Below, one piece after another: positions 1 through 64,000 of a stretch of DNA of 64,000 nucleotides; the stretch's first letter is position 1; each line of letters opens with the position of its first letter. A program made the position numbers and the translations under genes. Origin of the DNA: Paucibacter sp. TC2R-5 (GTDB taxonomy: Bacteria; Pseudomonadota; Gammaproteobacteria; Burkholderiales; Burkholderiaceae_C); assembly GCF_025717605.1 (NCBI RefSeq), contig NZ_JAJIRQ010000002.1:19884-83883 (forward strand), read 5' to 3'. Under the pieces are notes generated by a model. It had not been told where the DNA came from and made no database searches. It was given only the letters and a program-made list of their open reading frames with translations.

Positions 1-2
1 CT

Positions 3-413
3 CAGAAGCCTGCTGAACTTTTTTTCACTTTACTCAAACAGAGTGGGGTGCAACGCCTAGTAGACACGAGGCTCAACAATACTGGTCAACTTGCGGGATT
101 TAGCAAACGCGATGACCTTAATTATTTCTGTAGAGAAATAGCCAATATTTCTTATATTCACTGGGAGGAGTCTGCCCCGCAAGAGGATGCACTCAAGGCC
201 TTCAAAGGCAAAAATATATCGTGGGAGGTATATGCTGCCGAGTACGTTTCTACGCTTCAAAAAAGAAAAATTGAATTATCTTCAACTGCAGTACTTGGGG
301 AGGGATCGTGCTTACTTTGCAGTGAAGCAAAGCCACATCATTGTCATCGAAGTTTGCTGGCCAAATATTTGACAGAAAGCAGTCACAAGCAATACAGGGT
401 GATTCATTTGTAA
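3..413 (+). CDS. DUF488 family protein, 5' end cut by window
   Basis: The reading frame is open from base 3, so the true start lies outside the window; a GTG at 48 is an internal codon. The visible 136 residues match the DUF488 pattern: an early 'RLVDTRLNN' followed by 'GF.K..DL.YF', and the C-terminal cysteine motif 'LLCSEAKPHHCHRSLLAKYL'. The biochemical role of DUF488 proteins is not established. The next gene starts 3 bases after the stop, so the two are probably co-transcribed. Base composition is clearly AT-richer than the rest of the window, which suggests transfer. Family assignment is fairly sure; function is unknown. Confidence 0.8.
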   Translation, partial: QKPAELFFTLLKQSGVQRLVDTRLNNTGQLAGFSKRDDLNYFCREIANISYIHWEESAPQEDALKAFKGKNISWEVYAAEYVSTLQKRKIELSSTAVLGEGSCLLCSEAKPHHCHRSLLAKYLTESSHKQYRVIHL

Positions 414-416
414 TCT

Positions 417-1013
417 ATGGATATTATTTTTGCCGCCTCGCTGGGTATTAGACGCTTTGCGATTGCGCAATGCTTGAATTCCCTTGAGCCCAGAAACCCA
501 GAGCATAACTACTCTTTTTTTAGTGGGAACGAAAGCCTTCGTGACGAAATGCGCTCTCGATGGCCAGACTCCGCTGAGGTCCAGATAAAGGGCAAGGCAG
601 ACATGCAAAAAAAGCTAAGGGATGCCGCGCATTTGGTACTAATGTGGGATGGTGAGGGGCTCACGGATGTTCTTTTTGAAGCTCGGTACGAGAAGATTCC
701 CACCAAGCTTTTTTCATGCAAAGTAACCCGAATAGTCAACAAGAAATTGACTGACAAATATGACCTCTATATAGGGCGTGGATCGCTATGGGGAAATCCA
801 TTTGTGATATCCAGGGATGATGGTCCAGACAGAATGGAAGTCATTGAGCAGTATAAAAGTTATTTTTTACAGAAGCTGGCGACTGACCCCGCGTTTAAGA
901 GAGGGGTGCTTGGATTGCGGGGGTTGCGTTTGGCTTGCCATTGCAAGCCAGATGCGTGTCACGGTGATGTTATTGCCGAGTATCTCGACGGCCCGGACTC
1001 GGTAAGTGATTAG
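417..1013 (+). CDS. DUF4326 domain protein with SLOG-like N-terminal half
   Basis: 198 residues. The C-terminal half (about 102-190) has DUF4326 hallmarks: 'YIGRGSLWGNPF' and the end motif 'LACHCKPDACHGDVIAEYL'. The N-terminal half (1-100) is a predicted alpha/beta fold; its segment 'HLVLMWDGEGLTDVLFEA' resembles the glycine loop plus helix of SLOG/DUF2493-type nucleotide-binding proteins, but this is only an inference. It follows the DUF488 gene after 3 bases. Both proteins end in a C-x(4-7)-CH-x(4)-A-x-YL motif, suggesting related or cooperating folds. AT-rich codon use unlike the rest of the window. No known function can be given. Confidence 0.75.
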   Translation: MDIIFAASLGIRRFAIAQCLNSLEPRNPEHNYSFFSGNESLRDEMRSRWPDSAEVQIKGKADMQKKLRDAAHLVLMWDGEGLTDVLFEARYEKIPTKLFSCKVTRIVNKKLTDKYDLYIGRGSLWGNPFVISRDDGPDRMEVIEQYKSYFLQKLATDPAFKRGVLGLRGLRLACHCKPDACHGDVIAEYLDGPDSVSD

Positions 1014-1540
1014 CAAGTCTAATAAGGAGGGAAGGCGGGGCCATGCCTCAAAATACCTCCTCAGTTCGACTCTATTTTCCATGGGATAGCTTTAAAAGCC
1101 TGAGGGACTTTGGCTAGATGGGATTCAGAGCGAAATTTTTTACGTATAGGCTTCAACTGAGCCTCAATGCATCGACACACGGGGCTCTTGCGCGCAGCGC
1201 AGCACTCATCGAGGCGACGCGCAGCGAGCCGTGTTCTTTGGAATTCCCCTTCTGCATGGGCGAAGAGCGCAGAATTTGGCGGGCGTCGCGCAGCGACCTC
1301 AAAGACTGACTTCGCGCCCCCTGTCTGAACGGAGCGTAGCGCAGTGAGTTGGGCGCGGCCCGGCAAATTTGAGCACCGAGCGGACCCGCAGGGCCATGCG
1401 GCAGGGGCGCTTTCTTTGCCCTCTTTCTTGTGCGCACAAGAAAGAGGGTCGGCCGCCGGGCCGAACACCCGGCATCGTGCTGAATGAGCAATACACACGA
1501 AGCCAGCCCCGAAAACCGAGCCTGGCTCTGGACCGGACCA
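1014..1540. other. Gene-free stretch, repeat-like, at edge of AT-rich island
   Basis: No convincing coding frame: the frames seen are arginine/alanine-rich read-through of GC-rich DNA. From about 1160 to 1400 the short word GCGCAGCG and close variants recur several times (for example near 1194, 1219 and 1289), followed by the perfect palindrome at 1419-1448. GC content rises sharply across this interval, marking the boundary between the AT-rich gene pair and the ordinary chromosome. It looks like a mosaic intergenic repeat. Confidence 0.5.
1419..1448. repeat. Perfect 30-bp palindrome
   Basis: Two 15-base arms, CCCTCTTTCTTGTGC and its exact reverse complement, abut with no spacer. No run of T follows on either strand, so it is not a standard intrinsic terminator. 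The word TTTCTTGTGC recurs in an inverted repeat at 59935-59967, which suggests a dispersed palindromic family. Confidence 0.85.
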
Positions 1541-1831
1541 TCAGTTCTCCGCAATCTTGCCGCCCTTCAGCACCACATCGCCACTCGCCTTGACGTCCAC
1601 GGCCTCACTGGCCTCGAAGCTCAGCCTGCGTCCCTTGATGACGATGCTGCCGTCTTTCTTCATCAGCAAGCTCGCCTGACCCACCACCAGCTCCAGCGAA
1701 TCGCCCGCCTCAATGCGCAGCTTCTTGCCGACCTGAATACTCAAGTCCTTGCCCACCGTCAAACGGTCTTGACCGTCGATCACGACAAGGCGATCAAGGG
1801 GCGGCGGCATGGCGGCTCGATCTCTGGACAT
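1541..1831 (-). CDS. VgrG-tip-like small protein
   Basis: 96 residues when started at the ATG at 1831, which has GAGGAG 9 bases upstream; the frame stays open further upstream but with non-native composition. The sequence is made of short beta repeats (VGKDLSIQVGKKLRIEAG, then 'MKKDGSIVIKG' and 'VKASGDVVLKGGKI'), the pattern of the beta-helical C-terminal tail of type VI secretion VgrG/Gp5 spike proteins. The OB-fold and gp27-like parts are absent and no other T6SS gene is in the window. It may be an orphan spike-tip protein or a remnant of a vgrG locus; expression is unproven. Confidence 0.6.
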   Translation of the reverse strand: MSRDRAAMPPPLDRLVVIDGQDRLTVGKDLSIQVGKKLRIEAGDSLELVVGQASLLMKKDGSIVIKGRRLSFEASEAVDVKASGDVVLKGGKIAEN

Positions 1832-2024
1832 GGCGAGGCTCCTCATCGTTAGCTTTGACTGGTGAAGGATAGCGGACGGACGGAACGCAGCCCGTGTACG
1901 CCATTCGCCGTATATCCCGTTCAGGCAGCGCTGCCTACATTGAGGACGTCCGCAATGCGATCGATTGCGGCAAGCCTGCCCCCCCCAACACCGACCAGAC
2001 CCCCTTCCCAGGAGCACATCGACC

Positions 2025-3299
2025 ATGATGCAACGCCGCAACTTCTCCCTCAAGACCTTGGCCGTCGCCAGCGCCGTCGCCGGCCTGAGCTTCACGGGCC
2101 TCAACGCGCAAGCCGCCGACACCATCAAGGTGGGCGTGCTGCACAGCCTGTCCGGCACGATGGCGATCTCGGAGACCGTCCTCAAGGACACCGTCTTGAT
2201 GGCCATTGACGAAATCAATGCCAAGGGCGGCGTGCTGGGCAAAAAGCTCGAGCCCGTGGTCGTGGACCCCGCCTCTAACTGGCCGCTGTTCGCCGAGAAG
2301 ACCAAGCAGCTGCTGACCCAAGACAAGGTGGCCGTGATCTTCGGCTGCTGGACCTCCGTGTCGCGCAAATCGGCGCTGCCGGTGCTGGAAGAACTCAACG
2401 GCCTGCTGTTCTACCCGGTGCAGTACGAAGGTGAAGAGCTGAGCAAGAACGTGTTCTACACCGGCGCCGCGCCCAACCAGCAGGCCATCCCTGCCGTCGA
2501 CTACCTGATGAGCAAGGACGGCGGCGCGGCCAAGCGCTGGGTGCTGCTGGGCACCGACTATGTCTACCCCCGCACGACCAACAAGATCCTGCGCGCCTAC
2601 CTGAACAGCAAGGGCGTGAAGGATTCGGACATCGACGAGAAGTACACCCCGTTCGGCCACAGCGATTACCAGACCATCGTCGCCGACATCAAGAAGTTCT
2701 CCGCCGGTGGCAAGACCGCCGTGGTGTCCACCATCAACGGCGACTCCAACGTGCCCTTCTACAAAGAGCTGGGCAATGCCGGCCTGAAGGCCAAGGATGT
2801 GCCGGTGGTGGCCTTCTCGGTCGGCGAGGAAGAGCTGCGCGGCGTGGACACGAAACCACTGGTCGGCCACCTGGCCGCCTGGAACTATTTCATGTCGCTG
2901 AAGAACCCGGCCAATGCCGACTTCATCAGCAAATGGACCGCCTACGCCAAGGCCAAGAACTTGCCCGGCCACAAGGACCGGCCGCTGACCAATGACCCGA
3001 TGGAGGCCACTTACATCGGCATCAATATGTGGAAGCAGGCGGTTGAAAAAGCCAAGAGCACCGATGTGGACAAGGTCATCGCCGCCATGGCTGGCCAGAC
3101 CTTCACCGCACCCAGCGGCATCACTTCCAAGATGGACGAGAAGAACCACCATCTGCACAAGTCGGTGTTCATCGGCGAAATCAAGTCCGACGGTCAGTTC
3201 AATGTGGTCTGGAAGACACCGGCCCCGGTCAAGGCCAAGCCTTGGAGCCCCTTCATCGCAGGCAATGACGTCAAGCCCGATGAGCCGGTGAAGAAGTAA
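2025..3299 (+). CDS. urtA: Urea ABC transporter substrate-binding protein UrtA
   Basis: 424 residues. Start chosen at the first of two adjacent ATGs, with AGGAGC 9 bases upstream. The N-terminus has a twin-arginine-like signal (QRRNFSLK) followed by a hydrophobic stretch ending ANAQA-type at about residue 30, so the protein is periplasmic. The mature part begins 'DTIKVGVLHSLSGTMAISE', typical of UrtA/AmiC-type type I periplasmic binding proteins. It captures urea and delivers it to UrtBC. First gene of urtABCDE, 28 bases before urtB. Such operons are usually nitrogen-regulated; I did not identify a clear NtrC site in the 190 bases upstream. Confidence 0.95.
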   Translation: MMQRRNFSLKTLAVASAVAGLSFTGLNAQAADTIKVGVLHSLSGTMAISETVLKDTVLMAIDEINAKGGVLGKKLEPVVVDPASNWPLFAEKTKQLLTQDKVAVIFGCWTSVSRKSALPVLEELNGLLFYPVQYEGEELSKNVFYTGAAPNQQAIPAVDYLMSKDGGAAKRWVLLGTDYVYPRTTNKILRAYLNSKGVKDSDIDEKYTPFGHSDYQTIVADIKKFSAGGKTAVVSTINGDSNVPFYKELGNAGLKAKDVPVVAFSVGEEELRGVDTKPLVGHLAAWNYFMSLKNPANADFISKWTAYAKAKNLPGHKDRPLTNDPMEATYIGINMWKQAVEKAKSTDVDKVIAAMAGQTFTAPSGITSKMDEKNHHLHKSVFIGEIKSDGQFNVVWKTPAPVKAKPWSPFIAGNDVKPDEPVKK

Positions 3300-3327
3300 G
3301 TAAGTCATTGAGAGAAGAGCTAGCCGT

Positions 3328-4926
3328 ATGAAGCGCCTGCTGAATTCATTGTTATGTGGTCTGCTCTTGTGGCCTTGCGTCACACAGGCCTTGATGACGC
3401 CCCAGCAGGCGCTTGCGCTGGCGACTGGCGACGGCGACGAGCGCAGCGCCGCGCTGCAAGCGATCGTTGCCACGCCGGACGAACGCAGCACAAGGCTGCT
3501 GCTGGCCATGAAGGCCGAACAAGTGAAGCTGGACCCCGCCCGCCAACTTTTGCTCATCGTTGACGAGAAGGGCCAGATGCAGGACGCGCTGACCGGCCAA
3601 GTGCTAGCCCAGCCGCCAGCCGCGCTGGACGACGTGATGCTGAACAACCGGCTGCGCGGCGAGCTGGATCAGGCGCTGGCCGTTTTGCAGCTGTTCGCGC
3701 CGGCGACTACGGCTGAGCGACTGGCCGCCGCTCGATCCTTGCAGCAGGACGCCAAGATCGACTACCTGCCCATGCTGGACTTGGCGCTGTCAAAAGAAGC
3801 CGACGCTGCAGTCCGTAGCGAATTGACGCTGGCTAGAGCCGCAGCGCTCTCCTTCAGCCCTGACGTCGAACAGCGTCTGCTAGCGGCCAAACTGCTCGGT
3901 GCCTCGCGCAGCCCGGCCACCCAATTGCTGTTGAATCAGCGGCTGGCTGAGGAAACCGACCCTAGCGTCAAGAGCGCCTTGAAGAACTCGCTGCGCAGCC
4001 TGGAATCCACGCTGGCCCTGGGCGAACGCCTGGGCGCCTTGTTTACCGGCCTGAGCCTGGGCAGCATCTTGCTGCTGGTGGCGCTGGGCCTGGCCATCAC
4101 CTACGGGCTGATGGGCGTCATCAATATGGCGCACGGCGAGCTGATGATGATTGGCGCCTACGCCACCTATCTGGTGCACCTGGCCTTTCGCCAATGGCTG
4201 CCGCCGAGCTGGTTTGACTATTACCTGGTGCTGGCATTGCCGGCCGCCTTCCTTGCTGCTGCTGCCGTGGGCGCGCTGATGGAGCGGCTGGTGCTGCGCT
4301 GGCTCTACGGACGGCCTTTGGAGTCGCTGCTGGCGACCTGGGGCCTGAGCCTGATGTTGATGCAGACAGTGCGCAGCCTGTTCGGCGCGCAAAACGTCGG
4401 CGTCGAGAACCCGGCCTGGATGAGCGGCGGCTGGCAGGTCTTGCCGAATCTGAGCCTGCCCTATAACCGCTTGATGATCATTCTCTTTGCCGGCCTGGTG
4501 CTGGGCGGCATGACGCTGCTGATCAAGCGCACGCGCTTAGGCCTGTTCGTGCGCGGCGTGACGCAGAACCGGCCCATGGCCTCTTGCATGGGCGTCAACA
4601 CCGCCCGAGTCGACACCTATGCTTTTGCGCTGGGCTCAGGCATCGCGGGCCTGGCCGGCTGCGCCTTGAGCCAGGTCGGCAATGTCGGGCCGGACCTGGG
4701 CCAGAGCTATATCGTCGACGCCTTCATGGTGGTGGTGTTGGGCGGCGTCGGGCAACTGGCCGGCACCGTCTATGCCGCGCTGGGCCTGGGGATGCTGAAC
4801 AAGCTGCTGGAAGGCTATGTCGGCGCCGTGCTGGCCAAGATCGCCGTGCTGGTTTTCATCATCATCTTCATCCAGAAGCGCCCGCAAGGCATCTTCGCGG
4901 TGAAGGGCCGGGCGGTGGAAGCATGA
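3328..4926 (+). CDS. urtB: Urea ABC transporter permease UrtB
   Basis: 532 residues. A signal-like segment (1-22) and a soluble N-terminal extension of about 230 residues precede a LivH-type membrane domain with roughly eight hydrophobic segments, beginning 'FTGLSLGSILLLVALGLAI' and 'GVINMAHGELMMIGAYATYL'. The long extension is normal for UrtB and separates it from LivH. It forms the inner-membrane channel with UrtC. Downstream, 185 bases separate it from urtC, occupied by an inverted-repeat element that is out of place in an otherwise tight operon. Confidence 0.95.
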   Translation: MKRLLNSLLCGLLLWPCVTQALMTPQQALALATGDGDERSAALQAIVATPDERSTRLLLAMKAEQVKLDPARQLLLIVDEKGQMQDALTGQVLAQPPAALDDVMLNNRLRGELDQALAVLQLFAPATTAERLAAARSLQQDAKIDYLPMLDLALSKEADAAVRSELTLARAAALSFSPDVEQRLLAAKLLGASRSPATQLLLNQRLAEETDPSVKSALKNSLRSLESTLALGERLGALFTGLSLGSILLLVALGLAITYGLMGVINMAHGELMMIGAYATYLVHLAFRQWLPPSWFDYYLVLALPAAFLAAAAVGALMERLVLRWLYGRPLESLLATWGLSLMLMQTVRSLFGAQNVGVENPAWMSGGWQVLPNLSLPYNRLMIILFAGLVLGGMTLLIKRTRLGLFVRGVTQNRPMASCMGVNTARVDTYAFALGSGIAGLAGCALSQVGNVGPDLGQSYIVDAFMVVVLGGVGQLAGTVYAALGLGMLNKLLEGYVGAVLAKIAVLVFIIIFIQKRPQGIFAVKGRAVEA

Positions 4927-4929
4927 CTG

Positions 4930-5072
4930 AGAGGCTGAGAACTTTTTACTGCGCGACCGCCATGCGTCGTTGGCCAGATGCTCGAAATCCTCACGTACAG
5001 GGAGTACGTTCCGGTTTCTGTGCTCCGCCCGCCTAGCCTGACGGCCGCTCGCTACAAAAGTTCTCAGCCTCT
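4930..5072. repeat. 143-bp inverted-repeat element inside the urt operon
   Basis: Terminal arms of 17 bases (4930-4946 and 5056-5072; left arm AGAGGCTGAGAACTTTT) are perfect reverse complements. The centre has a second hairpin, ACGTAC-AGGGA-GTACGT, at 4993-5009. No coding frame and no transposase. A diverged left half of about 45 bases (roughly 37 identical) recurs at 15004-15048. It resembles a MITE or palindromic intergenic element. Lying between urtB and urtC, the RNA copy could affect processing or polarity. Confidence 0.8.
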
Positions 5073-5111
5073 GACGCGTCGCACCCAAGTCCATCTGTCC
5101 AAGCAATCGAC

Positions 5112-6212
5112 ATGACACCGAATCCCCACACACAACTGCTCAGCCCCAAAGGCTGGCTCAGCTTCGCCACGGCGCTGCTGGTCATCTGCCTGCTGGCACC
5201 CATCCTCAACCTCTGGGTGCCAGAGGGTCAGGTCTTGCATCTGAGCGACTATGCGGTAGGCCTGCTCGGCAAGTTCATGTGCTACGCGATCTGCGCGCTG
5301 GCGATGGACCTGATCTGGGGCTTTGCCGGCATCCTGAGCCTGGGCCACGGCCTGTTCTTTGCGCTCGGCGGCTATGTGATGGGCATGTATCTGATGCGCC
5401 AGATCGGCAGCGACGGGCAGTACCAGAGCGCCCTGCCCGACTTCATGGTGTTTCTGGACTGGAAATCGCTGCCCTGGCATTGGACTTTGAGCGACAGCTT
5501 CGCGGCCACCCTTATCTTGATCGTGCTGGTGCCCGGGCTGGTGGCTTTTGTATTCGGCTTCTTTGCCTTTCGCTCGCGCATCAAGGGCGTTTACTTTTCC
5601 ATCATCACGCAGGCGCTGACCTATGCGGCGATGCTGCTGTTCTTCCGCAACGAGACCGGCTTTGGCGGCAATAACGGCTTCACCGACTTCAAGCGCATTG
5701 CGGGCTTGACGATCGCGACACCGCAGATGCGCATGCTGCTGTTCGTCATGAGCGGGCTGGCCCTGCTGGGCTGCTATTTGCTGGCGCGCTGGCTGACGCG
5801 CAGCAAGTTCGGCCGCGTGCTGCAAGCGGTGCGTGACGCCGAATCTCGACTGATGTTCTGCGGCTACTCGCCGTTCGCCTACAAGCTGGCCATCTGGACG
5901 CTGTCTGCCGTGATGTGCGGCGTGGCCGGTGCGCTCTACGTGCCGCAGGTCGGCATCATCAACCCGAGCGAGATGAGCGTGGCCAATTCGATCGAGATCG
6001 CGGTGTGGGCGGCGGTCGGCGGGCGCGGCACGCTGCTAGGCCCCATCGTCGGCGCCTTCCTGGTCAACGGCGCCAAGAGCTGGTTGACGGTCAGCGCGCC
6101 GGAGATCTGGCTCTATTTTCTGGGCGCGCTGTTCATTGCGGTCACGCTGTTCCTGCCGCATGGCTTGGCCGGCCTGGTCGGGCAAATCAAATCCAAAGGC
6201 AAGACCTCATGA
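5112..6212 (+). CDS. urtC: Urea ABC transporter permease UrtC
   Basis: 366 residues, LivM-type permease with about ten membrane segments; 'IWGFAGILSLGHGLFFALGG' and 'VGGRGTLLGPIVGAFLVN' are the conserved loops of this family. Partner of UrtB. Its TGA overlaps the ATG of urtD (ATGA), indicating translational coupling. Start is the ATG at 5112, 39 bases after the repeat element; no better upstream start exists in frame. Confidence 0.95.
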   Translation: MTPNPHTQLLSPKGWLSFATALLVICLLAPILNLWVPEGQVLHLSDYAVGLLGKFMCYAICALAMDLIWGFAGILSLGHGLFFALGGYVMGMYLMRQIGSDGQYQSALPDFMVFLDWKSLPWHWTLSDSFAATLILIVLVPGLVAFVFGFFAFRSRIKGVYFSIITQALTYAAMLLFFRNETGFGGNNGFTDFKRIAGLTIATPQMRMLLFVMSGLALLGCYLLARWLTRSKFGRVLQAVRDAESRLMFCGYSPFAYKLAIWTLSAVMCGVAGALYVPQVGIINPSEMSVANSIEIAVWAAVGGRGTLLGPIVGAFLVNGAKSWLTVSAPEIWLYFLGALFIAVTLFLPHGLAGLVGQIKSKGKTS

Positions 6213-7078
6213 CCCCCGAGCTGATGGAGCAAGGCAGCGAGCGGCTGCAGCACAAAAAGGAAGTGCAAGAACAGGGCAGCTCGGGCGGCCGCACCGCTGG
6301 CTATTCGCGTGTGCATGAGCCTGGCGCCTTGGATCTGGCGCATGGCCGCATCCTCTACCTGGAAGATGTCAGCGTGTCCTTCGACGGCTTTCGCGCCATC
6401 AACAAGCTGTCGCTGGACATCGCACCGGGCGAGCTGCGCTGCATCATCGGGCCCAATGGCGCCGGCAAGACCACGATGATGGACATCATCACCGGCAAGA
6501 CCCGCCCCGATGCCGGGCAGGTTTTCTTCGGCAGCACCATAGACCTGCTGCGCCACAGCGAGGCCGAGATCGCCGGCCTGGGCATTGGCCGCAAGTTCCA
6601 AAAGCCGACGGTGTTCGAGGCGCTGAGCGTGTTCGAGAACCTGGAGCTGGCGCTCAAGTCGCCGCGCGGCGTGGCGTCGGCGCTGTGGCACCGGCTCAGC
6701 GGTGTGCAGCGCGACCGGCTCGGCGAAGTGTTGACCCTGATTCAGTTGAGCGATCAATGGCAGCGCCAGGCCGGCTTGCTCAGCCATGGCCAGAAACAAT
6801 GGCTGGAGATCGGCATGCTCTTGATGCAAGAGCCCAAGCTGCTACTGCTGGACGAGCCGGTGGCGGGCATGACGGACCAGGAAACCGAACGCACGGCGGA
6901 GCTGTTTTTGTCACTGAAGGGCAAGCATTCGCTGATCGTGGTCGAGCACGACATGAGCTTCATCGCTCGCATCTCCGAGATCGTCACCGTGCTGTGCGAG
7001 GGCTCGGTGCTGGCCCAGGGCACGCTGGCCCAGGTGCAGGCGGATGAGCGGGTGATCGAGGTATACCTCGGGAGATGA
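6209..7078 (+). CDS. urtD: Urea ABC transporter ATP-binding protein UrtD
   Basis: 289 residues from the ATG overlapping the urtC stop. Residues 1-45 are a polar, poorly conserved extension; the ABC domain starts near 'RILYLEDVSVSFDGF'. Walker A is GPNGAGKTT, the signature loop is 'LSHGQKQWLEIG', Walker B is LLLLDEP. LivG-like. It powers urea uptake together with UrtE. The TGA overlaps the urtE start by 4 bases. Confidence 0.95.
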   Translation: MTPELMEQGSERLQHKKEVQEQGSSGGRTAGYSRVHEPGALDLAHGRILYLEDVSVSFDGFRAINKLSLDIAPGELRCIIGPNGAGKTTMMDIITGKTRPDAGQVFFGSTIDLLRHSEAEIAGLGIGRKFQKPTVFEALSVFENLELALKSPRGVASALWHRLSGVQRDRLGEVLTLIQLSDQWQRQAGLLSHGQKQWLEIGMLLMQEPKLLLLDEPVAGMTDQETERTAELFLSLKGKHSLIVVEHDMSFIARISEIVTVLCEGSVLAQGTLAQVQADERVIEVYLGR

Positions 7079-7788
7079 GCGTTATGTTGCAAGCCAAGAA
7101 CATTCACCAGTACTACAGCGGCTCGCACATCCTGCGCGATGTCAGCGTGAGCGCCAGCGCTGGCCGCATCACCGTGCTCTTGGGGCGCAACGGCGTGGGC
7201 AAGACCTCGCTGCTGAAGTCGCTGATGGGCCTGGTGCCGATCAAGAGCGGCGAAGTGCTGTTCGACGGGCGCAATATAAGCAAGCTGGCGCCCTATGAGC
7301 GCGCCCGCGCCGGCATCGGATATGTGCCGCAGGGCCGCGAAATTTTTGCCCGCTTGACGGTGGAAGAAAACCTGCGCATGGGCCTAGCGACGCTGCCCGG
7401 TGGCACGCCGATTCCGCCGCATTTGTTCGAGCTGTTCCCGGTGCTCAAGCAAATGCTGCAGCGGCGCGGCGGCGATCTGTCAGGCGGCCAGCAGCAGCAG
7501 TTGGCGATTGCACGCGCCTTGGCGGCTGGTCCCCAGCTCTTGATCCTGGATGAGCCGACCGAAGGCATACAGCCCAATATCATCAAAGACATCGGCCGCA
7601 TCATTCGCCAACTCGCAGACCACGGATTGAACGGTCAGCGCATGGCGGTGCTGCTGTGCGAGCAGTATTACGACTTTGCCGAAGAGCTGGCCGATGACTA
7701 TCTGGTGCTGGAGCGCGGCGCGGTGATCTCTCAAGGGACGCGCAGCGAGATGGTCAGCAAAGGTGTGCGGCAGATTGTGTCGATTTAG
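7075..7788 (+). CDS. urtE: Urea ABC transporter ATP-binding protein UrtE
   Basis: 237 residues, LivF-like. Walker A is GRNGVGKTS, signature 'LSGGQQQQLAIARAL', Walker B LLILDEPTEGIQP. Two possible ATG starts (7075, 7084); the first overlaps urtD by 4 bases and is preferred. It is the last gene of the operon and faces the convergent ureD only 20 bases away, with no clear intrinsic terminator between them. Confidence 0.95.
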   Translation: MSVMLQAKNIHQYYSGSHILRDVSVSASAGRITVLLGRNGVGKTSLLKSLMGLVPIKSGEVLFDGRNISKLAPYERARAGIGYVPQGREIFARLTVEENLRMGLATLPGGTPIPPHLFELFPVLKQMLQRRGGDLSGGQQQQLAIARALAAGPQLLILDEPTEGIQPNIIKDIGRIIRQLADHGLNGQRMAVLLCEQYYDFAEELADDYLVLERGAVISQGTRSEMVSKGVRQIVSI

Positions 7789-7808
7789 TTTCTTGTCTAC
7801 ATCGCCAT

Positions 7809-8687
7809 TCACATGGACCACAGGCGCGGCGGCGCGGCCGCCATGCCCCAGAGCTCATGCCGCCACAGGGCCCATGCCTGCCGCAGCAAATCCAGGCTCG
7901 GTTCCGTCAGCTCGCTCAAGGCACGCAGGACCAGCACCTGCCCATGTGGCGCGGTGACGCCGGCAAACTCTCGCAAAGCATGGGTCTCGATCAGCTCACG
8001 CACCGCATCAAGCGCCCGCTCCTGACGAGTGCGACTAATCCCTGAGCCGGCCGCAAACACCAAGGTGGCCAGGCAACGCCGCCCCGCCAAACCGAGCAGG
8101 CCATTCATCAGCAAAGCGTCATCGGCCGCAATCACGCCTTGTTCCAGCCATACGCCCTCGACCTCCAGATGCTGAGCGAAGCGCCCGCGATCAAAGGCCT
8201 GGCCGGCAGCGGGCAGGCCTAAAGCGGTGATGTCCCAACACATCATCTCGGCCCCCGGCGCCAGCGCAAAACGCGCTTCGTTGCGCGCCTCGCAGCCGGG
8301 ATAGGCCAAGGCCTCCAGCGGCAGCCACTCAAGCCGCGCGCCCGCAGCAAGCGTAGCGCGCACCGACTGCGTGGCGACGGCGCCCGCTTCGCTGCGATAA
8401 AAGCGTGTGGCACCCGGCGTGGTGACGAGGCCATGCGCGCCCTCGCCCACTTGCAAAGCAACCGCCAAGGTGTCGCCGCCGACCAGACCGCCAGGCGGAT
8501 GAACCAAGACGTTATGGCAGACCGCCTCGCCTTCCGGGTAGAGGCTTTTGAGGATGCGCAGTGGCCCGCTGTGTTCATAGCGCGCCACGCTGCGGCCATG
8601 CTCGCAGGCATAAACAATCGACAAGTCGGCGCGCCAGTTCGAGCCGGCGGGCGAACTTGTCGGGGGGCAAGGGGTCAAACTGTTCAT
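7809..8687 (-). CDS. ureD: Urease accessory protein UreD
   Basis: 292 residues. UreD/UreH signature features: 'LKSLYPEGEAVCHNVLVHPPGGLVGGDTL', and 'TPGATRFYR' are visible as conserved blocks along the first 100 residues. UreD binds apo-urease and helps UreFG load nickel. Unusually, it is alone and points towards urtE; ureA, ureB, ureC and ureEFG are not in the window on either side, whereas in many relatives ureD follows urtE on the same strand and leads the structural genes. An inversion or relocation is implied. Identification is secure. Confidence 0.9.
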   Translation of the reverse strand: MNSLTPCPPTSSPAGSNWRADLSIVYACEHGRSVARYEHSGPLRILKSLYPEGEAVCHNVLVHPPGGLVGGDTLAVALQVGEGAHGLVTTPGATRFYRSEAGAVATQSVRATLAAGARLEWLPLEALAYPGCEARNEARFALAPGAEMMCWDITALGLPAAGQAFDRGRFAQHLEVEGVWLEQGVIAADDALLMNGLLGLAGRRCLATLVFAAGSGISRTRQERALDAVRELIETHALREFAGVTAPHGQVLVLRALSELTEPSLDLLRQAWALWRHELWGMAAAPPRLWSM

Positions 8688-8925
8688 GGAATGCTTATAT
8701 GCAAGATCCGCGCCCGGCCACCGGCAGAAAAATCAAGGGCCAGCGCGGCCTTGCGCCATTGTCGCTGGCGCTGCTGTACCAATGGTCCCAGGCAATATGC
8801 AGCCTGTCGTATGTGGCTGGTGTCGATCGAGCCAGGCGCTCAGCATGCGGGTTTTCACGACGACGAGGTTTTCGCCATAGGGCCTTAAGCCGCTCGTTCG
8901 CCAGATCAAAACCCAGGAGTTGGAC

Positions 8926-10287
8926 ATGCTGAGCTTTCTTACTGCGGCGCTCCTTGCTGCGGCAACTGTGACGACCGCTGCAACGGCAGCTGTCGCGCCG
9001 CTGGACGCACTGCCGCAAACCCGGCTGGATGCCGAATTGCGCTGCCTCTTGGGTATCTACGCCCTGCCAGCGGGCAAGGCCGTGACGATCACCGGTGTCG
9101 GGGGCCACCCTCGCGGCCTGCAATACACCCTCTCGAACGGCCAATTCGGGAACCTGCAGGAGGCAGAGGACGGCCCGTTCGCCGCTGCGGGCTTGAGGAT
9201 CAAGTTCGAGCCTTGCAGCGCCGGCACGATGACCTTGGCCATGAAACAAGGTCAGGTCGCCGAGCAGGCGCTTCGTTTGCCCCTGCTCGAGAAAGAAACA
9301 AGTTTCTTCAGCGACGGCGTCAAGCTGCACGGCAAGCTGGTGCTGCCGCCGGGTGGTCAAGCTCAGTCGCTGGCCGTGTGGATCGAGGGTTCCAACAACG
9401 ACCCTTCCACCGATGACAGCGTCTGGCAGTACGAGCTCGCTCGCCGGGGTATTGCCGTCTTTGTGTATGACAAGCGCGGGACCGGCGCGTCCGCTGGCGC
9501 CCCGCTGTCCGACTTCCAGGCCCGCGCACGCGACACTGCTGCCGCAGTCCAGGCGGCCCGGCGCCTGGCGCCGGACATCCGCTCGGTCGGCGTGATTGGC
9601 GCGAGCCAGGGCGGCTGGGTGGCGCCACTGACCGCGACCTTGGTCGATCTGGATTTCGTCATTGCCGCCTTCGCCATGGCCGAGGGCCCGATCGCCCAGG
9701 ACCGGGCGCTGGTGGAGCAACAAGTCCGTGAGGCGGGCTTCGATGCTGCCGTGCTGGCCGAGGCCAAGGCGCTGACAGTGATCACCGAAAACATCGTGCG
9801 CTCCAATCTACGCGACGGCTTTGCGGAGCTGGACGCGTTCAAAGCCAAACATGCCGGCGCGCCCTGGTTGGAGGCCATACAGCCGCGCTCCTACACCGGC
9901 ATCTTTATGAAATTCAGCTCCGAGGACATCAAGACCAAGGGCCCCGCCATGGCGCAGGGCTTGAGCTTCGACTATGAGCCCCGCCCCGTGATCGAGGCGG
10001 TCAAGTCGCGCCAGCTTTGGCTGTTGGGCGGCAGCGACCGGCAGGCGCCTAACGCCGGCACTCAAGCGATCTTGCGGCAGCTTCAGCTGCAACGACCAAA
10101 CATCGCCGTAGTGCTCTTCCCGCAAGCCGACCATGGTTTGATCGAGCCGATCCAAACCGCCGACGGTGTGGCAATGGCCTACTCCGCGAAGCTGTTCGAC
10201 GTGGCTGCGGACTGGATCAAAGCGCAGAAGCTTCCAGCGGCTGGGATGTTCATCGAGATGCCGACTGGGGGCAATCGAGGACCTTGA
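8926..10287 (+). CDS. Exported alpha/beta hydrolase
   Basis: 453 residues, started at ATG 8926 because AGGAG lies 6 bases upstream (a TTG at 8920 overlaps the spacing and is less likely). Signal peptide of about 24 residues. After an N-terminal beta-rich domain of about 120 residues, a serine-hydrolase domain carries the oxyanion/strand segment 'IEGSNNDPS', the nucleophile elbow GASQGG, a late Asp in 'GGSDRQAP' and the catalytic His in 'QADHGLIEP'. Resembles the alpha/beta hydrolases annotated as S9-like esterases or peptidases. Substrate unknown. Monocistronic, convergent with the SGNH gene. Confidence 0.75.
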   Translation: MLSFLTAALLAAATVTTAATAAVAPLDALPQTRLDAELRCLLGIYALPAGKAVTITGVGGHPRGLQYTLSNGQFGNLQEAEDGPFAAAGLRIKFEPCSAGTMTLAMKQGQVAEQALRLPLLEKETSFFSDGVKLHGKLVLPPGGQAQSLAVWIEGSNNDPSTDDSVWQYELARRGIAVFVYDKRGTGASAGAPLSDFQARARDTAAAVQAARRLAPDIRSVGVIGASQGGWVAPLTATLVDLDFVIAAFAMAEGPIAQDRALVEQQVREAGFDAAVLAEAKALTVITENIVRSNLRDGFAELDAFKAKHAGAPWLEAIQPRSYTGIFMKFSSEDIKTKGPAMAQGLSFDYEPRPVIEAVKSRQLWLLGGSDRQAPNAGTQAILRQLQLQRPNIAVVLFPQADHGLIEPIQTADGVAMAYSAKLFDVAADWIKAQKLPAAGMFIEMPTGGNRGP

Positions 10288-10341
10288 GCTGGGGGCGTCC
10301 CACCCATTCACCTAATGGGCTGGGCGCGCTTGCAGCGGCAT

Positions 10342-11145
10342 TCAATGAGCAATAGCCGCTGCGCTGCAGGGCTCGAGGTCCGGGTGATGCCGTGAGGCAA
10401 GCTGCGCCGCCAGAATATGCTGGCTCAAGCCCTCGGCCCAGAGCGCATAACCGTCCGGGCTGGGGTGGAAGCCATCGGCGGCCATGCCGGCCGTGGTCGT
10501 CGTGCTGGGATGCCAATGCATGCTGCGCCCCACTTTTTCGATCAGCAGCGCGGCCAAGCTGAGGTTCATCTGTTGCGCCCAGCGGCCCATGAACCAGCGC
10601 AGCGGCTGCGGCAGCGCCAGGCAGGCATGCATGGGCGGCACGGCGCTGTGCATCAACAGCGCCGGCGCGAAGCGCAAGGCGATGAGATCGGCCAGGCGGC
10701 TCTGCCAGCACGCCCATTGCAAGGGCGCGCACAGGGCGGTGGCGTCATTGGCGCCCATGGACAGCACCACCACATCGAAGCTCGCCTTGGGTGCATCCAG
10801 CAGCAGTTGGTGCAGCCCCGGCGAGTCCAGCCCATTGACCGCCAGCACGCACCACTCGACTCGGTGATGCCGGCTCAGGCGGCGCACCAGTTGGCCACAG
10901 AGCGCTTGCTCCTGCGTCGGCGCGCCGACACCCGCAGCGCCTGAGTCACCCGCCACCAAGAGCCGGATCAGTGACCCCTGGCCGGCGCTACCGGCGCGCT
11001 GCCCCGGCGGCTCGGGCATGCGCGGCGTGATGCGACGCACATGCCGAGCCTGCAGCCACAGCAGCGGCCCCAGCAGCCAGAGCAACAGCAGGCGCTGCCA
11101 AGGGCCTAGATTTGCGGGCGGGCGGGTCTTGCGGTGTACGTGCAT
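10342..11145 (-). CDS. SGNH/GDSL-type esterase, membrane-anchored
   Basis: 267 residues. A hydrophobic N-terminal segment (about 18-34) probably anchors it in the inner membrane. SGNH blocks are clear: block I 'AGDSGAAGVG' with the nucleophile Ser, block III 'SMGANDAT', and block V 'DGFHPSPDGY' with the catalytic Asp and His. It should hydrolyse an ester in the periplasm or envelope, substrate unknown. The first 35 residues before the anchor are basic. Transcribed away from tapT across a 197-base gap. Confidence 0.8.
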   Translation of the reverse strand: MHVHRKTRPPANLGPWQRLLLLWLLGPLLWLQARHVRRITPRMPEPPGQRAGSAGQGSLIRLLVAGDSGAAGVGAPTQEQALCGQLVRRLSRHHRVEWCVLAVNGLDSPGLHQLLLDAPKASFDVVVLSMGANDATALCAPLQWACWQSRLADLIALRFAPALLMHSAVPPMHACLALPQPLRWFMGRWAQQMNLSLAALLIEKVGRSMHWHPSTTTTAGMAADGFHPSPDGYALWAEGLSQHILAAQLASRHHPDLEPCSAAAIAH

Positions 11146-11342
11146 GGATGCGCCTCGTGCGTGAACCTCGCTGACAAGGTGGAAGCTGGAGCCTGAGCCC
11201 GCCGCGCGGCCGGGTCTGTGCGTTCTCGAACGGATGGCAGCGGCCGGGCGGGCAGGCCGCTCCGAGAATGGGGGAGATGCGACACTGCGCGCTCTGGCGC
11301 ATGCGCGTCAGCGCTCGGACCTCCCGAACCCCCCACTTACCC

Positions 11343-12101
11343 ATGCCCCACGCCGTCTCACTTTTGCGCGCCGCTCGCTTGGCGCGCAGCAGCAAACCTT
11401 TTCTCGCCCGTGGTGGCTTCAAGCGCGATCGCTGCGCCGACTGCCGGCTGAGCGTCACGCATTGCATGTGCGCACTGCGCCCTTCGGTGCCGACGCGTGC
11501 CGGCATGTGCCTCTTGATGGCCGACGTCGAGCCGCTCAAACCCAGCAATACCGGCTGGCTGATTGCCGATATGGTGGCCGACACCTTCGCCTTCGGCTGG
11601 GCCCGCACCGAGACCGATCCGGCCTTGCTGACGCTGTTGAAAGACCCGCAGTGGCAGCCTTTTGTGGTGTTCCCGGGCGAGTTTGTCGAGCCTGAGCGGG
11701 TGGTGCACAGCGTCAACTTGGACCATGCGGGCGACGCTCAGCCGCCCAAACGCCCGCTCTTCATCTTGCTGGACGGAACCTGGAGCGAGGCCCGCAAGAT
11801 GTTCCGCAAGAGCCCCTATCTGGACGCATTGCCGGTGCTCAGCCTGGAGCTGGCGCAGATCTCGCAGTACAAGCTGCGACGCTCGCGCCGGGATGATCAT
11901 TTCTGCACCAGCGAGGTCGCCTCGCTATGCCTGAGCTTGGCCGGCGAGGAGCTTGCCGCGCAGACGCTGGAGGTGTATCTGGACGTCTTCAGCCACCATT
12001 ATTTGCAAGCCAAGAACCAGCAGCCTATCGACTGGGACGACGCTGCGCACCAGCGCCTGCGTGAGTTGGCAGGGCAGCCGCCGGCGCCCGTGCTGGCCTG
12101 A
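11343..12101 (+). CDS. tapT: tRNA-uridine aminocarboxypropyltransferase (DTW domain)
   Basis: 252 residues from the ATG at 11343; the frame is open for 25 more codons upstream but those are not family-like. DTW-domain protein: an N-terminal cysteine cluster 'RCADCRLSVTHCMC', the eponymous 'LLDGTWSEARKM' motif, and a C-terminal 'SRRDDHFCTSEVAS' block. The E. coli homologue YfiP/TapT uses S-adenosylmethionine to place the acp group on U47 of several tRNAs. Cytoplasmic. Stands between a divergent esterase and a LuxR-type regulator, with no evident functional link. Confidence 0.85.
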   Translation: MPHAVSLLRAARLARSSKPFLARGGFKRDRCADCRLSVTHCMCALRPSVPTRAGMCLLMADVEPLKPSNTGWLIADMVADTFAFGWARTETDPALLTLLKDPQWQPFVVFPGEFVEPERVVHSVNLDHAGDAQPPKRPLFILLDGTWSEARKMFRKSPYLDALPVLSLELAQISQYKLRRSRRDDHFCTSEVASLCLSLAGEELAAQTLEVYLDVFSHHYLQAKNQQPIDWDDAAHQRLRELAGQPPAPVLA

Positions 12102-12267
12102 ACCACAGCATCAGCCTCAACCCGCGACCCGCGAGCTGCGGCCCCGCTTCGGTCGATTCCTGCTGTGCAAGTACCGAGTCTCGGGACTTTCACGCAGCAG
12201 CGCCGGCACCAGAATCGGCTACGCTTGCCGCCGCTGCCACCACCCAACTCTCTGCTGCCCCGTTGAC

Positions 12268-15003
12268 ATGTCCCCTCTCGCCGCGCCCCAACTCAGTCGT
12301 CATCTGGTCGACAACCCCAATCTCGGTGCCTGGTTGGAGGAATGCGCCGAAGTGTCCTTGGTGCTGGCGATTGCCCCGGCCGGCTTCGGCAAAACCACCG
12401 CCATGCTGTGCCTGCATGAGCGCCTGCGGGCCAAGGGCTTTGCCACCGCCTGGCTGCAGCTGAGCGCCGACGACAACCATGTCGAGCGCCTGTGTGCGCT
12501 CTTGCAGTCGGCGCTGCCCAGCAGCAGCGCTGCCGACGGCCGACCGGGCGAGCCGGCGCCGAATTTGATGGATGCGCGCTACACCGGCTCGCGCCTGGGT
12601 CAAGACGTGCTCGACGCGGTTGCGGCGATCCAGCCGCCGACCGCTATTTTTCTGGACGACTTTGACCATTTGCGCGAGGCGCGTGCGGTCGACCTGATGC
12701 AGCGTTTGATAGAGCGCCTGCCCGCCCATTGCAAGCTCTTCATCACCGCACGCAACGCGCCGCTGCTGCGCCTGTACAAGCTCAAGGCGCAAGGGCGGCT
12801 GCTGCAGATCGGCATGGCCGAGCTGAGTTTCGATCTCGAGCAGGCCGAGCTGTTTTTGAACCAACGCCATCAGCTGCAGCTCGACGCGCCCAGCGTGCGC
12901 CGCCTGCTGCACGCCACCGAGGGCTGGCCGGCCGGCCTGCAGCTGGCCGCACTGGCGCTCAAAGGGCGCGGCGACAAACCCGGCTTCATCGAGAACTTCT
13001 GCGAGCAGACCGCCGACATTGGCCGCTACCTCTACGAAGAGGTGTTCTGGGATCAATCCGAAGAGATCAAGACCTTTTTGCTGCGCACCAGCTTCGTCAA
13101 GCAGCTCGGGCCCGGCATCTGCAATGCCGTGGGCCAGATTGCCAATGCGGCCACGCTCTTGCGCCAGCTGGAGGCGCAGAGCCTGTTCGTGCTGCGCATG
13201 GGCGCGGCCGGCACCGAGTTCCGCTACCACCCGCTGTTTGCCGAGTTCTTGCAGCGCAAGCTGCGCGAGGACTATCCCGAATGGCTGGCCGATCTGCACC
13301 AGCGCGCGGCCGACTGGTTTTTGCAAACCGGCGACGCCGACGCCGCGATCGAACATGCGCTGAATGCGGGCAACCACAGCCAGGCCTGCGACATCTTGAC
13401 CGGCTATATCTGGCAGGCCCTGGCACGCGGCCACATCAGCAGCTGCAGGCATTGGCTGGGCCAGATACCCCAGGCCGTGCTGCAAGCTCATCCGAACCTG
13501 CAGGTCGCGCTGTGCTGGATCTATATCTTCAGCTACCAGTACAGCCAGGCCGGCCAATTGGCCGAGCAGCTGCGCCAAGTGCCTGCCGTGCAGAGCATGG
13601 CCGAGTACCGGATGCTGGGGCCGCTGTCCCTGGTCCTGATGGACAGGCTGGGTGAATGCGAACAGGCGCTCAAGCAGTATCAAGACCTGACCCTGAGCGG
13701 CCTCAGCGAGGCGACGTTTCGCAGTATCCACGCCTATGTCGACCTCTGCTCGCACCGTTTCGACGCGGCCTTGGAGAGTTCCGGCCGGGGCCTGGCACTG
13801 TTCAAACGCATAGGCAGCGTCTACGGCACCACCTTCAGCTACGGCATCAGCACCTACACCTTGCTGGCCCAGGGCCGCGCGCTGGAAGTGGTGGCCCAGC
13901 TGGAGCCGGCGCTGGCCGAGCTGAGCCGCCTCAGCGGCCGCCACAGCGCCAGTACTGCTTACGTGGGCGTTTACCTGGCCGGTGCGCTGTATGAGCTGGG
14001 CGAATTTGAGCGGGCCGAAAGTTTGGCGCGCGAATACCTGGACCTCTCGGCCGAGCTGGTGTTTCTGGACGCCATCGTCATCACGCACCGGATCTTGTCG
14101 CGCGCGCTGTGCCGGGCCGGCCAATATGCCGAAGCCGCGGCGCTGATCCATGCCGGCATCGAGTTGGGCCGCTCGCTTGGCCTGACGCGCATCGTGGCAC
14201 CGATGCGGCTGGAGCAGCAGTACCAGGTGCTGCATCAGTTCGACCATGGCCACCCGATGGCGCCCGAACGCCTGAGCCTGCTGCCGGCGGCCTGGGACTT
14301 TGCCGCCGACCGCATGACGCCCATCAATGATGTGGAGGATCAGGCCTTGGCCGGCCTGCGCCTGGGCCTGCGCGAGGGCCGCGCCGAGCAGGTGCTGGAG
14401 GCCTGCTCGGTCAAACGCTTGAAGGCCAGAAGCCTGGGCCGGCGCCGGCGCCAGCTCAAACTCGGGCTTTTGCAGGCTCAGGCCTTGCACCGCCTAGGCC
14501 GCGACAGCGAGGCACTGGCCCTGCTCAGCGAGCTGCTCTTGAGCGAGGCCGAGTTGGGCCTGCGCGCCAGCTATCTGGAGGAAGGGCCGCAACTGGTGAG
14601 CATGTTGGAGGCGCTGCGCATCGGCGCCGCGCCGCGTTTGCAGGCGGTGCTGGAGCGGGTGCTTGGGAAGAATTTGCTGCAGGAGCTGAGCATGGCGGAA
14701 GCGCCCGCCGCCGAGCCAATGGCAGGCCAGGCCCAAATCCATACCGCCATGGTCACGGCGACGACAACACCAACAGCGACGACAGCGCCGATAGCTCCGC
14801 GTAGCGAATGCGCTTTGTCGCCGCGTGAGCTGCAAATCCTGCAATGCCTGTCGGCCGGCATGCCCAATAAACAGATTGCCAACAGCTTGCAGATTTCCGA
14901 GCCCACGGTGAAGTTCCATCTGCGCAACGTCAATCACAAGCTGGATGCGCGCAACCGCACACATGCCGTGTTCATCGCGCGCGAGCGCGGCTGGGTCAGC
15001 TAA
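12268..15003 (+). CDS. MalT/LuxR-type ATP-dependent transcriptional regulator
   Basis: 911 residues from the ATG at 12268. Domain order: N-terminal STAND ATPase with Walker A 'APAGFGKTT' (about 40) and Walker B 'AIFLDDFDHL' (about 127), a long alpha-helical TPR-like sensor region, and a C-terminal LuxR helix-turn-helix (LSPRELQILQCL...NKQIANSLQIS...HLRNVNHKL). Members such as MalT and AlkS multimerise with ATP and an inducer to activate one local operon. Neighbours give no clear target. A low-complexity Ala/Thr linker precedes the DNA-binding domain. Confidence 0.85.
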   Translation: MSPLAAPQLSRHLVDNPNLGAWLEECAEVSLVLAIAPAGFGKTTAMLCLHERLRAKGFATAWLQLSADDNHVERLCALLQSALPSSSAADGRPGEPAPNLMDARYTGSRLGQDVLDAVAAIQPPTAIFLDDFDHLREARAVDLMQRLIERLPAHCKLFITARNAPLLRLYKLKAQGRLLQIGMAELSFDLEQAELFLNQRHQLQLDAPSVRRLLHATEGWPAGLQLAALALKGRGDKPGFIENFCEQTADIGRYLYEEVFWDQSEEIKTFLLRTSFVKQLGPGICNAVGQIANAATLLRQLEAQSLFVLRMGAAGTEFRYHPLFAEFLQRKLREDYPEWLADLHQRAADWFLQTGDADAAIEHALNAGNHSQACDILTGYIWQALARGHISSCRHWLGQIPQAVLQAHPNLQVALCWIYIFSYQYSQAGQLAEQLRQVPAVQSMAEYRMLGPLSLVLMDRLGECEQALKQYQDLTLSGLSEATFRSIHAYVDLCSHRFDAALESSGRGLALFKRIGSVYGTTFSYGISTYTLLAQGRALEVVAQLEPALAELSRLSGRHSASTAYVGVYLAGALYELGEFERAESLAREYLDLSAELVFLDAIVITHRILSRALCRAGQYAEAAALIHAGIELGRSLGLTRIVAPMRLEQQYQVLHQFDHGHPMAPERLSLLPAAWDFAADRMTPINDVEDQALAGLRLGLREGRAEQVLEACSVKRLKARSLGRRRRQLKLGLLQAQALHRLGRDSEALALLSELLLSEAELGLRASYLEEGPQLVSMLEALRIGAAPRLQAVLERVLGKNLLQELSMAEAPAAEPMAGQAQIHTAMVTATTTPTATTAPIAPRSECALSPRELQILQCLSAGMPNKQIANSLQISEPTVKFHLRNVNHKLDARNRTHAVFIARERGWVS

Positions 15004-15048
15004 GCGGCTGAAAACTCTCTGCTGCGCGGCCGCCAGCCGTCGTTGGCC
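15004..15048 (+). repeat. Partial copy of the urtB-urtC inverted-repeat element
   Basis: About 37 of 45 bases match 4931-4975, including the stretch GTCGTTGGCC. It begins just after the TAA of the LuxR-type regulator. The right-hand half is absent because the convergent kinase gene ends at 15056. This supports a dispersed family of which the urt copy is a complete member. Confidence 0.7.
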
Positions 15049-15055
15049 GGCGCAA

Positions 15056-16354
15056 TTACAAGGCTGCAGCCAGGTCCGCAAACAGGGGCCGCGCGGCAGC
15101 ATCGGCCTGCACGCAAGCCGCTTGCAGCCGATGCAGATCGGGCGCCGCATCCGGGCAGCGATTCAGACACTCCTCGAGCAGGTGGCCAAAAGCCAAGACC
15201 TCAAGCCGCTCAAAGCGCTGGCGCTCGGCCCCGCTGAGATGTTCGGGCAGCAAGCTGGCGGCCCCAAAGTCGCCGAGATGGACCCCACCTCGGCCGTCCC
15301 AGAGCAGATTGTGGGCATAGAGGTCGCCATGCGAGATGCCGCGCCTATGCAGGTGGCGGGCCGCATCGACGACACCGCGTGCCATCTGCCGCAGGACTTC
15401 TTCGCCCATCTGCAGCGAAGCCGGGTAAACATCGCGGGTGCATGAGCTCAGGCTGGGCGGGCCGGCCAGGGTGCTGAACTCGGGGCCGATGCGCGGCATC
15501 ACCAAGCCCTCGGCGCCTTGCGGATGGCCGAGCAAACGCGCGCTGGCTGCTATCAGATGCGGGTGCAGGCCGGCGGCCAGACTGGCCGCCCATTCGCTGT
15601 GTGGCCAGCCGTCGCTGGTGACGTCGCCCTTGAAGACCTTGACGGCCAATTCACGTTCATGTGCTGGCCCAGCCGGCCAATGCGCGGCATGGATCACGCC
15701 GGACGCGCCCTGGCCCAGCAGCGCCCCCATTTGCAGCGCCGCCCAGTCGAGATCGGGCAGCGCTGATCGCTCAAGCACATGCGATTCGCGTTGCGAGCCC
15801 CAAGGGTTGCCGCCCACCGCCAACCAGGCCAAATTGGGCAAGTCCAGCAGCCAGGGCGGGATTTGCTCGAAGTGATTGGCCGACATGCGCAAGAGGCCCA
15901 AGGCGCGGCATTGCGCCATCGACTCGGGCAAGTGACTCAGTTGATTGCCTGTCAGCGCCAGCTTTTGCAGCTGCCCCCGCTCGCCCAGCTCGGCCGGGAG
16001 TTCGCTCAGCTGGTTGTCGGTCAGGATCAACCAGCGCAACTGCGTCGGCAGGGAAGCAGCGGGCAGGCGGGTCAGCTGATTGGACTTGAAGCCGACCATG
16101 CTCAAGGCCGCGCAGGCGCCCAGCACCTCGGGCACCTCGGTGAAGCGGTTCTCCGCGCAGAAGATCACCTTGAGCTTGTGCAGGCGGGGCAGATCGTCTG
16201 GCAGGCTGCTGAGCGCGTTGCCACTTAGATTGAGCACCTCCAGGCTGTCGGCCAGGGCAAAGACTTCGGGCGGCAGTTCGGTCAGGCCGCAAGACAAATC
16301 AAGACGGGTGATGCCCGCAAGGTCGCCGTTGCGTAATTGGGCCAGGGTGTGCAT
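15056..16354 (-). CDS. Leucine-rich repeat protein kinase family protein
   Basis: 432 residues from the ATG at 16354 (MHTLAQLRNG); longer frames upstream are not family-like. Residues about 1-185 contain seven or eight leucine-rich repeats of the 'L..L.L..N.L..LP' type. A kinase-like domain follows: glycine loop 'LGQGASGVIH', lysine in 'LAVKVF', catalytic loop HGDLYAHN and metal loop GDFGAA. HGD rather than HRD is common in such atypical bacterial kinases. No signal peptide, so probably cytoplasmic. Substrate unknown. Confidence 0.8.
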   Translation of the reverse strand: MHTLAQLRNGDLAGITRLDLSCGLTELPPEVFALADSLEVLNLSGNALSSLPDDLPRLHKLKVIFCAENRFTEVPEVLGACAALSMVGFKSNQLTRLPAASLPTQLRWLILTDNQLSELPAELGERGQLQKLALTGNQLSHLPESMAQCRALGLLRMSANHFEQIPPWLLDLPNLAWLAVGGNPWGSQRESHVLERSALPDLDWAALQMGALLGQGASGVIHAAHWPAGPAHERELAVKVFKGDVTSDGWPHSEWAASLAAGLHPHLIAASARLLGHPQGAEGLVMPRIGPEFSTLAGPPSLSSCTRDVYPASLQMGEEVLRQMARGVVDAARHLHRRGISHGDLYAHNLLWDGRGGVHLGDFGAASLLPEHLSGAERQRFERLEVLAFGHLLEECLNRCPDAAPDLHRLQAACVQADAAARPLFADLAAAL

Positions 16355-16427
16355 GGGTGGGCGAGCAAGAAAAGCGTGGAAGGGCCGGATTGTCGCGCCT
16401 GCCCCGGCCCTTGAATCCGCCGCGACC

Positions 16428-16458
16428 CTATCCCTTCGGATAGCTAGCACTATCCCTT
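16428..16458. promoter_or_regulatory. Direct-repeat operator candidate for the AraC gene
   Basis: The word CTATCCCTT occurs at 16428-16436 and 16450-16458, exactly 22 bases apart, about two helical turns, the spacing typical of AraC-family half-sites. The first copy also lies in a small hairpin CTATCC-CTTC-GGATAG. Position is 90-120 bases before the AraC start in the divergent gap with the kinase gene. Function is inferred. Confidence 0.45.
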
Positions 16459-16547
16459 GGGCTAGCCCCTACCTAGACGGATGGACGGCGACAAGGGGCA
16501 GGCCGCCGCCTAGAGTGCGGGCTCCGCCCTATGGAGCCCCTGCCGCC

Positions 16548-17618
16548 ATGCATAACGCCAGTCCCCTCGCCTCCTTGCTGCAGCGCCAAGATGCGGCCGC
16601 AGCCACGCCGCGAGCGCCCGAGCCCAAACCGGCAGGCGCGGCAGGGCTGACGAACAGCTGGCACAAGGCGATGGCGCAGGCCTTTGCCGGGCGCGGTCTG
16701 TGCTTGCAGAGCCTGCTCGACCAACAAGGCCTGGACCCCGCCGAGCCTGACCCCAGGGTCTTGTCAGACGCCTACAGCGGCGCCTGGGAATTGGCGGCCG
16801 CGCGCACCGGCGACGCCGCGATTGGCCTGAGCGTGCCGGCGCATCCGCTGGTGGCGCTGGGCCTGCTGTCGCACTTGGTGCTGGCCGCGCATGACCTGGG
16901 CGAAGCGCTGCAATACATCTTGCGGTTTTCGGCGCTCTTATCGCCGGCGGTCTGCATGGAGCTGGACCAGGCAGCTGGCCAAGCCCGGCTGCGCGTAGAC
17001 ATACTCAAGGGGCTGCGACCCACGCCGCTGCAGCGCTATGACTTCATCGCCAATGTGGTCTTGCAGTCGCTGAACTGGGCGACCGCCCGGCGAGTGCGCC
17101 CGCTCAGCATCAGCTACCCCTTTGCAGCGCCGCCGGATCTGGGGCGCTGGATCGAGGTCTTCGGCTGCGAACTTGAGTTCAATGCCGAACACTTCTGCAT
17201 CGTCTTTGACAGCGCCGATCTGAGCACCCCCATCCCCACGGCCAATGCCAGCGTCGCGGCGCTGTGCGAGCGCAGCGCAGCCCAAGCCATGATGCAGCGC
17301 GGCGGCAGCATACAGGTGCGCGTGCGGCAACTGCTGACGCAGGAACTGCCCAAGGGCGACCCCAAACGCGAGGCCATTGCCACCTTGCTGCACATGAGCG
17401 AGCGCACGCTGCAGCGCCGACTGCTGGAGGAGAGCACCAGCTTCAACAAGCTGTTGGACGAAACCCGGCGCGAGCTGGCTGCGCGCTATTTAAGTCGCGG
17501 CAGCATCACCGCCACCGAGATGAGTTTCGCCCTGGGCTTTGCCGACCCGAGCAATTTCTACCGCGCCTGCAAGCGCTGGTTTGGGCAGTCGCCCAGCCAT
17601 CTTCGCAGCCTGGCCTGA
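16548..17618 (+). CDS. AraC family regulator with arabinose-binding-like N-terminal domain
   Basis: 356 residues. The first 30 are proline/alanine-rich. Residues about 40-230 match the 'AraC ligand-binding (OruR/ArgR-type)' domain; the C-terminus carries two helix-turn-helix motifs, with 'VATLLHMSERTLQRRLLEE'-like spacing and the signature 'ATEMSFALGFADPSNFYRACKRW'. This class often controls an adjacent catabolic gene, but here the downstream gene is the exported-protein cluster 295 bases on, and no link is shown. Start at ATG 16548. Confidence 0.85.
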   Translation: MHNASPLASLLQRQDAAAATPRAPEPKPAGAAGLTNSWHKAMAQAFAGRGLCLQSLLDQQGLDPAEPDPRVLSDAYSGAWELAAARTGDAAIGLSVPAHPLVALGLLSHLVLAAHDLGEALQYILRFSALLSPAVCMELDQAAGQARLRVDILKGLRPTPLQRYDFIANVVLQSLNWATARRVRPLSISYPFAAPPDLGRWIEVFGCELEFNAEHFCIVFDSADLSTPIPTANASVAALCERSAAQAMMQRGGSIQVRVRQLLTQELPKGDPKREAIATLLHMSERTLQRRLLEESTSFNKLLDETRRELAARYLSRGSITATEMSFALGFADPSNFYRACKRWFGQSPSHLRSLA

Positions 17619-17912
17619 GCCGTGGCCATAACTTTCTATCAGGACAGCATAGAAACCCTGTCATGGTTCCTACTCCCCACCGAACGGAGGGCGCGCAAGG
17701 CCAAGAGCTTGGCTCGCAAAGTCACTGGTTTTTGCCAACTAATCCGCATCATTCGTCCACGCCGCTGACAACTCGGCGCAGCCAGGGAGCCCACAAGCAC
17801 CCGCGCTGCAAAGGGCCAAACCCGTGACTGAAGACTGCGGGCGGCGCGTGCAAGAGACTGTTTCAAATAGCTTTATTTATTCAATCAACTAGTCAATTCT
17901 GGAGATATTCAA
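17619..17912 (+). promoter_or_regulatory. Leader region of the exported-protein cluster
   Basis: 294 bases without a gene. An inverted repeat TTTCTAT/ATAGAAA with a 9-base spacer lies at 17633-17655, just after the AraC stop. The last 60 bases are AT-rich (CTTTATTTATTCAATC) and end with GGAGA 8 bases before the first ATG, a good ribosome site. The size suggests that the cluster promoter lies here; no exact -10/-35 pair can be fixed by eye. Confidence 0.45.
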
Positions 17913-18548
17913 ATGAACGCATTCAAACTTTCCGCCGTCGCAGCCCTGCTCGCCGCCTCCCTGTCGGCTTCCGCCATGACCGCTATTGACGACGGCGCGC
18001 TGGCGCAAGTCAGCGGCCAGGACGGTGTGTCTATCGCCGGTGACCTGAACATCAATATCGGTTCGTTCAAGTACACCGACACGGACACCAACGGTGGTTC
18101 GGTCTCCTTCAACAACATCGGCATCAAGGGCATGTTCGTGATGACGCTGGACATCCTGAACAAGAGCGCCTTCGTCAGCAATGTGGCTGATTCCATCGGC
18201 ACCCACCTGGGCTTCACCCAAGCCGATGCCGACAACGGCAAGGCCTTGGCCGCCGGCGTCGCAGTGACCCCAACAGCCGGTGGCGGTGCCGTCGCTACAC
18301 AACTGGGCAAGTTGACTGCAGCCACTTTTGACACCTTCGGCGCAGCCACCGGCGCAGCCATCTATGACGGCGCCAGCGACATCGTTCAGTTCGCCTTCCC
18401 TAACGCCAAGCTGGATTCCAAGCTGAGCCCAAGCGTCACCGTCGCCGGCATCACCCTGGGCAATAGCGTGGGCAACAAGTCTTTCGGCAGCATCGCCATC
18501 AACAACATGGACCTGCAAGGTTCCAAGTTCTGGATCTGGGCACATTGA
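17913..18548 (+). CDS. Exported DUF6160-like protein 1 (GG-motif family)
   Basis: 211 residues. A signal peptide (1-21, ending SASA) is followed by '[19 protein letters not shown]', where G35-Q-D-G38 resembles the end of a double-glycine leader. The rest is a beta-rich, Asn/Gly-rich domain with no cysteine. The last residues, '[11 protein letters not shown]', are shared with the next gene. First of five related genes and the only one followed by a strong hairpin with a T-rich tail, so it is probably made in the greatest amount. Family name is from memory of similar proteins; function is not known. Confidence 0.7.
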
Positions 18549-18583
18549 GCCAAGGTTTGATTTGAACCCTTGAGCGCAAGTCT

Positions 18584-18608
18584 CGGCCCGGCGTCCTTTG
18601 CCGGGCCG
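18584..18608 (+). terminator. Intrinsic terminator or attenuator after exported protein 1
   Basis: A perfect 9-bp stem (CGGCCCGGC / GCCGGGCCG) with a 7-base loop, followed by ATTTCTTCT. The next cluster gene starts 42 bases downstream in the same direction, so it may act as a partial terminator that sets a high ratio of protein 1 to the other cluster products. Confidence 0.7.
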
Positions 18609-18650
18609 ATTTCTTCTGCGCTGCCAACTTTTTGCTAACAACTCATTCAC

Positions 18651-19187
18651 ATGCAACGTCTCTATCTGCTGATGCTCGCCGCATTCGCCCTGCTCTTGTT
18701 GAGCAGCGCGGCGCGAGCCATGAGCAGCATGGACGATGCAGACCTGGCCGATGTGCATGGCCGCGACGGCGTCACGCTGGCGGCCGACCTGGACATCAGA
18801 ATAGGCTCCTTCAGCTACAGCAACAAAAGTGCCGGCAACCCCGACGGCGGCAGCATCTCCTTCAACAACATCACCCTGCGCGGCATGTTCGTGATGACGG
18901 TGGACCTGTTGAACTCGGCCAGCTTCACCGCGACCATGAGCAACGCAATGGCCGCTTACGGCGCCGATGGCACGGCCGGCATCAGCCGCCTGCTGAGCAG
19001 CGGCACCTACGACGGCCACAGCGATGTGATCCAGTTCGCGCTGCCGAACGCCGGGCTGGACCACAGACTGAGCCCCAGCCTGGCCATTGCGTCGGTAACC
19101 ATGGGCAATAGCAGCGCCTCCTTCGGCAGCTTTGCCTTCACCAATATCGATCTGCAAGGCTCGAAGATCTGGATGTGGGCGCGATGA
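18651..19187 (+). CDS. Exported DUF6160-like protein 2 (GG-motif family)
   Basis: 178 residues. Signal peptide 1-23 ending ARA, then 'MSSMDDADLADVHGRDGVT' with G37-R-D-G40. Close paralogue of the preceding protein: shared blocks include 'IRIGSFSY', 'GGSISFNNI.L.GMFVMTVD', 'DVIQFALPNA.LD..LSPS' and the end 'IDLQGSKIWMWAR'. It lacks the 30-residue central insertion of protein 1. Its TGA overlaps the next ATG (ATGA), so the two are translationally coupled. Confidence 0.7.
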   Translation: MQRLYLLMLAAFALLLLSSAARAMSSMDDADLADVHGRDGVTLAADLDIRIGSFSYSNKSAGNPDGGSISFNNITLRGMFVMTVDLLNSASFTATMSNAMAAYGADGTAGISRLLSSGTYDGHSDVIQFALPNAGLDHRLSPSLAIASVTMGNSSASFGSFAFTNIDLQGSKIWMWAR

Positions 19188-20026
19188 TGAAGAGCATCCG
19201 GACCGCTAGCTTTCGAAGTTTGCTGCTCTGCCTGACGCTGCTCGGCAGCGCCGCCGCGCAAGCCCAACAAAGCCAGATGGCGCCGCTGCCGGACGCCGAG
19301 CTGGCCCGCGTCTGGGGTCAGGCAATGGTCGCTATCAGCAACACCAGCTTGAACGGCCTGGACTTCTCGCGCCTGACACTGAATGCCGACCTGAAGCTGA
19401 GCGCCAATTTTTCCAATCTGCGCTTGGGCGAATACAACTACGCCGCGCGCAATGGCAGCGGCGCCGATATCGACATCAGCCGGCTGCAGTTTGGCCGCAG
19501 CGATCTGTTTGAAGCGCAGCGCACTGTCGCCCTGAGCAACCCATTCTTCGAGTTGGTCTACCGTCCAGCCAGCGGCGCCGGCGAGCGCGAGATTGTCGGC
19601 ATGCGCCTCGGATTTGAGGGCGTCAGCGGTGCCTTCGGTCTGAGTGCCAAAAACATCAGCGGCTCGCTCGCGATTGCCGACAGCCAAAGCGCCAATGTCC
19701 TCGACTCTCGCCAAGACCCCTTGGGCGGCAAGCGCTGGGACGGCGGCAATTGCGGCGCCGCCGCCTGCCCCTTCAGCCTGGCCCAGATCGGCAGCCTGCA
19801 GGCGGGCGATGCGGCCGGGCCGAGCCGAGATCTATTCCTGGCGGTGCTGAAAAGCGCGGTGCAGTTCCCGGCGGCCGTGGCCGGCATGGCCGCGCCCGAT
19901 CCGGCGCAGGCAGGCATCTGGATGAATTGGCGCGACAAGCTCAGCGCCGGCAATCTGAACGCGGGCCTGCCGCCTAACTTGCCACCCGTCCTTCCACCGC
20001 CAATGACCAAGCCCGGCGGCGGCTGA
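19184..20026 (+). CDS. Exported GG-motif family protein 3, divergent
   Basis: 280 residues from the ATG overlapping the previous stop. Signal peptide to about residue 27 (AAAQA). The family motif follows as 'LPDAELARVWGQAM', with the second glycine replaced by methionine, so processing by a GG-type peptidase would be doubtful. It contains a lone Cys pair in 'GGNCGAAACP' (possible disulfide) and ends in a proline-rich tail (PPNLPPVLPPP) instead of the W-W-A end. Possibly an adaptor or minor component. Confidence 0.6.
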   Translation: MMKSIRTASFRSLLLCLTLLGSAAAQAQQSQMAPLPDAELARVWGQAMVAISNTSLNGLDFSRLTLNADLKLSANFSNLRLGEYNYAARNGSGADIDISRLQFGRSDLFEAQRTVALSNPFFELVYRPASGAGEREIVGMRLGFEGVSGAFGLSAKNISGSLAIADSQSANVLDSRQDPLGGKRWDGGNCGAAACPFSLAQIGSLQAGDAAGPSRDLFLAVLKSAVQFPAAVAGMAAPDPAQAGIWMNWRDKLSAGNLNAGLPPNLPPVLPPPMTKPGGG

Positions 20027-20031
20027 AGACC

Positions 20032-20958
20032 ATGCTGCGCCCCAACCGCCTTGAAAACACCAGAGTCTTGCAGGCTCTGTTGGCGCTTGTGGGCTGCACC
20101 TTGAGTTGGGCCGCATTGGCGCTAACGCCGATTTCCGATGAAGACTTGGCCCGCGTCCAAGGCCGCGACGGCTTTGCCTTCAATCTGCGCGGCTTTGCAC
20201 TGCAAGGCCCGCTGACGCTGCGACTGGGCGCGGCGGATGGTTCCGGCCTGGCGCTGTCCAACTTTGCGCTGTCACGCTCGGACGATCTCGCCGCCACCTT
20301 CTCCGACCCCTATCAGCTGAGCCTGATCAAGGGCCCAAGCGGCATGCCAGACCGCGTGATCTTGAGCGAGCCGCTCAATCTCAACAGCGCCTTGCGCTGG
20401 CAGTTTGCCGCCGACCTGAGCTTGATCGACAAGAGCAGCAGCGCGGCGCCAAGCAGCTTCAACGCCGGCGCGCTCGTACTGCAAGACCTGCGCAGCTTCG
20501 GCGGCACGCTGAGCTTGGCGCCCAGCGCCGACCCGAATGAGCAGGGCATCGCCTTCGGCCTGGGTCTGCGACTGGATGTGGGCGCCCTGCTGCTGCGCCC
20601 GCGTGGGCGTGCTGACACGGCGTTGTTCGACAGCCCCGGCGCAGCCGAGCAATTCAGCCTGCGCGGCATTCATCTGGCTGCCGCGACAGCCGACGGGCAG
20701 CTCGGCAACAGCCTCTGGCGCCTGGCCGATCTGGACCGCCAGCCGCTGCTGCTGAACGCCGTCAGCAGCCCCGAGAGTGGCGGCTTTCTGCATCTGAACT
20801 TGGCCTGGCCGAGCCAAGGTCAGGCGCCGGCCGGCAGCTTGGCTATCGACAACATCGCCTTCAAAAGCGATGTCGGGCCTAGCCTCGATCTGGGCAGCAG
20901 TCGCATTGGCAGCATGCAGATCCAGTACCTCGATGTGCGCTTGAAGACGGGGCCCTGA
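20032..20958 (+). CDS. Exported GG-motif family protein 4
   Basis: 308 residues, longest of the five. A hydrophobic signal (about 12-30) is followed by 'LTPISDEDLARVQGRDGFA', with G44-R-D-G47 an excellent match to the shared motif. The mature region is beta-rich with many Leu/Asp/Ser repeats ('LGLRLDVGALLLRPRG'). No cysteines in the mature part. C-terminus 'MQIQYLDVRLKTGP' lacks the aromatic tail. It begins 5 bases after protein 3 stops and ends 3 bases before protein 5. Function unknown. Confidence 0.65.
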   Translation: MLRPNRLENTRVLQALLALVGCTLSWAALALTPISDEDLARVQGRDGFAFNLRGFALQGPLTLRLGAADGSGLALSNFALSRSDDLAATFSDPYQLSLIKGPSGMPDRVILSEPLNLNSALRWQFAADLSLIDKSSSAAPSSFNAGALVLQDLRSFGGTLSLAPSADPNEQGIAFGLGLRLDVGALLLRPRGRADTALFDSPGAAEQFSLRGIHLAAATADGQLGNSLWRLADLDRQPLLLNAVSSPESGGFLHLNLAWPSQGQAPAGSLAIDNIAFKSDVGPSLDLGSSRIGSMQIQYLDVRLKTGP

Positions 20959-20961
20959 TCC

Positions 20962-21426
20962 ATGCATCGCAGTCGCACCAGGGCCCCCGCCTTGCTGGCC
21001 ATTTTCTTGTTGTTGCCCTCAGCGGCGCAGGCTGCCAATGCCCTGTCAGACGAAGAACTGGGCGGCGTGGCGGGGCGCGGCGGCATTGTCTTGAACGCGC
21101 ATCTGGAGCTCAACACAGCGGCCACGTCCGACAACCGCGTCAGCCTCGGCTTTCGGGTCGCCGGCAACACCAGCTATTTGCTGCTGCACAAGCTCAGCGG
21201 CACGCTGGATTTGCTCGGCCTGACGCTGCAGGCGGTAGCCGGGCCGGCGGAGATCGGCGACGTGATTCAGCTGACGCTGCCGACCTTTGTGGGTTTCAAG
21301 GATTTCGGCGTCAAGGCGATCGGCGTGCAGAGCGATCCCTTGGCCCCGATCGCAGCCAGCCTCGGGCAGATCCAGCTGAACGGCAGCGTGCAAATGCAGG
21401 GTCAGGTCTTGCTCTGGGCCAAGTGA
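20962..21426 (+). CDS. Exported GG-motif family protein 5
   Basis: 154 residues, the shortest. Signal peptide 1-24 (PSAAQA), then 'ANALSDEELGGVAGRGGIV', the most bacteriocin-leader-like version because the motif is L-S-D-E-E-L-x-x-V-x-G-R-G-G. The mature domain is about 113 residues of beta pattern, ending 'VQMQGQVLLWAK', comparable with the W-A-basic ends of proteins 1 and 2. It directly precedes the C39 peptidase gene by 27 bases. Confidence 0.65.
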   Translation: MHRSRTRAPALLAIFLLLPSAAQAANALSDEELGGVAGRGGIVLNAHLELNTAATSDNRVSLGFRVAGNTSYLLLHKLSGTLDLLGLTLQAVAGPAEIGDVIQLTLPTFVGFKDFGVKAIGVQSDPLAPIAASLGQIQLNGSVQMQGQVLLWAK

Positions 21427-21453
21427 TGTTGAAACCTTTGGGGACCTTCTGAT

Positions 21454-22221
21454 ATGTGGATGATTTTGCTCGGCGCAGTGGCGGCGCTGATTGGCGGCGC
21501 GACGGTCAACACCCAGCACCCCTTCCAGGACATGCCGGAGAACCAGTTCGAGCTGCCCATGACTCAGGTGGGCGGCGGCGTGGCGCCGCTGTCGGTGCGG
21601 ATCGAACCGCTGTCGGAGATCAAGTTCCGCAACATCGTCCACCAGGCCTATGACTACAGCTGCGGCTCGGCTGCGCTGGTGACCGTCATCAACAACTACC
21701 TCGGCATCCAGGTCAATGAGCAGCAAGCGATGGAAGGCATGTTGGCCTTCGGCGAGCGCGACAAAATCATCGAGCGGCGCGGCTTCTCGCTGCTGGACAT
21801 GAAGCGTTATGTGATCAGCCTGGGCGCAGAGGGGGCCGGCTTTCGCGCCTCGATGAAGGATCTGGCCGAGCTGACGCAACCGGCCATCGTGCCGATCGAC
21901 TATGCCGGCTTCAAACATTTTGTGGTGTTTCGCGGCATCCGCGGTGGGCGGGTCTTTCTGGCCGACCCGGCCATGGGCCACATCGTCTTCTCGACCCAGG
22001 AGTTCGAGGAACTCTGGGACCGTAACACGCTATTTCTGCTGACACCGGGCAAAAGCCAAGGCCAGAAAACCCTTTCCCTGCTGGCGATTGGCGACGAAGA
22101 GCTGGGCGTCATCGACGACGACCTGGTGCGCCGCCACGCCAACCTTCCCCTGCCGGACAACAGCGAAGCCTTGCGCAACGCAGTCCAAGCCAACTTTGGC
22201 ATTTTCAATCTCCGACGCTGA
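21454..22221 (+). CDS. Exported stand-alone C39-type cysteine peptidase
   Basis: 255 residues. N-terminal hydrophobic signal or anchor (about 3-19) places it in the periplasm. C39 catalytic set is complete: oxyanion Gln64 and Cys70 in 'HQAYDYSCGSAALVTV', His155 in 'GFKHFVVFRG' and Asp171 in 'FLADPAMG'. In bacteriocin exporters C39 domains cut leaders after Gly-Gly on the cytoplasmic side; here there is no ABC domain and the enzyme is exported. Its five upstream neighbours carry GG-like motifs, so they are its likely substrates. Overlaps nothing; the barrel gene follows after 2 bases. Function inferred. Confidence 0.85.
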   Translation: MWMILLGAVAALIGGATVNTQHPFQDMPENQFELPMTQVGGGVAPLSVRIEPLSEIKFRNIVHQAYDYSCGSAALVTVINNYLGIQVNEQQAMEGMLAFGERDKIIERRGFSLLDMKRYVISLGAEGAGFRASMKDLAELTQPAIVPIDYAGFKHFVVFRGIRGGRVFLADPAMGHIVFSTQEFEELWDRNTLFLLTPGKSQGQKTLSLLAIGDEELGVIDDDLVRRHANLPLPDNSEALRNAVQANFGIFNLRR

Positions 22222-22223
22222 CC

Positions 22224-23231
22224 ATGAAATCCCTGCTGATCCTCTCCACTGCCCTGCTGTTCGCCGCTAGCTCCCAAGCCCAAAGTACCGAGAAAGCTGC
22301 CGCCCCGAGTAAAGACGCTGCCCGCGAGGCCTTGGCCAAGCAAGACGGCGACAGTGACCAAACCGCCGTCCTCAAGGCCGCGCTGAGCGCCCAAGACAAG
22401 CAGTATTCACTGATCCGCAAGGGCAAGATGGCGCTGACCTATGACTTCGGCTACGCCTATATCGGCGCGCAGCAAATCAATGCCCGCTTCGCCGACTCGA
22501 CGCTGACCCTGTTCAATATCCAGAACACCCGCTCGCACACCGTCACCAACAGCTTCTCGGCCGACTACGGCCTGCGCGACAACATGACGGCCAATGTCGT
22601 CGTACCCCTGGTCAGCAAATTCTCCGAGTCGGAGACTTTTTCCGGCATGAGCAATGGCTTTGGCGACATCAGCCTAGGCATGCGCTGGCAGCCGCTGGCC
22701 CTGAGCCGCGACATGCCCTCCTTCACCACCTCGACCACCCTGCGCCTGCCGACCGGGCGCAGCCCCTTCAAGGTGACGGCCGGCCAGGGCTTGAGCACCG
22801 GCTCGGGTTACACCGCACTGAGCTTGGGCGCCAACACCTCCAAGGTGATGGACCCGGTCGCCCTGTTCGGCTCGGTCTCGCTGACGCTGGGCGCGCCGGT
22901 ACGCCATCTGAGTCAGAAGTTGAACGACAACGCCACGCTGACCGGCGTCGACCCCGGCGCCAGCTTCGGCTTCGGCATGGGCTTTGCCTATGCGCTGTCC
23001 TACAAGGTCTCGACCACGGTCTCCTTCCAGGAAACGATCTCGGCCAAGACCCGGCTGATCCTGGCCGACGGCAAGACCAGCCAGACCTCGACCCAGACCT
23101 CGGGCCTGCTGAGCTTCGGCTTGGGCGTGCGGGCCGCGCCGCAGACAACCTTCAATGTGTCGGTCGGGGTCGGCCTGGGGCCGGATGCGCCGGCCTTCAC
23201 CCTGGGGCTCAATATCCCGCTGAATTTCTGA
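22224..23231 (+). CDS. Outer-membrane beta-barrel protein (MetA-degradation-like transporter family)
   Basis: 335 residues. Signal peptide 1-19 (SSQAQ), a polar helical segment of about 45 residues, then alternating hydrophobic strands through to the C-terminal 'LGLNIPLNF', a typical outer-membrane terminal Phe. The pattern fits the PF13557-like barrel family labelled transporters. It is cotranscribed with the peptidase (2 bases) and the FadL-like gene (7 bases), so it may provide the outer-membrane exit or anchoring site for the tandem exported proteins. Function inferred. Confidence 0.65.
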   Translation: MKSLLILSTALLFAASSQAQSTEKAAAPSKDAAREALAKQDGDSDQTAVLKAALSAQDKQYSLIRKGKMALTYDFGYAYIGAQQINARFADSTLTLFNIQNTRSHTVTNSFSADYGLRDNMTANVVVPLVSKFSESETFSGMSNGFGDISLGMRWQPLALSRDMPSFTTSTTLRLPTGRSPFKVTAGQGLSTGSGYTALSLGANTSKVMDPVALFGSVSLTLGAPVRHLSQKLNDNATLTGVDPGASFGFGMGFAYALSYKVSTTVSFQETISAKTRLILADGKTSQTSTQTSGLLSFGLGVRAAPQTTFNVSVGVGLGPDAPAFTLGLNIPLNF

Positions 23232-23238
23232 GGCAAGC

Positions 23239-24867
23239 ATGAGCTCCTTTGCAGTGGGCCACCGCCGGCCCGCGCGCCTCGTTGCGGCCGGTTTGGGCTG
23301 GGCCCTGCTGGGACTGGCACCGGCGCAGGCCGCCTTGACCGACAACCTCGGCGCCAGCGTTGTCGCGATGTCGCTGGGCAATGCGGTGGTGGCCGACCCA
23401 CCGGGCATTGACGCCATCCATTTCAACCCGGCCGGTCTGACCCGGATCAAGCACGACCGCAAACAGGATTCGATCTTCGGCGCCAGCATCAAGCCTTATG
23501 CGAGCTTTCATCAGCCCGAAGGCTTTGATATTGGTGGTTTCAAGGAAGACCCGCTCAACAACACCCACACCGGTGACAACGTGCGCAGCTCGCTCTTCCT
23601 GCCCATCTACGGCCCGGTGCCCGTGCCCATGCCCAGCGCGATCGGCGCCGGCCTGGGCCTGGCCTTTCACGAGGCCGACTCGAAATGGACCTTCGGCACC
23701 GCCTCCTATGTGCCGATGGCGGTGGGCATTGACCGCACCAAAGACCCGAATGATCCGGCCCGCTTCGATGGCCGCAAGGTGGTGATGCAGCGTCTGGTCT
23801 ATTTGTCGCCAACCGCCGCCTACAAGTTCAGCGATTCCCTGAGCTTCGGCCTGGGTGTGCCGATCGCGCACCAGGGCTTCGCCTTGAACACCGATATGCG
23901 CATGCCTAACGAGTTACTCGGCACCATAGGCAAGCTGCAAGATGCCTGGTGCGGCGACAACGGCAACCCGCTGGACGCACTGGCCTTTGGCCTGTGCGGC
24001 GGCGGCAAAGAGGGGCGTGTGCGGCCGTTTGGCAAGGCTGGCAATATGGACTTCGAGCTGACGGCGCCGGTTGACCCCACGCTCAATATCGGCATGCTGT
24101 GGGAGCCAAAGGACTGGTTCGCTTTTGGCGCCAGCTACCAGTTCGGCTCCAAGACCGCGATGACGGGGCGTTTCACTTTCAGCGCCGAACCCATGCTGCG
24201 CAAATTCGTCGAGGGCATGTATGCCAGTTTGCAAGGCCCCATCATGGCCGCCACCTTCGGCATGCCGACCTCCATTCCCGAGGTGCAAAGCGGCAACGTG
24301 ACCCTGGTGCTGCCCTTCCCCGAACACGCGCAGGTCGGCATCAAGGTCAAGCCGCTGTCCTTCCTGCAGTTCAATATCGACGCGAACTGGACCAACTGGA
24401 AACGCTGGGACAAGATGACCTTCCAGTTCGACCAACAGATCGCCTTGCTGCAAATGGCGCGCCTGTTCGGTCAGGCCGACGCCAGCAAGCTGATCATTCC
24501 CCGCGACTACAAAAGCCCGGTGCACTTTGGCTATGGCATGGAGCTGAGCGTGGGCAAAAGCATCGTCGTTCGCGCCGGCTACGAGCCGCGCAAGAGTTCG
24601 ATCCCGCGCTCGGCGCTGGATCTGATCGCGCCGATGCCGGACCTGGTCGTGCAAAGCCTGGGTCTGGGCTACACGACCAAGGGCGGCACCCGCTTCGACC
24701 TGGCAGCCAGCTATGCGCATGGCAAGTTCGACCTGCCGGCCAACACCAGTTGCAAGCTCAATTGCAATAACTTCTTCAACGTGATCTACAACCCCTATGC
24801 CGGCCTGGACATCAACGGCGGCATCCGCATCCGCTATGCCGGCGTGACGATGTCCCACGATTTTTAA
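23239..24867 (+). CDS. FadL/OmpP1-type outer-membrane protein
   Basis: 542 residues. Signal peptide of about 32 residues. The mature start 'ALTDNLGASVVAMSLGNAVVADPPGIDAIHFNPAGL' is shown here only as two blocks, LGNAVVADPPGIDAI and HFNPAGL, the N-A-x-x-A...NPAG plug pattern of FadL-family channels. The barrel ends 'VTMSHDF' with a terminal Phe. FadL proteins move hydrophobic molecules across the outer membrane; longer members like this one are found in secreted-protein clusters. Sixth or later gene of the same operon. Confidence 0.75.
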   Translation: MSSFAVGHRRPARLVAAGLGWALLGLAPAQAALTDNLGASVVAMSLGNAVVADPPGIDAIHFNPAGLTRIKHDRKQDSIFGASIKPYASFHQPEGFDIGGFKEDPLNNTHTGDNVRSSLFLPIYGPVPVPMPSAIGAGLGLAFHEADSKWTFGTASYVPMAVGIDRTKDPNDPARFDGRKVVMQRLVYLSPTAAYKFSDSLSFGLGVPIAHQGFALNTDMRMPNELLGTIGKLQDAWCGDNGNPLDALAFGLCGGGKEGRVRPFGKAGNMDFELTAPVDPTLNIGMLWEPKDWFAFGASYQFGSKTAMTGRFTFSAEPMLRKFVEGMYASLQGPIMAATFGMPTSIPEVQSGNVTLVLPFPEHAQVGIKVKPLSFLQFNIDANWTNWKRWDKMTFQFDQQIALLQMARLFGQADASKLIIPRDYKSPVHFGYGMELSVGKSIVVRAGYEPRKSSIPRSALDLIAPMPDLVVQSLGLGYTTKGGTRFDLAASYAHGKFDLPANTSCKLNCNNFFNVIYNPYAGLDINGGIRIRYAGVTMSHDF

Positions 24868-24891
24868 GCAGCTCTTGCCTCTTGCTTCCCA

Positions 24892-25470
24892 ATGAAAACT
24901 CTCTACAAAATGACTCGCCTGACCGCCCTCACAGCCCTCACCTTGAGCGCCAGCCTGCTGTGCAGCGCCGTACAGGCTCAGACCCAAACGCTAGCCAGCG
25001 CCGACAGTCGCCAAGCCTTGGTCGACAAATTGTTGTCGCTCTGGCATGTCGACGATGTCGCGGTGGTGATGGTGCAGCGCCCGGCCGCCAGCGCCATGGA
25101 GCAGGCCCGTATCGCGCTGCAGGGTCGCGTCAGCGCCGACAAGCGCGACCGCACGCTGAAGGACATCAGCAGCGATGTGCAGACCTATGTCGATGAGGCC
25201 ACGCCCTTGGCGCGCCAGAGCGCGCAGCGCCTGCTCAAACCGACGCTGAGCCCTGTGCTGCTGCAGCAGTTCACCGACGAGGAGTTGCGCCAGATCATTG
25301 CGCTGCTGGAGTCGCCGGTGAAGAAGAAGTTCGAGAAGCTGGCGCCGGAGCTCGAGCGAAGCTTGGGCGAAAAAGTCGCCGAAGACAGCGGCCCGGCCAT
25401 CAATCCCAAACTGCAAACGATGACGCAGGCGGTGGGCCTGAAGCTGCGCGCCGCATCGATTGCACCTTGA
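24892..25470 (+). CDS. Exported DUF2059-like protein
   Basis: 192 residues with a signal peptide to about residue 29 (AVQAQ). Helical throughout, with a DUF2059-like core: 'FTDEELRQIIALLESPVKKKF' is its most typical block (broken here as FTDEELRQIIALLE then SPVKKKF). DUF2059 proteins are small periplasmic helical proteins of unknown role. It is 24 bases after the FadL-like gene and closes the cluster. A chaperone-like role for the exported proteins is speculative. Confidence 0.65.
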   Translation: MKTLYKMTRLTALTALTLSASLLCSAVQAQTQTLASADSRQALVDKLLSLWHVDDVAVVMVQRPAASAMEQARIALQGRVSADKRDRTLKDISSDVQTYVDEATPLARQSAQRLLKPTLSPVLLQQFTDEELRQIIALLESPVKKKFEKLAPELERSLGEKVAEDSGPAINPKLQTMTQAVGLKLRAASIAP

Positions 25471-25479
25471 CCCGCCCTC

Positions 25480-25513
25480 AAGACAAATGTTTAAACAAAA
25501 GGACATTTGTCTT
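25480..25513. promoter_or_regulatory. Perfect inverted-repeat operator upstream of psuK
   Basis: Arms AAGACAAATGT (25480-25490) and ACATTTGTCTT (25503-25513) are exact reverse complements with a 12-base spacer (TTAAACAAAAGG, AT-rich). The right arm ends 11 bases before the psuK ATG, so a bound protein would block initiation. The N-terminal helix-turn-helix of PsuK itself is the obvious candidate ligand. Confidence 0.75.
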
Positions 25514-25524
25514 ATGATGCGCCG

Positions 25525-26616
25525 ATGGACTCTAAAAAAGAGCAGTTGCTGGGCCTGGTTCAGCACAACCCCTTCATCAGCCAACAAGACCTAGCCGAGC
25601 GCCTGAGCTTGTCGCGCTCGGCGGTGGCCGGCCATATCGCAGCGCTGACGCGCGAGCGGCGCATCCTCGGCCGCGCCTATGTCTTGCCGCAGCGCAGGCC
25701 CATTGTCTGCATTGGCGGCAGCAATATCGACCGCAAGCTGCGCAGCCAAGCCGCCATCCAGATGGGCAACTCCAACCCGGCAGTCTCAAGCGAGAGTCCC
25801 GGCGGCGTGGCGCGCAATGTGGCCGAGAACCTGGCCCGCCTGGGCCTGCCCGTGCATCTGCTCAGCGCCTTTGGCGAGGACGCGGCCGGGCGCTCGCTAC
25901 TGGCGCAGGCAGCAAGTTTGGGCGTGGACAGCAGCGCCAGCCTGATCACGGCCGACGCACCGACCGGCAGCTACACGGCGGTGCTCAACCCGGACGGCAG
26001 CCTGGCCCTGGGTTTGGCGCAAATGGATTTATGCGAGCGCATGACGCCGGACTTCCTTGACCAATGCACGGCGCAGCGCGCGCCAGCAAGTCTGATCCTG
26101 CTCGACCTCAACCTACCCGCCGAGAGCATTCAACAACTGCTGCTCGAGGCGCAAGCCGAGGGCAGCGCGCCCTTGATCGCAGTGGCGGTGTCGGCACCCA
26201 AGATGGCGCGACTGCCGGCTGATCTGCGCGGCTTGAACCTGCTGATGCTGAACCGCGATGAGCTCTCGGCCTGCGCTGGCATGGCCATCGACAGTGACGC
26301 CGATCTCGAACTGGCTCATCAAGGCCTCAGCGCGCGTGGCCTGCGGCGCTTGATCGTCACGCAAGGCGCCGATGCGATCTGGTTTGGCGCAGCCGGCGAG
26401 GCCTTGAAATCCCTCAAGCCCAAGCGCGCCAAGGTGGTCGACGTGACCGGCGCCGGTGACGCTTTCGCCGCCGGGGTCTGCGCGGGCTTGGGCCAAGCGC
26501 CCGATGACTTGGCAGCCGCATGCCGACTAGGTATGAGCTTAGCCCGACTGACCCTGCAATCCGAACACACCGTCTCGCCCGAACTCAGCCCTGCGCTTCT
26601 CTCACTGCAAAACTAG
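25525..26616 (+). CDS. psuK: Pseudouridine kinase with N-terminal HTH domain
   Basis: 363 residues from ATG 25525 (a TTG at 25507 would lie in the operator). Residues 1-55 form a winged-helix DNA-binding domain ('[24 protein letters not shown]'-type, given here as two pieces: [24 protein letters not shown]). Residues about 58-363 are a PfkB-family kinase, with '[15 protein letters not shown]' and the C-terminal '[12 protein letters not shown]' containing the catalytic Asp. PsuK phosphorylates pseudouridine, the substrate for PsuG next door. The HTH-kinase fusion suggests autogenous control. Confidence 0.9.
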
Positions 26617-26621
26617 GCCCT

Positions 26622-27545
26622 ATGAACAACGCTTCCGAATTCCTGAGCTTCTCCGCCGAGGTGGCCGCCGCCCGCGCCGCCGGGGCGCCCATCGTGGCAC
26701 TGGAGAGCACCATCATTTCGCACGGCATGCCTTACCCGCAGAATGTGCAGACGGCACGCGAGGTCGAGGCCCTCATCCGCGCCGGCGGCGCCGTGCCGGC
26801 CACCATCGCGGTGCTGGAGGGCAAGATCCGCATCGGCCTGTCTGACGCCGAACTGGAACTGCTGGGCCAGTCGCCCGACGCGATGAAGGTCAGCCGGCGC
26901 GACCTCCCTTACGTCTTGTCGAGCGGAAAGATCGGCGCCACCACGGTCGCCGCGACGATGATTTGCGCGGCGCTGGCCGACATCCGCGTCTTTGTCACCG
27001 GCGGCATCGGCGGTGTGCACCGTGGCGCCGAGACCAGCTTCGACATCTCGGCCGACCTGCAGGAACTGGCACAAACATCGGTGGCGGTGGTCTGCGCCGG
27101 CGCCAAGTCGATCCTGGACATTGGCCTGACGCTGGAATACCTGGAGACGCAGGGCGTGCCGGTGCTCAGCATAGGCCAGGCCAACTTCGCCGCCTTCTAC
27201 ACGCCGGACAGCGGCTTCAAGGCGGACTTCCGCATCGATACGCCGGACGAGCAGGCAGCTTTTTTGCGTACGAAATGGGCCTTGGGACTGGCGGGCGGCG
27301 TGGTGATCAGCAACCCGGTGCCGACTGACGAGGCGATGCCGCGCGAGGAAATTGAGCGCATCACCGCCCAGGCCTTGCTCGAAGCCGCGAGCCAAGGTAT
27401 CAGCGGCAAGGCGGTCACGCCGTTTTTGCTGGCCCGCATCAAGGCCTTGACCGAGGGCCGCAGCCTGGCCACCAATATCGCGCTGGTGAAAAACAATGCC
27501 AGGGCCGGCGCGCGTTTGGCTGCGGCCTTGAATCAGGCCCGCTGA
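26622..27545 (+). CDS. psuG: Pseudouridine-5'-phosphate glycosidase
   Basis: 307 residues from the ATG 5 bases after psuK; the longer upstream frame overlaps psuK and is rejected. Family blocks: '[16 protein letters not shown]', the lysine- and metal-site region '[12 protein letters not shown]', '[15 protein letters not shown]' and 'DISADLQEL'. PsuG reversibly cleaves pseudouridine 5'-phosphate into uracil and ribose 5-phosphate, so with PsuK it recycles pseudouridine from RNA turnover. Cytoplasmic. No dedicated nucleoside transporter is adjacent. Confidence 0.95.
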
Positions 27546-27562
27546 GCCTAGGTTAAACCCGC

Positions 27563-28105
27563 TTAAACCCGTTCCAGCGGCCGCTGTTCGCCCTGCGGCA
27601 ACGCGATCCGGATTTGATCCGAGGGCTTGACCTCGCCGCCCGCCAACACGACACCCATCACGCCAGCCTTGCGGATCAGCTGACCCTCGGGGCCACGATC
27701 CAGCACGGCGGCCAAGAGGCCGGTCAAGAAGTTTTCGATCTGCCCGCAGGGGTTGCGCAAGCCGGTCAGCTCGACGACGGCCTCGGCGCCTATCATCAGC
27801 TTGGTGCCTTGCGGCAGGCTCAACAGATCGATGCCCCGGGTCGTGATGTTCTCGCCCATCTGCCCCGGCGCGACGCTGAGGCCGCGACCGGCCAACTCGT
27901 CAAACAGCTCCGCCTGAAGCAGATGCACCTGGCGCAGATTGGGCTGGGTCGGGTCCACCGCCACGCGCGAGCGGTGCTGCACCGTCTCGCCGCAATGCGC
28001 GTCACCCTCGATGCCCTGACCTTTGATCAGGACCAGGCTCGGAGCAAGTTGTTTGCTGAAGCGATGGGCGTGGTCTTTGTGCAGGGCGAAGACAATCGGG
28101 GACAT
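27563..28105 (-). CDS. MOSC domain protein
   Basis: 180 residues from the ATG at 28105. MOSC (molybdenum cofactor sulfurase C-terminal) fold: 'GIEGDAHCG', 'PGQMGENITTRGIDLL', and the conserved cysteine in 'LRNPCGQIENF', which in relatives carries the transferable sulfur or binds Moco. Stand-alone bacterial MOSC proteins of this size resemble YiiM and handle N-hydroxylated compounds, but the substrate here is unknown. Convergent with psuG (17 bases) and divergent from the RND adaptor (131 bases). Confidence 0.8.
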   Translation of the reverse strand: MSPIVFALHKDHAHRFSKQLAPSLVLIKGQGIEGDAHCGETVQHRSRVAVDPTQPNLRQVHLLQAELFDELAGRGLSVAPGQMGENITTRGIDLLSLPQGTKLMIGAEAVVELTGLRNPCGQIENFLTGLLAAVLDRGPEGQLIRKAGVMGVVLAGGEVKPSDQIRIALPQGEQRPLERV

Positions 28106-28236
28106 AGCGCGGGTCAGATGGCAAAGATCGCGCATCTTAGCCAGCCCTTGCGCAGCGCCGTCCTGGCAAGCCTATCCATTAAGCTCTGCATCTGCCGCCT
28201 CCAGGTCGCACCACATCAAACAAGAAAGTTGGATCC

Positions 28237-29487
28237 ATGCTTCGCAAGTCGTCCCTTGCCCTGATCGTCGCTGCCCTGCTCGCCACCGGGGGCTGGTGGA
28301 TCTGGCGTCAGCAAACTCGCGCTACTGGGCCTGAAAGCGCGTCGGGCGCCGCGCCGGCACAGGCGGCATCGGCTGCCCCCAAAGGCGGCCCACAGACGGT
28401 CGGCGTCTTCAGCGCCCTCAAACAGGATGTGCCGGTCACTTTAGAGGCCAGCGGCACCGTCGCGGCCCTGAATCTGCTGGACATCCGCGCGCAGACCACC
28501 AGCATCGTCAAGGACGTGTTGATCAAAGACGGTCAGACGGTGCGCAAGGGCGACTTGCTATTCCGCTTTGACGATCGCGCAGCCCGCGCCGACCTGGACA
28601 AGGCCCGCGCCCAACTGGCGCGTGACCGCAACAACCTGGCCGACCTGCAGCGCCAGCATCAGCGCGCGGTCGAATTGCGGGCGCAGAACTTCGTGGCTCA
28701 AAGCGCCGTCGACACCGCTTTGAGCAATCTGGAGGCGCAGCGCTCGCTGCTGCAACTGGACGAAGCCGCCGTGCAGGCCGCGCAAGTGGCGCTCAGCTAT
28801 AACGAAATTCGCTCGCCCATGGCCGGCCGCGCCGGCAATGTCAATGTAGTGGCCGGCAGCCTGGTGCAGGCCAACTCGAGCGCCCTGCCCTTGGTCAGCA
28901 TCGCGCAGATCAACCCGATTGCGGTCGGCTTCACCTTGCCCGAAACGCAGCTGAGCGCCTTGTTGCAAGCGACGCGCAATGCCAAGGCCGAGCCCTTGAT
29001 GGCGCAAGTGCTGATGCCCGGCGCTCGCGCCGGGATGAAACCCGCCAAAGGCGAAGAGGCCGCTGCGCCCCCGCAAGGCCGCATCACCTTCGTCGACAAC
29101 CTCGTGGATGCCGCCAGCGGCACCATCAAGGCCAAGGCCGAGTTCGACAATGAGCAGCAACTGCTTTGGCCCGGCCAATATGTGCGCGTGCGCCTGCAGC
29201 TGCGCGTCATCAAGGACGCGACCGTGATCCCAGTCGCCGCCATCATTCAGCGCGGCAATGAGCGCTCGGTCTTTGTCGTCGACGCCGACAAGCTGGCCCA
29301 GCAGCTGCCGGTGCAGATTCGCCACAGCTTCGGCGAGATGGCCGTCGTTGAAGGGGTCAAGCCCGGCGACAAGGTGGTGCTGGACGGCAAGCAGAATCTG
29401 CGACCCGGCACGGCGGTGAAGGAGCAAGCCGCCGCCTTGAACCCCGCAGCACCAAAACGTGCAGCTTCAGCGGCATCCGGCACATGA
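28237..29487 (+). CDS. RND efflux periplasmic adaptor
   Basis: 416 residues. N-terminal membrane anchor (about 6-20), then a low-complexity Ala-rich linker, lipoyl half-motif 'GTVAALNLLDIRAQTTS', coiled-coil hairpin (about 110-175) rich in Ala/Gln, second lipoyl half 'YNEIRSPMAGRAGNVNV', beta-barrel and membrane-proximal domains. MdtA/AcrA-like. It links the inner-membrane pump encoded next to an outer-membrane channel. Its TGA overlaps the pump ATG by 4 bases. No adjacent tolC-type gene. Confidence 0.9.
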   Translation: MLRKSSLALIVAALLATGGWWIWRQQTRATGPESASGAAPAQAASAAPKGGPQTVGVFSALKQDVPVTLEASGTVAALNLLDIRAQTTSIVKDVLIKDGQTVRKGDLLFRFDDRAARADLDKARAQLARDRNNLADLQRQHQRAVELRAQNFVAQSAVDTALSNLEAQRSLLQLDEAAVQAAQVALSYNEIRSPMAGRAGNVNVVAGSLVQANSSALPLVSIAQINPIAVGFTLPETQLSALLQATRNAKAEPLMAQVLMPGARAGMKPAKGEEAAAPPQGRITFVDNLVDAASGTIKAKAEFDNEQQLLWPGQYVRVRLQLRVIKDATVIPVAAIIQRGNERSVFVVDADKLAQQLPVQIRHSFGEMAVVEGVKPGDKVVLDGKQNLRPGTAVKEQAAALNPAAPKRAASAASGT

Positions 29488-32400
29488 GTATTACCGAGCT
29501 TTTCATCCGCCGCCCGGTCATGACCGTGCTGCTGAACCTGGCCCTCATCATTGCCGGGCTGGCGGCCTGGAGCAAGATCCCGGTCGCGGCCCTGCCGTCT
29601 TACAACACGCCGGTCATCAATGTGCAGGCCTCGCTGCCCGGCGCTTCGCCCGAGACCATGGCGTCCTCGGTGGCCTTGCCGCTGGAAAAGCAGTTCTCCA
29701 CGATTGCCGGCTTGGCGACGATTTCATCCACCAGCATTCTGGGCAGCACCTCGCTGACGCTGGAGTTCGAGTCTTCGCGCAATATCGATGCGGCGGCGGT
29801 CGACGTGCAGGCGGCGCTGTTCCGCGCCCTGCGCTCGCTGCCGACCGAGATGACCACGCCACCCAGCTATCGCAAGGTCAACCCGGCCGATGCGCCGGTG
29901 CTGCTGATCGCTCTAACTTCGCCGGCCATCAATCTGTCGGAGCTGAATGACTTCGCCGAGAACCTGCTGACGCCCAGCCTGTCCACCATAGACGGCGTCG
30001 CGCAAGTTGCCATCTATGGGCAAAAGCGCTATGCGGTGCGCATCAAGGTCAATAACGATTTGCTCGGCCAGCGCAATATCACACTGGAAGAACTACAGAC
30101 GGCGATTCGCGGCGCCAACGCCAACACGCCGGTCGGCGTGCTGGACGGCAATCGTCAGACCCTCACCATCCAGGCGAACAAGCAGTTACGCAATGCCAAG
30201 GAATTCGGCAGCATTGTGATCGCCAGCCGCAACGGCTCGCCGATCTTTCTGCGCGATGTGGCCGAGGTGCAAGACAGCTTCGAGACCACCAAGTCTTTTT
30301 CCAATTTCAACGGCGAGCGCTCCATCGTGCTGGCCGTGCAGCGCCAGCCGGACGCCAACACGGTCAAGGTGGTCGATGCGGTGAAGGCCATGCTGCCGCG
30401 CTTTGCGGCGCAGTTGCCGGCCTCGGTGCAGATGACAACCTTGAACGACCGATCGGTATCGGTGCGCGAGTCGCTGCACGACGTGTACTTCACGCTGGCC
30501 TTGACCGTCGCCTTGGTAGTGCTGGTGATCTTCTTGTTCCTGCGCCGGGCGGTGGCGACGCTGATCCCGACCTTGTCGCTGCCGATCTCGCTGATTGGCG
30601 CGCTCACCCTCTTGTACGCGCTGGGCTACAGCCTGGACAATATTTCGCTGCTGGGCATCACCCTGGCCGTCGGCCTGGTGGTGGACGATGCGATCGTGAT
30701 GCTGGAGAACATTCACCGTCATATCGAAGACGGCATGGAGCCCTTTTCGGCGGCGGTGCGGGGCGCGCGCGAGATGGCCTTCACGATTGTTTCGATCTCG
30801 ATTTCGCTGGTCGCGGTCTTGATCCCTATCTTCTTCATGCCGGGCGTGATCGGCCTGTTGTTCCACGAGTTCGCGGTCATCGTCGGCCTCTCCATCCTGG
30901 TCTCGGCCGGGGTTTCTCTGAGTCTGGTGCCCATGCTGTGCAGCCGTTTCCTCAAGCCCCATGCTGAACATGAAGAAAGCGCCTTGGGCCGCAGCTTCGA
31001 GCGCGCTTTCAACGCCGTGCTGGGCAGCTACACCCGCAGCCTGGATCTGGCCTTGAAGCATCGCAATTGGGTGCTGGGCGTGGCCGTGGCCAGCTTCGCC
31101 GCCACCATCTGGCTCTATATCGCCATCCCCAAGGGCTTTTTCCCCGAAGAAGATATCGGCCAGATCCAGGCCAGCACCGAGGCGGCCGAGGATATTTCCT
31201 TCAACGCGATGACGGTCTTGCAAGAGCGCGCGGCTGCCATCGTCAAGGATCACCCGGCCGTCGCCAGCGTGTCGGCGGCGGTCGGCGGCGGTGGGGGCGG
31301 CGGCAATGCAGGCAACAGCGGCCGCATGTTCATCAACTTGAAGCCCCGCGACCAGCGCCCGCCTATGAAGGCCGTGCTGGAGAGCCTGCGCAAAGATCTG
31401 CGTGCGGTGCCGGGGCTGGCCGTCTATTTGCGCCCGGTGCAGAACCTGCAATTGGGCGGGCGCCAAAGCAAGAGTCGCTATCAGTACACGCTGCAATCGG
31501 TGGCCGCCGCCGACTTGAACCTTTGGGCGGGCAAGCTGCAGGAGAAGCTGCGCGCCGACCCGCTGTTTCGCGACGTCACCAGCGACTCGCAGCTGCGCGG
31601 CCTGCAGGCCAATTTGATCATCGACCGCGAACGCGCCGGCGTGTTGGGCGTGCAGATGCAAGACCTGCGCAGCGCACTCTACAACGCCTTCGGCGAACGC
31701 CAGGTGTCCAGCATCTATGCCGAGAGCAACACCTATCAAGTCATCATGGAGGCAGCCGACGGCGAGCGCCAGAGCGAAGACGCCTTCGCCAAAATCCAGC
31801 TGCGCGGCAAAGGCGGTGCGCTAGTGCCCCTGACGGCCTTTGCCACCGTGCAGCGCGGACTGGGGCCGACCTCGATCAACCACCAAGGCCAGTTGCAGGC
31901 CATCACCCTGGCCTTCAATCTGGCGCCCGATGTGCCGCTCGGTGACGCCACGGCCAAGCTAGACGGCTATGTCAAGCAGCTGCAACTGCCCGCCAGCATC
32001 ATCACCAGCTATGGCGGCGATGCGGCGGTGTTCCAGGATTCGCAAGGCGGCCAGCTCTTGCTGATAGGCCTGGCCGTCGCAGTGATCTATGTGCTCTTGG
32101 GCGTCTTGTACGAGAGCTTTATCCACCCGCTGACGATTCTGGCGGGCCTGCCCTCGGCGGCCGTAGGCGCCTTGCTAACCCTGCAAATCTTCGGCATGGA
32201 CCTGACCCTGATCGCCACCATCGGCATCCTGATGCTGATAGGCATCGTCAAGAAGAACGCCATCATGATGATCGACTTCGCGCTCGAAGCGCAGCGCCAT
32301 CGCGGCATGACACCCGAGCAAGCGATCCGCGAGGCCTGCATTCTGCGCTTTCGGCCCATTTTGATGACGACGCTGGCGGCCTTGATGGGCGCTTTGCCGA

Positions 32401-32573
32401 TCGCGCTGGGCCTAGGCGCCGGGGCTGAATTGCGCCAGCCGCTGGGCCTGGCGGTGGTGGGCGGGCTGATCCTGTCGCAGGCGGTGACGCTCTACATCAC
32501 GCCGGTGATCTATCTGGCGCTGGACCGCTTCAGCGGCAAGGGGCCTGATATGCGGGTGGTTCAGCAGGCCTAA
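29484..32573 (+). CDS. RND efflux inner-membrane transporter
   Basis: 1029 residues, the usual RND length, with twelve membrane segments in two halves. Conserved: N-terminal 'FIRRPVMTVLLNLALI', and the proton-relay segment 'GLAVGLVVDDAIVMLEN'-like, seen here as LAVGLVVDDAIVMLENIHRH (two Asp). MdtB/C- or CusA-like multidrug pump driven by proton motive force. A glycine-rich run (seven Gly near residue 605) in the second periplasmic loop is unusual. It ends overlapping the convergent deacetylase by 4 bases. Confidence 0.9.
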   Translation: MSITELFIRRPVMTVLLNLALIIAGLAAWSKIPVAALPSYNTPVINVQASLPGASPETMASSVALPLEKQFSTIAGLATISSTSILGSTSLTLEFESSRNIDAAAVDVQAALFRALRSLPTEMTTPPSYRKVNPADAPVLLIALTSPAINLSELNDFAENLLTPSLSTIDGVAQVAIYGQKRYAVRIKVNNDLLGQRNITLEELQTAIRGANANTPVGVLDGNRQTLTIQANKQLRNAKEFGSIVIASRNGSPIFLRDVAEVQDSFETTKSFSNFNGERSIVLAVQRQPDANTVKVVDAVKAMLPRFAAQLPASVQMTTLNDRSVSVRESLHDVYFTLALTVALVVLVIFLFLRRAVATLIPTLSLPISLIGALTLLYALGYSLDNISLLGITLAVGLVVDDAIVMLENIHRHIEDGMEPFSAAVRGAREMAFTIVSISISLVAVLIPIFFMPGVIGLLFHEFAVIVGLSILVSAGVSLSLVPMLCSRFLKPHAEHEESALGRSFERAFNAVLGSYTRSLDLALKHRNWVLGVAVASFAATIWLYIAIPKGFFPEEDIGQIQASTEAAEDISFNAMTVLQERAAAIVKDHPAVASVSAAVGGGGGGGNAGNSGRMFINLKPRDQRPPMKAVLESLRKDLRAVPGLAVYLRPVQNLQLGGRQSKSRYQYTLQSVAAADLNLWAGKLQEKLRADPLFRDVTSDSQLRGLQANLIIDRERAGVLGVQMQDLRSALYNAFGERQVSSIYAESNTYQVIMEAADGERQSEDAFAKIQLRGKGGALVPLTAFATVQRGLGPTSINHQGQLQAITLAFNLAPDVPLGDATAKLDGYVKQLQLPASIITSYGGDAAVFQDSQGGQLLLIGLAVAVIYVLLGVLYESFIHPLTILAGLPSAAVGALLTLQIFGMDLTLIATIGILMLIGIVKKNAIMMIDFALEAQRHRGMTPEQAIREACILRFRPILMTTLAALMGALPIALGLGAGAELRQPLGLAVVGGLILSQAVTLYITPVIYLALDRFSGKGPDMRVVQQA

Positions 32574-33370
32574 GCCTGCGGCCAGTCCTCGCAAAGCCCG
32601 AGCTGCACGCCCAGGCTGGCCAGCAACTCGCCGGCCTCGGCGCTGAGCCAGAAGGCGCGCTCCCGGGCACGCGCGGGGCCGATTGCATCCGGCCGGGTTT
32701 CAGTGCCTGCACTTCGGCCCGGGTGCGTCATCAGCAGGCCGCCGTCGGCCATGCTGGCCAGCCAGTCACCGACCAACTGGCCATAGTCGGCTGCCGGTGA
32801 AAAGCCATAGACCCCGGCGAAATCGCTATTCATACGCAAGCCCGCAGCCCTGGCCCGCTGACGCAGCGCGCCGGCGCCAAGAACCTCGATCACGGCGGCC
32901 TTGCTGCCGCGCCAGCTGCTGGCGCGCGTCGACCGCAGGGCGCAGCGCTGCCCATAACGCTCAATCAAGGCGGCAAGCAAGGCCTCGCGAATGACGGGCA
33001 GTTGATGCAGATGCTGGTGCCCGTCGACGAAATCGGGGGCGCTCTGCATCGCTGACTCGAACGCATCTAACTGCTGATTCACCCAGCTGCCCGCCACGCC
33101 TATGTCCAGCTTTCGCAGATAGCTGCAGCCTATCCAAAGGCCCAAGCTGCGGCCCTCAGCATAGGGCGCAAACTCATTCAGATCGAGGTGCAAGCCATAG
33201 TCGGCCATGCCTTTGCGCTCCCGCAAGGCCGACGCCCAGTTTGGCCAAGCGGGGGACAGCACCATGCAGCCGGTCGCGCTGATGCGGCCGGCATCTATGC
33301 ATTCCAGGATGCCCTGGCTGATGGCCGCATCAAACCCGTAGTCATCGGCACAGATCTGGATTCGTTTCAT
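32570..33370 (-). CDS. ChbG/NaxD-family polysaccharide deacetylase
   Basis: 266 residues from the ATG at 33370. YdjC/ChbG/HpnK family: metal and catalytic residues in 'ICADDYGFDAAIS' (two Asp), 'GLHLDLNEF' and 'VDGHQHLHQLP'. NaxD of Francisella and LgmC of Bordetella are family members that deacetylate a polyprenyl-phosphate amino sugar before transfer to lipid A. The start overlaps the GtrA-like stop by 4 bases, so it is the last gene of the four-gene operon. Function follows from family plus context. Confidence 0.8.
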   Translation of the reverse strand: MKRIQICADDYGFDAAISQGILECIDAGRISATGCMVLSPAWPNWASALRERKGMADYGLHLDLNEFAPYAEGRSLGLWIGCSYLRKLDIGVAGSWVNQQLDAFESAMQSAPDFVDGHQHLHQLPVIREALLAALIERYGQRCALRSTRASSWRGSKAAVIEVLGAGALRQRARAAGLRMNSDFAGVYGFSPAADYGQLVGDWLASMADGGLLMTHPGRSAGTETRPDAIGPARARERAFWLSAEAGELLASLGVQLGLCEDWPQA

Positions 33371-33756
33371 AAAGGTGTGGGCGTTCGAGTCGTGCGAAAG
33401 GCCCAAAAGCGGCTCAGCAGCCAGGTCATCGCCGCTACCGCCAGCAAGACCAAAAACAGCGCCAAGCGGTAATCAAGACCGGCCGCCAAGAGTAAGGCAT
33501 AAAGCAGCTCATTGGCGGCAAAACCAAGCAGTGCGACCAGGGCAAAGCGAGGCAAGGCCTGACTGGCCCGCGCCTGCTGGGCGCCAAAGCTGAGCCGGTG
33601 ATGGCCGACAAAGCTCACGCCAAAGGCCAACACAAAGCCCAGCACATTGGCCACCAAGGCCGCCAGCTGCCACTGCGACACCAGCAACCAAACCACCGAC
33701 AAATGCACGGCCGCCGCCGCAGCGCCGACCAGGCCGAACCAAGCCAAGGAGCTCAC
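33367..33756 (-). CDS. GtrA-like membrane protein
   Basis: 129 residues from a GTG that overlaps the GT2 stop (GTGA); an upstream open frame of 187 codons lies inside the GT2 gene and is a shadow. Four membrane segments with GtrA-family hallmarks 'NVLGFVLAFGVSFVGHHRLSF' (split: NVLGFVLAFGVSF and GHHRLSF) and 'LSRFWAFR' at the end. GtrA proteins flip polyprenyl-phosphate sugars to the periplasmic face. Sits between GT2 and deacetylase genes, matching that role. Confidence 0.8.
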   Translation of the reverse strand: MSSLAWFGLVGAAAAAVHLSVVWLLVSQWQLAALVANVLGFVLAFGVSFVGHHRLSFGAQQARASQALPRFALVALLGFAANELLYALLLAAGLDYRLALFLVLLAVAAMTWLLSRFWAFRTTRTPTPL

Positions 33757-34802
33757 ACCGGCTCCTTGCTGACTTCGGGCGGGTCGCTTGGCAAAGGCGG
33801 GGTCTGCAAAGGCGGGGTCAGGTCTTGCAACACATAGATAGGCCGGTGCTTGACCTCGTCGAACACCCGGCCCAAGTATTCCGCAATGATGCCCAGACAG
33901 AGCAGCTGCACGCCGGCCAAAAAGGTGATCGAGGCGGCCAAGGTGGTGAAGCCCGAGACCGGCTGGCCCAGCAAGGTCTTTTCCAGCACGACCCAGAGTC
34001 CAAACACCAAGGACAAGAGCGACACCACGAGCCCCAGCACGGACACCAGGCGCAGCGGGATTTTGGTAAAGGCTGTCAAGCCAACCAGCGCAAAAGACAG
34101 CAGCTGCGCCAACCCGTAGCTGGAGGCACCATGCTCGCGCCGATGCGGCACATAGTCGATCGCCCGCGCTCGGAAGCCAACCCAGGCGAACAAGCCCTTC
34201 ATATAGCGGGCACGCTCGGGCAAGGCGCGCAAAGCCAGCACCACCCGCCTGTCCAGCAGGCGGAAGTCCCCGGCGTTGGGCGGCATATTGATGCGCGAGC
34301 CATGATGAATCAGCCAATAGAACAAGCCGGTGAAGCGACGCCTGAGCAAGGTCTGCGACTCGCTGCGGCCCGTCTGCACGCCGTACACCACATCAAAACC
34401 CTGGCGCCATTCGCTGATCATTTGCAGCGCCGTCGCGATCGGGTGTTGCCCGTCGGCGTCCATGATGATGACCGCATCACCGTCCGCCGCGTCAAGCCCC
34501 GCGCACAGCGCTGCCTCCTTGCCAAAGTTGCGCGACAAGCGCAGCAGCCGCACCGGCAGGCCCTGGTGAATCAGCGCTTGAACCGCCAGGGCGGTGTCAT
34601 CGCTGCTGCCGTCGTCAACGACCAGCAACTCCACTTGCCTGGCTTGGTCTTTAAACGCAAGAGCGAGCGCGGGCAGCAGCTCGGTCAAATTGAGCGCCTC
34701 GTTGAAGGCCGGCAAAACGACGGACAGCAGACCGGGTCGCTCGCGCGGTGGCTGCGTGGGCGAGGCTGGAGGGGTGCAGTGTTCTCTTGTCAATTGATTC
34801 AA
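33753..34802 (-). CDS. GT2 polyprenyl-phosphate glycosyltransferase (GtrB/ArnC-like)
   Basis: 349 residues. GT-A fold with 'SVVLPAFNEALNL', 'VVDDGSSDDT' and the metal site 'IIMDADGQHP'; two C-terminal membrane segments (about 255-310) as in GtrB, ArnC and FlmF. It should transfer a sugar from a nucleotide donor to undecaprenyl phosphate at the cytoplasmic face. Both ends overlap neighbours by 4 bases. A proline-rich tail follows the last helix. Confidence 0.85.
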   Translation of the reverse strand: MNQLTREHCTPPASPTQPPRERPGLLSVVLPAFNEALNLTELLPALALAFKDQARQVELLVVDDGSSDDTALAVQALIHQGLPVRLLRLSRNFGKEAALCAGLDAADGDAVIIMDADGQHPIATALQMISEWRQGFDVVYGVQTGRSESQTLLRRRFTGLFYWLIHHGSRINMPPNAGDFRLLDRRVVLALRALPERARYMKGLFAWVGFRARAIDYVPHRREHGASSYGLAQLLSFALVGLTAFTKIPLRLVSVLGLVVSLLSLVFGLWVVLEKTLLGQPVSGFTTLAASITFLAGVQLLCLGIIAEYLGRVFDEVKHRPIYVLQDLTPPLQTPPLPSDPPEVSKEPV

Positions 34803-36277
34803 CGAATTGAGTTGACGAGCGCGGCATCGGCATCAAGGTCACGCAACAGGCATTGATCTCTATTGCAAGCCAAGGCGTCGCTTCGCAAGGGATCGTCTTT
34901 TGCCAGATGAATAACCTTGAAGGCAGGCGCCGAAGCCTGCCCCGGCATGCCGGCATACAGCCGCCCGGCGGTGTAGAAATAGGCCGAGTAATCAGGCTTG
35001 CTCATATAGCTCAAGCGGCAGCTCTGCGAACCGCAAGCCTGCTCGTAGGCCGCTATCAGGGACTGATCGGAATGCTTGGCCGCCTCTTGCGGCAGCTTGA
35101 AAACAAAGGCCCAGGCGTACAGCAGCAGCAATGCCAGGCCCAGACCCCAACTGATGGTGCGTTCAAACCAGGCTTGCGGGCAGGCCATCACGGCAAGAAT
35201 TGCCAAACCCGGCAAGGCGGTCATTGCATAGGTCCAGATCAGGTTGCTAGCGGCCGAAAACAGCAGCAGCGGTGCGAGCGCGATGCACAGCGCATAGCAG
35301 GCCAGATCCACCCCGCCGTCCGTTTGGTGGAACTGTGCGCGCAAGGCGCCGGCACCTTGGCGGATGCGCAAATAGGGCAGGCGCAGCAGCAAGATCAGCG
35401 CGGCCGGCAAGGCCGCCACAAAGGTGTAGGGCCAGATGATGCCCAGCGGCTGGGCATGCGCGAAGCCATAGCGATCGCCGCTCCAGCCGGGCTGCATGAA
35501 GCGCATCACATGCTCGCCCAAGACGAAGTACTCCATAAAGCCAGGCGTCTTGAGTTCGGCCGCCACATACCAAGGCAGCGCCACCCCCAGACAGATCAAC
35601 CACACCCAAACATCGCTTGCCACTGCCCGAATGGCCGGCCAATGCCGCCGCCAGGCAGCGTGCATAAAGATTGGCAGCAAGGTCAAGACCACGGCGGCCG
35701 GCCCCTTGGTCAACAGCGCCAGGCCCGCCCCGAAACCCAGCCAGCGCGCCAGGCGCAGCCGCTCAGGCGCACTGTGAGAGCGCAAGACCCGCCACCAGGC
35801 GGCCTGCACGAAGAGCGTCGTGGCGGCCAGGGTGGCATCGGTCATCACCGCTCCCGCCGCAATAAAGAACAAGGGGCTCAGCGCCAGCGCCACCAAAACG
35901 ACCAGCGTCTGCAGCCGGCTCAAGCTGCCCTTGAGCATCCAGCCCGCAGCACCCAAGGCGGCGCAACTCCACAGCACAGCGGGAAGGCGTGCCGCCCAGG
36001 GGCTGACGCCGAATACAGTCATGGACAAGGCCTGCGACCAGGTCGACAAAGGCGGCTTGGCCCAAAAAACTTCGGTGGGCGTGATGTGGGGGCTGATCCA
36101 GTCCTGCAGCTGCAACATCAGGCGCGCAATCTCGGCGTACCTAGCCTCGGTATGGTCGGTCAGCGGCAAGCTGGCCAGCGTCAACAAGCGCAGCAGCAGG
36201 ATCAGCGCCAGCAGCCCGTACCAGACGCGCTGCGGACTGCCTTGGGGGTGACCGGGAGACTGGGGTAATTTCGGCAC
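34799..36277 (-). CDS. GT39 family glycosyltransferase, ArnT-like
   Basis: 492 residues with a GTG start (codons read GTG-CCG-AAA). About ten to twelve membrane segments; the ArnT/PMT active-site block 'DHTEARYAEIARLML' with its acidic residues and 'FWAKPPLSTWSQAL' lie in the first periplasmic loop. Such enzymes move a sugar from a polyprenyl phosphate to lipid A or a protein on the periplasmic side. First gene of the operon, so the other three functions feed it. A divergent secreted-protein gene starts 268 bases away. Confidence 0.85.
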   Translation of the reverse strand: MPKLPQSPGHPQGSPQRVWYGLLALILLLRLLTLASLPLTDHTEARYAEIARLMLQLQDWISPHITPTEVFWAKPPLSTWSQALSMTVFGVSPWAARLPAVLWSCAALGAAGWMLKGSLSRLQTLVVLVALALSPLFFIAAGAVMTDATLAATTLFVQAAWWRVLRSHSAPERLRLARWLGFGAGLALLTKGPAAVVLTLLPIFMHAAWRRHWPAIRAVASDVWVWLICLGVALPWYVAAELKTPGFMEYFVLGEHVMRFMQPGWSGDRYGFAHAQPLGIIWPYTFVAALPAALILLLRLPYLRIRQGAGALRAQFHQTDGGVDLACYALCIALAPLLLFSAASNLIWTYAMTALPGLAILAVMACPQAWFERTISWGLGLALLLLYAWAFVFKLPQEAAKHSDQSLIAAYEQACGSQSCRLSYMSKPDYSAYFYTAGRLYAGMPGQASAPAFKVIHLAKDDPLRSDALACNRDQCLLRDLDADAALVNSIR

Positions 36278-36545
36278 AGGGGATGCAAAGTAGATAGCGT
36301 TTCAATGATGCCACCGTACATCCGGGGGGACTGTGACAAGTTCCTTCGCAGTTGACAGAAGTCAATCCCTGCAACGTATGGGCAACAAACTGAGCCGGCG
36401 GGCGGCGCCTGCTACTGAATTTGTCATCTTCGGTCGAGACACACAGCTGCAGCGCCCTCGCCCAGCAAGATGAATGCGTCTTCTCACCGAGACAGACCGG
36501 CAGCAATGCCGCCCTTTCATTCATTCATTTCAAGCTGACTTCACC

Positions 36546-37412
36546 ATGCCCATCCACACCATGCTTTTCTCTATGCCGCGCCGCGCTTTGCCGGCTTTTT
36601 TGTCCCTCGGCCTGCTCCTGCTCGGGTCAGCTTTGCCCGCCACTTCGGCGCAGGCCGAGGAGGCCATGTCCGCCCATGAAACCCTGTCCCGGGCCGGCCT
36701 GAGCGGCATGGATCTGAACCTGCAGATCGAAAAAGTGCTGCCGGCAGGCGCCAGCGGCGTGCCCAACCAGGGTGCAATCGTCAAACGCTATCTGCCGCGC
36801 GGCCAGTGGACCTCACAAGGCGCCGGAGGTAGCGGTCACCGGGTGGCCAGCGGCAGCTATCAGCTGAGCCACCGTGGCCACAACACCGTTGAAGATCGCT
36901 CGGTCGAAACCGGCGGCCAGCTGCAATCCACCACCCGCTACACCTTTGAATCGGCGCAGAGCGGCACATGGGTGCAGACCCTGAGCAACGGCAACCAGGT
37001 GCTCAGCGGCCACTTCACGGCCACACCCAGCCAGCCGAGCGCGGCTCAACTGCTGGCGCCGGCCAGCAATGCCGGCCTGCATGTGGCGCTGATCATCAAG
37101 TCGGCCGTCGCCCCGCAGCTGCCGCCGGGCGTCTACCCGACCGCAGGGCTGGTGCTGCAGACCTATGCGCAAGACGGCACTTTGACCTTGCAGGGTTTCG
37201 GGCCGGGCAATATCAACTCCAAAGCCACTTTCAGCTACAAACGCTTGTCGGCCAACACGGCGGTGGAGGAAGCCATCCAGACCAGCGACTTCTTCAGCTG
37301 GCCCTACACCATGGTCTACACCTTCAAGACACCCAACTCCGGCACCTGGTATCAAAGCTTGAACAACGGTCTGATCCAATTCTCGGGTACCTTCGATACC
37401 TTCCCACGCTGA
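36546..37412 (+). CDS. Secreted protein with internal domain duplication, unknown function
   Basis: 288 residues from ATG 36546. Signal peptide to about residue 38 (TSAQAEE). The mature protein holds two related modules: residues 131-160 and 257-286 match at about 14 of 30 positions, with core words 'YTFESAQSGTW' and 'YTFKTPNSGTW', both followed by a SxNNG-like turn and a '.SG.F' strand. Beta-rich, no cysteine, no known domain recognised. The membrane AraC gene follows after 44 bases, suggesting joint expression. Confidence 0.65.
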   Translation: MPIHTMLFSMPRRALPAFLSLGLLLLGSALPATSAQAEEAMSAHETLSRAGLSGMDLNLQIEKVLPAGASGVPNQGAIVKRYLPRGQWTSQGAGGSGHRVASGSYQLSHRGHNTVEDRSVETGGQLQSTTRYTFESAQSGTWVQTLSNGNQVLSGHFTATPSQPSAAQLLAPASNAGLHVALIIKSAVAPQLPPGVYPTAGLVLQTYAQDGTLTLQGFGPGNINSKATFSYKRLSANTAVEEAIQTSDFFSWPYTMVYTFKTPNSGTWYQSLNNGLIQFSGTFDTFPR

Positions 37413-37456
37413 AGGCAAGGCAAGCCAAGCAAGAGGCCAAACTCCGCAGCCCGTCC

Positions 37457-38572
37457 ATGATTGATTCCATCGAAACGCAGAAAGCCTGGTTTTTGTTTTC
37501 CTTCAGCCTGGGCTGCTGGACCTTGCTGACCTTGCTGCTGAGCCGGCGCAGCGAGCGCCGCAGCCGGCTGACCATGGCCGCCTTTGTGGCGCTCTTGATG
37601 CTGCCGCCGCTGAATGCCTATCTGAGCCTGGCGCGCAGCGGCGTGCCCCTGCCCTGGCTGGAAGCCTTGCGCTATCAATTGACATGGGCCTGGGGGCCCT
37701 TGATGCTGATCAGTGTGCGCCAGGCCTTGCTGCTGGCACCGGCTTCAGCCCTGCCCACGGCGCTGCACTTCTTGCCCCTGGGCTTGAGCATCGCCGCTGC
37801 GGCGGGCGGGGCCAGTTGGCTGGGCGCCCCCGCCTTGGTGTGGGTCTTGCTCGTGCAGGTGCTGAGCTATTGCGGCTATTGCCTTTGGCTGCTGCGCCGG
37901 CACAAAAGCAAGCTGCAGCATTTGCTGCAAGACCATCGCAACACCAGCTACTACTGGCTGCTCTACCTGGCATTAGGCCTGTTCGCAGCCACTTGCTTCG
38001 ATCTGGCGATTTACGCCTTGATCGGGCTGGATATGCTGCCGCCCCAAGCGCTGCTGCAGGGTTCGGCCATGGTGTTGGCGCTGTATGTCAATCTGATCGC
38101 CTTGTTCGCCGTCTATCAGCCCGAGACCTTCATTCGGCAAAGCGAAGACAAACAAACGGTGGCGCTCGCCACCGCCACCGAAGCCCAGCCCGCCTTGCGC
38201 GCGGTGGAGCTGTCGCCCACGGCAGCCCACGAACTCAGCGAGCGCTTGCAGCAAGTTGTCAGCCTGCACAAGCCGCACCAAGACGAGGCGATGTCGCTGG
38301 CCAAGCTGGCCGCCTTGCTGGACATCAGCTCGCACCAACTCTCCGAGCTGCTCAATCTTCATCTGGGCAGCAGCTTCTACGACTACCTGAACGAGCTACG
38401 TTACCAAGAAGCGCTGCAGATGTTGGACAGCCAAGACTCGCCGACCTTGACCGTGGCCGACATCGCCTACCGCGCCGGCTTCAACAACCGCAACAGCTTC
38501 TACAAGGTCTTCAAGGACAAAACCGGCGCCACGCCCGCTGAGTACCGAAAGACCCGGCGCCGCCAGGCTTGA
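37457..38572 (+). CDS. Membrane-bound AraC family regulator
   Basis: 371 residues from ATG 37457; a longer frame inside the previous gene is a shadow. Residues 1-220 contain about seven hydrophobic segments; the C-terminal 110 residues have two HTH motifs, 'LAALLDISSHQLSELLN' and 'VADIAYRAGFNNRNSFYKVFK'. This is the layout of membrane-sensing AraC regulators, where the input comes from the envelope. Its partner is probably the secreted protein just upstream. Targets unknown. Confidence 0.8.
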   Translation: MIDSIETQKAWFLFSFSLGCWTLLTLLLSRRSERRSRLTMAAFVALLMLPPLNAYLSLARSGVPLPWLEALRYQLTWAWGPLMLISVRQALLLAPASALPTALHFLPLGLSIAAAAGGASWLGAPALVWVLLVQVLSYCGYCLWLLRRHKSKLQHLLQDHRNTSYYWLLYLALGLFAATCFDLAIYALIGLDMLPPQALLQGSAMVLALYVNLIALFAVYQPETFIRQSEDKQTVALATATEAQPALRAVELSPTAAHELSERLQQVVSLHKPHQDEAMSLAKLAALLDISSHQLSELLNLHLGSSFYDYLNELRYQEALQMLDSQDSPTLTVADIAYRAGFNNRNSFYKVFKDKTGATPAEYRKTRRRQA

Positions 38573-38687
38573 GCCGCCCAAGCCGCAGTCACCGCGCGCC
38601 ACATCAGGGCGATCACGCTCCTTCGCTCGCTGAGAGAGCCCCTGACTGGCAAGCGCTAAGGCGGGCGGTCTGTCACTCAAGAACTCG

Positions 38688-40829
38688 CTAAATAGCCAGC
38701 GGGTCCACATCAACTGCCCAGCGCATCAGCCCTTTGTGCTCGCGCTTGAGCGCATGTAGCTCGGGGTTCCACAGCCACAACAGTCGCTGCAAGGCGCTGC
38801 GGCTGGGAGCCTCGACCAGCATCTGCATGCGTTCGACGTTAGCAATGCGGGCCACGCTCATCGGGATACAGGGGTAGATCAAGACCTCGGCGGCCTCCGG
38901 CAAGGCTTGAGCCCAACGAGCGGCGGCATCCAGAAAAGCCTTGGCCACTTCAGGTGTGCGCGCCTCGGCGCGCAGCATCGCCAAATGCGCAAACGGGGGC
39001 AAGCCGGCCGACTCTCGCTCGGCCAGCTGGCTTTTGGCGAAGTCCTCGAAATCATGCTTGGCCAAGGCCTTGTAGAGCGCATGCTCGGGGTGCCAGGTCT
39101 GCACCCACATCTCGCTGCGAGCCGCTTGTTCCGCGTCGCGGCCAGCCCGCCCGCCCGCCTGCATCAACAGTGCAAAAAGACGCTCAGGCGCACGGAAGTC
39201 GCTGCTGAACAGCGCGCCGTCCGGGTTGACGGCCGCGACAAAAGTGATGCGGCGGAAGTCATGGCCCTTGGTGATCATCTGCGTGCCGACGACGATGTCG
39301 ACCTCGCCCGCGTGGACGGCGCTCATATGCGCTTCCAGCTCACCCTTGAGCTTGGTCGAGTCGGCATCGATGCGCAGCACGCGCGCGCCGGGCAATTGCT
39401 CGCGCAGCTGCTCCTCGAGCCGCTCGGTGCCACGGCCCAAGGGTGCGATGTCCTGGTTGCCGCAGGTCGGGCAGGCACTCGGCACCCGCTCGCTGAAGCC
39501 GCAATGGTGGCAGCGCAAGCTGCGATCACCCTTATGGAACACACGCCAGGCGCTGCAATGCGGGCAGTCGCTCTTCCAATTGCATTCGCTGCAATGCAGC
39601 ACCGGCGCATAGCCACGCCGGTTCAAGAAGATCAGGCTTTGCTCGCCGCGCTCCAGGCGAAGGCGCAAGGCATCCAGCAGCGGCCTTGTCAGCGCCGTCG
39701 TCACGCCTTTGCTCAGCGGCATCAAGCGCATATCAAACAGGCGTACGCGCGGCAGCGCACCGCCGCCGATGCGCTCCGGCAAGGCCAGGCGTTTGTAACG
39801 TCCCTGATTGGCGTGCTGCCAACTTTCGAGCGAAGGCGTGGCCGAGCCCAAGATGACCGGGATCTTCTCCAGATGCGCGCGGTAGACCGCCAGATCGCGG
39901 GCCGAGTAACGGGCACCGTCCTGCTGCTTGTAGGACGGGTCATGCTCTTCGTCGACGACGATCAGGCCCAGCCTGGGCATAGAGGCAAACACCGCCAGCC
40001 GCGTGCCCAAGACCAGCTCTGCCTGCCCCTCATGTGCGGCTAACCAGTTACGCAGGCGCTGCGCCGGTGTCAGGCCGCTGTGCAAGGAGACCAGCACGCG
40101 GCCGACAAAGCGCTCGGCAAAGCGGGCCTCCAACTGCGGCGTCAAGTTGATCTCTGGCACCAAGACCAAGACTTGGCGGCCCTGCTTCAAGGCGTGCTCG
40201 GCGGCGCGCAGATAGACCTCGGTTTTGCCGCTACCGGTAACGCCGTAGAGCAAGACCGGCGCTTGGGCGCCCTTGGCAGTAGCCAAGGCGGGCTCGGTCA
40301 GCAGCGCGTCCAGCTGGGCCAGCACTTCGGCCTGGGCGGGGCTCAGCGTGTGTCGGCTCGGGCTGGCTTGAACTGGCGCGGCAATCTGCTCGGCCACCCA
40401 TTTGCGCATGCGTTTCAGGCGCAGCTGCAACTGCGGGCTCTCAAGTTCGCGCAACTGCGGCGGCAATACCGACAAAGCCACCTCGCCCACCCCGCGTTGG
40501 TAATAAGCGGCGGCAAATTCGAGCAGCCGGCACCAGCTCGGGCTCAGCGGCGTCAAACCCTCCAGTACGGCCAAAATGGCGCGCAATTTGCTGGGGTCGG
40601 CATACTCGGTCGGCTCAAGAGCCTGCGCGCCGCGCGGCCAAACAATACCCAGTAACTCGCGCTTGCCCAGTGGCACCCGCACCAAACTACCGGGGGCCAG
40701 GACCACCTCGGATACATAGTCGAGCGGCCCGCCGATGCCGCTGTGTTGGGGCGCGTCTACGGCCACTTTGATTCGCGGCAAATCTGCTCCGACCGGCGCC
40801 CTCATCAGCTGCTGCGCTGTATCAACCAT
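38688..40829 (-). CDS. priA: Primosomal protein N' (replication restart helicase PriA)
   Basis: 713 residues. N-terminal 3' DNA-end-binding domain, Walker A 'YGVTGSGKTEVYLR', DEEH box 'VVDEEHDPSYKQ', zinc-binding cysteines in 'CSECNWKSDCPHC' and 'CHHCGFSERVPSACPTC', and helicase motifs V-VI ('GTQMITKGHDF', 'QAGGRAGR'). It reloads the replisome at collapsed forks. Upstream, the gap to hemE carries DnaA-box-like sites. Length normal for the family. Confidence 0.95.
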   Translation of the reverse strand: MVDTAQQLMRAPVGADLPRIKVAVDAPQHSGIGGPLDYVSEVVLAPGSLVRVPLGKRELLGIVWPRGAQALEPTEYADPSKLRAILAVLEGLTPLSPSWCRLLEFAAAYYQRGVGEVALSVLPPQLRELESPQLQLRLKRMRKWVAEQIAAPVQASPSRHTLSPAQAEVLAQLDALLTEPALATAKGAQAPVLLYGVTGSGKTEVYLRAAEHALKQGRQVLVLVPEINLTPQLEARFAERFVGRVLVSLHSGLTPAQRLRNWLAAHEGQAELVLGTRLAVFASMPRLGLIVVDEEHDPSYKQQDGARYSARDLAVYRAHLEKIPVILGSATPSLESWQHANQGRYKRLALPERIGGGALPRVRLFDMRLMPLSKGVTTALTRPLLDALRLRLERGEQSLIFLNRRGYAPVLHCSECNWKSDCPHCSAWRVFHKGDRSLRCHHCGFSERVPSACPTCGNQDIAPLGRGTERLEEQLREQLPGARVLRIDADSTKLKGELEAHMSAVHAGEVDIVVGTQMITKGHDFRRITFVAAVNPDGALFSSDFRAPERLFALLMQAGGRAGRDAEQAARSEMWVQTWHPEHALYKALAKHDFEDFAKSQLAERESAGLPPFAHLAMLRAEARTPEVAKAFLDAAARWAQALPEAAEVLIYPCIPMSVARIANVERMQMLVEAPSRSALQRLLWLWNPELHALKREHKGLMRWAVDVDPLAI

Positions 40830-41192
40830 AGGACCTGGCCCGCGCTGACTCAGGCTTTGATTGAACTTTTGCGCTTAAGTGCATGATTTCAAAGGACTCA
40901 GCGGCGAATCCACAAAATCTGTGGATAACTTTGTGGGGAAAGTTCTAAGAGTTGGTTTTTACTCAACTTGTCGTCGCCAGGACCCAGGCTTGACCGTTCC
41001 CAATATGCCGCAGACAGGCTCTTATAAATCAAGTACTTAGCTCGCAATCGGGAAAACACTTAGCTGCAGTGCAATATCGAAGCTCTTGTCTGCTCGCTCG
41101 CCTCAAACTGGGGATAAGTCCCGACCCTAAGTGCTCACTTCACATTCACAAAGCCATCTAATTGGGTTTGAGCGGGCTCAGCCCGCCCCGAA
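40830..41192. promoter_or_regulatory. priA-hemE gap with DnaA-box-like sites
   Basis: 363 bases without a gene, AT-richer than flanks. It has one exact DnaA box (TGTGGATAA, 40920-40928), paired head-to-head with a near match to form ATCCACA-N5-TGTGGAT (40908-40926), plus TGTGGGGAA (40932-40940) and TGGGGATAA (41109-41117). Another word recurs: TACTTAGCT (41034), CACTTAGCT (41057) and its inverse CTAAGTGCT (41127). Near hemE a short hairpin GCGGGC-TCA-GCCCGC (41172-41186) lies just after the hemE stop. It serves at least as the priA promoter region. Confidence 0.55.
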
Positions 41193-42278
41193 TTAGGCCC
41201 TTATGCGGCGCGAATGCGCATGCACCTCATCCACCAGCACCGAAACTATTTCAGGCGGGGTGAATTGGCTGATGCCATGCCCCAAATTGAACACATGGCC
41301 GTCCCAAGTGCCATCGGCACGACGCGGGTTGCCGAAGCTGTCCAGTACCGCGCGTACCTGCTCGCGCACTGCGTCGGGCGGGGCGAACAAGACGTTCGGG
41401 TCCAGATTGCCTTGTAGCGCCACGCGGCTGCCGACTTGGGCGCGCGCACGGCCCAAATTGGCCGTCCAGTCCAGGCCCACCGCATCGGCGCCGGCATCGG
41501 CGATCTCGTCCAGCCAGAGCGCGCCACCCTTGGTGAACAGGATGCGCGGGATGCGCTGGCCTTCATGCTCGGTCTTGACCTGCGCCAGCACGCGGCGCGA
41601 ATAGTCAAGGCTGAAGCGCTGGAACATGCCGTCGGCCAGCACGCCGCCCCAGCTGTCGAACAGCATCACCGCTTGCGCGCCGGCTTCGATCTGTGCGTTC
41701 AGGTAAGCGGCTACCGCATCGGCATTGATGCTGAGGATGCGGTGCATCAGATCGGGGCGCGCATACATCAGGCTCTTGACCTGGCGGTAGTCGTCCGAGC
41801 CGCCGCCCTCGACCATATAGCAGGCCAGCGTCCAGGGGCTGCCGGAGAAGCCGATCAGCGGCACGCGGCCATTGAGCGCCTTGCGGATCGACGCGACCGC
41901 GTCGAACACATAACGCAGTTTTTCCATATCTGGCACCGCCAAGGCATTGACGGCCGCCTCGTCACGCACCACTTTCGCGAATTTGGGGCCCTCCCCGATT
42001 TGGAAGGACAGGCCCAGGCCCATCGCGTCCGGCACGGTCAGGATGTCGCTGAACAAAATGGCGGCATCAAGGTCGTAGCGTTCCAACGGCTGCAGCGTCA
42101 CCTCGGTGGCGTAATCGCGATTGGTGGCCAGGCCCATAAAGCTGCCGGCCTTGGCGCGGGTGGCGCGGTACTCGGGCAAGTAGCGCCCGGCCTGACGCAT
42201 CAGCCAGACAGGGGTGTAGTCGGTGGGCTGGCGCAGGCAAGCGCGCAGAAAGGTGTCGTTCAGAAGAGGTGCATGCAT
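41193..42278 (-). CDS. hemE: Uroporphyrinogen decarboxylase
   Basis: 361 residues from the ATG at 42278; longer upstream frame is a shadow of the divergent ligase region. Signature motifs '[15 protein letters not shown]' and '[16 protein letters not shown]', and the conserved Asp in '[12 protein letters not shown]'. It removes four carboxylates from uroporphyrinogen III to give coproporphyrinogen III in haem synthesis. Cytoplasmic. Single gene, next to priA on the same strand. Confidence 0.97.
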
Positions 42279-42387
42279 AGTGCGGGGATTATCCAATGCG
42301 CCGCGCCTATTCTTGGGGCTGACGCCAGCGGCTTTGCGGCTAATCAATACAGCAGTACGCTCGCTCCTGGCAAATTGGAGGTTTCCC

Positions 42388-43248
42388 ATGCACAGACGCC
42401 AGCTCCTCTGCGCTTCGGTTTTCGGTCTCTTGCTGCTGCGCCATGGCCGGCCAGCACTCGCCGCCGACAGCAACATCCTCCTCGCCAACGTCTATCGCGA
42501 AGGCATAGACCCCGCCGACTACTGGGTCAGCGAGAAGCTGGATGGCGTGCGCGGGATTTGGGATGGCCAGACCTTGCGTCATCGCAGCGGCAATCCGGTG
42601 CATGCGCCGAAGTGGTTCACCGATGCGCTGCCCCCGGTACCGCTGGACGGCGAGTTATCGATTGCGCGCCAGAGTTTCGACAAGCTTTCCGCCATCGTGC
42701 GAAGGGATGTGCCCATCGACGAGGAATGGCGGCAGGTGCAATACATGATCTTTGAAATGCCCGATGCGCCGGGCAGCTTTACCGAGCGCATCGCGCTGAT
42801 GCACGCCACCATCAGCAAGGCCAATATCAATCACGGCGCGCCCTGGCTGCGGCCGGTCGAGCAATTTCGCGTCGCCGACCGCAGGGCGCTCGCGGCCAAG
42901 CTAAAAGAGCTCGTCAAGCTCGGTGCCGAAGGGCTGGTGCTGCACCGGGCCGAGGCAGCCTATGTGACCGGTCGCAGCGACGTGCTGCTGAAGCTCAAAC
43001 CTATGCTGGACACCGAAGCGACCGTCGTTGGCCACATGCCCGGCAAGGGACGCCATTTGGGCAAGATGGGGGCCTTGCTGCTGGAGACGCCCGAGGGGCG
43101 GCGCTTTCGTCTCGGCAGCGGGTTTTCCGATGCCGATCGCGCCAATCCACCACCGATTGGTACCGTGGTGACCTATCGTTACCGTGATCTGACTTCGACG
43201 GGCTTGCCGAAGTTTGCAAGCTATCTGAGGGTGCGGGAAAGCTTCTGA
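42388..43248 (+). CDS. Exported ATP-dependent DNA ligase (LigE-like)
   Basis: 286 residues from ATG 42388, with GGAG 13 bases upstream. N-terminal signal peptide (MHRRQLL... ending ALA at about 26), weakly twin-arginine-like. The mature start gives the ligase nucleotidyl motif '[12 protein letters not shown]' (motif I Lys), then 'DGELSIAR' (motif III) and 'EGLVLHR' (motif IV), 'LLKLKP' (motif V); an OB-fold tail follows. Minimal periplasmic ligases of this group are suspected of repairing DNA taken up from outside. Good assignment. Confidence 0.85.
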
Positions 43249-43387
43249 GTCGGTACGAGGCAGGTCGGGAAGTAACGCGTTTCTTTGCAACACCACAAAG
43301 ACGCTGCGATACTGCGCCCGATCTTGATTCTGATCAGGGCGACACCACCTGCGGGGTGGTTCCAATCACCGACCGGAGGATTTCAAA

Positions 43388-44008
43388 ATGTTTTCATCAT
43401 TGCTCAAACGTGGCGCCATTGCCGCCACCTTGCTGGCAAGCGCACTCACGCTGTCCGGCTGCGGCTACAACCAATTCCAGAGCCTGGACGAGCAGGTGAA
43501 CGCAGGCTGGTCCGAGGTGCTGAATCAATATCAGCGCCGCGCCGACTTGATCCCGAACATCGTCAACACCGTCAAGGGCGAGGCCAACTTCGAGCAGGAA
43601 ACCCTGACCAAGGTGGTCGAGGCGCGCGCCAAGGCAACCAGCATCCAGGTCACGCCCGAGCTGGCCAATGACCCCGAGGCGATGAAGAAGTTCCAGGCCG
43701 CGCAGGGCGAAGTTTCCAGCGCCCTGAGCCGCTTGATGATGATCACCGAGAACTACCCTAACTTGAAGGCCAATCAGGGCTTCCAGGATCTGCGCGTGCA
43801 GTTGGAAGGCACGGAAAACCGCATCACCGTGGCGCGCAATCGCTATATCAAGACGGTCACCGAGTACAACACCCACGCCCGCAGCTTCCCCAACAACCTG
43901 ACCGCGATGGTGATGGGCTACAAGGTCAAGCCCAACTTCACGGTCGAGAATGAAGCCGCGATCAAGGTGGCGCCAACCGTCAGCTTTGACAAGCCAGCCG
44001 GCAAATAA
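43388..44008 (+). CDS. lemA: LemA family lipoprotein
   Basis: 206 residues. Signal peptide with a lipobox 'LTLSGCGYN' (Cys26), then the four-helix LemA core with 'LDEQVNAGWSEVLNQYQRRADLIPNIV' shown as LDEQVNAGWSEVLNQ / YQRRADLIPNIV, and the C-terminal 'FPNNLTAMVMGYK'. Begins with a good GGAGG site 8 bases upstream. LemA is often next to TPM-domain genes, as here (9 bases to the next ATG). Function poorly known. Confidence 0.9.
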   Translation: MFSSLLKRGAIAATLLASALTLSGCGYNQFQSLDEQVNAGWSEVLNQYQRRADLIPNIVNTVKGEANFEQETLTKVVEARAKATSIQVTPELANDPEAMKKFQAAQGEVSSALSRLMMITENYPNLKANQGFQDLRVQLEGTENRITVARNRYIKTVTEYNTHARSFPNNLTAMVMGYKVKPNFTVENEAAIKVAPTVSFDKPAGK

Positions 44009-44016
44009 GGTCAGCG

Positions 44017-44928
44017 ATGCTCGCCCGACTGCTTTCGCTGGTCTTGGGTCTGTGCCTGAGCCTTTGCCTACCGGCATGGGCGCAAGAAGAAGTGAAAGTG
44101 CCGGCGCTAAGTGGCCGCGTGATCGACCAGACCGGCACACTCAGCGCGGAGCAGCAAGCGGCACTGAGTGCCAAGCTGGCCGCTTTTGAGGCCGAGGCTG
44201 GCTCGCAACTGGTGATTCTGATCGTGCCGACGGTGGCGCCGGAGGACATCACGTCCTATGCCCAGCGGGTCGGCGAGACCTGGAAGATCGGTCGCAAGGA
44301 TGTGGGCGACGGCCTCTTGCTGCTGGTCGCCAAGAATGACCGCAAGGTCCGCATCGAGGTGGCCAAGACACTGGAGGGCGCTGTGCCCGACCTGGCGGCG
44401 CGGCAGATCATTCAAAACGCCATCACCCCGGCCTTCAAGAAGAATGACTACGCTGGCGGCCTGAATTTGGCCGTCGACCAGTTGGCGATGCGCATACGCG
44501 GGGAAGAATTGCCGGCGCCGAAGAAACAAGGCGGCCAGGGGCAGAAAAGCAATGGCTTCAGCTTCGAAGAGTTGGGCGCCTTGTTCTTCATCGGCGTGCC
44601 CGTCTTGGGTGGCATTCTGATCGGTATCTTTGGCCGCAAGCTCGGTAGCGTGCTAACCGGCGGCGCGGCAGGCGCGCTGGGCTGGTTCTATGCTTCCAGT
44701 CTCTTGGTCGCAGGTTTGGCCGGCATTGCGTCGATGATTCTTGTCGGCGTGATGGGCGTCGGCGCAGGCCGCGGAGTCGGTAGGCGCGGCGGTGGATCGG
44801 GTGGCCCGGTGATTTGGGGTGGCGGCGGCGGTGGAGGCGGCGGTTTTGGTGGCGGCGGTGGCGGAGGTGGTTTTTCTTCCGGTGGCGGCGGCGATTTTGG
44901 TGGCGGCGGCGCCTCGGGAGATTGGTGA
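44017..44928 (+). CDS. TPM domain protein, YgcG-like, membrane-anchored
   Basis: 303 residues. Signal peptide (to about residue 25), TPM/YgcG domain (about 35-155) with 'VIDQTGTLSAEQQAALSAKL' and 'RKDVGDGLLLLVAKNDRKVRI' (split: RKDVGDGLLLLVAK, NDRKVRIEV), two membrane segments around residues 185-250, and a glycine-rich tail (44810-44925 encodes runs of 4-9 Gly separated by Phe, Ser or Asp). Paired with LemA and a second TPM protein in one operon. Role in envelope homeostasis presumed. Confidence 0.85.
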   Translation: MLARLLSLVLGLCLSLCLPAWAQEEVKVPALSGRVIDQTGTLSAEQQAALSAKLAAFEAEAGSQLVILIVPTVAPEDITSYAQRVGETWKIGRKDVGDGLLLLVAKNDRKVRIEVAKTLEGAVPDLAARQIIQNAITPAFKKNDYAGGLNLAVDQLAMRIRGEELPAPKKQGGQGQKSNGFSFEELGALFFIGVPVLGGILIGIFGRKLGSVLTGGAAGALGWFYASSLLVAGLAGIASMILVGVMGVGAGRGVGRRGGGSGGPVIWGGGGGGGGGFGGGGGGGGFSSGGGGDFGGGGASGDW

Positions 44929-44930
44929 AT

Positions 44931-45458
44931 ATGCCTCAACAACAGCTCAAGAAACCATTGCTGAGCCGGATGCTCAAGCATCGCTGGACCGATCAGACCG
45001 ACCTGCGGCGCGCGCTACCTGCGGCTTCGATCGCCGGGCTGGAAGCCCGCATTCGTGCCAGCGAATCCAGGCACAGTGGCGAGATCTGCGTCTGTGTCGA
45101 AGCCGGCTTGCCAATGTCCTACCTGAGCAAGCGCCTGAGTGCTCGGCAAAGAGCGGTGACCTTGTTCGGCAAACTGCGCATCTGGGATACAGAGGCCAAT
45201 AACGGCGTGCTGATTTATCTGCTGCTGGCCGACCGAGCGATTGAGATCGTGGCCGACCGAGGCCTCAATGCCCGCGTCAGCGAGGCTCAATGGGCCGGCA
45301 TCGTTGCAACGCTGCGGAGCAGCTTGACTAAAGCTGAATTTGAGCAGGGTCTGCAAGCGGCGATTGACGCCGTCGATGCGCTGTTGCAGGCTGAATTCCC
45401 GTTGGCAGCCGGGCATAGCAATCCGAACGAATTGTCTGACGCGGTGGTAATTCTCTAG
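44931..45458 (+). CDS. Second TPM domain protein, soluble
   Basis: 175 residues from the ATG 2 bases after the previous stop; the frame is open earlier but inside the glycine-tail codons. No signal peptide; N-terminal basic segment 'MPQQQLKKPLLSRML'. TPM domain with 'SGEICVCVEAGLPMSYL', 'NNGVLIYLLLADRAIEI' and 'GLNARVSEAQW'. Often found as the third member of lemA-TPM-TPM operons. Ends convergently, 16 bases before the PPK2 stop. Confidence 0.85.
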   Translation: MPQQQLKKPLLSRMLKHRWTDQTDLRRALPAASIAGLEARIRASESRHSGEICVCVEAGLPMSYLSKRLSARQRAVTLFGKLRIWDTEANNGVLIYLLLADRAIEIVADRGLNARVSEAQWAGIVATLRSSLTKAEFEQGLQAAIDAVDALLQAEFPLAAGHSNPNELSDAVVIL

Positions 45459-45474
45459 TTGGACGGCTTCGGCC

Positions 45475-46293
45475 CTACTTGATGGGCCGATGCTTGCTAC
45501 CGAAGTGTTCAAGCAAGGGTGCGTGGCCCAAGGGGCCAAACTTCAGCTTGGGCTGCGGTACCGTTACGTCGGGCAGGTGATCCAATAGATGACGGATCAA
45601 GGCCAACCGGCCGCGCCGCTGGTCATTGAAGTCCACCAGCGCCCAAGGCGCTTGACGCGTGTGGGTGGCGTTCAGCATCACATCGCGTGCCTCGCCATAC
45701 TGCTTGTACAGGCGCCTCGCCTCTAAGTCGATCGGTGATAGCTTCCAGCGCTTGAGCGGGTCGGCCAGGCGCTCGGCAAAGCGCAATTCCTGCTGCTCCT
45801 GGTCGACCGTCAGCCAATACTTGAACAGCAACACGCCGTCGTCAACCAGCATCTTTTCAAACACCGGCACCTGCTTCAAGAACGCCGCCGTCTGCGCTGG
45901 CGTGCAAAAGCCCATCACGGTCTCGACGCCGGCCCGGTTGTACCAGCTGCGGTCAAACAAGGCGATCTCGCCGGCTGCCGGCAAATGCGGCACATAGCGC
46001 TGGAAGTACCACTCACCGCGCTCGCGGTCGCTCGGTTTGCCCAGAGCCACCGTCCGGCATTGGCGCGGGTTGAGCGTCTCGGAGATCGCCGAAATAACAC
46101 CGCCCTTGCCGGCGGTATCGCGCCCCTCCACCAGCACCACCAAGCGCTGCCCCTTGTGCTGCAGCCAATGCGCCATTGCATTGAGCTCCAGATGCAGGGG
46201 GATCAACTGTTCGAGATAGTCGCTCTTGCTGAGCTTGGCGACAGAATTGCCGTTGGAACTCGTCTTGCCCTTGCCTGCAGTTTTGCCAGCCAT
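45475..46293 (-). CDS. ppk2: Polyphosphate kinase 2 family protein
   Basis: 272 residues from the ATG at 46293; GGGAG lies 10 bases upstream, and a TTG five codons earlier overlaps that site. Single PPK2 domain: Walker A 'VEGRDTAGKGGVIS', and Walker B/lid 'ALFDRSWYNRAGVE', plus 'MLVDDGVLLFKYW'. PPK2 enzymes use polyphosphate to phosphorylate nucleoside mono- or diphosphates (class cannot be fixed by eye). The N-terminus is a short basic tail rich in Gly/Lys/Ser. Faces the TPM operon. Confidence 0.9.
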   Translation of the reverse strand: MAGKTAGKGKTSSNGNSVAKLSKSDYLEQLIPLHLELNAMAHWLQHKGQRLVVLVEGRDTAGKGGVISAISETLNPRQCRTVALGKPSDRERGEWYFQRYVPHLPAAGEIALFDRSWYNRAGVETVMGFCTPAQTAAFLKQVPVFEKMLVDDGVLLFKYWLTVDQEQQELRFAERLADPLKRWKLSPIDLEARRLYKQYGEARDVMLNATHTRQAPWALVDFNDQRRGRLALIRHLLDHLPDVTVPQPKLKFGPLGHAPLLEHFGSKHRPIK

Positions 46294-46358
46294 CTTGCTA
46301 ACTCCCAAATGAGTTGCCAGCTTAAGTCAGGCTTGCACTTCAGGGCAAGAGAAAACGG

Positions 46359-47216
46359 TCAGAGCAGGGTCAGCGTTTGCATGCCGGCCCAGCTTTCACC
46401 CGCCGCCAGACGCAAGGGTGCCTCAATCGCTGCCGCCTCGACACACAGCATGTGCTTGTAGCCATCGGCCGGCATATCGGCCAGCGCCGCGCATTTCTCG
46501 GCACCCGGGTTCCACACCACGGCATCCTCAAAGCCTTGTTGCGCAATCTGCAGACGCCGCTCGCTTGTGGCCAAGCGCTCTTTCAGTGTCATGCTTTCGC
46601 GCACGCGGTGGTAGATGCGGTCGAGATCGCCGCCAGGTAGCAGCAGATCCACCCGCTGGACCTTCTCCATCTCATCGACCGAGTCCCAGTAGCGCATCGC
46701 GGTCAAGCCTTGCAGGCTGGTCGAGTCGATATCGGCGACGCGCAAGTAACTGTGCAGCGCGCTGGTGAATTCGAAGGCCTCTTCGCCCTTGTTTTCGCAG
46801 GCGAGCTCGATCTGGATCTCCCGCCCGCTGATGCGCACACTCAGTTCCAGCTCGAAGGCATGGGGCCAGAACATGCGCGTGGCCGCGTCGTCGCACAAGC
46901 GCAGCACGGCCAATGCATCATCCTTGCCCTGCTCGGCCATCACCAAGACCCAGGGCTTGGTGCGTGCAAAACCATGGCGCTGCAAGGGGCCGCGAGCGGC
47001 GAACTGCGGAAAAATCACCGGCACGCCGCCGCGAATCGCTTGGCCCGAGGCGAAGGCGGACTTGGGCGACATATAGAGCTGCTCATCTGCGCCGGCCGGT
47101 TGCCAAGAAACCAAGTGGCCGCCATGCAGCAGCACAGTGGCGCGGGCGCCATCGGGGGAAACAAGTTCGATGGCGTCCATGCCATGAACACGGGAAAGAG
47201 CAATGGGCTTGGACAT
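46359..47216 (-). CDS. D-hexose-6-phosphate mutarotase (YeaD-like)
   Basis: 285 residues. Galactose mutarotase-like beta-sandwich; family words 'LHGGHLVSWQPAG', 'PKSAFASGQAIRGGVPVIFPQFA', shown as PKSAFASGQAIRGG and VPVIFPQFA, 'ALHSYLRVADI' with the catalytic His region and 'VWNPGAEKCAALADM' containing the late Glu. Interconverts alpha and beta anomers of glucose 6-phosphate. Lies 65 bases from ppk2 on the same strand, downstream of the atp terminator. Confidence 0.85.
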   Translation of the reverse strand: MSKPIALSRVHGMDAIELVSPDGARATVLLHGGHLVSWQPAGADEQLYMSPKSAFASGQAIRGGVPVIFPQFAARGPLQRHGFARTKPWVLVMAEQGKDDALAVLRLCDDAATRMFWPHAFELELSVRISGREIQIELACENKGEEAFEFTSALHSYLRVADIDSTSLQGLTAMRYWDSVDEMEKVQRVDLLLPGGDLDRIYHRVRESMTLKERLATSERRLQIAQQGFEDAVVWNPGAEKCAALADMPADGYKHMLCVEAAAIEAPLRLAAGESWAGMQTLTLL

Positions 47217-47240
47217 GGCGTTTACTTCGGTTTGTCTATG

Positions 47241-47274
47241 AAAAACGCCCGCCCGACTTGCGTCGGCGGGCGTT
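47241..47274 (-). terminator. Intrinsic terminator of the atp operon
   Basis: On the minus strand the arms AACGCCCGCC and GGCGGGCGTT pair over 10 bp, extend by 3 bp past a bulge (GAC/GTC), and are followed directly by TTTTT. It lies 60 bases after the atpC stop. Confidence 0.85.
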
Positions 47275-47334
47275 GCCTAATCAGTTGAGGACAGAGCTAC
47301 TCGCTTGCGCTCGGGCGGTCTGTCCCCAATACCA

Positions 47335-47751
47335 TTAGTTCTTGCGGAACTTGCGCAGCGCAGCGATCTGGGCGGCCATCGCAGCGAATTCGCCTTGCGC
47401 CTTGGCAAAGTCGATATCTGTCTTGGCGTTCTTCATCGCTTCTTCGGCCAATGCCTTGGCTTCAACGGCCTTGGCTTCGTCCAGGTCCTTACCGCGAATC
47501 GCGGTGTCGGCCAGAACAGTGACACGGCCCGGCTGCACTTCCAGCAAGCCACCAGCCACGAAGACAAACTCTTCCTGGCCGTTGTCGGCGCGCTGGATGC
47601 GCACAGCACCCGGCTTGATGCGAGTGATCAGCGGCGCGTGGTTAGGCAAGATGCCCAACTCACCGCTTTCACCCGGCAGTGCAACAAACTTGGCTTCGCC
47701 GGAGAAGATTTGCTCTTCGGCGGAGACCACATCGACATGGATGGTTGCCAT
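47335..47751 (-). CDS. atpC: F1 ATP synthase epsilon subunit
   Basis: 138 residues, normal length. N-terminal beta-sandwich with '[20 protein letters not shown]' and '[13 protein letters not shown]', C-terminal two-helix domain ending 'AALRKFRKN'. Part of the central stalk; the C-terminal helices can inhibit ATP hydrolysis. Last gene of the operon, followed by the terminator. Confidence 0.97.
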
Positions 47752-47821
47752 CTTGAATCTTCCTTAGCGTTGAGGTGGAGAACTGTGCTGAATCGGGGAG
47801 GTCTTGGTCTCCCCGCTTTGA

Positions 47822-49249
<1,428 letters not shown>

Positions 49250-49296
49250 TTAAAACAATCAGTATTCGTTGCGTATGGTTTGGCGATTGGCAGGCA

Positions 49297-50181
49297 TCAG
49301 CCCACCGCAGCCGCTCCGCTGACAATCTCTGACAACTCTTTGGTGATGGCTGCTTGGCGGGTCTTGTTATAGATCAGCTTCAGCTCACCAATCAAGGTGC
49401 CGGCGTTGTCGGTCGCGGCCTTCATCGCCACCATGCGTGCCGATTGCTCGGACGCCATGTTTTCTGCCACGGCCTGGTAGACCAGCGCTTCGGCATAACG
49501 CACCAGCAACTCGTCAATCACCGCCGCCGCGTCGGGCTCGTACAGATAGTCCCAAGCGTGAGCTGGGGAACCATCGGCATTGGCCGTCTTCATGCTATCG
49601 GTCGTCAAAGGCAGCAACTGCTTGATGACGGTTTCCTGCTTCATCGTGTTGATGAATTGGGTGTAGCAGAGGTAGACGGCGCTCAACTTGCCTTCGGCGT
49701 ACGCGTCGAGCAAAACCTTGACCGGTCCGACCAGCTTTTCGATGTGCGGCTTGTCGCCCAGATGAGTGACCTGAGCCACCACCTTCGCGCCGATGCGGTT
49801 CATGAAGCCCAAGCCCTTGTTGCCGATGGCAACGACTTCGGCTTTTTGACCGGCAGCCTCAAGATCTTTCAGCTTGGTCGTGGTCGCACGCAACAAGTTG
49901 GTGTTCAGACCGCCGCAAAGGCCTTTGTCCGTCGTCACCACCACGAAGCCGGCAACTTTCGCGCCGGGGTTGGCGGTCAAGAAGGCATGCTTGTACTCGG
50001 GGTTAGCCTGGGCGAGATTGGCGGCGATGTTGCCGATCTTCTCGCTGTAAGGGCGACCCGCACGCATGCGCTCCTGAGCCTTGCGCATCTTCGACACCGA
50101 GACCATTTCCATGGCCTTGGTGATCTTCTTGGTGCCTTCGACCGACTTGATCTTGCCGCGAATTTCCTTGCTTGATGCCAT
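49297..50181 (-). CDS. atpG: F1 ATP synthase gamma subunit
   Basis: 294 residues. N-terminal '[20 protein letters not shown]' and C-terminal '[19 protein letters not shown]' coiled-coil helices forming the rotor shaft. Strong AAGGAG ribosome site 6-7 bases upstream. Central stalk of the ATP synthase. Confidence 0.97.
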
Positions 50182-50233
50182 GATTTCTCCTTTTCAGATT
50201 GGGTGAATTTTCAAGCTCACCCAGTCAATGGCA

Positions 50234-51787
<1,554 letters not shown>

Positions 51788-51872
51788 TGCTATAGCTCCC
51801 AGCTGGCCTGCGCTCGGTTTCCAGAGCGCTCGGCACAGGGATGAATGAAGGGTGAAATTGCGCTCAAGGCCA

Positions 51873-52406
51873 TCAGGCCGTGAGCGCTACTTTCATGCGT
51901 TCCAGACGGTACTTGACCGAGGTGTCCAGCACCTCATCGCCAACCACCACCCGAATGCCGCCAATCAGTGACGGCTCCAAGACGACCTGTGCGTCGAGCT
52001 TGCGTGCGAAACGCTTCTCCAGCGACACCATCACCTCGGCCAATTGGGCCGCATCGATGGGGTAAGCGCTGTAGATCAAAGCGTCCGCCACGCCGGCTGC
52101 GGCATTGGCCAAGACATGGAATTGCTGCACCACGGCGGGCAAAGCGCTCAAGCGGCCGTTCGCGATGACCGTGCGCAGAAAGTTCTGCACGCCTTCGGCC
52201 AGGTCGAGCTTGGCGGTTTGCGCGGTGACCGCGTAAACCTGCTCGGCCGTAGCCTTGGGGTGGTCAGCAAATGCGAGCAGCTCAGGCGCCTCGGCCACTT
52301 GGGCCAAGGCATCGAGCTGCAAGCCCCAAGCCTTGACGTCATGCTTGCGCGCTACTTGAAACAGCGCTTCGGCGTAAGGTCGTGCAATGGTTGCGAGCTC
52401 GGCCAT
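51873..52406 (-). CDS. atpH: F1 ATP synthase delta subunit
   Basis: 177 residues. '[16 protein letters not shown]' at the N-terminus and '[20 protein letters not shown]' near the C-terminus are the family blocks. Connects F1 to the b-subunit stator. The ATG is only 2 bases after the atpF stop. Confidence 0.96.
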
Positions 52407-52408
52407 GC

Positions 52409-52879
52409 TTACAGCTCCGTCTTCAAGCGACCCAGCAACTCAGCGTGCACAGAGGCATTGACCTCGCGCTGCAGAATTTGCTCGGCACCCTTGACGGCCA
52501 GCGCGGCGACTTGCTCGCGCAAGACCTCACGGGCACGCACGGATTGCGCTTCGGCTTCGGCTTGAGCGTCGGCCACGATCTTGGCGGCCTTCTCTTCGGC
52601 TTGGCCGGCTGCAGCTGCCACGATTGCTGCGGCACGCTTTTCAGCGTCGGCCAGCAGCTTGGTGGTTTCGCCACGGGTCAGCGCCAATTGCTCGTCGACC
52701 TTCTTGTTGGCGTTAGCCAACTCAGCCTTGGCCTTGTCGGCCGCAGCCAGACCTTCGGCGATTTTTGCGGCGCGCTCATCCAAGGCCTTCATCATTGGAG
52801 GCCAGATGAAGCGCATGGTGAACCATACAAGGATCGCAAAAACGATCGCTTGCAGGAACAGTGTTGCGTTGATATTCAC
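52409..52879 (-). CDS. atpF: Fo ATP synthase b subunit
   Basis: 156 residues with a GTG start (AAGGA upstream). One N-terminal membrane segment ('[20 protein letters not shown]'), then a long charged coiled coil rich in Ala/Lys/Glu forming the peripheral stalk. Ends two bases before atpH. Confidence 0.96.
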
Positions 52880-52921
52880 AGAGCTATCCTTTCAACCGTG
52901 AACGGTTGGCGCATCAATTAA

Positions 52922-53224
<303 letters not shown>

Positions 53225-53246
53225 CTATCCGATGTTCGGTCGCAGA

Positions 53247-54143
53247 TCAATGTTGATCGTGCGCCTGGCCCGTGTAGATCAAGGTCAGCATCATGAAGAT
53301 GAAGGCCTGCAAGGTGATGATCAGGATGTGGAACAGCGTCCACACCGTACCAGCCACCAAATGGCCCAGACCCAGCCAGAAGCCACCCGACAGCGGGTTC
53401 AACTCCCAGGCCCAGACGCCACCCATCAGCGCGATCAGCATAAACACCAGCTCACCCGCAAACATATTGCCGAACAACCGCATGCCGTGCGAGACGGTCT
53501 TGGCAGCGAACTCGATCAGCTGCATCAGGAAGTTGATCGGATACAAGAACCATTTGTCGCCGAATGGAGCGGCCAGCAATTCATGTGTCCAGCCGCCAAT
53601 ACCCTTGATCTTGATGCTGTAGAAGAAGCACATGATCAGCACGCTGGTCGACAGGCCCAGCGTCGTCGACAAGTCGGCGGTTGGCACCACACGCATATAA
53701 GCGTGATGCGGATCGTGGCCCATGGAACCAAACACTTTGGCCCACAAGGCTGGCAGCAGGTCAACCGGCAGCATGTCCATGAAGTTCATCAGGAAGATCC
53801 AGACAAACACGGTCAATGCCAGAGGGCCGATCACCTTGCGGCTGGCGGCGTTGTGAATCACGCCCTTGGCCTGGTTCTCGACCATTTCGGACAAGATTTC
53901 GACCGCAGCCTGGAAGCGGCCAGGGACGCCGGAAGTCGCCTTGCGCGCAGCACGCCACAAGACGAAACAACCCAACACACCCAGGATCACTGCATAGATC
54001 AGCGAGTCCAGATTGAACAAGCTGAAGTCAACGATGCTGGTCTGCTTGACCAATTCACCCTTGAAATTCATCTGCATATGCTGCAGGTGATGCTGGATGT
54101 ATTCCCCAGCGTTGGGTCCTTGCCCGTGTCCTTCGGCTGCCAT
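53247..54143 (-). CDS. atpB: Fo ATP synthase a subunit
   Basis: 298 residues. Membrane protein with the essential Arg in 'HGMRLFGNMFAGELVFMLIA' (shown to 20) and a soluble N-terminal stretch typical of betaproteobacterial AtpB. It forms the proton half-channels next to the c-ring. Separated from atpE by 79 bases. Confidence 0.97.
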   Translation of the reverse strand: MAAEGHGQGPNAGEYIQHHLQHMQMNFKGELVKQTSIVDFSLFNLDSLIYAVILGVLGCFVLWRAARKATSGVPGRFQAAVEILSEMVENQAKGVIHNAASRKVIGPLALTVFVWIFLMNFMDMLPVDLLPALWAKVFGSMGHDPHHAYMRVVPTADLSTTLGLSTSVLIMCFFYSIKIKGIGGWTHELLAAPFGDKWFLYPINFLMQLIEFAAKTVSHGMRLFGNMFAGELVFMLIALMGGVWAWELNPLSGGFWLGLGHLVAGTVWTLFHILIITLQAFIFMMLTLIYTGQAHDQH

Positions 54144-54168
54144 CGTTAGTTTCCGTCCTGCGTATTTA

Positions 54169-54702
54169 CTAAATTTGACTCGTCCGACCCTGCCAAAGCA
54201 GAGCCAACCAATTTACTTTCAAGCACCCGACCAATCCCGCCAGCATTGCCAGCCAATTCAAATCCGGCACCCAAACCGCTGCCACCGCCAAAATGGCAAC
54301 AGCCGTCATGATCTTGATCAACTCCCAGAACATGAACCCCAGCACCGCAGCCGCCGGCATTCCTCTGAAGAGCCTGGTCATTCCCCACGCCATCAAGGCA
54401 TTGGGAAAAACCACTGCAGCCGCCCCCCAAAGAGCCGACTGCGCTGTTTTGCTTTGCCCGGTCACCAGATAGGCAAGTACGGCAATCGCCACACCCGCCA
54501 AAGCCTGAATCCCGACCAATCGCCAAACCGAAATCGGCGGATGCTTTAGCCTCAAGGCCTGCGCTTGTTCTCGCGTCAGGGTCTTGAAAGGCAGCTCCTC
54601 GGCCTCATCCTCTTTGACATCGCCCCATGCATCTTTTTTGTCATCCCAATCAGCGCTGGCCGGAGAGACTTTGGATCTTTCCGCTTGCACTGGTCTGGTC
54701 AT
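54169..54702 (-). CDS. atpI: ATP synthase accessory protein AtpI
   Basis: 177 residues from ATG 54702 (MTRPVQAERSK); an ATG ten codons earlier is possible. A polar acidic N-terminal 60 residues precedes four hydrophobic segments, 'AALWGAAAVVFPNALMAWG'-type (seen as LWGAAAVVFPNALMAW). AtpI aids c-ring assembly or Mg2+ handling. First gene of the operon, 25 bases before atpB. Confidence 0.85.
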   Translation of the reverse strand: MTRPVQAERSKVSPASADWDDKKDAWGDVKEDEAEELPFKTLTREQAQALRLKHPPISVWRLVGIQALAGVAIAVLAYLVTGQSKTAQSALWGAAAVVFPNALMAWGMTRLFRGMPAAAVLGFMFWELIKIMTAVAILAVAAVWVPDLNWLAMLAGLVGCLKVNWLALLWQGRTSQI

Positions 54703-54827
54703 AAACGTCTGATGAATGTCGGCAAAACCCAAAGATTATATGTGGAAACCCGTAGGTTTCCGAGAAGACCCTTAGCGAAGGCTCAAGATGGACCCGTGAC
54801 TTCCGACACAGGCGACCTGATCGAAGC

Positions 54828-55742
54828 TCAGAGCTTGAGTAGATTGGGGGCAAGCCCGGCCACTTCGACGCGCACTTTCAGCACACAACCCGCAAGGGGC
54901 TGCGCCGCCAATTCTTCGGCCGAGCGGCCCTCGCTGGCGGTGGTGATGTAGAGCGTGCGCAGGTCGACACCCCCGAAAGTGGGCATGGTCGGGCAGCGTA
55001 CTGGCAGGCGCAGTTCACGCAAGACCTGACCCTGGGGCGACAACCTCAGCAGGCGCTGGCCCTCAAACATCGCCACCCAGTAGCAACCCTCGACATCCAC
55101 GGCGGCGCCGTCGGGGCGGCCGCCATATTGATCCAAGGCTTCACCGGCCGTGCGCTGGGCGAACTTGGCGAACAATGTCCGCTCGCCGATGGCACCGGTC
55201 GCAAGGTCAAAATCCAAGACATAGATTTCATGCGCCTTGGTGTCAGACCAATACATCTTGCGCTGATCAGGGCTCCAGGCCACACCGTTGGAGGTCACGA
55301 TGCCCTCGGCCATGGACTCGAAACACCCGCTCGCATAACGATATAGACCGGCGTGGGGAGCACGCGCGTCATCGATGGTGCCGATCCAGAAGCGGCCTTG
55401 CGCATCGGGCTTTCCATCGTTGAAACGCTGCTTTGTCCTGTCAAACGGCGCGGGCGCCAGCTGCCGGTGCGCGCCCGTCTCGGTGTTCAAATGCCACAGA
55501 CCATTGCGTTGCGCCACGGCCAAGCCGCCGCCTTCCATCAAAGCGATGCAACCGGGCTCGCTGTCCAATTGCCAATGACGCAGCTCCGCCGTGGCTGGAT
55601 CAAGTCGCAGAACCTGGCGCTTTGGGATATCGACGTAATAGAGGCATTGCTCGGCAACGCTCCAGAGTGGCGATTCGCCCAAAGCGGCAATAGCAGGGCC
55701 GGCGGCCTCGATTTGATAGAGCGTTGAGTCTGAAGCATTCAT
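54828..55742 (-). CDS. SMP-30/gluconolactonase-family protein
   Basis: 304 residues, six-bladed beta-propeller lactonase. Metal ligands are seen as Glu in 'ALGESPLWS' (about residue 23), Asn in 'KQRFNDGKPDAQGRFWIGT' and 'VTSNGVAWSPD', and Asp in 'YGGRPDGAAVD'. These match gluconolactonase/SMP-30 enzymes that open sugar lactones. No sugar catabolic operon is adjacent, so the substrate is open. Ends before the atp promoter region. Confidence 0.85.
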   Translation of the reverse strand: MNASDSTLYQIEAAGPAIAALGESPLWSVAEQCLYYVDIPKRQVLRLDPATAELRHWQLDSEPGCIALMEGGGLAVAQRNGLWHLNTETGAHRQLAPAPFDRTKQRFNDGKPDAQGRFWIGTIDDARAPHAGLYRYASGCFESMAEGIVTSNGVAWSPDQRKMYWSDTKAHEIYVLDFDLATGAIGERTLFAKFAQRTAGEALDQYGGRPDGAAVDVEGCYWVAMFEGQRLLRLSPQGQVLRELRLPVRCPTMPTFGGVDLRTLYITTASEGRSAEELAAQPLAGCVLKVRVEVAGLAPNLLKL

Positions 55743-55828
55743 CTTGGCAAATTGGTCTGGCGGCGCGATCAGGTGCGCAAGCTGCGATGCTAAGGCTGTA
55801 ACTCGACGTAACTCAAACCACGCCTCGA

Positions 55829-56320
55829 TCAGCCCAAATCCACCTTCAAATAATGCGCACCCGGAATCGGATTGAAGTAATAAGGCGGCACCGACTCAAA
55901 GCCCAGACTTTCGTACAGCCCGCGCGCCGACTCCATATCGTCCAAGGTGTCCAGCAGCATAGACGAGTAGCCGGCCTGAGTCGCCGCATCAATCAAGCCC
56001 TGGGCCAATAAACGCCCGAGGCCAAAGCGGCGGAAAGCAGGACGCACAAACAGGCGCTTCATCTCGCAGGCATTCACGTAGTCGACATCGAGCAAGGGCC
56101 GAAAGCCGCCGCAGCCCGCGACCTGACCGTCCACCATGGCCAGCAGCATGATGCCGCCGGGCGCTTCGTACTGCCCCGGCAGACATTGCAGTTCCGCCTC
56201 AAAATCCTGAAAACACAGGTCGATATCCAGGCTGGCGGCATAGTCGCGCAGGATCCGGCGGGTCGATTCCCAATCGTCGGCCGAAGCGGGCGTAATGAGC
56301 GAAATGTCGGGGTTGTTCAT
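55829..56320 (-). CDS. GNAT family N-acetyltransferase
   Basis: 163 residues. Acetyl-CoA loop 'RPAFRRFGLGRLLAQGLIDA' (R-x-x-G-x-G/A pattern, F-R-R-F-G-L-G), 'MLAMVDGQVAGCGGFRPL' strand pair and C-terminal 'YESLGFESVPPY'. Acceptor unknown. Monocistronic; 46 bases separate it from the cytochrome b gene. Confidence 0.85.
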   Translation of the reverse strand: MNNPDISLITPASADDWESTRRILRDYAASLDIDLCFQDFEAELQCLPGQYEAPGGIMLLAMVDGQVAGCGGFRPLLDVDYVNACEMKRLFVRPAFRRFGLGRLLAQGLIDAATQAGYSSMLLDTLDDMESARGLYESLGFESVPPYYFNPIPGAHYLKVDLG

Positions 56321-56366
56321 GGGGAAAGATGTACGGCTGCTCGCAGTGTACTCAGGCGAATCGACA

Positions 56367-57065
56367 TCAAACCGTCTCCAGGCTGACCAGCAAATACACC
56401 GCCGCGATACATGCCCCCAACAATGTCAGGGCAAACAGACGGGTTGCCAAACTGTCTATGGTCGCCGGCACAGCGCTAGGCAACTGTTTGTCGCCGCTGA
56501 TCATCGGCCCGATCAAATCGTTGCGATGCCGCAAGCGGTAGAAGACGATCGCGGCCACATGCAGGCCGACCAAAGCGAACAAGCCCCATTGACCGTAGCT
56601 CTTGTGATACGAGGTCCAGGCCAGACTGAGTTCCCCCGATACAAAACGGATCAAGGGGCCGGTGCTGGCGATTTCGTCGTCGGCAATCAAACCCGAACCC
56701 ACCTGCACCAGCAGCCATGCCAACATGGCCAAGACCGAATAAGCCCCCAGTGGGTTGTGACCGACCTCGAAGTGATCGTCCGCCTTGGGCCGGCCTTGCA
56801 AATAACGCAACAAGGCTGCCGGCGAATAGACAAAGCTGCTAAAACGCGACCAGCGCCCGCCGACCAAGCCCCAGAGAATCCGAAAAGCCACCAGCGCCAG
56901 CACCGCATAGCCCAGTCTCATATGCCAAGCCACGGCATTGCCGCCAACCTTGGCACTGATGACCGAGCCCAAAACACAAATTACCAAAGCCCAATGAAAC
57001 AGCCGTGTCGGCAAGTCCCAAATCCTGACCGGACCCAACAAGTCTTTGCGCACGTTTTTTTGCAT
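56367..57065 (-). CDS. Cytochrome b561-family protein
   Basis: 232 residues from ATG 57065 with GGAG 7 bases upstream. Four membrane segments. Haem-ligand histidines fit the di-haem b561/Ni-hydrogenase b pattern: 'RLFHWALV', 'AWHMRLGY', 'TSYHKSYGQW' and 'VGLHVAAIVF'. It should pass electrons between quinone and a periplasmic c-type cytochrome. The divergent neighbour is such a cytochrome (147-base gap), a common pairing. Confidence 0.85.
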   Translation of the reverse strand: MQKNVRKDLLGPVRIWDLPTRLFHWALVICVLGSVISAKVGGNAVAWHMRLGYAVLALVAFRILWGLVGGRWSRFSSFVYSPAALLRYLQGRPKADDHFEVGHNPLGAYSVLAMLAWLLVQVGSGLIADDEIASTGPLIRFVSGELSLAWTSYHKSYGQWGLFALVGLHVAAIVFYRLRHRNDLIGPMISGDKQLPSAVPATIDSLATRLFALTLLGACIAAVYLLVSLETV

Positions 57066-57212
57066 AACTACTCCGTGGCGTGGTGAGCAACCATAACCCA
57101 AGCGGCACGCCCTGCAAAGATAGAGTTTGCTGTCTACACTGCACCAAGCCGGCGGCTGAACGCGCCGGCTCAACCCGCCAGCTAAAGCACCACCAACCCC
57201 AAGGATGCCAGC

Positions 57213-57671
57213 ATGAAGAGAAAACTCCTGATCGGCCTAACCTGCCTGACCGGCCTCTGCGCAGCCCTGCCCGCCAGCGCGCAGTTCGCCAAGCCAGAAG
57301 ACGCCGTCAAATACCGCAAGGCCGCTTTCACCGTGATGGCCAATCACTTCGGCCGCATTTCCGCGATGGCCCAAGGCAAGGTGCCATTTGACGCTGCCGC
57401 GGCCAGCGCCAATGCCGAAATCGTGGCCACAATGGCCATGCTGCCTTTCTCGGCCTTCCCAGAAGGCACGCATGGCACAGACAAGGGCACACCCAAGGCC
57501 AGCGTGTGGAGCGAGCGCGCCAAGTTTGATGAAGGCGCAAAGGCCCTGCAAGCAGAGTCCGTCAAGCTTGTCGCCGCAGCCAAGTCGAACAATTTAGATG
57601 CGCTGAAGGCAGCTATGGGCAACACAGGCAAGACCTGCAAGTCCTGCCACGACAACTTCCGTAACGAGTGA
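57213..57671 (+). CDS. Cytochrome c-556 / c' family
   Basis: 152 residues. Signal peptide to residue 23 (ALPASA), a four-helix bundle mature part and a single C-terminal haem motif CKSCH (142-146). Start region has AAGGA upstream. The Met in 'YRKAAFTVMANHF' is a plausible sixth ligand (c-556 type). Electron partner of the divergent cytochrome b. Confidence 0.9.
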   Translation: MKRKLLIGLTCLTGLCAALPASAQFAKPEDAVKYRKAAFTVMANHFGRISAMAQGKVPFDAAAASANAEIVATMAMLPFSAFPEGTHGTDKGTPKASVWSERAKFDEGAKALQAESVKLVAAAKSNNLDALKAAMGNTGKTCKSCHDNFRNE

Positions 57672-57698
57672 TTTAGGCGAGCAAAGAACAGGTCGGCT

Positions 57699-58328
57699 TC
57701 AAGGCATGCCGTTGCGGCCATGCATCATGAAGCCCGGCCTTGCCGCCAAACGCTCGCAATAGTCCGCGATGGCGGGCAATTCCGGACGGCCGTGCGCCTC
57801 CAAAGGCGCCATCAACCAACGCTGCGCCGACAAACCCAAGACCACATCCGCCAGGCTGAAGTTATCACCGGCCACAAAGGCGCCGGTCTGTTCCAGGCGC
57901 CGCGCCAGGATTTCGACATGGCGGTTCCAGCCCGCCACGCCGGCGGCCAACAAAGCGGCGTCCTGATGCGCCGGGCTTTGCCGCACCAGACTCATGAAGG
58001 CATAGCGCCATGAGTTATTGAACTCGCCGGCCTGCCAGTCCATCCACTGCTCGACGATGGCGCGCTCTTTAGGTGCTGCCGGCAGCAAATCAAACCGCTG
58101 CTCGCGGGCCGCCAAGTAACGGCATATGCTGTTGGACTCCCACAGCACAAAGTCGCCGTCGATCAAGACCGGCACCATGGCGTTCGGGTTCAAGGCCAGG
58201 AACTCGGGCGCATCGGTCGCTTGGAAGCCGGAGCCCCAGTCCTCACGCTCAAAGTCGAGGCCGAGTTCGGCGCAAGTCCAGAGCACTTTGCGAACGTTAA
58301 TGGAGGTGGCTTTGCCAAGAATTTTCAT
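57699..58328 (-). CDS. Glutathione S-transferase family protein
   Basis: 209 residues. Thioredoxin-fold N-domain with 'ATSINVRKVLWTCAELGLDF', the cis-Pro loop 'NAMVPVLIDGDFVLWESNSI' with glutathione-binding Glu-Ser, then an all-helical C-domain. Ser/Asn at position 9-10 are candidates for activating glutathione. Substrate unknown. Its upstream region contains a 59-bp repeat. Confidence 0.9.
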   Translation of the reverse strand: MKILGKATSINVRKVLWTCAELGLDFEREDWGSGFQATDAPEFLALNPNAMVPVLIDGDFVLWESNSICRYLAAREQRFDLLPAAPKERAIVEQWMDWQAGEFNNSWRYAFMSLVRQSPAHQDAALLAAGVAGWNRHVEILARRLEQTGAFVAGDNFSLADVVLGLSAQRWLMAPLEAHGRPELPAIADYCERLAARPGFMMHGRNGMP

Positions 58329-58354
58329 GATGGTAGGAATGGCTAGGGAATAAC

Positions 58355-58413
58355 AAAAACGCCTTCAACCTGAGGCTGACTCGGCGAAGCCGAGCGCAAC
58401 CCTGCGGGTCGAG
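58355..58413. repeat. Degenerate copy of the cloverleaf repeat
   Basis: About 50 of 59 bases match 58472-58530, 117 bases away. It keeps the hairpins CTCGGC-GAA-GCCGAG and ACCC-TGC-GGGT, but the first hairpin is imperfect and the right outer arm is lost. Lies just upstream of the GST start. Confidence 0.75.
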
Positions 58414-58471
58414 TTCGAGCTCTTCTGGTGATCACCCACTTCGGCTGCGCCGAAATGAGTGCTCCCCGAAG

Positions 58472-58538
58472 AAAAGCGCCTTCAGCCTTCGGCTGACTCG
58501 GCAAAGCCGAGCACGACCCTGCGGGTCGAGGCGCTTTT
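58472..58538. repeat. 67-bp cloverleaf-folding palindromic repeat
   Basis: An outer 10-bp stem (AAAAGCGCCT at 58472-58481 with AGGCGCTTTT at 58529-58538) encloses three perfect hairpins: CAGCC-TTC-GGCTG, CTCGGC-AAA-GCCGAG and GACCC-TGC-GGGTC. The last codons and stop of alaX (58482-58538) are inside it. On the minus strand it ends in a T-rich edge, so it may also terminate alaX. Confidence 0.85.
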
Positions 58539-59228
58539 CTTTTCAATCTTCGTGACGAAGATGGGGCCGATTTCGGCGGTGTTGGCAATATGCGTGCCGC
58601 CACAAGGCTGGAGATCCACGCCTTCGATGTTCAATACCCGCACCCGCCCCATGCCGCGCGGCGGCTGCACACTCATGCTGCGCACCAGACCCGGATTGGC
58701 ATCCAGCTCGGCCTCGCTGATCCAAGCTTGACTGACCGGGTGCGCCCCTTCGACCAAGCGGGCCAGCCCCGCTGTCAACTCTTCCTTGCTCAAGGCCTCG
58801 GTCATGTGAAAGTCCAGCCGCGCATAACTCGGCGTGATTGAGCAACCATCAACCGGATGCGGCACCAGCGCGCACAGCAGATGGGTGGCCGAATGAAAGC
58901 GCATCAAGGCATGGCGGCGCTGCCAGTCCAGGCGGGCCGTCACAGCAAGCCCCGCCTGCAGACCCGCCAGCAAGGCGTCCTGGCCGGGCGCCGGCAGGTG
59001 CAGGATCTCGCCCTCAGCGCCCTCTCCCTTGCCCTTGCGGGTGTCGGCAATGGCGATCACTCGGCCATCGGCCAAGAGCAGCTCGCCCGCATCGCCAGCC
59101 TGCCCGCCACCCAAGGGATAAAACACCGTCCGATCCAGGAGCAGGCCGCGCTCATCGATGCGCAGCAGTCTGGCTGCACATTCGCGCAAGGTGGAGTCCT
59201 CTCGAAACAGCTCTTCGGTTTGCGCCAT
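58482..59228 (-). CDS. alaX: Alanyl-tRNA editing protein AlaX
   Basis: 248 residues. The zinc ligands of the editing domain are seen in 'FHSATHLLCALV' (HxxxH) and 'QPCGGTHIANTAEIG' (CxxxH), with the GGGQ segment 'YPLGGGQAGDAGEL'. It hydrolyses mischarged Ser- or Gly-tRNA(Ala). The final about 18 residues (SASTRRVVLGFAESAEG) are encoded by the cloverleaf repeat, although the RRV segment still resembles the family end. Followed upstream by VOC (13 bases). Confidence 0.9.
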   Translation of the reverse strand: MAQTEELFREDSTLRECAARLLRIDERGLLLDRTVFYPLGGGQAGDAGELLLADGRVIAIADTRKGKGEGAEGEILHLPAPGQDALLAGLQAGLAVTARLDWQRRHALMRFHSATHLLCALVPHPVDGCSITPSYARLDFHMTEALSKEELTAGLARLVEGAHPVSQAWISEAELDANPGLVRSMSVQPPRGMGRVRVLNIEGVDLQPCGGTHIANTAEIGPIFVTKIEKKSASTRRVVLGFAESAEG

Positions 59229-59241
59229 CGTTGTTCAACCT

Positions 59242-59976
59242 TTAAGTCATCAATTGCAGCGAAACAAGCCCCAATGGCGTCTGCAGCTGAGCGTGCACAT
59301 GCGCCTCTCCGGTCTCGACAAGCAAACCCGCCAGCAGCGCCGGCTGCGGCAAGCTCAGCTCGAATTTGCACAGGTTCACAGTCGCGCCGGCTAGCCCATC
59401 TGCCGGATGCACCTCGCCCCACTCGATCAGCAAAGGCAAAGCACCGCTCGAGAGCCGCTTGCCGTCACGCCGCAAAGCGATACGCCAGCGCAACTCGCCG
59501 AGCGGCGTCATGCGCGATGCCGCGACCGCCTCGCCCGCATCAACGCCCTGCTCACGCCAATGATTCAGTTGCGCGTCCAGATCGCCGTCAACCCTGGCCA
59601 CCCAATGAATCAGGCCTGGCCCCTCGACCCGCAAACGCTCTTGCAAAGCCGGCGAATCGAGATCGAACCAGCGCGCCCGCCCGGGCGGCGGAGCATCCGG
59701 ATCGATGGCGATGATCTCCAGATAACAGCGCGGGAAGGCCGGCCCACTCAGATTCAGCAAACGGTTATGCGTCCCCATCAAGCCATGCTTGCCGCCGCCA
59801 ACAGGCCTCACCCCCAAGGTCGCCTCGCACCAGGCTTCGCCCTCGGCCAAGCTGGCAGCGCCAATCACCAGATGGTCGAGCAGTACTGAGCGCCCCCAGG
59901 CCGACGGGATACGTCGTCCGCCCCCCGAGGGGGTCAAGAAAGGTCGGGGTGGCCCATCCCTTTCTTGTGCACTCAC
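59242..59976 (-). CDS. VOC family protein (glyoxalase-like, PF13468-type)
   Basis: 244 residues with the GTG at 59976, which overlaps the PhzF stop (GTGA). The domain begins at 'LLDHLVIGAASLAEGEAW' (about 32), so the first 30 residues may be an added non-conserved leader; no ATG or GTG closer to it exists. Core motifs 'GGKHGLMGTHNRLLNL', 'CYLEIIAID' and 'GLIHWVARV' fit metal-dependent VOC proteins. Enzyme activity unknown. The leader codons are derived from a palindromic repeat (CCCCCTCGGGGGG). Confidence 0.75.
   Translation of the reverse strand: MSAQERDGPPRPFLTPSGGGRRIPSAWGRSVLLDHLVIGAASLAEGEAWCEATLGVRPVGGGKHGLMGTHNRLLNLSGPAFPRCYLEIIAIDPDAPPPGRARWFDLDSPALQERLRVEGPGLIHWVARVDGDLDAQLNHWREQGVDAGEAVAASRMTPLGELRWRIALRRDGKRLSSGALPLLIEWGEVHPADGLAGATVNLCKFELSLPQPALLAGLLVETGEAHVHAQLQTPLGLVSLQLMT
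59935..59967. repeat. Inverted repeat near the VOC start
   Basis: Arms CAAGAAAGG and CCTTTCTTG, 9 bp, with a 15-base spacer. It sits in the codons for the VOC leader. The word TTTCTTGTGC on its right side is shared with the palindrome at 1419-1448. Confidence 0.6.
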
Positions 59977-60830
59977 AGCCGCACTTCTCCGTTGATCATC
60001 GGCGTTACGTCACCGCCTATCCAGACGTCGGCACCACTGCGCTGAACATGGATGCGCCCAGCGCGCCCGAGCATCTTGCCCTGCGCCACCACATAGTTGT
60101 CGCTGCACAAGCCGGCTTCGAGCATCCACAGCGCCAGGCCGGCATTCAAGCTGCCGGTGACCGGATCTTCGGGCACGCCCATGCCGGGCACAAAGGCGCG
60201 CACCTCGAACTGCTGTTTAGAGCCACTCGGGTAGGCGCCGACGACGCCGAGTTCGATGCCGGCCATGGCGTTGAAGTCTGGCGTTAAGGCCAAGACCGCC
60301 TCGGCGCTCTTCAGCCGGGCCGCAATCCAGGGTGGGCCGTTGTCCACCCACACCACATCCAGCACCTCTTCGGCGGCCAAACGCAGCGAGCGCAAAACCT
60401 GCTCATGCAGCGCGGCCGACACCGGGCCACCACGGCGCAGCGGTGGTGCCGCAAAGGCGAGCCGCTCCTTGCCACTGCGTTCAACCACGCGCTTGATGCG
60501 CACCAGGCCGATGCCACATTGCTGCAGCAACTCGCCCTTGTTGCGTGGCATGCCGCCAGCCGCCAGCCAGCAATGCGCCGAACCCAGCGTCGGATGACCG
60601 GCAAAGGGCAGTTCGCCTCCGGGCGTGAAGATACGCACGCGGTAATCGGCTTGAGGGTCGGTCGGCGGCAACAAAAACGTCGTTTCCGACAAATTGGTCC
60701 AGCGGGCAAAGCTGGCCATCGCCGCGTCACTCAGTCCCTCGGCGTCTATCACCACCGCCAAGGGATTGCCCAACAAGGGCATGGCGGTAAAAACATCAAC
60801 CTGCGCGAATCGTCTGGTCTGCAAACTCAT
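59973..60830 (-). CDS. PhzF family isomerase
   Basis: 285 residues. PhzF-type start 'FAQVDVFTAMPLLGNPLAVV', catalytic Glu in 'NLSETTFLLPP', and 'IFTPGGELPFAGHPTLGSAH' second-half motif (split: IFTPGGELPFAGHP, TLGSAH). Fold is a diaminopimelate-epimerase-like double domain. Most members have unknown substrates; no phenazine genes are nearby. Its ATG overlaps the aminotransferase stop by 4 bases. Confidence 0.85.
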   Translation of the reverse strand: MSLQTRRFAQVDVFTAMPLLGNPLAVVIDAEGLSDAAMASFARWTNLSETTFLLPPTDPQADYRVRIFTPGGELPFAGHPTLGSAHCWLAAGGMPRNKGELLQQCGIGLVRIKRVVERSGKERLAFAAPPLRRGGPVSAALHEQVLRSLRLAAEEVLDVVWVDNGPPWIAARLKSAEAVLALTPDFNAMAGIELGVVGAYPSGSKQQFEVRAFVPGMGVPEDPVTGSLNAGLALWMLEAGLCSDNYVVAQGKMLGRAGRIHVQRSGADVWIGGDVTPMINGEVRL

Positions 60831-62038
60831 GGCGCTGATTCGGCACCGATATCATCCAGTGCAGCCCGCAAAACCCGACCGAGTATGGCAACGCCCTCTT
60901 CGATCTGCGGCGGCGTCAAGGTCACGAAGGACAAACGCATCGCGCGCGGGTCCGGCGTATGGGCATAGAAGGCCGCGCCGGGCACGAAGGCGATGCCCGC
61001 GTCAACCGCCTTGGGCAGCAAGTCCATCGCGTTCAAGCCCTCGGGCAGGCGGATCCAGAAGAACATGCCGCCCTTTGGCATTTGCCATTCGCAGCCCGGC
61101 GGCAGATGTTTCTTCAGCCCCTCGGCCATCGCGTCGCGGTTGGCCTTGTAACGGGCGCGGATCTTGGGCACATGCTCGTCCAGGAAACCGTTGCGCACCA
61201 CCTCGTAAACAACACGCTGATTGAAGCCCGGCGTGTGCAAGTCGGCCGCTTGCTTGGCCTGCAAGAGCTTGGGATACAGCTCGGGCGGCGCGATCATGAA
61301 GCCCAGACGGAAACCCGGCGTCAAGACCTTGCTGAAGGAGCCAAGATAGATCACACCTTCGGGCCACATCGAGGCCAGCGATGGCAGCGGCGGCTCATCA
61401 AACCAAAGGTCACCGTAAGGGTTGTCTTCAATGATGGGCACACCGGCGGCCTTGGCCGCAGCGACCGCTGCTTGGCGCCGCTCCAAGCTCATCACGCGGC
61501 CGGTTGGGTTTTGATAATTGGGCAACAAATAGGCGAAGCGCGTGCCGGGCGCATCATGCGGCAGCTTGGCGATGGCAGCCGGGTCGACGCCTTGCTCGTC
61601 GCTGTCCAAGCTGGTGAAGATGGGCTCGAACGGCGTAAAGGCCTGCAGCGCTCCCAGATAGGTGGGCGTCTCGACGGCCACCGGTGCGCCGGCGTCACAC
61701 AGAATTTTGCCCACCAGATCCAGGCCTTGTTGTGAGCCACTGGTGATCAACACCTGATCGGGCGTGACCTGCATGCCCAGACTCTGCACCCGTTGCGCCA
61801 CCCATTCGCGTAGCGGCGCGAAACCCTCGCTGGCCGCGTATTGCAGTGCTTCTTTGGGGTTCTCGGTCAGCACCCGGTCACAAGCCGCTTTCAGCTCCGC
61901 CACAGGAAAGGTATCGGCCGAGGGCAGGCCACCGGCCATCGACAAGATGCCGGGCTTTTCGGTGACCTTGAGGATTTCGCGAATGATCGAGGGGTTCATG
62001 CGGGCGGCACGCCGCGCTTGGGTCCAGACTGAGCTCAT
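60827..62038 (-). CDS. PLP-dependent aminotransferase (2-aminoadipate/LysN-like)
   Basis: 403 residues. Fold-type I with 'ITSGSQQGLDLVGKILCDAG', 'LPNYQNPTGRVMSLERR', and Schiff-base lysine in 'LGSFSKVLTPGFRLGFMI'. Resembles LysN and AAT-type MocR-derived aminotransferases. It overlaps phzF, so they are an operon; the LysE-type exporter upstream suggests amino-acid metabolism or export. Confidence 0.85.
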   Translation of the reverse strand: MSSVWTQARRAARMNPSIIREILKVTEKPGILSMAGGLPSADTFPVAELKAACDRVLTENPKEALQYAASEGFAPLREWVAQRVQSLGMQVTPDQVLITSGSQQGLDLVGKILCDAGAPVAVETPTYLGALQAFTPFEPIFTSLDSDEQGVDPAAIAKLPHDAPGTRFAYLLPNYQNPTGRVMSLERRQAAVAAAKAAGVPIIEDNPYGDLWFDEPPLPSLASMWPEGVIYLGSFSKVLTPGFRLGFMIAPPELYPKLLQAKQAADLHTPGFNQRVVYEVVRNGFLDEHVPKIRARYKANRDAMAEGLKKHLPPGCEWQMPKGGMFFWIRLPEGLNAMDLLPKAVDAGIAFVPGAAFYAHTPDPRAMRLSFVTLTPPQIEEGVAILGRVLRAALDDIGAESAP

Positions 62039-62076
62039 GGGTGTCTCGCTTGATGTTTGCGGCTAAAAATTGCCGG

Positions 62077-62787
62077 CTAAGCCGACGTTGTACCACCCAA
62101 CATCCAATCGACCGCCGCCTTGGCATGCAGGGCGGTGCCGTCGAACAAGGGCGTTTGGCTGTCGACGGACGGATCCAGCAACAAACAAATTTCGGTGCAC
62201 CCCAGGACCACGCCTTCGGCGCCGGCTGCGCTCAAATGCTGGGCGATGCGCTGAAAGCGAGCGCGTGAAGTGTCGAGAATCTGCCCCCGGCACAGCTCCT
62301 CGAAGATCACACGGTGAACCTCGTCGCGGTCCTCGGGGCCGGGCACGATCAGCTCGATCCCATGCCTATCCTGCATGCGGCCACGGTAAAAATCTTGCTC
62401 CATCGTGTAGCGGGTAGCCAACAAACCGGCCCGTTTGATGCCGGCAGCCTTCAGCGCAGCCGCGGTCGCGTCAACGATATGGATCAAAGGCAGGCCGCTC
62501 AAGCGTTCGACCTCGTCGGCCACCTTGTGCATGGTGTTGGTCGCGATCAACAGACCCTGGGCACCGGCCGCCTTCAGCCCGCGCCCGGCCTCACCGAGCA
62601 TTTGGCCGGCCGCGGCCCAGTCGCCGGCACGCTGCAGCGCCTCAATCTCGGCGAAGTCAACGCTGCGCAGAATCAAATCGGCGCTGTGCAGTCCACCCAG
62701 CCTGGCTGCCACGTCCTGGTTCAGCAGTTTGTATAAATGAGCGGTCGACTCCCAACTCATGCCACCCAGAATCCCCAAGGTCTTCAT
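62077..62787 (-). CDS. ygeA: Broad-specificity amino-acid racemase, YgeA-like
   Basis: 236 residues. Aspartate/glutamate racemase fold; matches E. coli YgeA through 'LGGMSWESTAHLYKLLNQ', 'ATNTMHKVADEVERLSG', 'RYTMEQDFYRGRMQ' and 'GVVLGCTEICLLL'. As in YgeA, the first catalytic position is Thr (NTM) and the second is Cys in GCTE. It racemises homoserine and other non-canonical amino acids in E. coli. Downstream of lysE in the same direction, 3 bases apart. Confidence 0.85.
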   Translation of the reverse strand: MKTLGILGGMSWESTAHLYKLLNQDVAARLGGLHSADLILRSVDFAEIEALQRAGDWAAAGQMLGEAGRGLKAAGAQGLLIATNTMHKVADEVERLSGLPLIHIVDATAAALKAAGIKRAGLLATRYTMEQDFYRGRMQDRHGIELIVPGPEDRDEVHRVIFEELCRGQILDTSRARFQRIAQHLSAAGAEGVVLGCTEICLLLDPSVDSQTPLFDGTALHAKAAVDWMLGGTTSA

Positions 62788-62790
62788 TTC

Positions 62791-63408
62791 TCAAGCTCCC
62801 AACATCGGCCAGATGCTGGCCAGCAATGACAAGGCCATCACCGCATTGAAGGCTCGGCGGCGCGAGGGCTCAGCCAGGAATCGGCTCAGCTTGGCGCCCG
62901 CCAAGGCCCACAAACCCACACAAGGCGCATTGACCAGCGCGCAGACCAAGGCCAGGCCCAGCATCGCCGTCCAGCCGCCGCCCGGCGCCGTGAAGCCCGC
63001 CACTGCGCCGATCGCAATCATCCAGGCCTTGGGATTGACCCACTGAAAAGCCGCCGCGCCCCAAAAGCCCATCAAGCCCGCCGCCGCTGGGCTGGCTTGA
63101 TCACCATCAACCTCAGTCGGAGCCTCGGCATGCCAAAGCTTCCAAGCCAACCACACCATATAGGCGACGCCGAGCACCTTCAAAGCCAAATAGAGTTGCG
63201 GCCACTGCTGCAGCAGCGCGCCCAGCCCCAGCCCAGCCGCCAACAACAAGACCATCAAACCGATGCTGATGCCGGCGATATGCGGCAGCGTCTTTTTGAA
63301 GCCGTGATTCACACCCGAGGCCAGCAACATCATATTGTTGGGGCCCGGCGTGATCGAGGTGACCGTGGCAAACGCCATCACGGCCAAAAGAGTGGGCAAG
63401 GTCATCAT
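62791..63408 (-). CDS. LysE/RhtB family amino-acid exporter
   Basis: 205 residues from the first of two adjacent ATGs (63408), with GGAGGG 8 bases upstream. Six membrane segments; N-terminal signature 'SITPGPNNMMLLASGVNHGF', and 'FQWVNPKAWMIAIGAVA'. Exports amino acids such as Lys, Arg or homoserine. With the racemase, aminotransferase and the divergent MocR regulator it forms a plausible amino-acid module. The ATG is 106 bases from the regulator ATG. Confidence 0.9.
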   Translation of the reverse strand: MMTLPTLLAVMAFATVTSITPGPNNMMLLASGVNHGFKKTLPHIAGISIGLMVLLLAAGLGLGALLQQWPQLYLALKVLGVAYMVWLAWKLWHAEAPTEVDGDQASPAAAGLMGFWGAAAFQWVNPKAWMIAIGAVAGFTAPGGGWTAMLGLALVCALVNAPCVGLWALAGAKLSRFLAEPSRRRAFNAVMALSLLASIWPMLGA

Positions 63409-63462
63409 CGTGGCAGCCCTCCGGCCAACTGAAAGAAGGGACCCAGTATCCCGCCCATAACC

Positions 63463-63507
63463 AATACAGCTGCAGTACACTTTTGCAGACAATTCATTCA
63501 TCTGTAT
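63463..63507. promoter_or_regulatory. Candidate MocR operator between lysE and the regulator
   Basis: The gap 63409-63514 has AATACAG (63463-63469) and its partial inverse CTGTAT (63502-63507), flanking a CTGCAG word. This is a plausible binding region for the divergent MocR regulator, but arms are short. Confidence 0.3.
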
Positions 63508-63514
63508 CGGCAAA

Positions 63515-64000
63515 ATGACCTACACAGAAAGCCCGCAGCACGGACCGAAGCCCGGCCCACAGAGCATGCCGCTCATACGCAAAGCCAGCCAACCGCTGGC
63601 GCAGCAGCTGGCCGAGCGCTTTGCCGAGCGCATCCAGCAGCGCCTGCTTTTGCCCGGTGCGCGCCTGCCCTCGGTGCGGGAATGCGCGCGCCATCACGGC
63701 GTCAGCCCCTACACCGTGGTGGCGGCCTACGACCAACTGCTGGCCAGCGGCCTGCTGGAAGCACGCAAGCAACGCGGCTTTTTTGTTCGCGAGCGCCAAG
63801 CCGGGGCGACCAGTCGCCAGCCCACGCAGCCCGCGCCGCAATCGGTGCCGGTGGACGCCACCGCCTTGATACGCGGCATGTTCCTGGCCGATGCCAAGCG
63901 CGCACCGGGCCTGGGCACCTTGCCGGCGGAATGGCTGGATCTGCCCATGCTGCAAGCGGCCATGCGCCAAGTGCTCAAGGCCGGCGGCGGCAGCGAACAA
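63515..64000 (+). CDS. MocR family GntR-HTH/aminotransferase regulator, cut by window end
   Basis: The first 162 residues are visible. Residues about 18-95 form a GntR-type winged helix: 'PLAQQLAERFAERIQQRLLLPGARLPSVRECARHHGVSP' begins it (seen as PGARLPSVRECARHHGVSP), then 'YTVVAAYDQLLASGLLEARKQRGFFV'-like wing (ASGLLEARKQRGFFVRE). The following linker leads into 'GLGTLPAEWLDLPMLQAAMR', where a fold-type I aminotransferase domain starts. Such regulators sense PLP-linked amino acids and often control a divergent LysE-type or aminotransferase gene, as here. Confidence 0.85.
   Translation, partial: MTYTESPQHGPKPGPQSMPLIRKASQPLAQQLAERFAERIQQRLLLPGARLPSVRECARHHGVSPYTVVAAYDQLLASGLLEARKQRGFFVRERQAGATSRQPTQPAPQSVPVDATALIRGMFLADAKRAPGLGTLPAEWLDLPMLQAAMRQVLKAGGGSEQ

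Follow-up and report, generated by a model that had tools for sequence, protein, structure and literature searches.

A Fil-like, probable pilus locus in Paucibacter whose exported proteins carry a double-glycine-type leader tied to a FilB-class C39 peptidase

The window analyzed here, meaning the whole stretch of 64,000 nt from Paucibacter sp. TC2R-5 (GCF_025717605.1, NZ_JAJIRQ010000002.1, positions 19,884-83,883 of the forward strand), contains five ORFs for exported proteins (P1 to P5) and the ORF of a C39 peptidase, which an ORF check of the window placed at the positions given in an earlier note on this DNA. The features of the locus are listed below; relatives were counted in 80 named FilB loci.

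17913..18548, + strand: P1, FilA-like pilus subunit precursor, 211 aa (Pfam DUF6160, 72.6 bits; NCBIfam FilA below cut-off; orthologue in PDB 9xfv)
17913..17975, + strand: P1 signal peptide, aa 1-21, SASA/M boundary (predicted by eye from the sequence; low pLDDT)
17976..18020, + strand: P1 15-aa leader, aa 22-36, predicted cut Q36/D37 (9xfv chain starts at the D37 equivalent, nt 18021)
18651..19187, + strand: P2, FilA-like paralogue, leader 18720-18764 (MSSMDDADLADVHGR) (DUF6160, 64.3 bits)
19184..20026, + strand: P3, exported protein with the motif, leader 19265-19321 ending in LPDAELARVWGQ (relative in 67/80 loci)
20032..20958, + strand: P4, exported protein with the motif, leader 20122-20166 (LTPISDEDLARVQGR) (relative in 67/80 loci)
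20962..21426, + strand: P5, exported protein with the motif, leader 21034-21078 (ANALSDEELGGVAGR) (relative in 66/80 loci)
21454..22221, + strand: FilB-class C39 peptidase, 255 aa, hydrophobic N-terminal segment, Q64, C70, H155 and D171 (PF03412; NF050078)
22224..23231, + strand: FilC/FapF-like outer-membrane beta-barrel (NF050079, 1.6e-79, and NF058560 FapF, 4.2e-20, both below cut-off)
23239..24867, + strand: FilD, OmpP1/FadL-type outer-membrane protein (NF050080, 7.4e-121, below cut-off; Toluene_X, 133.6 bits)
24892..25470, + strand: DUF2059 protein, a conserved neighbour (PF09832, 27 bits; relative in 69/80 loci)

The locus is Fil-like, with FilA-type subunits, a FilB peptidase, a FapF-like FilC and a FadL-like FilD. 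It has the gene order of the Fil families (NF050077-NF050080), which are the best NCBIfam families for P1, the C39 peptidase, FilC and FilD, and it contains the gene set of subunit, C39 peptidase, FilC barrel and FilD, although the scores of FilA, FilB, FilC and FilD all lie below the curated cut-offs (32.7/220, 250.9/475, 268/630 and 404.1/970 bits, respectively; NF050078 FilB at 1.4e-74). The mature part of P2 is 40% identical to that of P1, FilC matches the FapF structure 5o65 with an E value of 2.5e-18, and FilD has a relative in 78 of the 80 named FilB loci. The window has five motif proteins, and the FilA of A. baumannii carries the motif too.

Double-glycine leaders follow a rule of a hydrophobic residue at -12, an acidic residue at -8, Leu at -7, Val or Ile at -4 and Gly at -2, and the -1 residue of known C39 sites is Gly or Ala. 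The earlier note had described a shared motif directly after the signal peptide, beginning with Leu or Met. The motif is indeed there in all five proteins, but its first place is Ile in P1 and P4 and is therefore to be written as Leu, Met or Ile. Positions -12, -7, -4 and -2 fit the double-glycine rule in each of the five proteins, and -8 is Glu or Asp in four, with Ala in P1. Position -1 is Gln or Arg throughout, not Gly or Ala. This residue is unlike known C39 sites, which speaks against a C39 cut. Among 192 distinct sites of relatives, -1 is Gly in 22 and Ala in 15, counts that still include two GG sites near FilB (L191 and L192) that look like chance reads. True GG or GA occurs at the same site in P4- and P5-type relatives. 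Exceptions to Gly at -2 are V-H-A-R in the P4 of three congeners (G007, G010 and G015), the sites there having been matched to P1-P5 by ORF overlap, a rough assignment, and V-A-Q in one protein of G065.

It is extremely improbable that the motif is no processing signal and simply opens a single homologous fold, DUF6160, as its initial structural element. A single Pfam family does span the motif, but grouping the mature parts of 22 motif proteins gives 19 sequence families, only 3 of 231 pairs being similar at E<=1e-3, and in the AF2 model of P1 the motif segment has low confidence and precedes the first strand (residues 1-36 mostly at a pLDDT of about 50-57; first strand at 39). Attached as it is to mature parts that for the most part share no relationship, the leader acts like a modular tag; for Pfam DUF6160, this suggests that the common part in many members is the signal peptide plus leader. 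A bacteriocin or microcin reading was rejected, as the precursors are 154-308 aa long and one is the orthologue of a filament subunit; nothing in this analysis pointed to a bacteriocin.

The window C39 protein belongs to the Peptidase C39 family (PF03412, 66.7 bits against a cut-off of 22), and its structure model is closest to the peptidase domains of PCAT1 and ComA. The catalytic residues named in the earlier note, Gln64, Cys70, His155 and Asp171, are invariant in all 38 aligned FilB sequences. As the note had also claimed, there is no ABC transporter: C39 is the sole Pfam domain of the 255-aa protein, which lacks the fused transporter domains of C39-ABC bacteriocin exporters. A cleavable signal peptide on this protein is doubtful. 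Its N-terminus (MWMILLGAVAALIGGATV), read by eye, is hydrophobic without a basic n-region or an AxA site, and the model has a low-confidence helix at residues 2-14; it may rather be an uncleaved anchor. NCBIfam already holds a "putative pilus system C39 family peptidase FilB".

In the 80 named FilB loci, 1327 signal-peptide-like ORFs lie within 6 kb of the C39 gene, and 295 of them carry the motif where shuffles predict 12.6; beyond 6 kb, it occurs in 5 of 456 where 3.6 are expected. These ORFs were called by our own heuristic, and the counts include spurious ORFs. Leader proteins lie nearby in 77 of the 80 loci, and the other three genomes carry motif genes elsewhere. FilB-class C39 (>210 bits) and DUF6160 share one distribution: both are present in 6 of 369 class-level genomes and in 9 of 18 congeners, and neither occurs there without the other. 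A leader profile, A2, matched at E<=1e-8 in those 6 of the 369 genomes only; since the sequences behind A2 come from these six genomes themselves, independent evidence is limited to its negatives and to genomes outside that sample. Elsewhere, A2 gave one match each in 29 genomes at E>=1e-4, and 25 of these 29 matches end in the signal-peptide part. Co-occurrence is partly trivial where the substrates sit in the peptidase operon. In G196 and G309, the substrates are spread over many contigs.

These distributions bear on a second alternative, in which another periplasmic protease removes the leader and the link to C39 reflects operon history. The identity of FilB as the cutting enzyme is our inference, which leaves room for such a protease, but strong leader-profile matches are confined to genomes with a FilB-class C39, including G196 and G309, the tie holds in genomes where the C39 gene has no motif neighbour, and the leader type tracks the C39 clade (see below); we regard this alternative as very unlikely. 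A loss of the motif in homologues without a C39 neighbour, which the earlier note had named as telling against its proposal, was not seen: the motif is kept, and the peptidase is encoded elsewhere in those genomes. The note's reading of the motif, as a leader of the double-glycine type with a link to an exported C39 peptidase, is supported.

PDB 9xfv, a pilus-like filament of a P1 orthologue (E 1.1e-84; 25 chains), is titled "Pilus-like-alpha" with a karst cave as source; the information available on it covers no operon, protease or leader. Its mature subunit is 79-80% identical to P1 with the same fold, and by this analogy P1 may be a filament subunit. The 9xfv model, numbered 38-210 in the entry, runs from the residue right after V-S-G-Q (+1) to the C-terminal His. 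The mature N-terminus of P1 is most likely at the C39-type bond, as judged from this start; the chain possibly lists modelled residues only, and its start might then just mark where order sets in. The AxA rule excludes the Q/D bond as a site of signal peptidase I. Among solved chains, P4 had two weak matches (E 0.009 and 0.13), both with enzymes that bear no relation to it. The matches listed in our literature searches included no paper that deals with this leader or with 9xfv, and the available portions of PMC5557850, PMC6173800, PMC12822426, PMC3203104 and PMC3684753 give no leader motif.

The earlier note had taken cleavage by a C39 peptidase after Sec export to be an undescribed route. The route is not new, because a periplasmic C39 peptidase that is exported by Sec, FapD of the Pseudomonas Fap system, has already been published (Rouse et al. 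2017, PMC5557850). According to the available parts of that paper, the active-site Cys of FapD is needed for FapC secretion, which Cys38Ala abolished, its substrate was reported as unclear, no canonical C39 site was recognized in Fap proteins, and N-terminal processing was reported for a single Fap protein, FapE, whose N-terminal peptides were missing. These results weigh on a further alternative, in which signal peptidase I alone cuts, the leader stays as a docking tag for a chaperone-like C39 or for FilC, and the C39 peptidase cuts something else, such as FilC. The same portions of PMC5557850 describe type 1 secretion systems, some of which use catalytically inactive C39-like domains as chaperones, and they consider FapF processing too. 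Against it, the leader is absent from the 9xfv model, the catalytic residues of FilB are invariant, and FapD shows the Cys38Ala effect and the missing FapE peptides; we consider the docking-tag alternative unlikely.

In genuine Pseudomonas FapE the same leader recurs (LSDQELSQLRGR): both over-cut-off Pseudomonas FapE proteins have it, and so do all 16 FapE homologues found, each of which lies beside a C39 gene. The FapE profile had no match in the window genome or in plasmid records, and FapE against solved chains gave nothing below E 0.21. The strict motif pattern missed 5 of 24 FapD-class loci (L039, L041, L047, L052 and L061), of which L047 and L052 show a site under a looser pattern. In a peptidase tree, the leader type follows three clades: FilB, FapD and a third beside true R-G-G leaders. 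The tree was made by a quick method; 20 of its 48 inner branches are weak, and its outgroup is a single long row. Two ABC rows were dropped when the pattern missed their Cys motif, and the FilB rows were labelled with one leader type as a group rather than row by row.

Like the window, the Fap system has a stand-alone, exported periplasmic C39 peptidase with an adjoining FapF-type barrel (available parts of PMC5557850), and FapE bears the same kind of leader; the window differs in its DUF6160-type folded subunits and additional FadL-type FilD. Membership of the window locus in Fap is ruled out by scores (127.4 bits for its C39 against a FapD cut-off of 330) and by the absence of a FapE match. 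The C39-ABC exporters PCAT1 and ComA share the leader spacing and peptidase fold, whereas the window substrate would meet its peptidase after Sec export, and its -1 residue is mostly Gln or Arg.

We therefore regard the locus as very probably a Fil-type pilus locus whose subunits are trimmed by a C39 peptidase after Sec export. What the analysis shows is a leader in a defined register, linked at the genome level to this peptidase class, and a solved filament whose model starts at the predicted bond. P1-P5 would cross the inner membrane by Sec, and signal peptidase I would take off the signal peptide, leaving a double-glycine-type leader of 15-19 residues. On the periplasmic side, FilB, probably membrane-anchored, would bind the leader through the hydrophobic positions -12, -7 and -4 and cut after G(-2)-[Q/R](-1). 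The trimmed subunits would exit through the FapF-like FilC and polymerize, P1 as the main subunit and P2-P5 presumably as minor ones. For the earlier claim of periplasmic C39 cleavage, the probable position of the mature N-terminus agrees, but FilB as the enzyme is a deduction, and trimming may license assembly.

The type IV prepilin peptidase, one dedicated enzyme that trims many dispersed precursors, offers an analogy only: the enzyme fold in the window differs, and the cut would come after signal peptide removal. It is likely that the FilB, FapD and third clades represent a general periplasmic maturation and sorting system, in which one peptidase reads a modular leader behind the signal peptide of many otherwise unrelated exported proteins, dispersed ones included, and that the substrate FapD has been lacking is FapE, with a cut after LxDxELxxLRG[RK]. 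Research on Fap amyloids had been asking which substrate and which recognition signal periplasmic C39 peptidases use. A variable -1 residue combined with a fixed leader register would be a single rule fitting FapE, FilA and the dispersed proteins; it would single out the bond concerned, and it would give the newly deposited filament 9xfv a maturation step.

The locus belongs to a genome of the Roseateles/Paucibacter group, and its closest family match in Pfam and NCBIfam is the Fil "putative pilus system", with scores under the NCBIfam curated cut-offs. The nearest named FilB is that of Paucibacter sp. B2R-40 (94% identity). The Pfam DUF6160 score is above cut-off in P1 and P2 and under it in P3-P5. 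The gene order is as follows:

17913-21426, + strand: five tandem ORFs encoding the exported proteins P1-P5
21454-22221, + strand: FilB, C39 peptidase
then FilC, FapF-like outer-membrane barrel
then FilD, FadL-like outer-membrane protein
then a DUF2059 protein

Upstream, on the opposite strand (15056-16450, -), lies an ORF that, judged by eye, encodes leucine-rich repeats ahead of a protein-kinase-like domain. A MalT-type LuxR regulator is also upstream (12190-15003, +), and the pilus locus might be under its control.

Each of P1-P5 carries, downstream of the predicted signal peptide, a leader that finishes in [LMI]-x-D-x-x-L-x-x-V-x-G-[QR]; counted from the sequence, it is 15 residues long in P1, P2, P4, and P5 and 19 in P3. 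Double-glycine leaders have the register L-12, E-8, L-7, V-4, and G-2, counted back from the cut; the P1-P5 leaders share this register, but position -1 is Gln or Arg. All five proteins were found in each of eight congeneric loci fetched, and the pattern fits 37 of their 40 leaders, the exceptions being P4 of three congeners (G007, G010, and G015), with Ala at -2 (V-H-A-R). Among 192 distinct sites near FilB, from 77 of the 80 named loci, D/E-10 is present in 190, L/M-7 in 192, V-4 in 170, and G-2 in 192, a purity partly built in because the search pattern constrained -12, -10, -7, -4, and -2 (the filter retained 286 of 295 near matches). Position -1 was unconstrained in the search, yet the filter retained only six residues there: Q 99, R 52, G 22, A 15, S 2, and K 2. 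P5-type relatives (e.g., LDDAELSQVSGG/DGISF in Duganella and Rugamonas, LPDSELAAVRGA/DGISF in Massilia) and P4-type relatives (e.g., LTDNALSAVRGG/DGVSF) have a true GG or GA at the site equivalent to the predicted cut of the window leaders (slash). Near FilB, 21 loci have GG, which in two is probably a chance read, and 17 have GA.

The position of the cut is indicated by a filament structure. P1, a FilA-like precursor, is 79% identical to PDB 9xfv, whose database titles read "bacteria pilus (like)" and "Pilus-like-alpha, a bacteria pilus-like structure obtained from a Karst cave from Guilin City", and whose 25 chains have one distinct sequence. Residue 1 of the 9xfv chain, which may contain modelled residues only, aligns with D37 of P1, immediately after V-S-G-Q36. 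Residue numbering in the entry runs from 38 to 210, which fits a 210-residue precursor minus 37; the orthologue at locus L140 is 210 aa long, with a 22-residue signal peptide and a 15-residue leader (counted). In the predicted P1 model, the chain is uncertain through roughly residue 36 and the first strand starts at 39. The 9xfv chain ends in a C-terminal His. FilA-type subunits tend to finish in [AG]-His (P1, 18537-18545; relatives L210-L217), with conservation of H211 at 90% or more across 42 sequences, and this C-terminus may signal assembly or exit; the last residue is Arg in P2 and Lys in P5.

Peptidase and leader occur together. FilB-class C39 (>210 bits) is present in six of 369 class-level genomes (G000, the window's own, G065, G068, G196, G268, and G309), and DUF6160 in the identical six; the chance of this is 3e-13 if genomes are independent, an assumption that does not hold, as G196 and G309 are of one family and G000 is the window's genome. 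The A2 profile, which covers signal peptide and leader and was built from 32 rows of the same six genomes, matched only these six at E<=1e-8. Weaker matches (E 1e-4 to 0.01) occurred once each in 29 other genomes; 25 stop by profile position 28, within the signal-peptide part, and four extend past it (G230, G264, G412, and G420), that of G230 adjoining another exported C39. At genus level, FilB-class C39, DUF6160, and A2 matches are found in the same nine of 18 genomes. Out of sample, A2 matched in all eight named FilB genomes tested, from Pseudomonas and Kistimonas.

Leader genes are not confined to the FilB neighborhood. With at most 19 candidates scored, G196 and G309 have at least 17 and at least 19 A2 matches, respectively, scattered across many contigs, and one FilB match per genome. 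Each of four Pseudomonas genomes read has an additional motif-protein cluster, and a C39 pattern search of the fetched 14-15 kb around these clusters detected no peptidase. The three named FilB loci with no motif neighbor (L163, L179, and L208) all have motif genes elsewhere. When signal peptide and leader were stripped from 22 motif proteins (17 from G196/G309, five from the window), the mature parts formed 19 sequence families, with similarity at E<=1e-3 in only three of 231 pairs; the leader behaves as a modular tag. Ten further motif proteins gave no informative NCBIfam match; in Pfam, seven reached the DUF6160 cut-off, mostly via profile positions 1 to about 49, one fell just under, and the two from the third peptidase clade described below had no DUF6160 match. 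An additional small motif-protein family (e.g., LSDEELGEVAGQ/GRDD) lies 3-5 kb from FilB at L173, L201, L204, L206, and L207 (also L144 and L193); by tblastn it is unrelated to P1-P5, and it is a possible sixth substrate.

A leader of this kind is also seen in the Fap functional amyloid system of Pseudomonas, whose FapD is a periplasmic C39 peptidase. With the strict pattern, 19 of 24 FapD-class loci show a site on the C39 strand. The opposite strand has one in 2 of the 24, shuffled sequences in a mean of 0.9, and none occurs in 23 signal-peptide-bearing control loci. Sixteen FapE relatives in 15 of the 369 genomes, all under cut-off, each lie 133-388 bases from a C39 match and carry hydrophobic-x4-[LM]-x2-[hydrophobic or Q]-R-G-[RK]-[YF] downstream of a hydrophobic N-terminus. 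Two Pseudomonas FapE proteins above the NCBIfam cut-off have PEELSDQELSQLRGRF and PEELSDKELSQLRGRF. In L265, the one Pseudomonas fap region scanned, the motif is in FapE alone, plus one antisense frame. Rouse et al. (2017, PMC5557850) reported that FapD is exported by Sec and that its active-site Cys is required for secretion of FapC, and FapE was the single Fap protein for which N-terminal processing was reported. The FapE peptide map is no proof of a C39 site, as Arg is also a trypsin cut and the stretch reported as processed exceeds the leader in length. Exported C39 genes of a third group adjoin exported proteins with a true R-G-G (e.g., VSNQELDQLRGGF). Such loci include L045, L046, L049, and L054; neither Pfam nor NCBIfam names a family for the two scanned in full (L049 and L054). 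When placed on a peptidase tree built by a quick method, the three leader types map to three parts of it, with 5 changes versus 23.9 in shuffles. Plasmid matches (H22, H25-H40; small E. coli plasmids and Campylobacter plasmids) are distantly related and bear the annotation C39 domain protein.

In the proposed mechanism, subunits would be exported by Sec and processed by signal peptidase I; FilB would then bind the leader and cut, and exit via FilC would precede assembly. The sequence and the 9xfv start are firm; the intervening steps are inferred. The likely purpose of the leader, at a guess, is to block subunit polymerization in the periplasm before trimming. The periplasmic cleavage after Sec export proposed in the earlier note largely stands, whereas its claim that the route was undescribed does not. 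As far as our literature searches go, what is new is the rule for the leader and how widely it occurs, together with the assignment of FapE and the match to 9xfv. The system is real and informative, and one genome, G068 (L036 and L135), has a FapD/FapE pair in addition to GQ-leader proteins and their FilB-class C39; it is a natural test of leader specificity.
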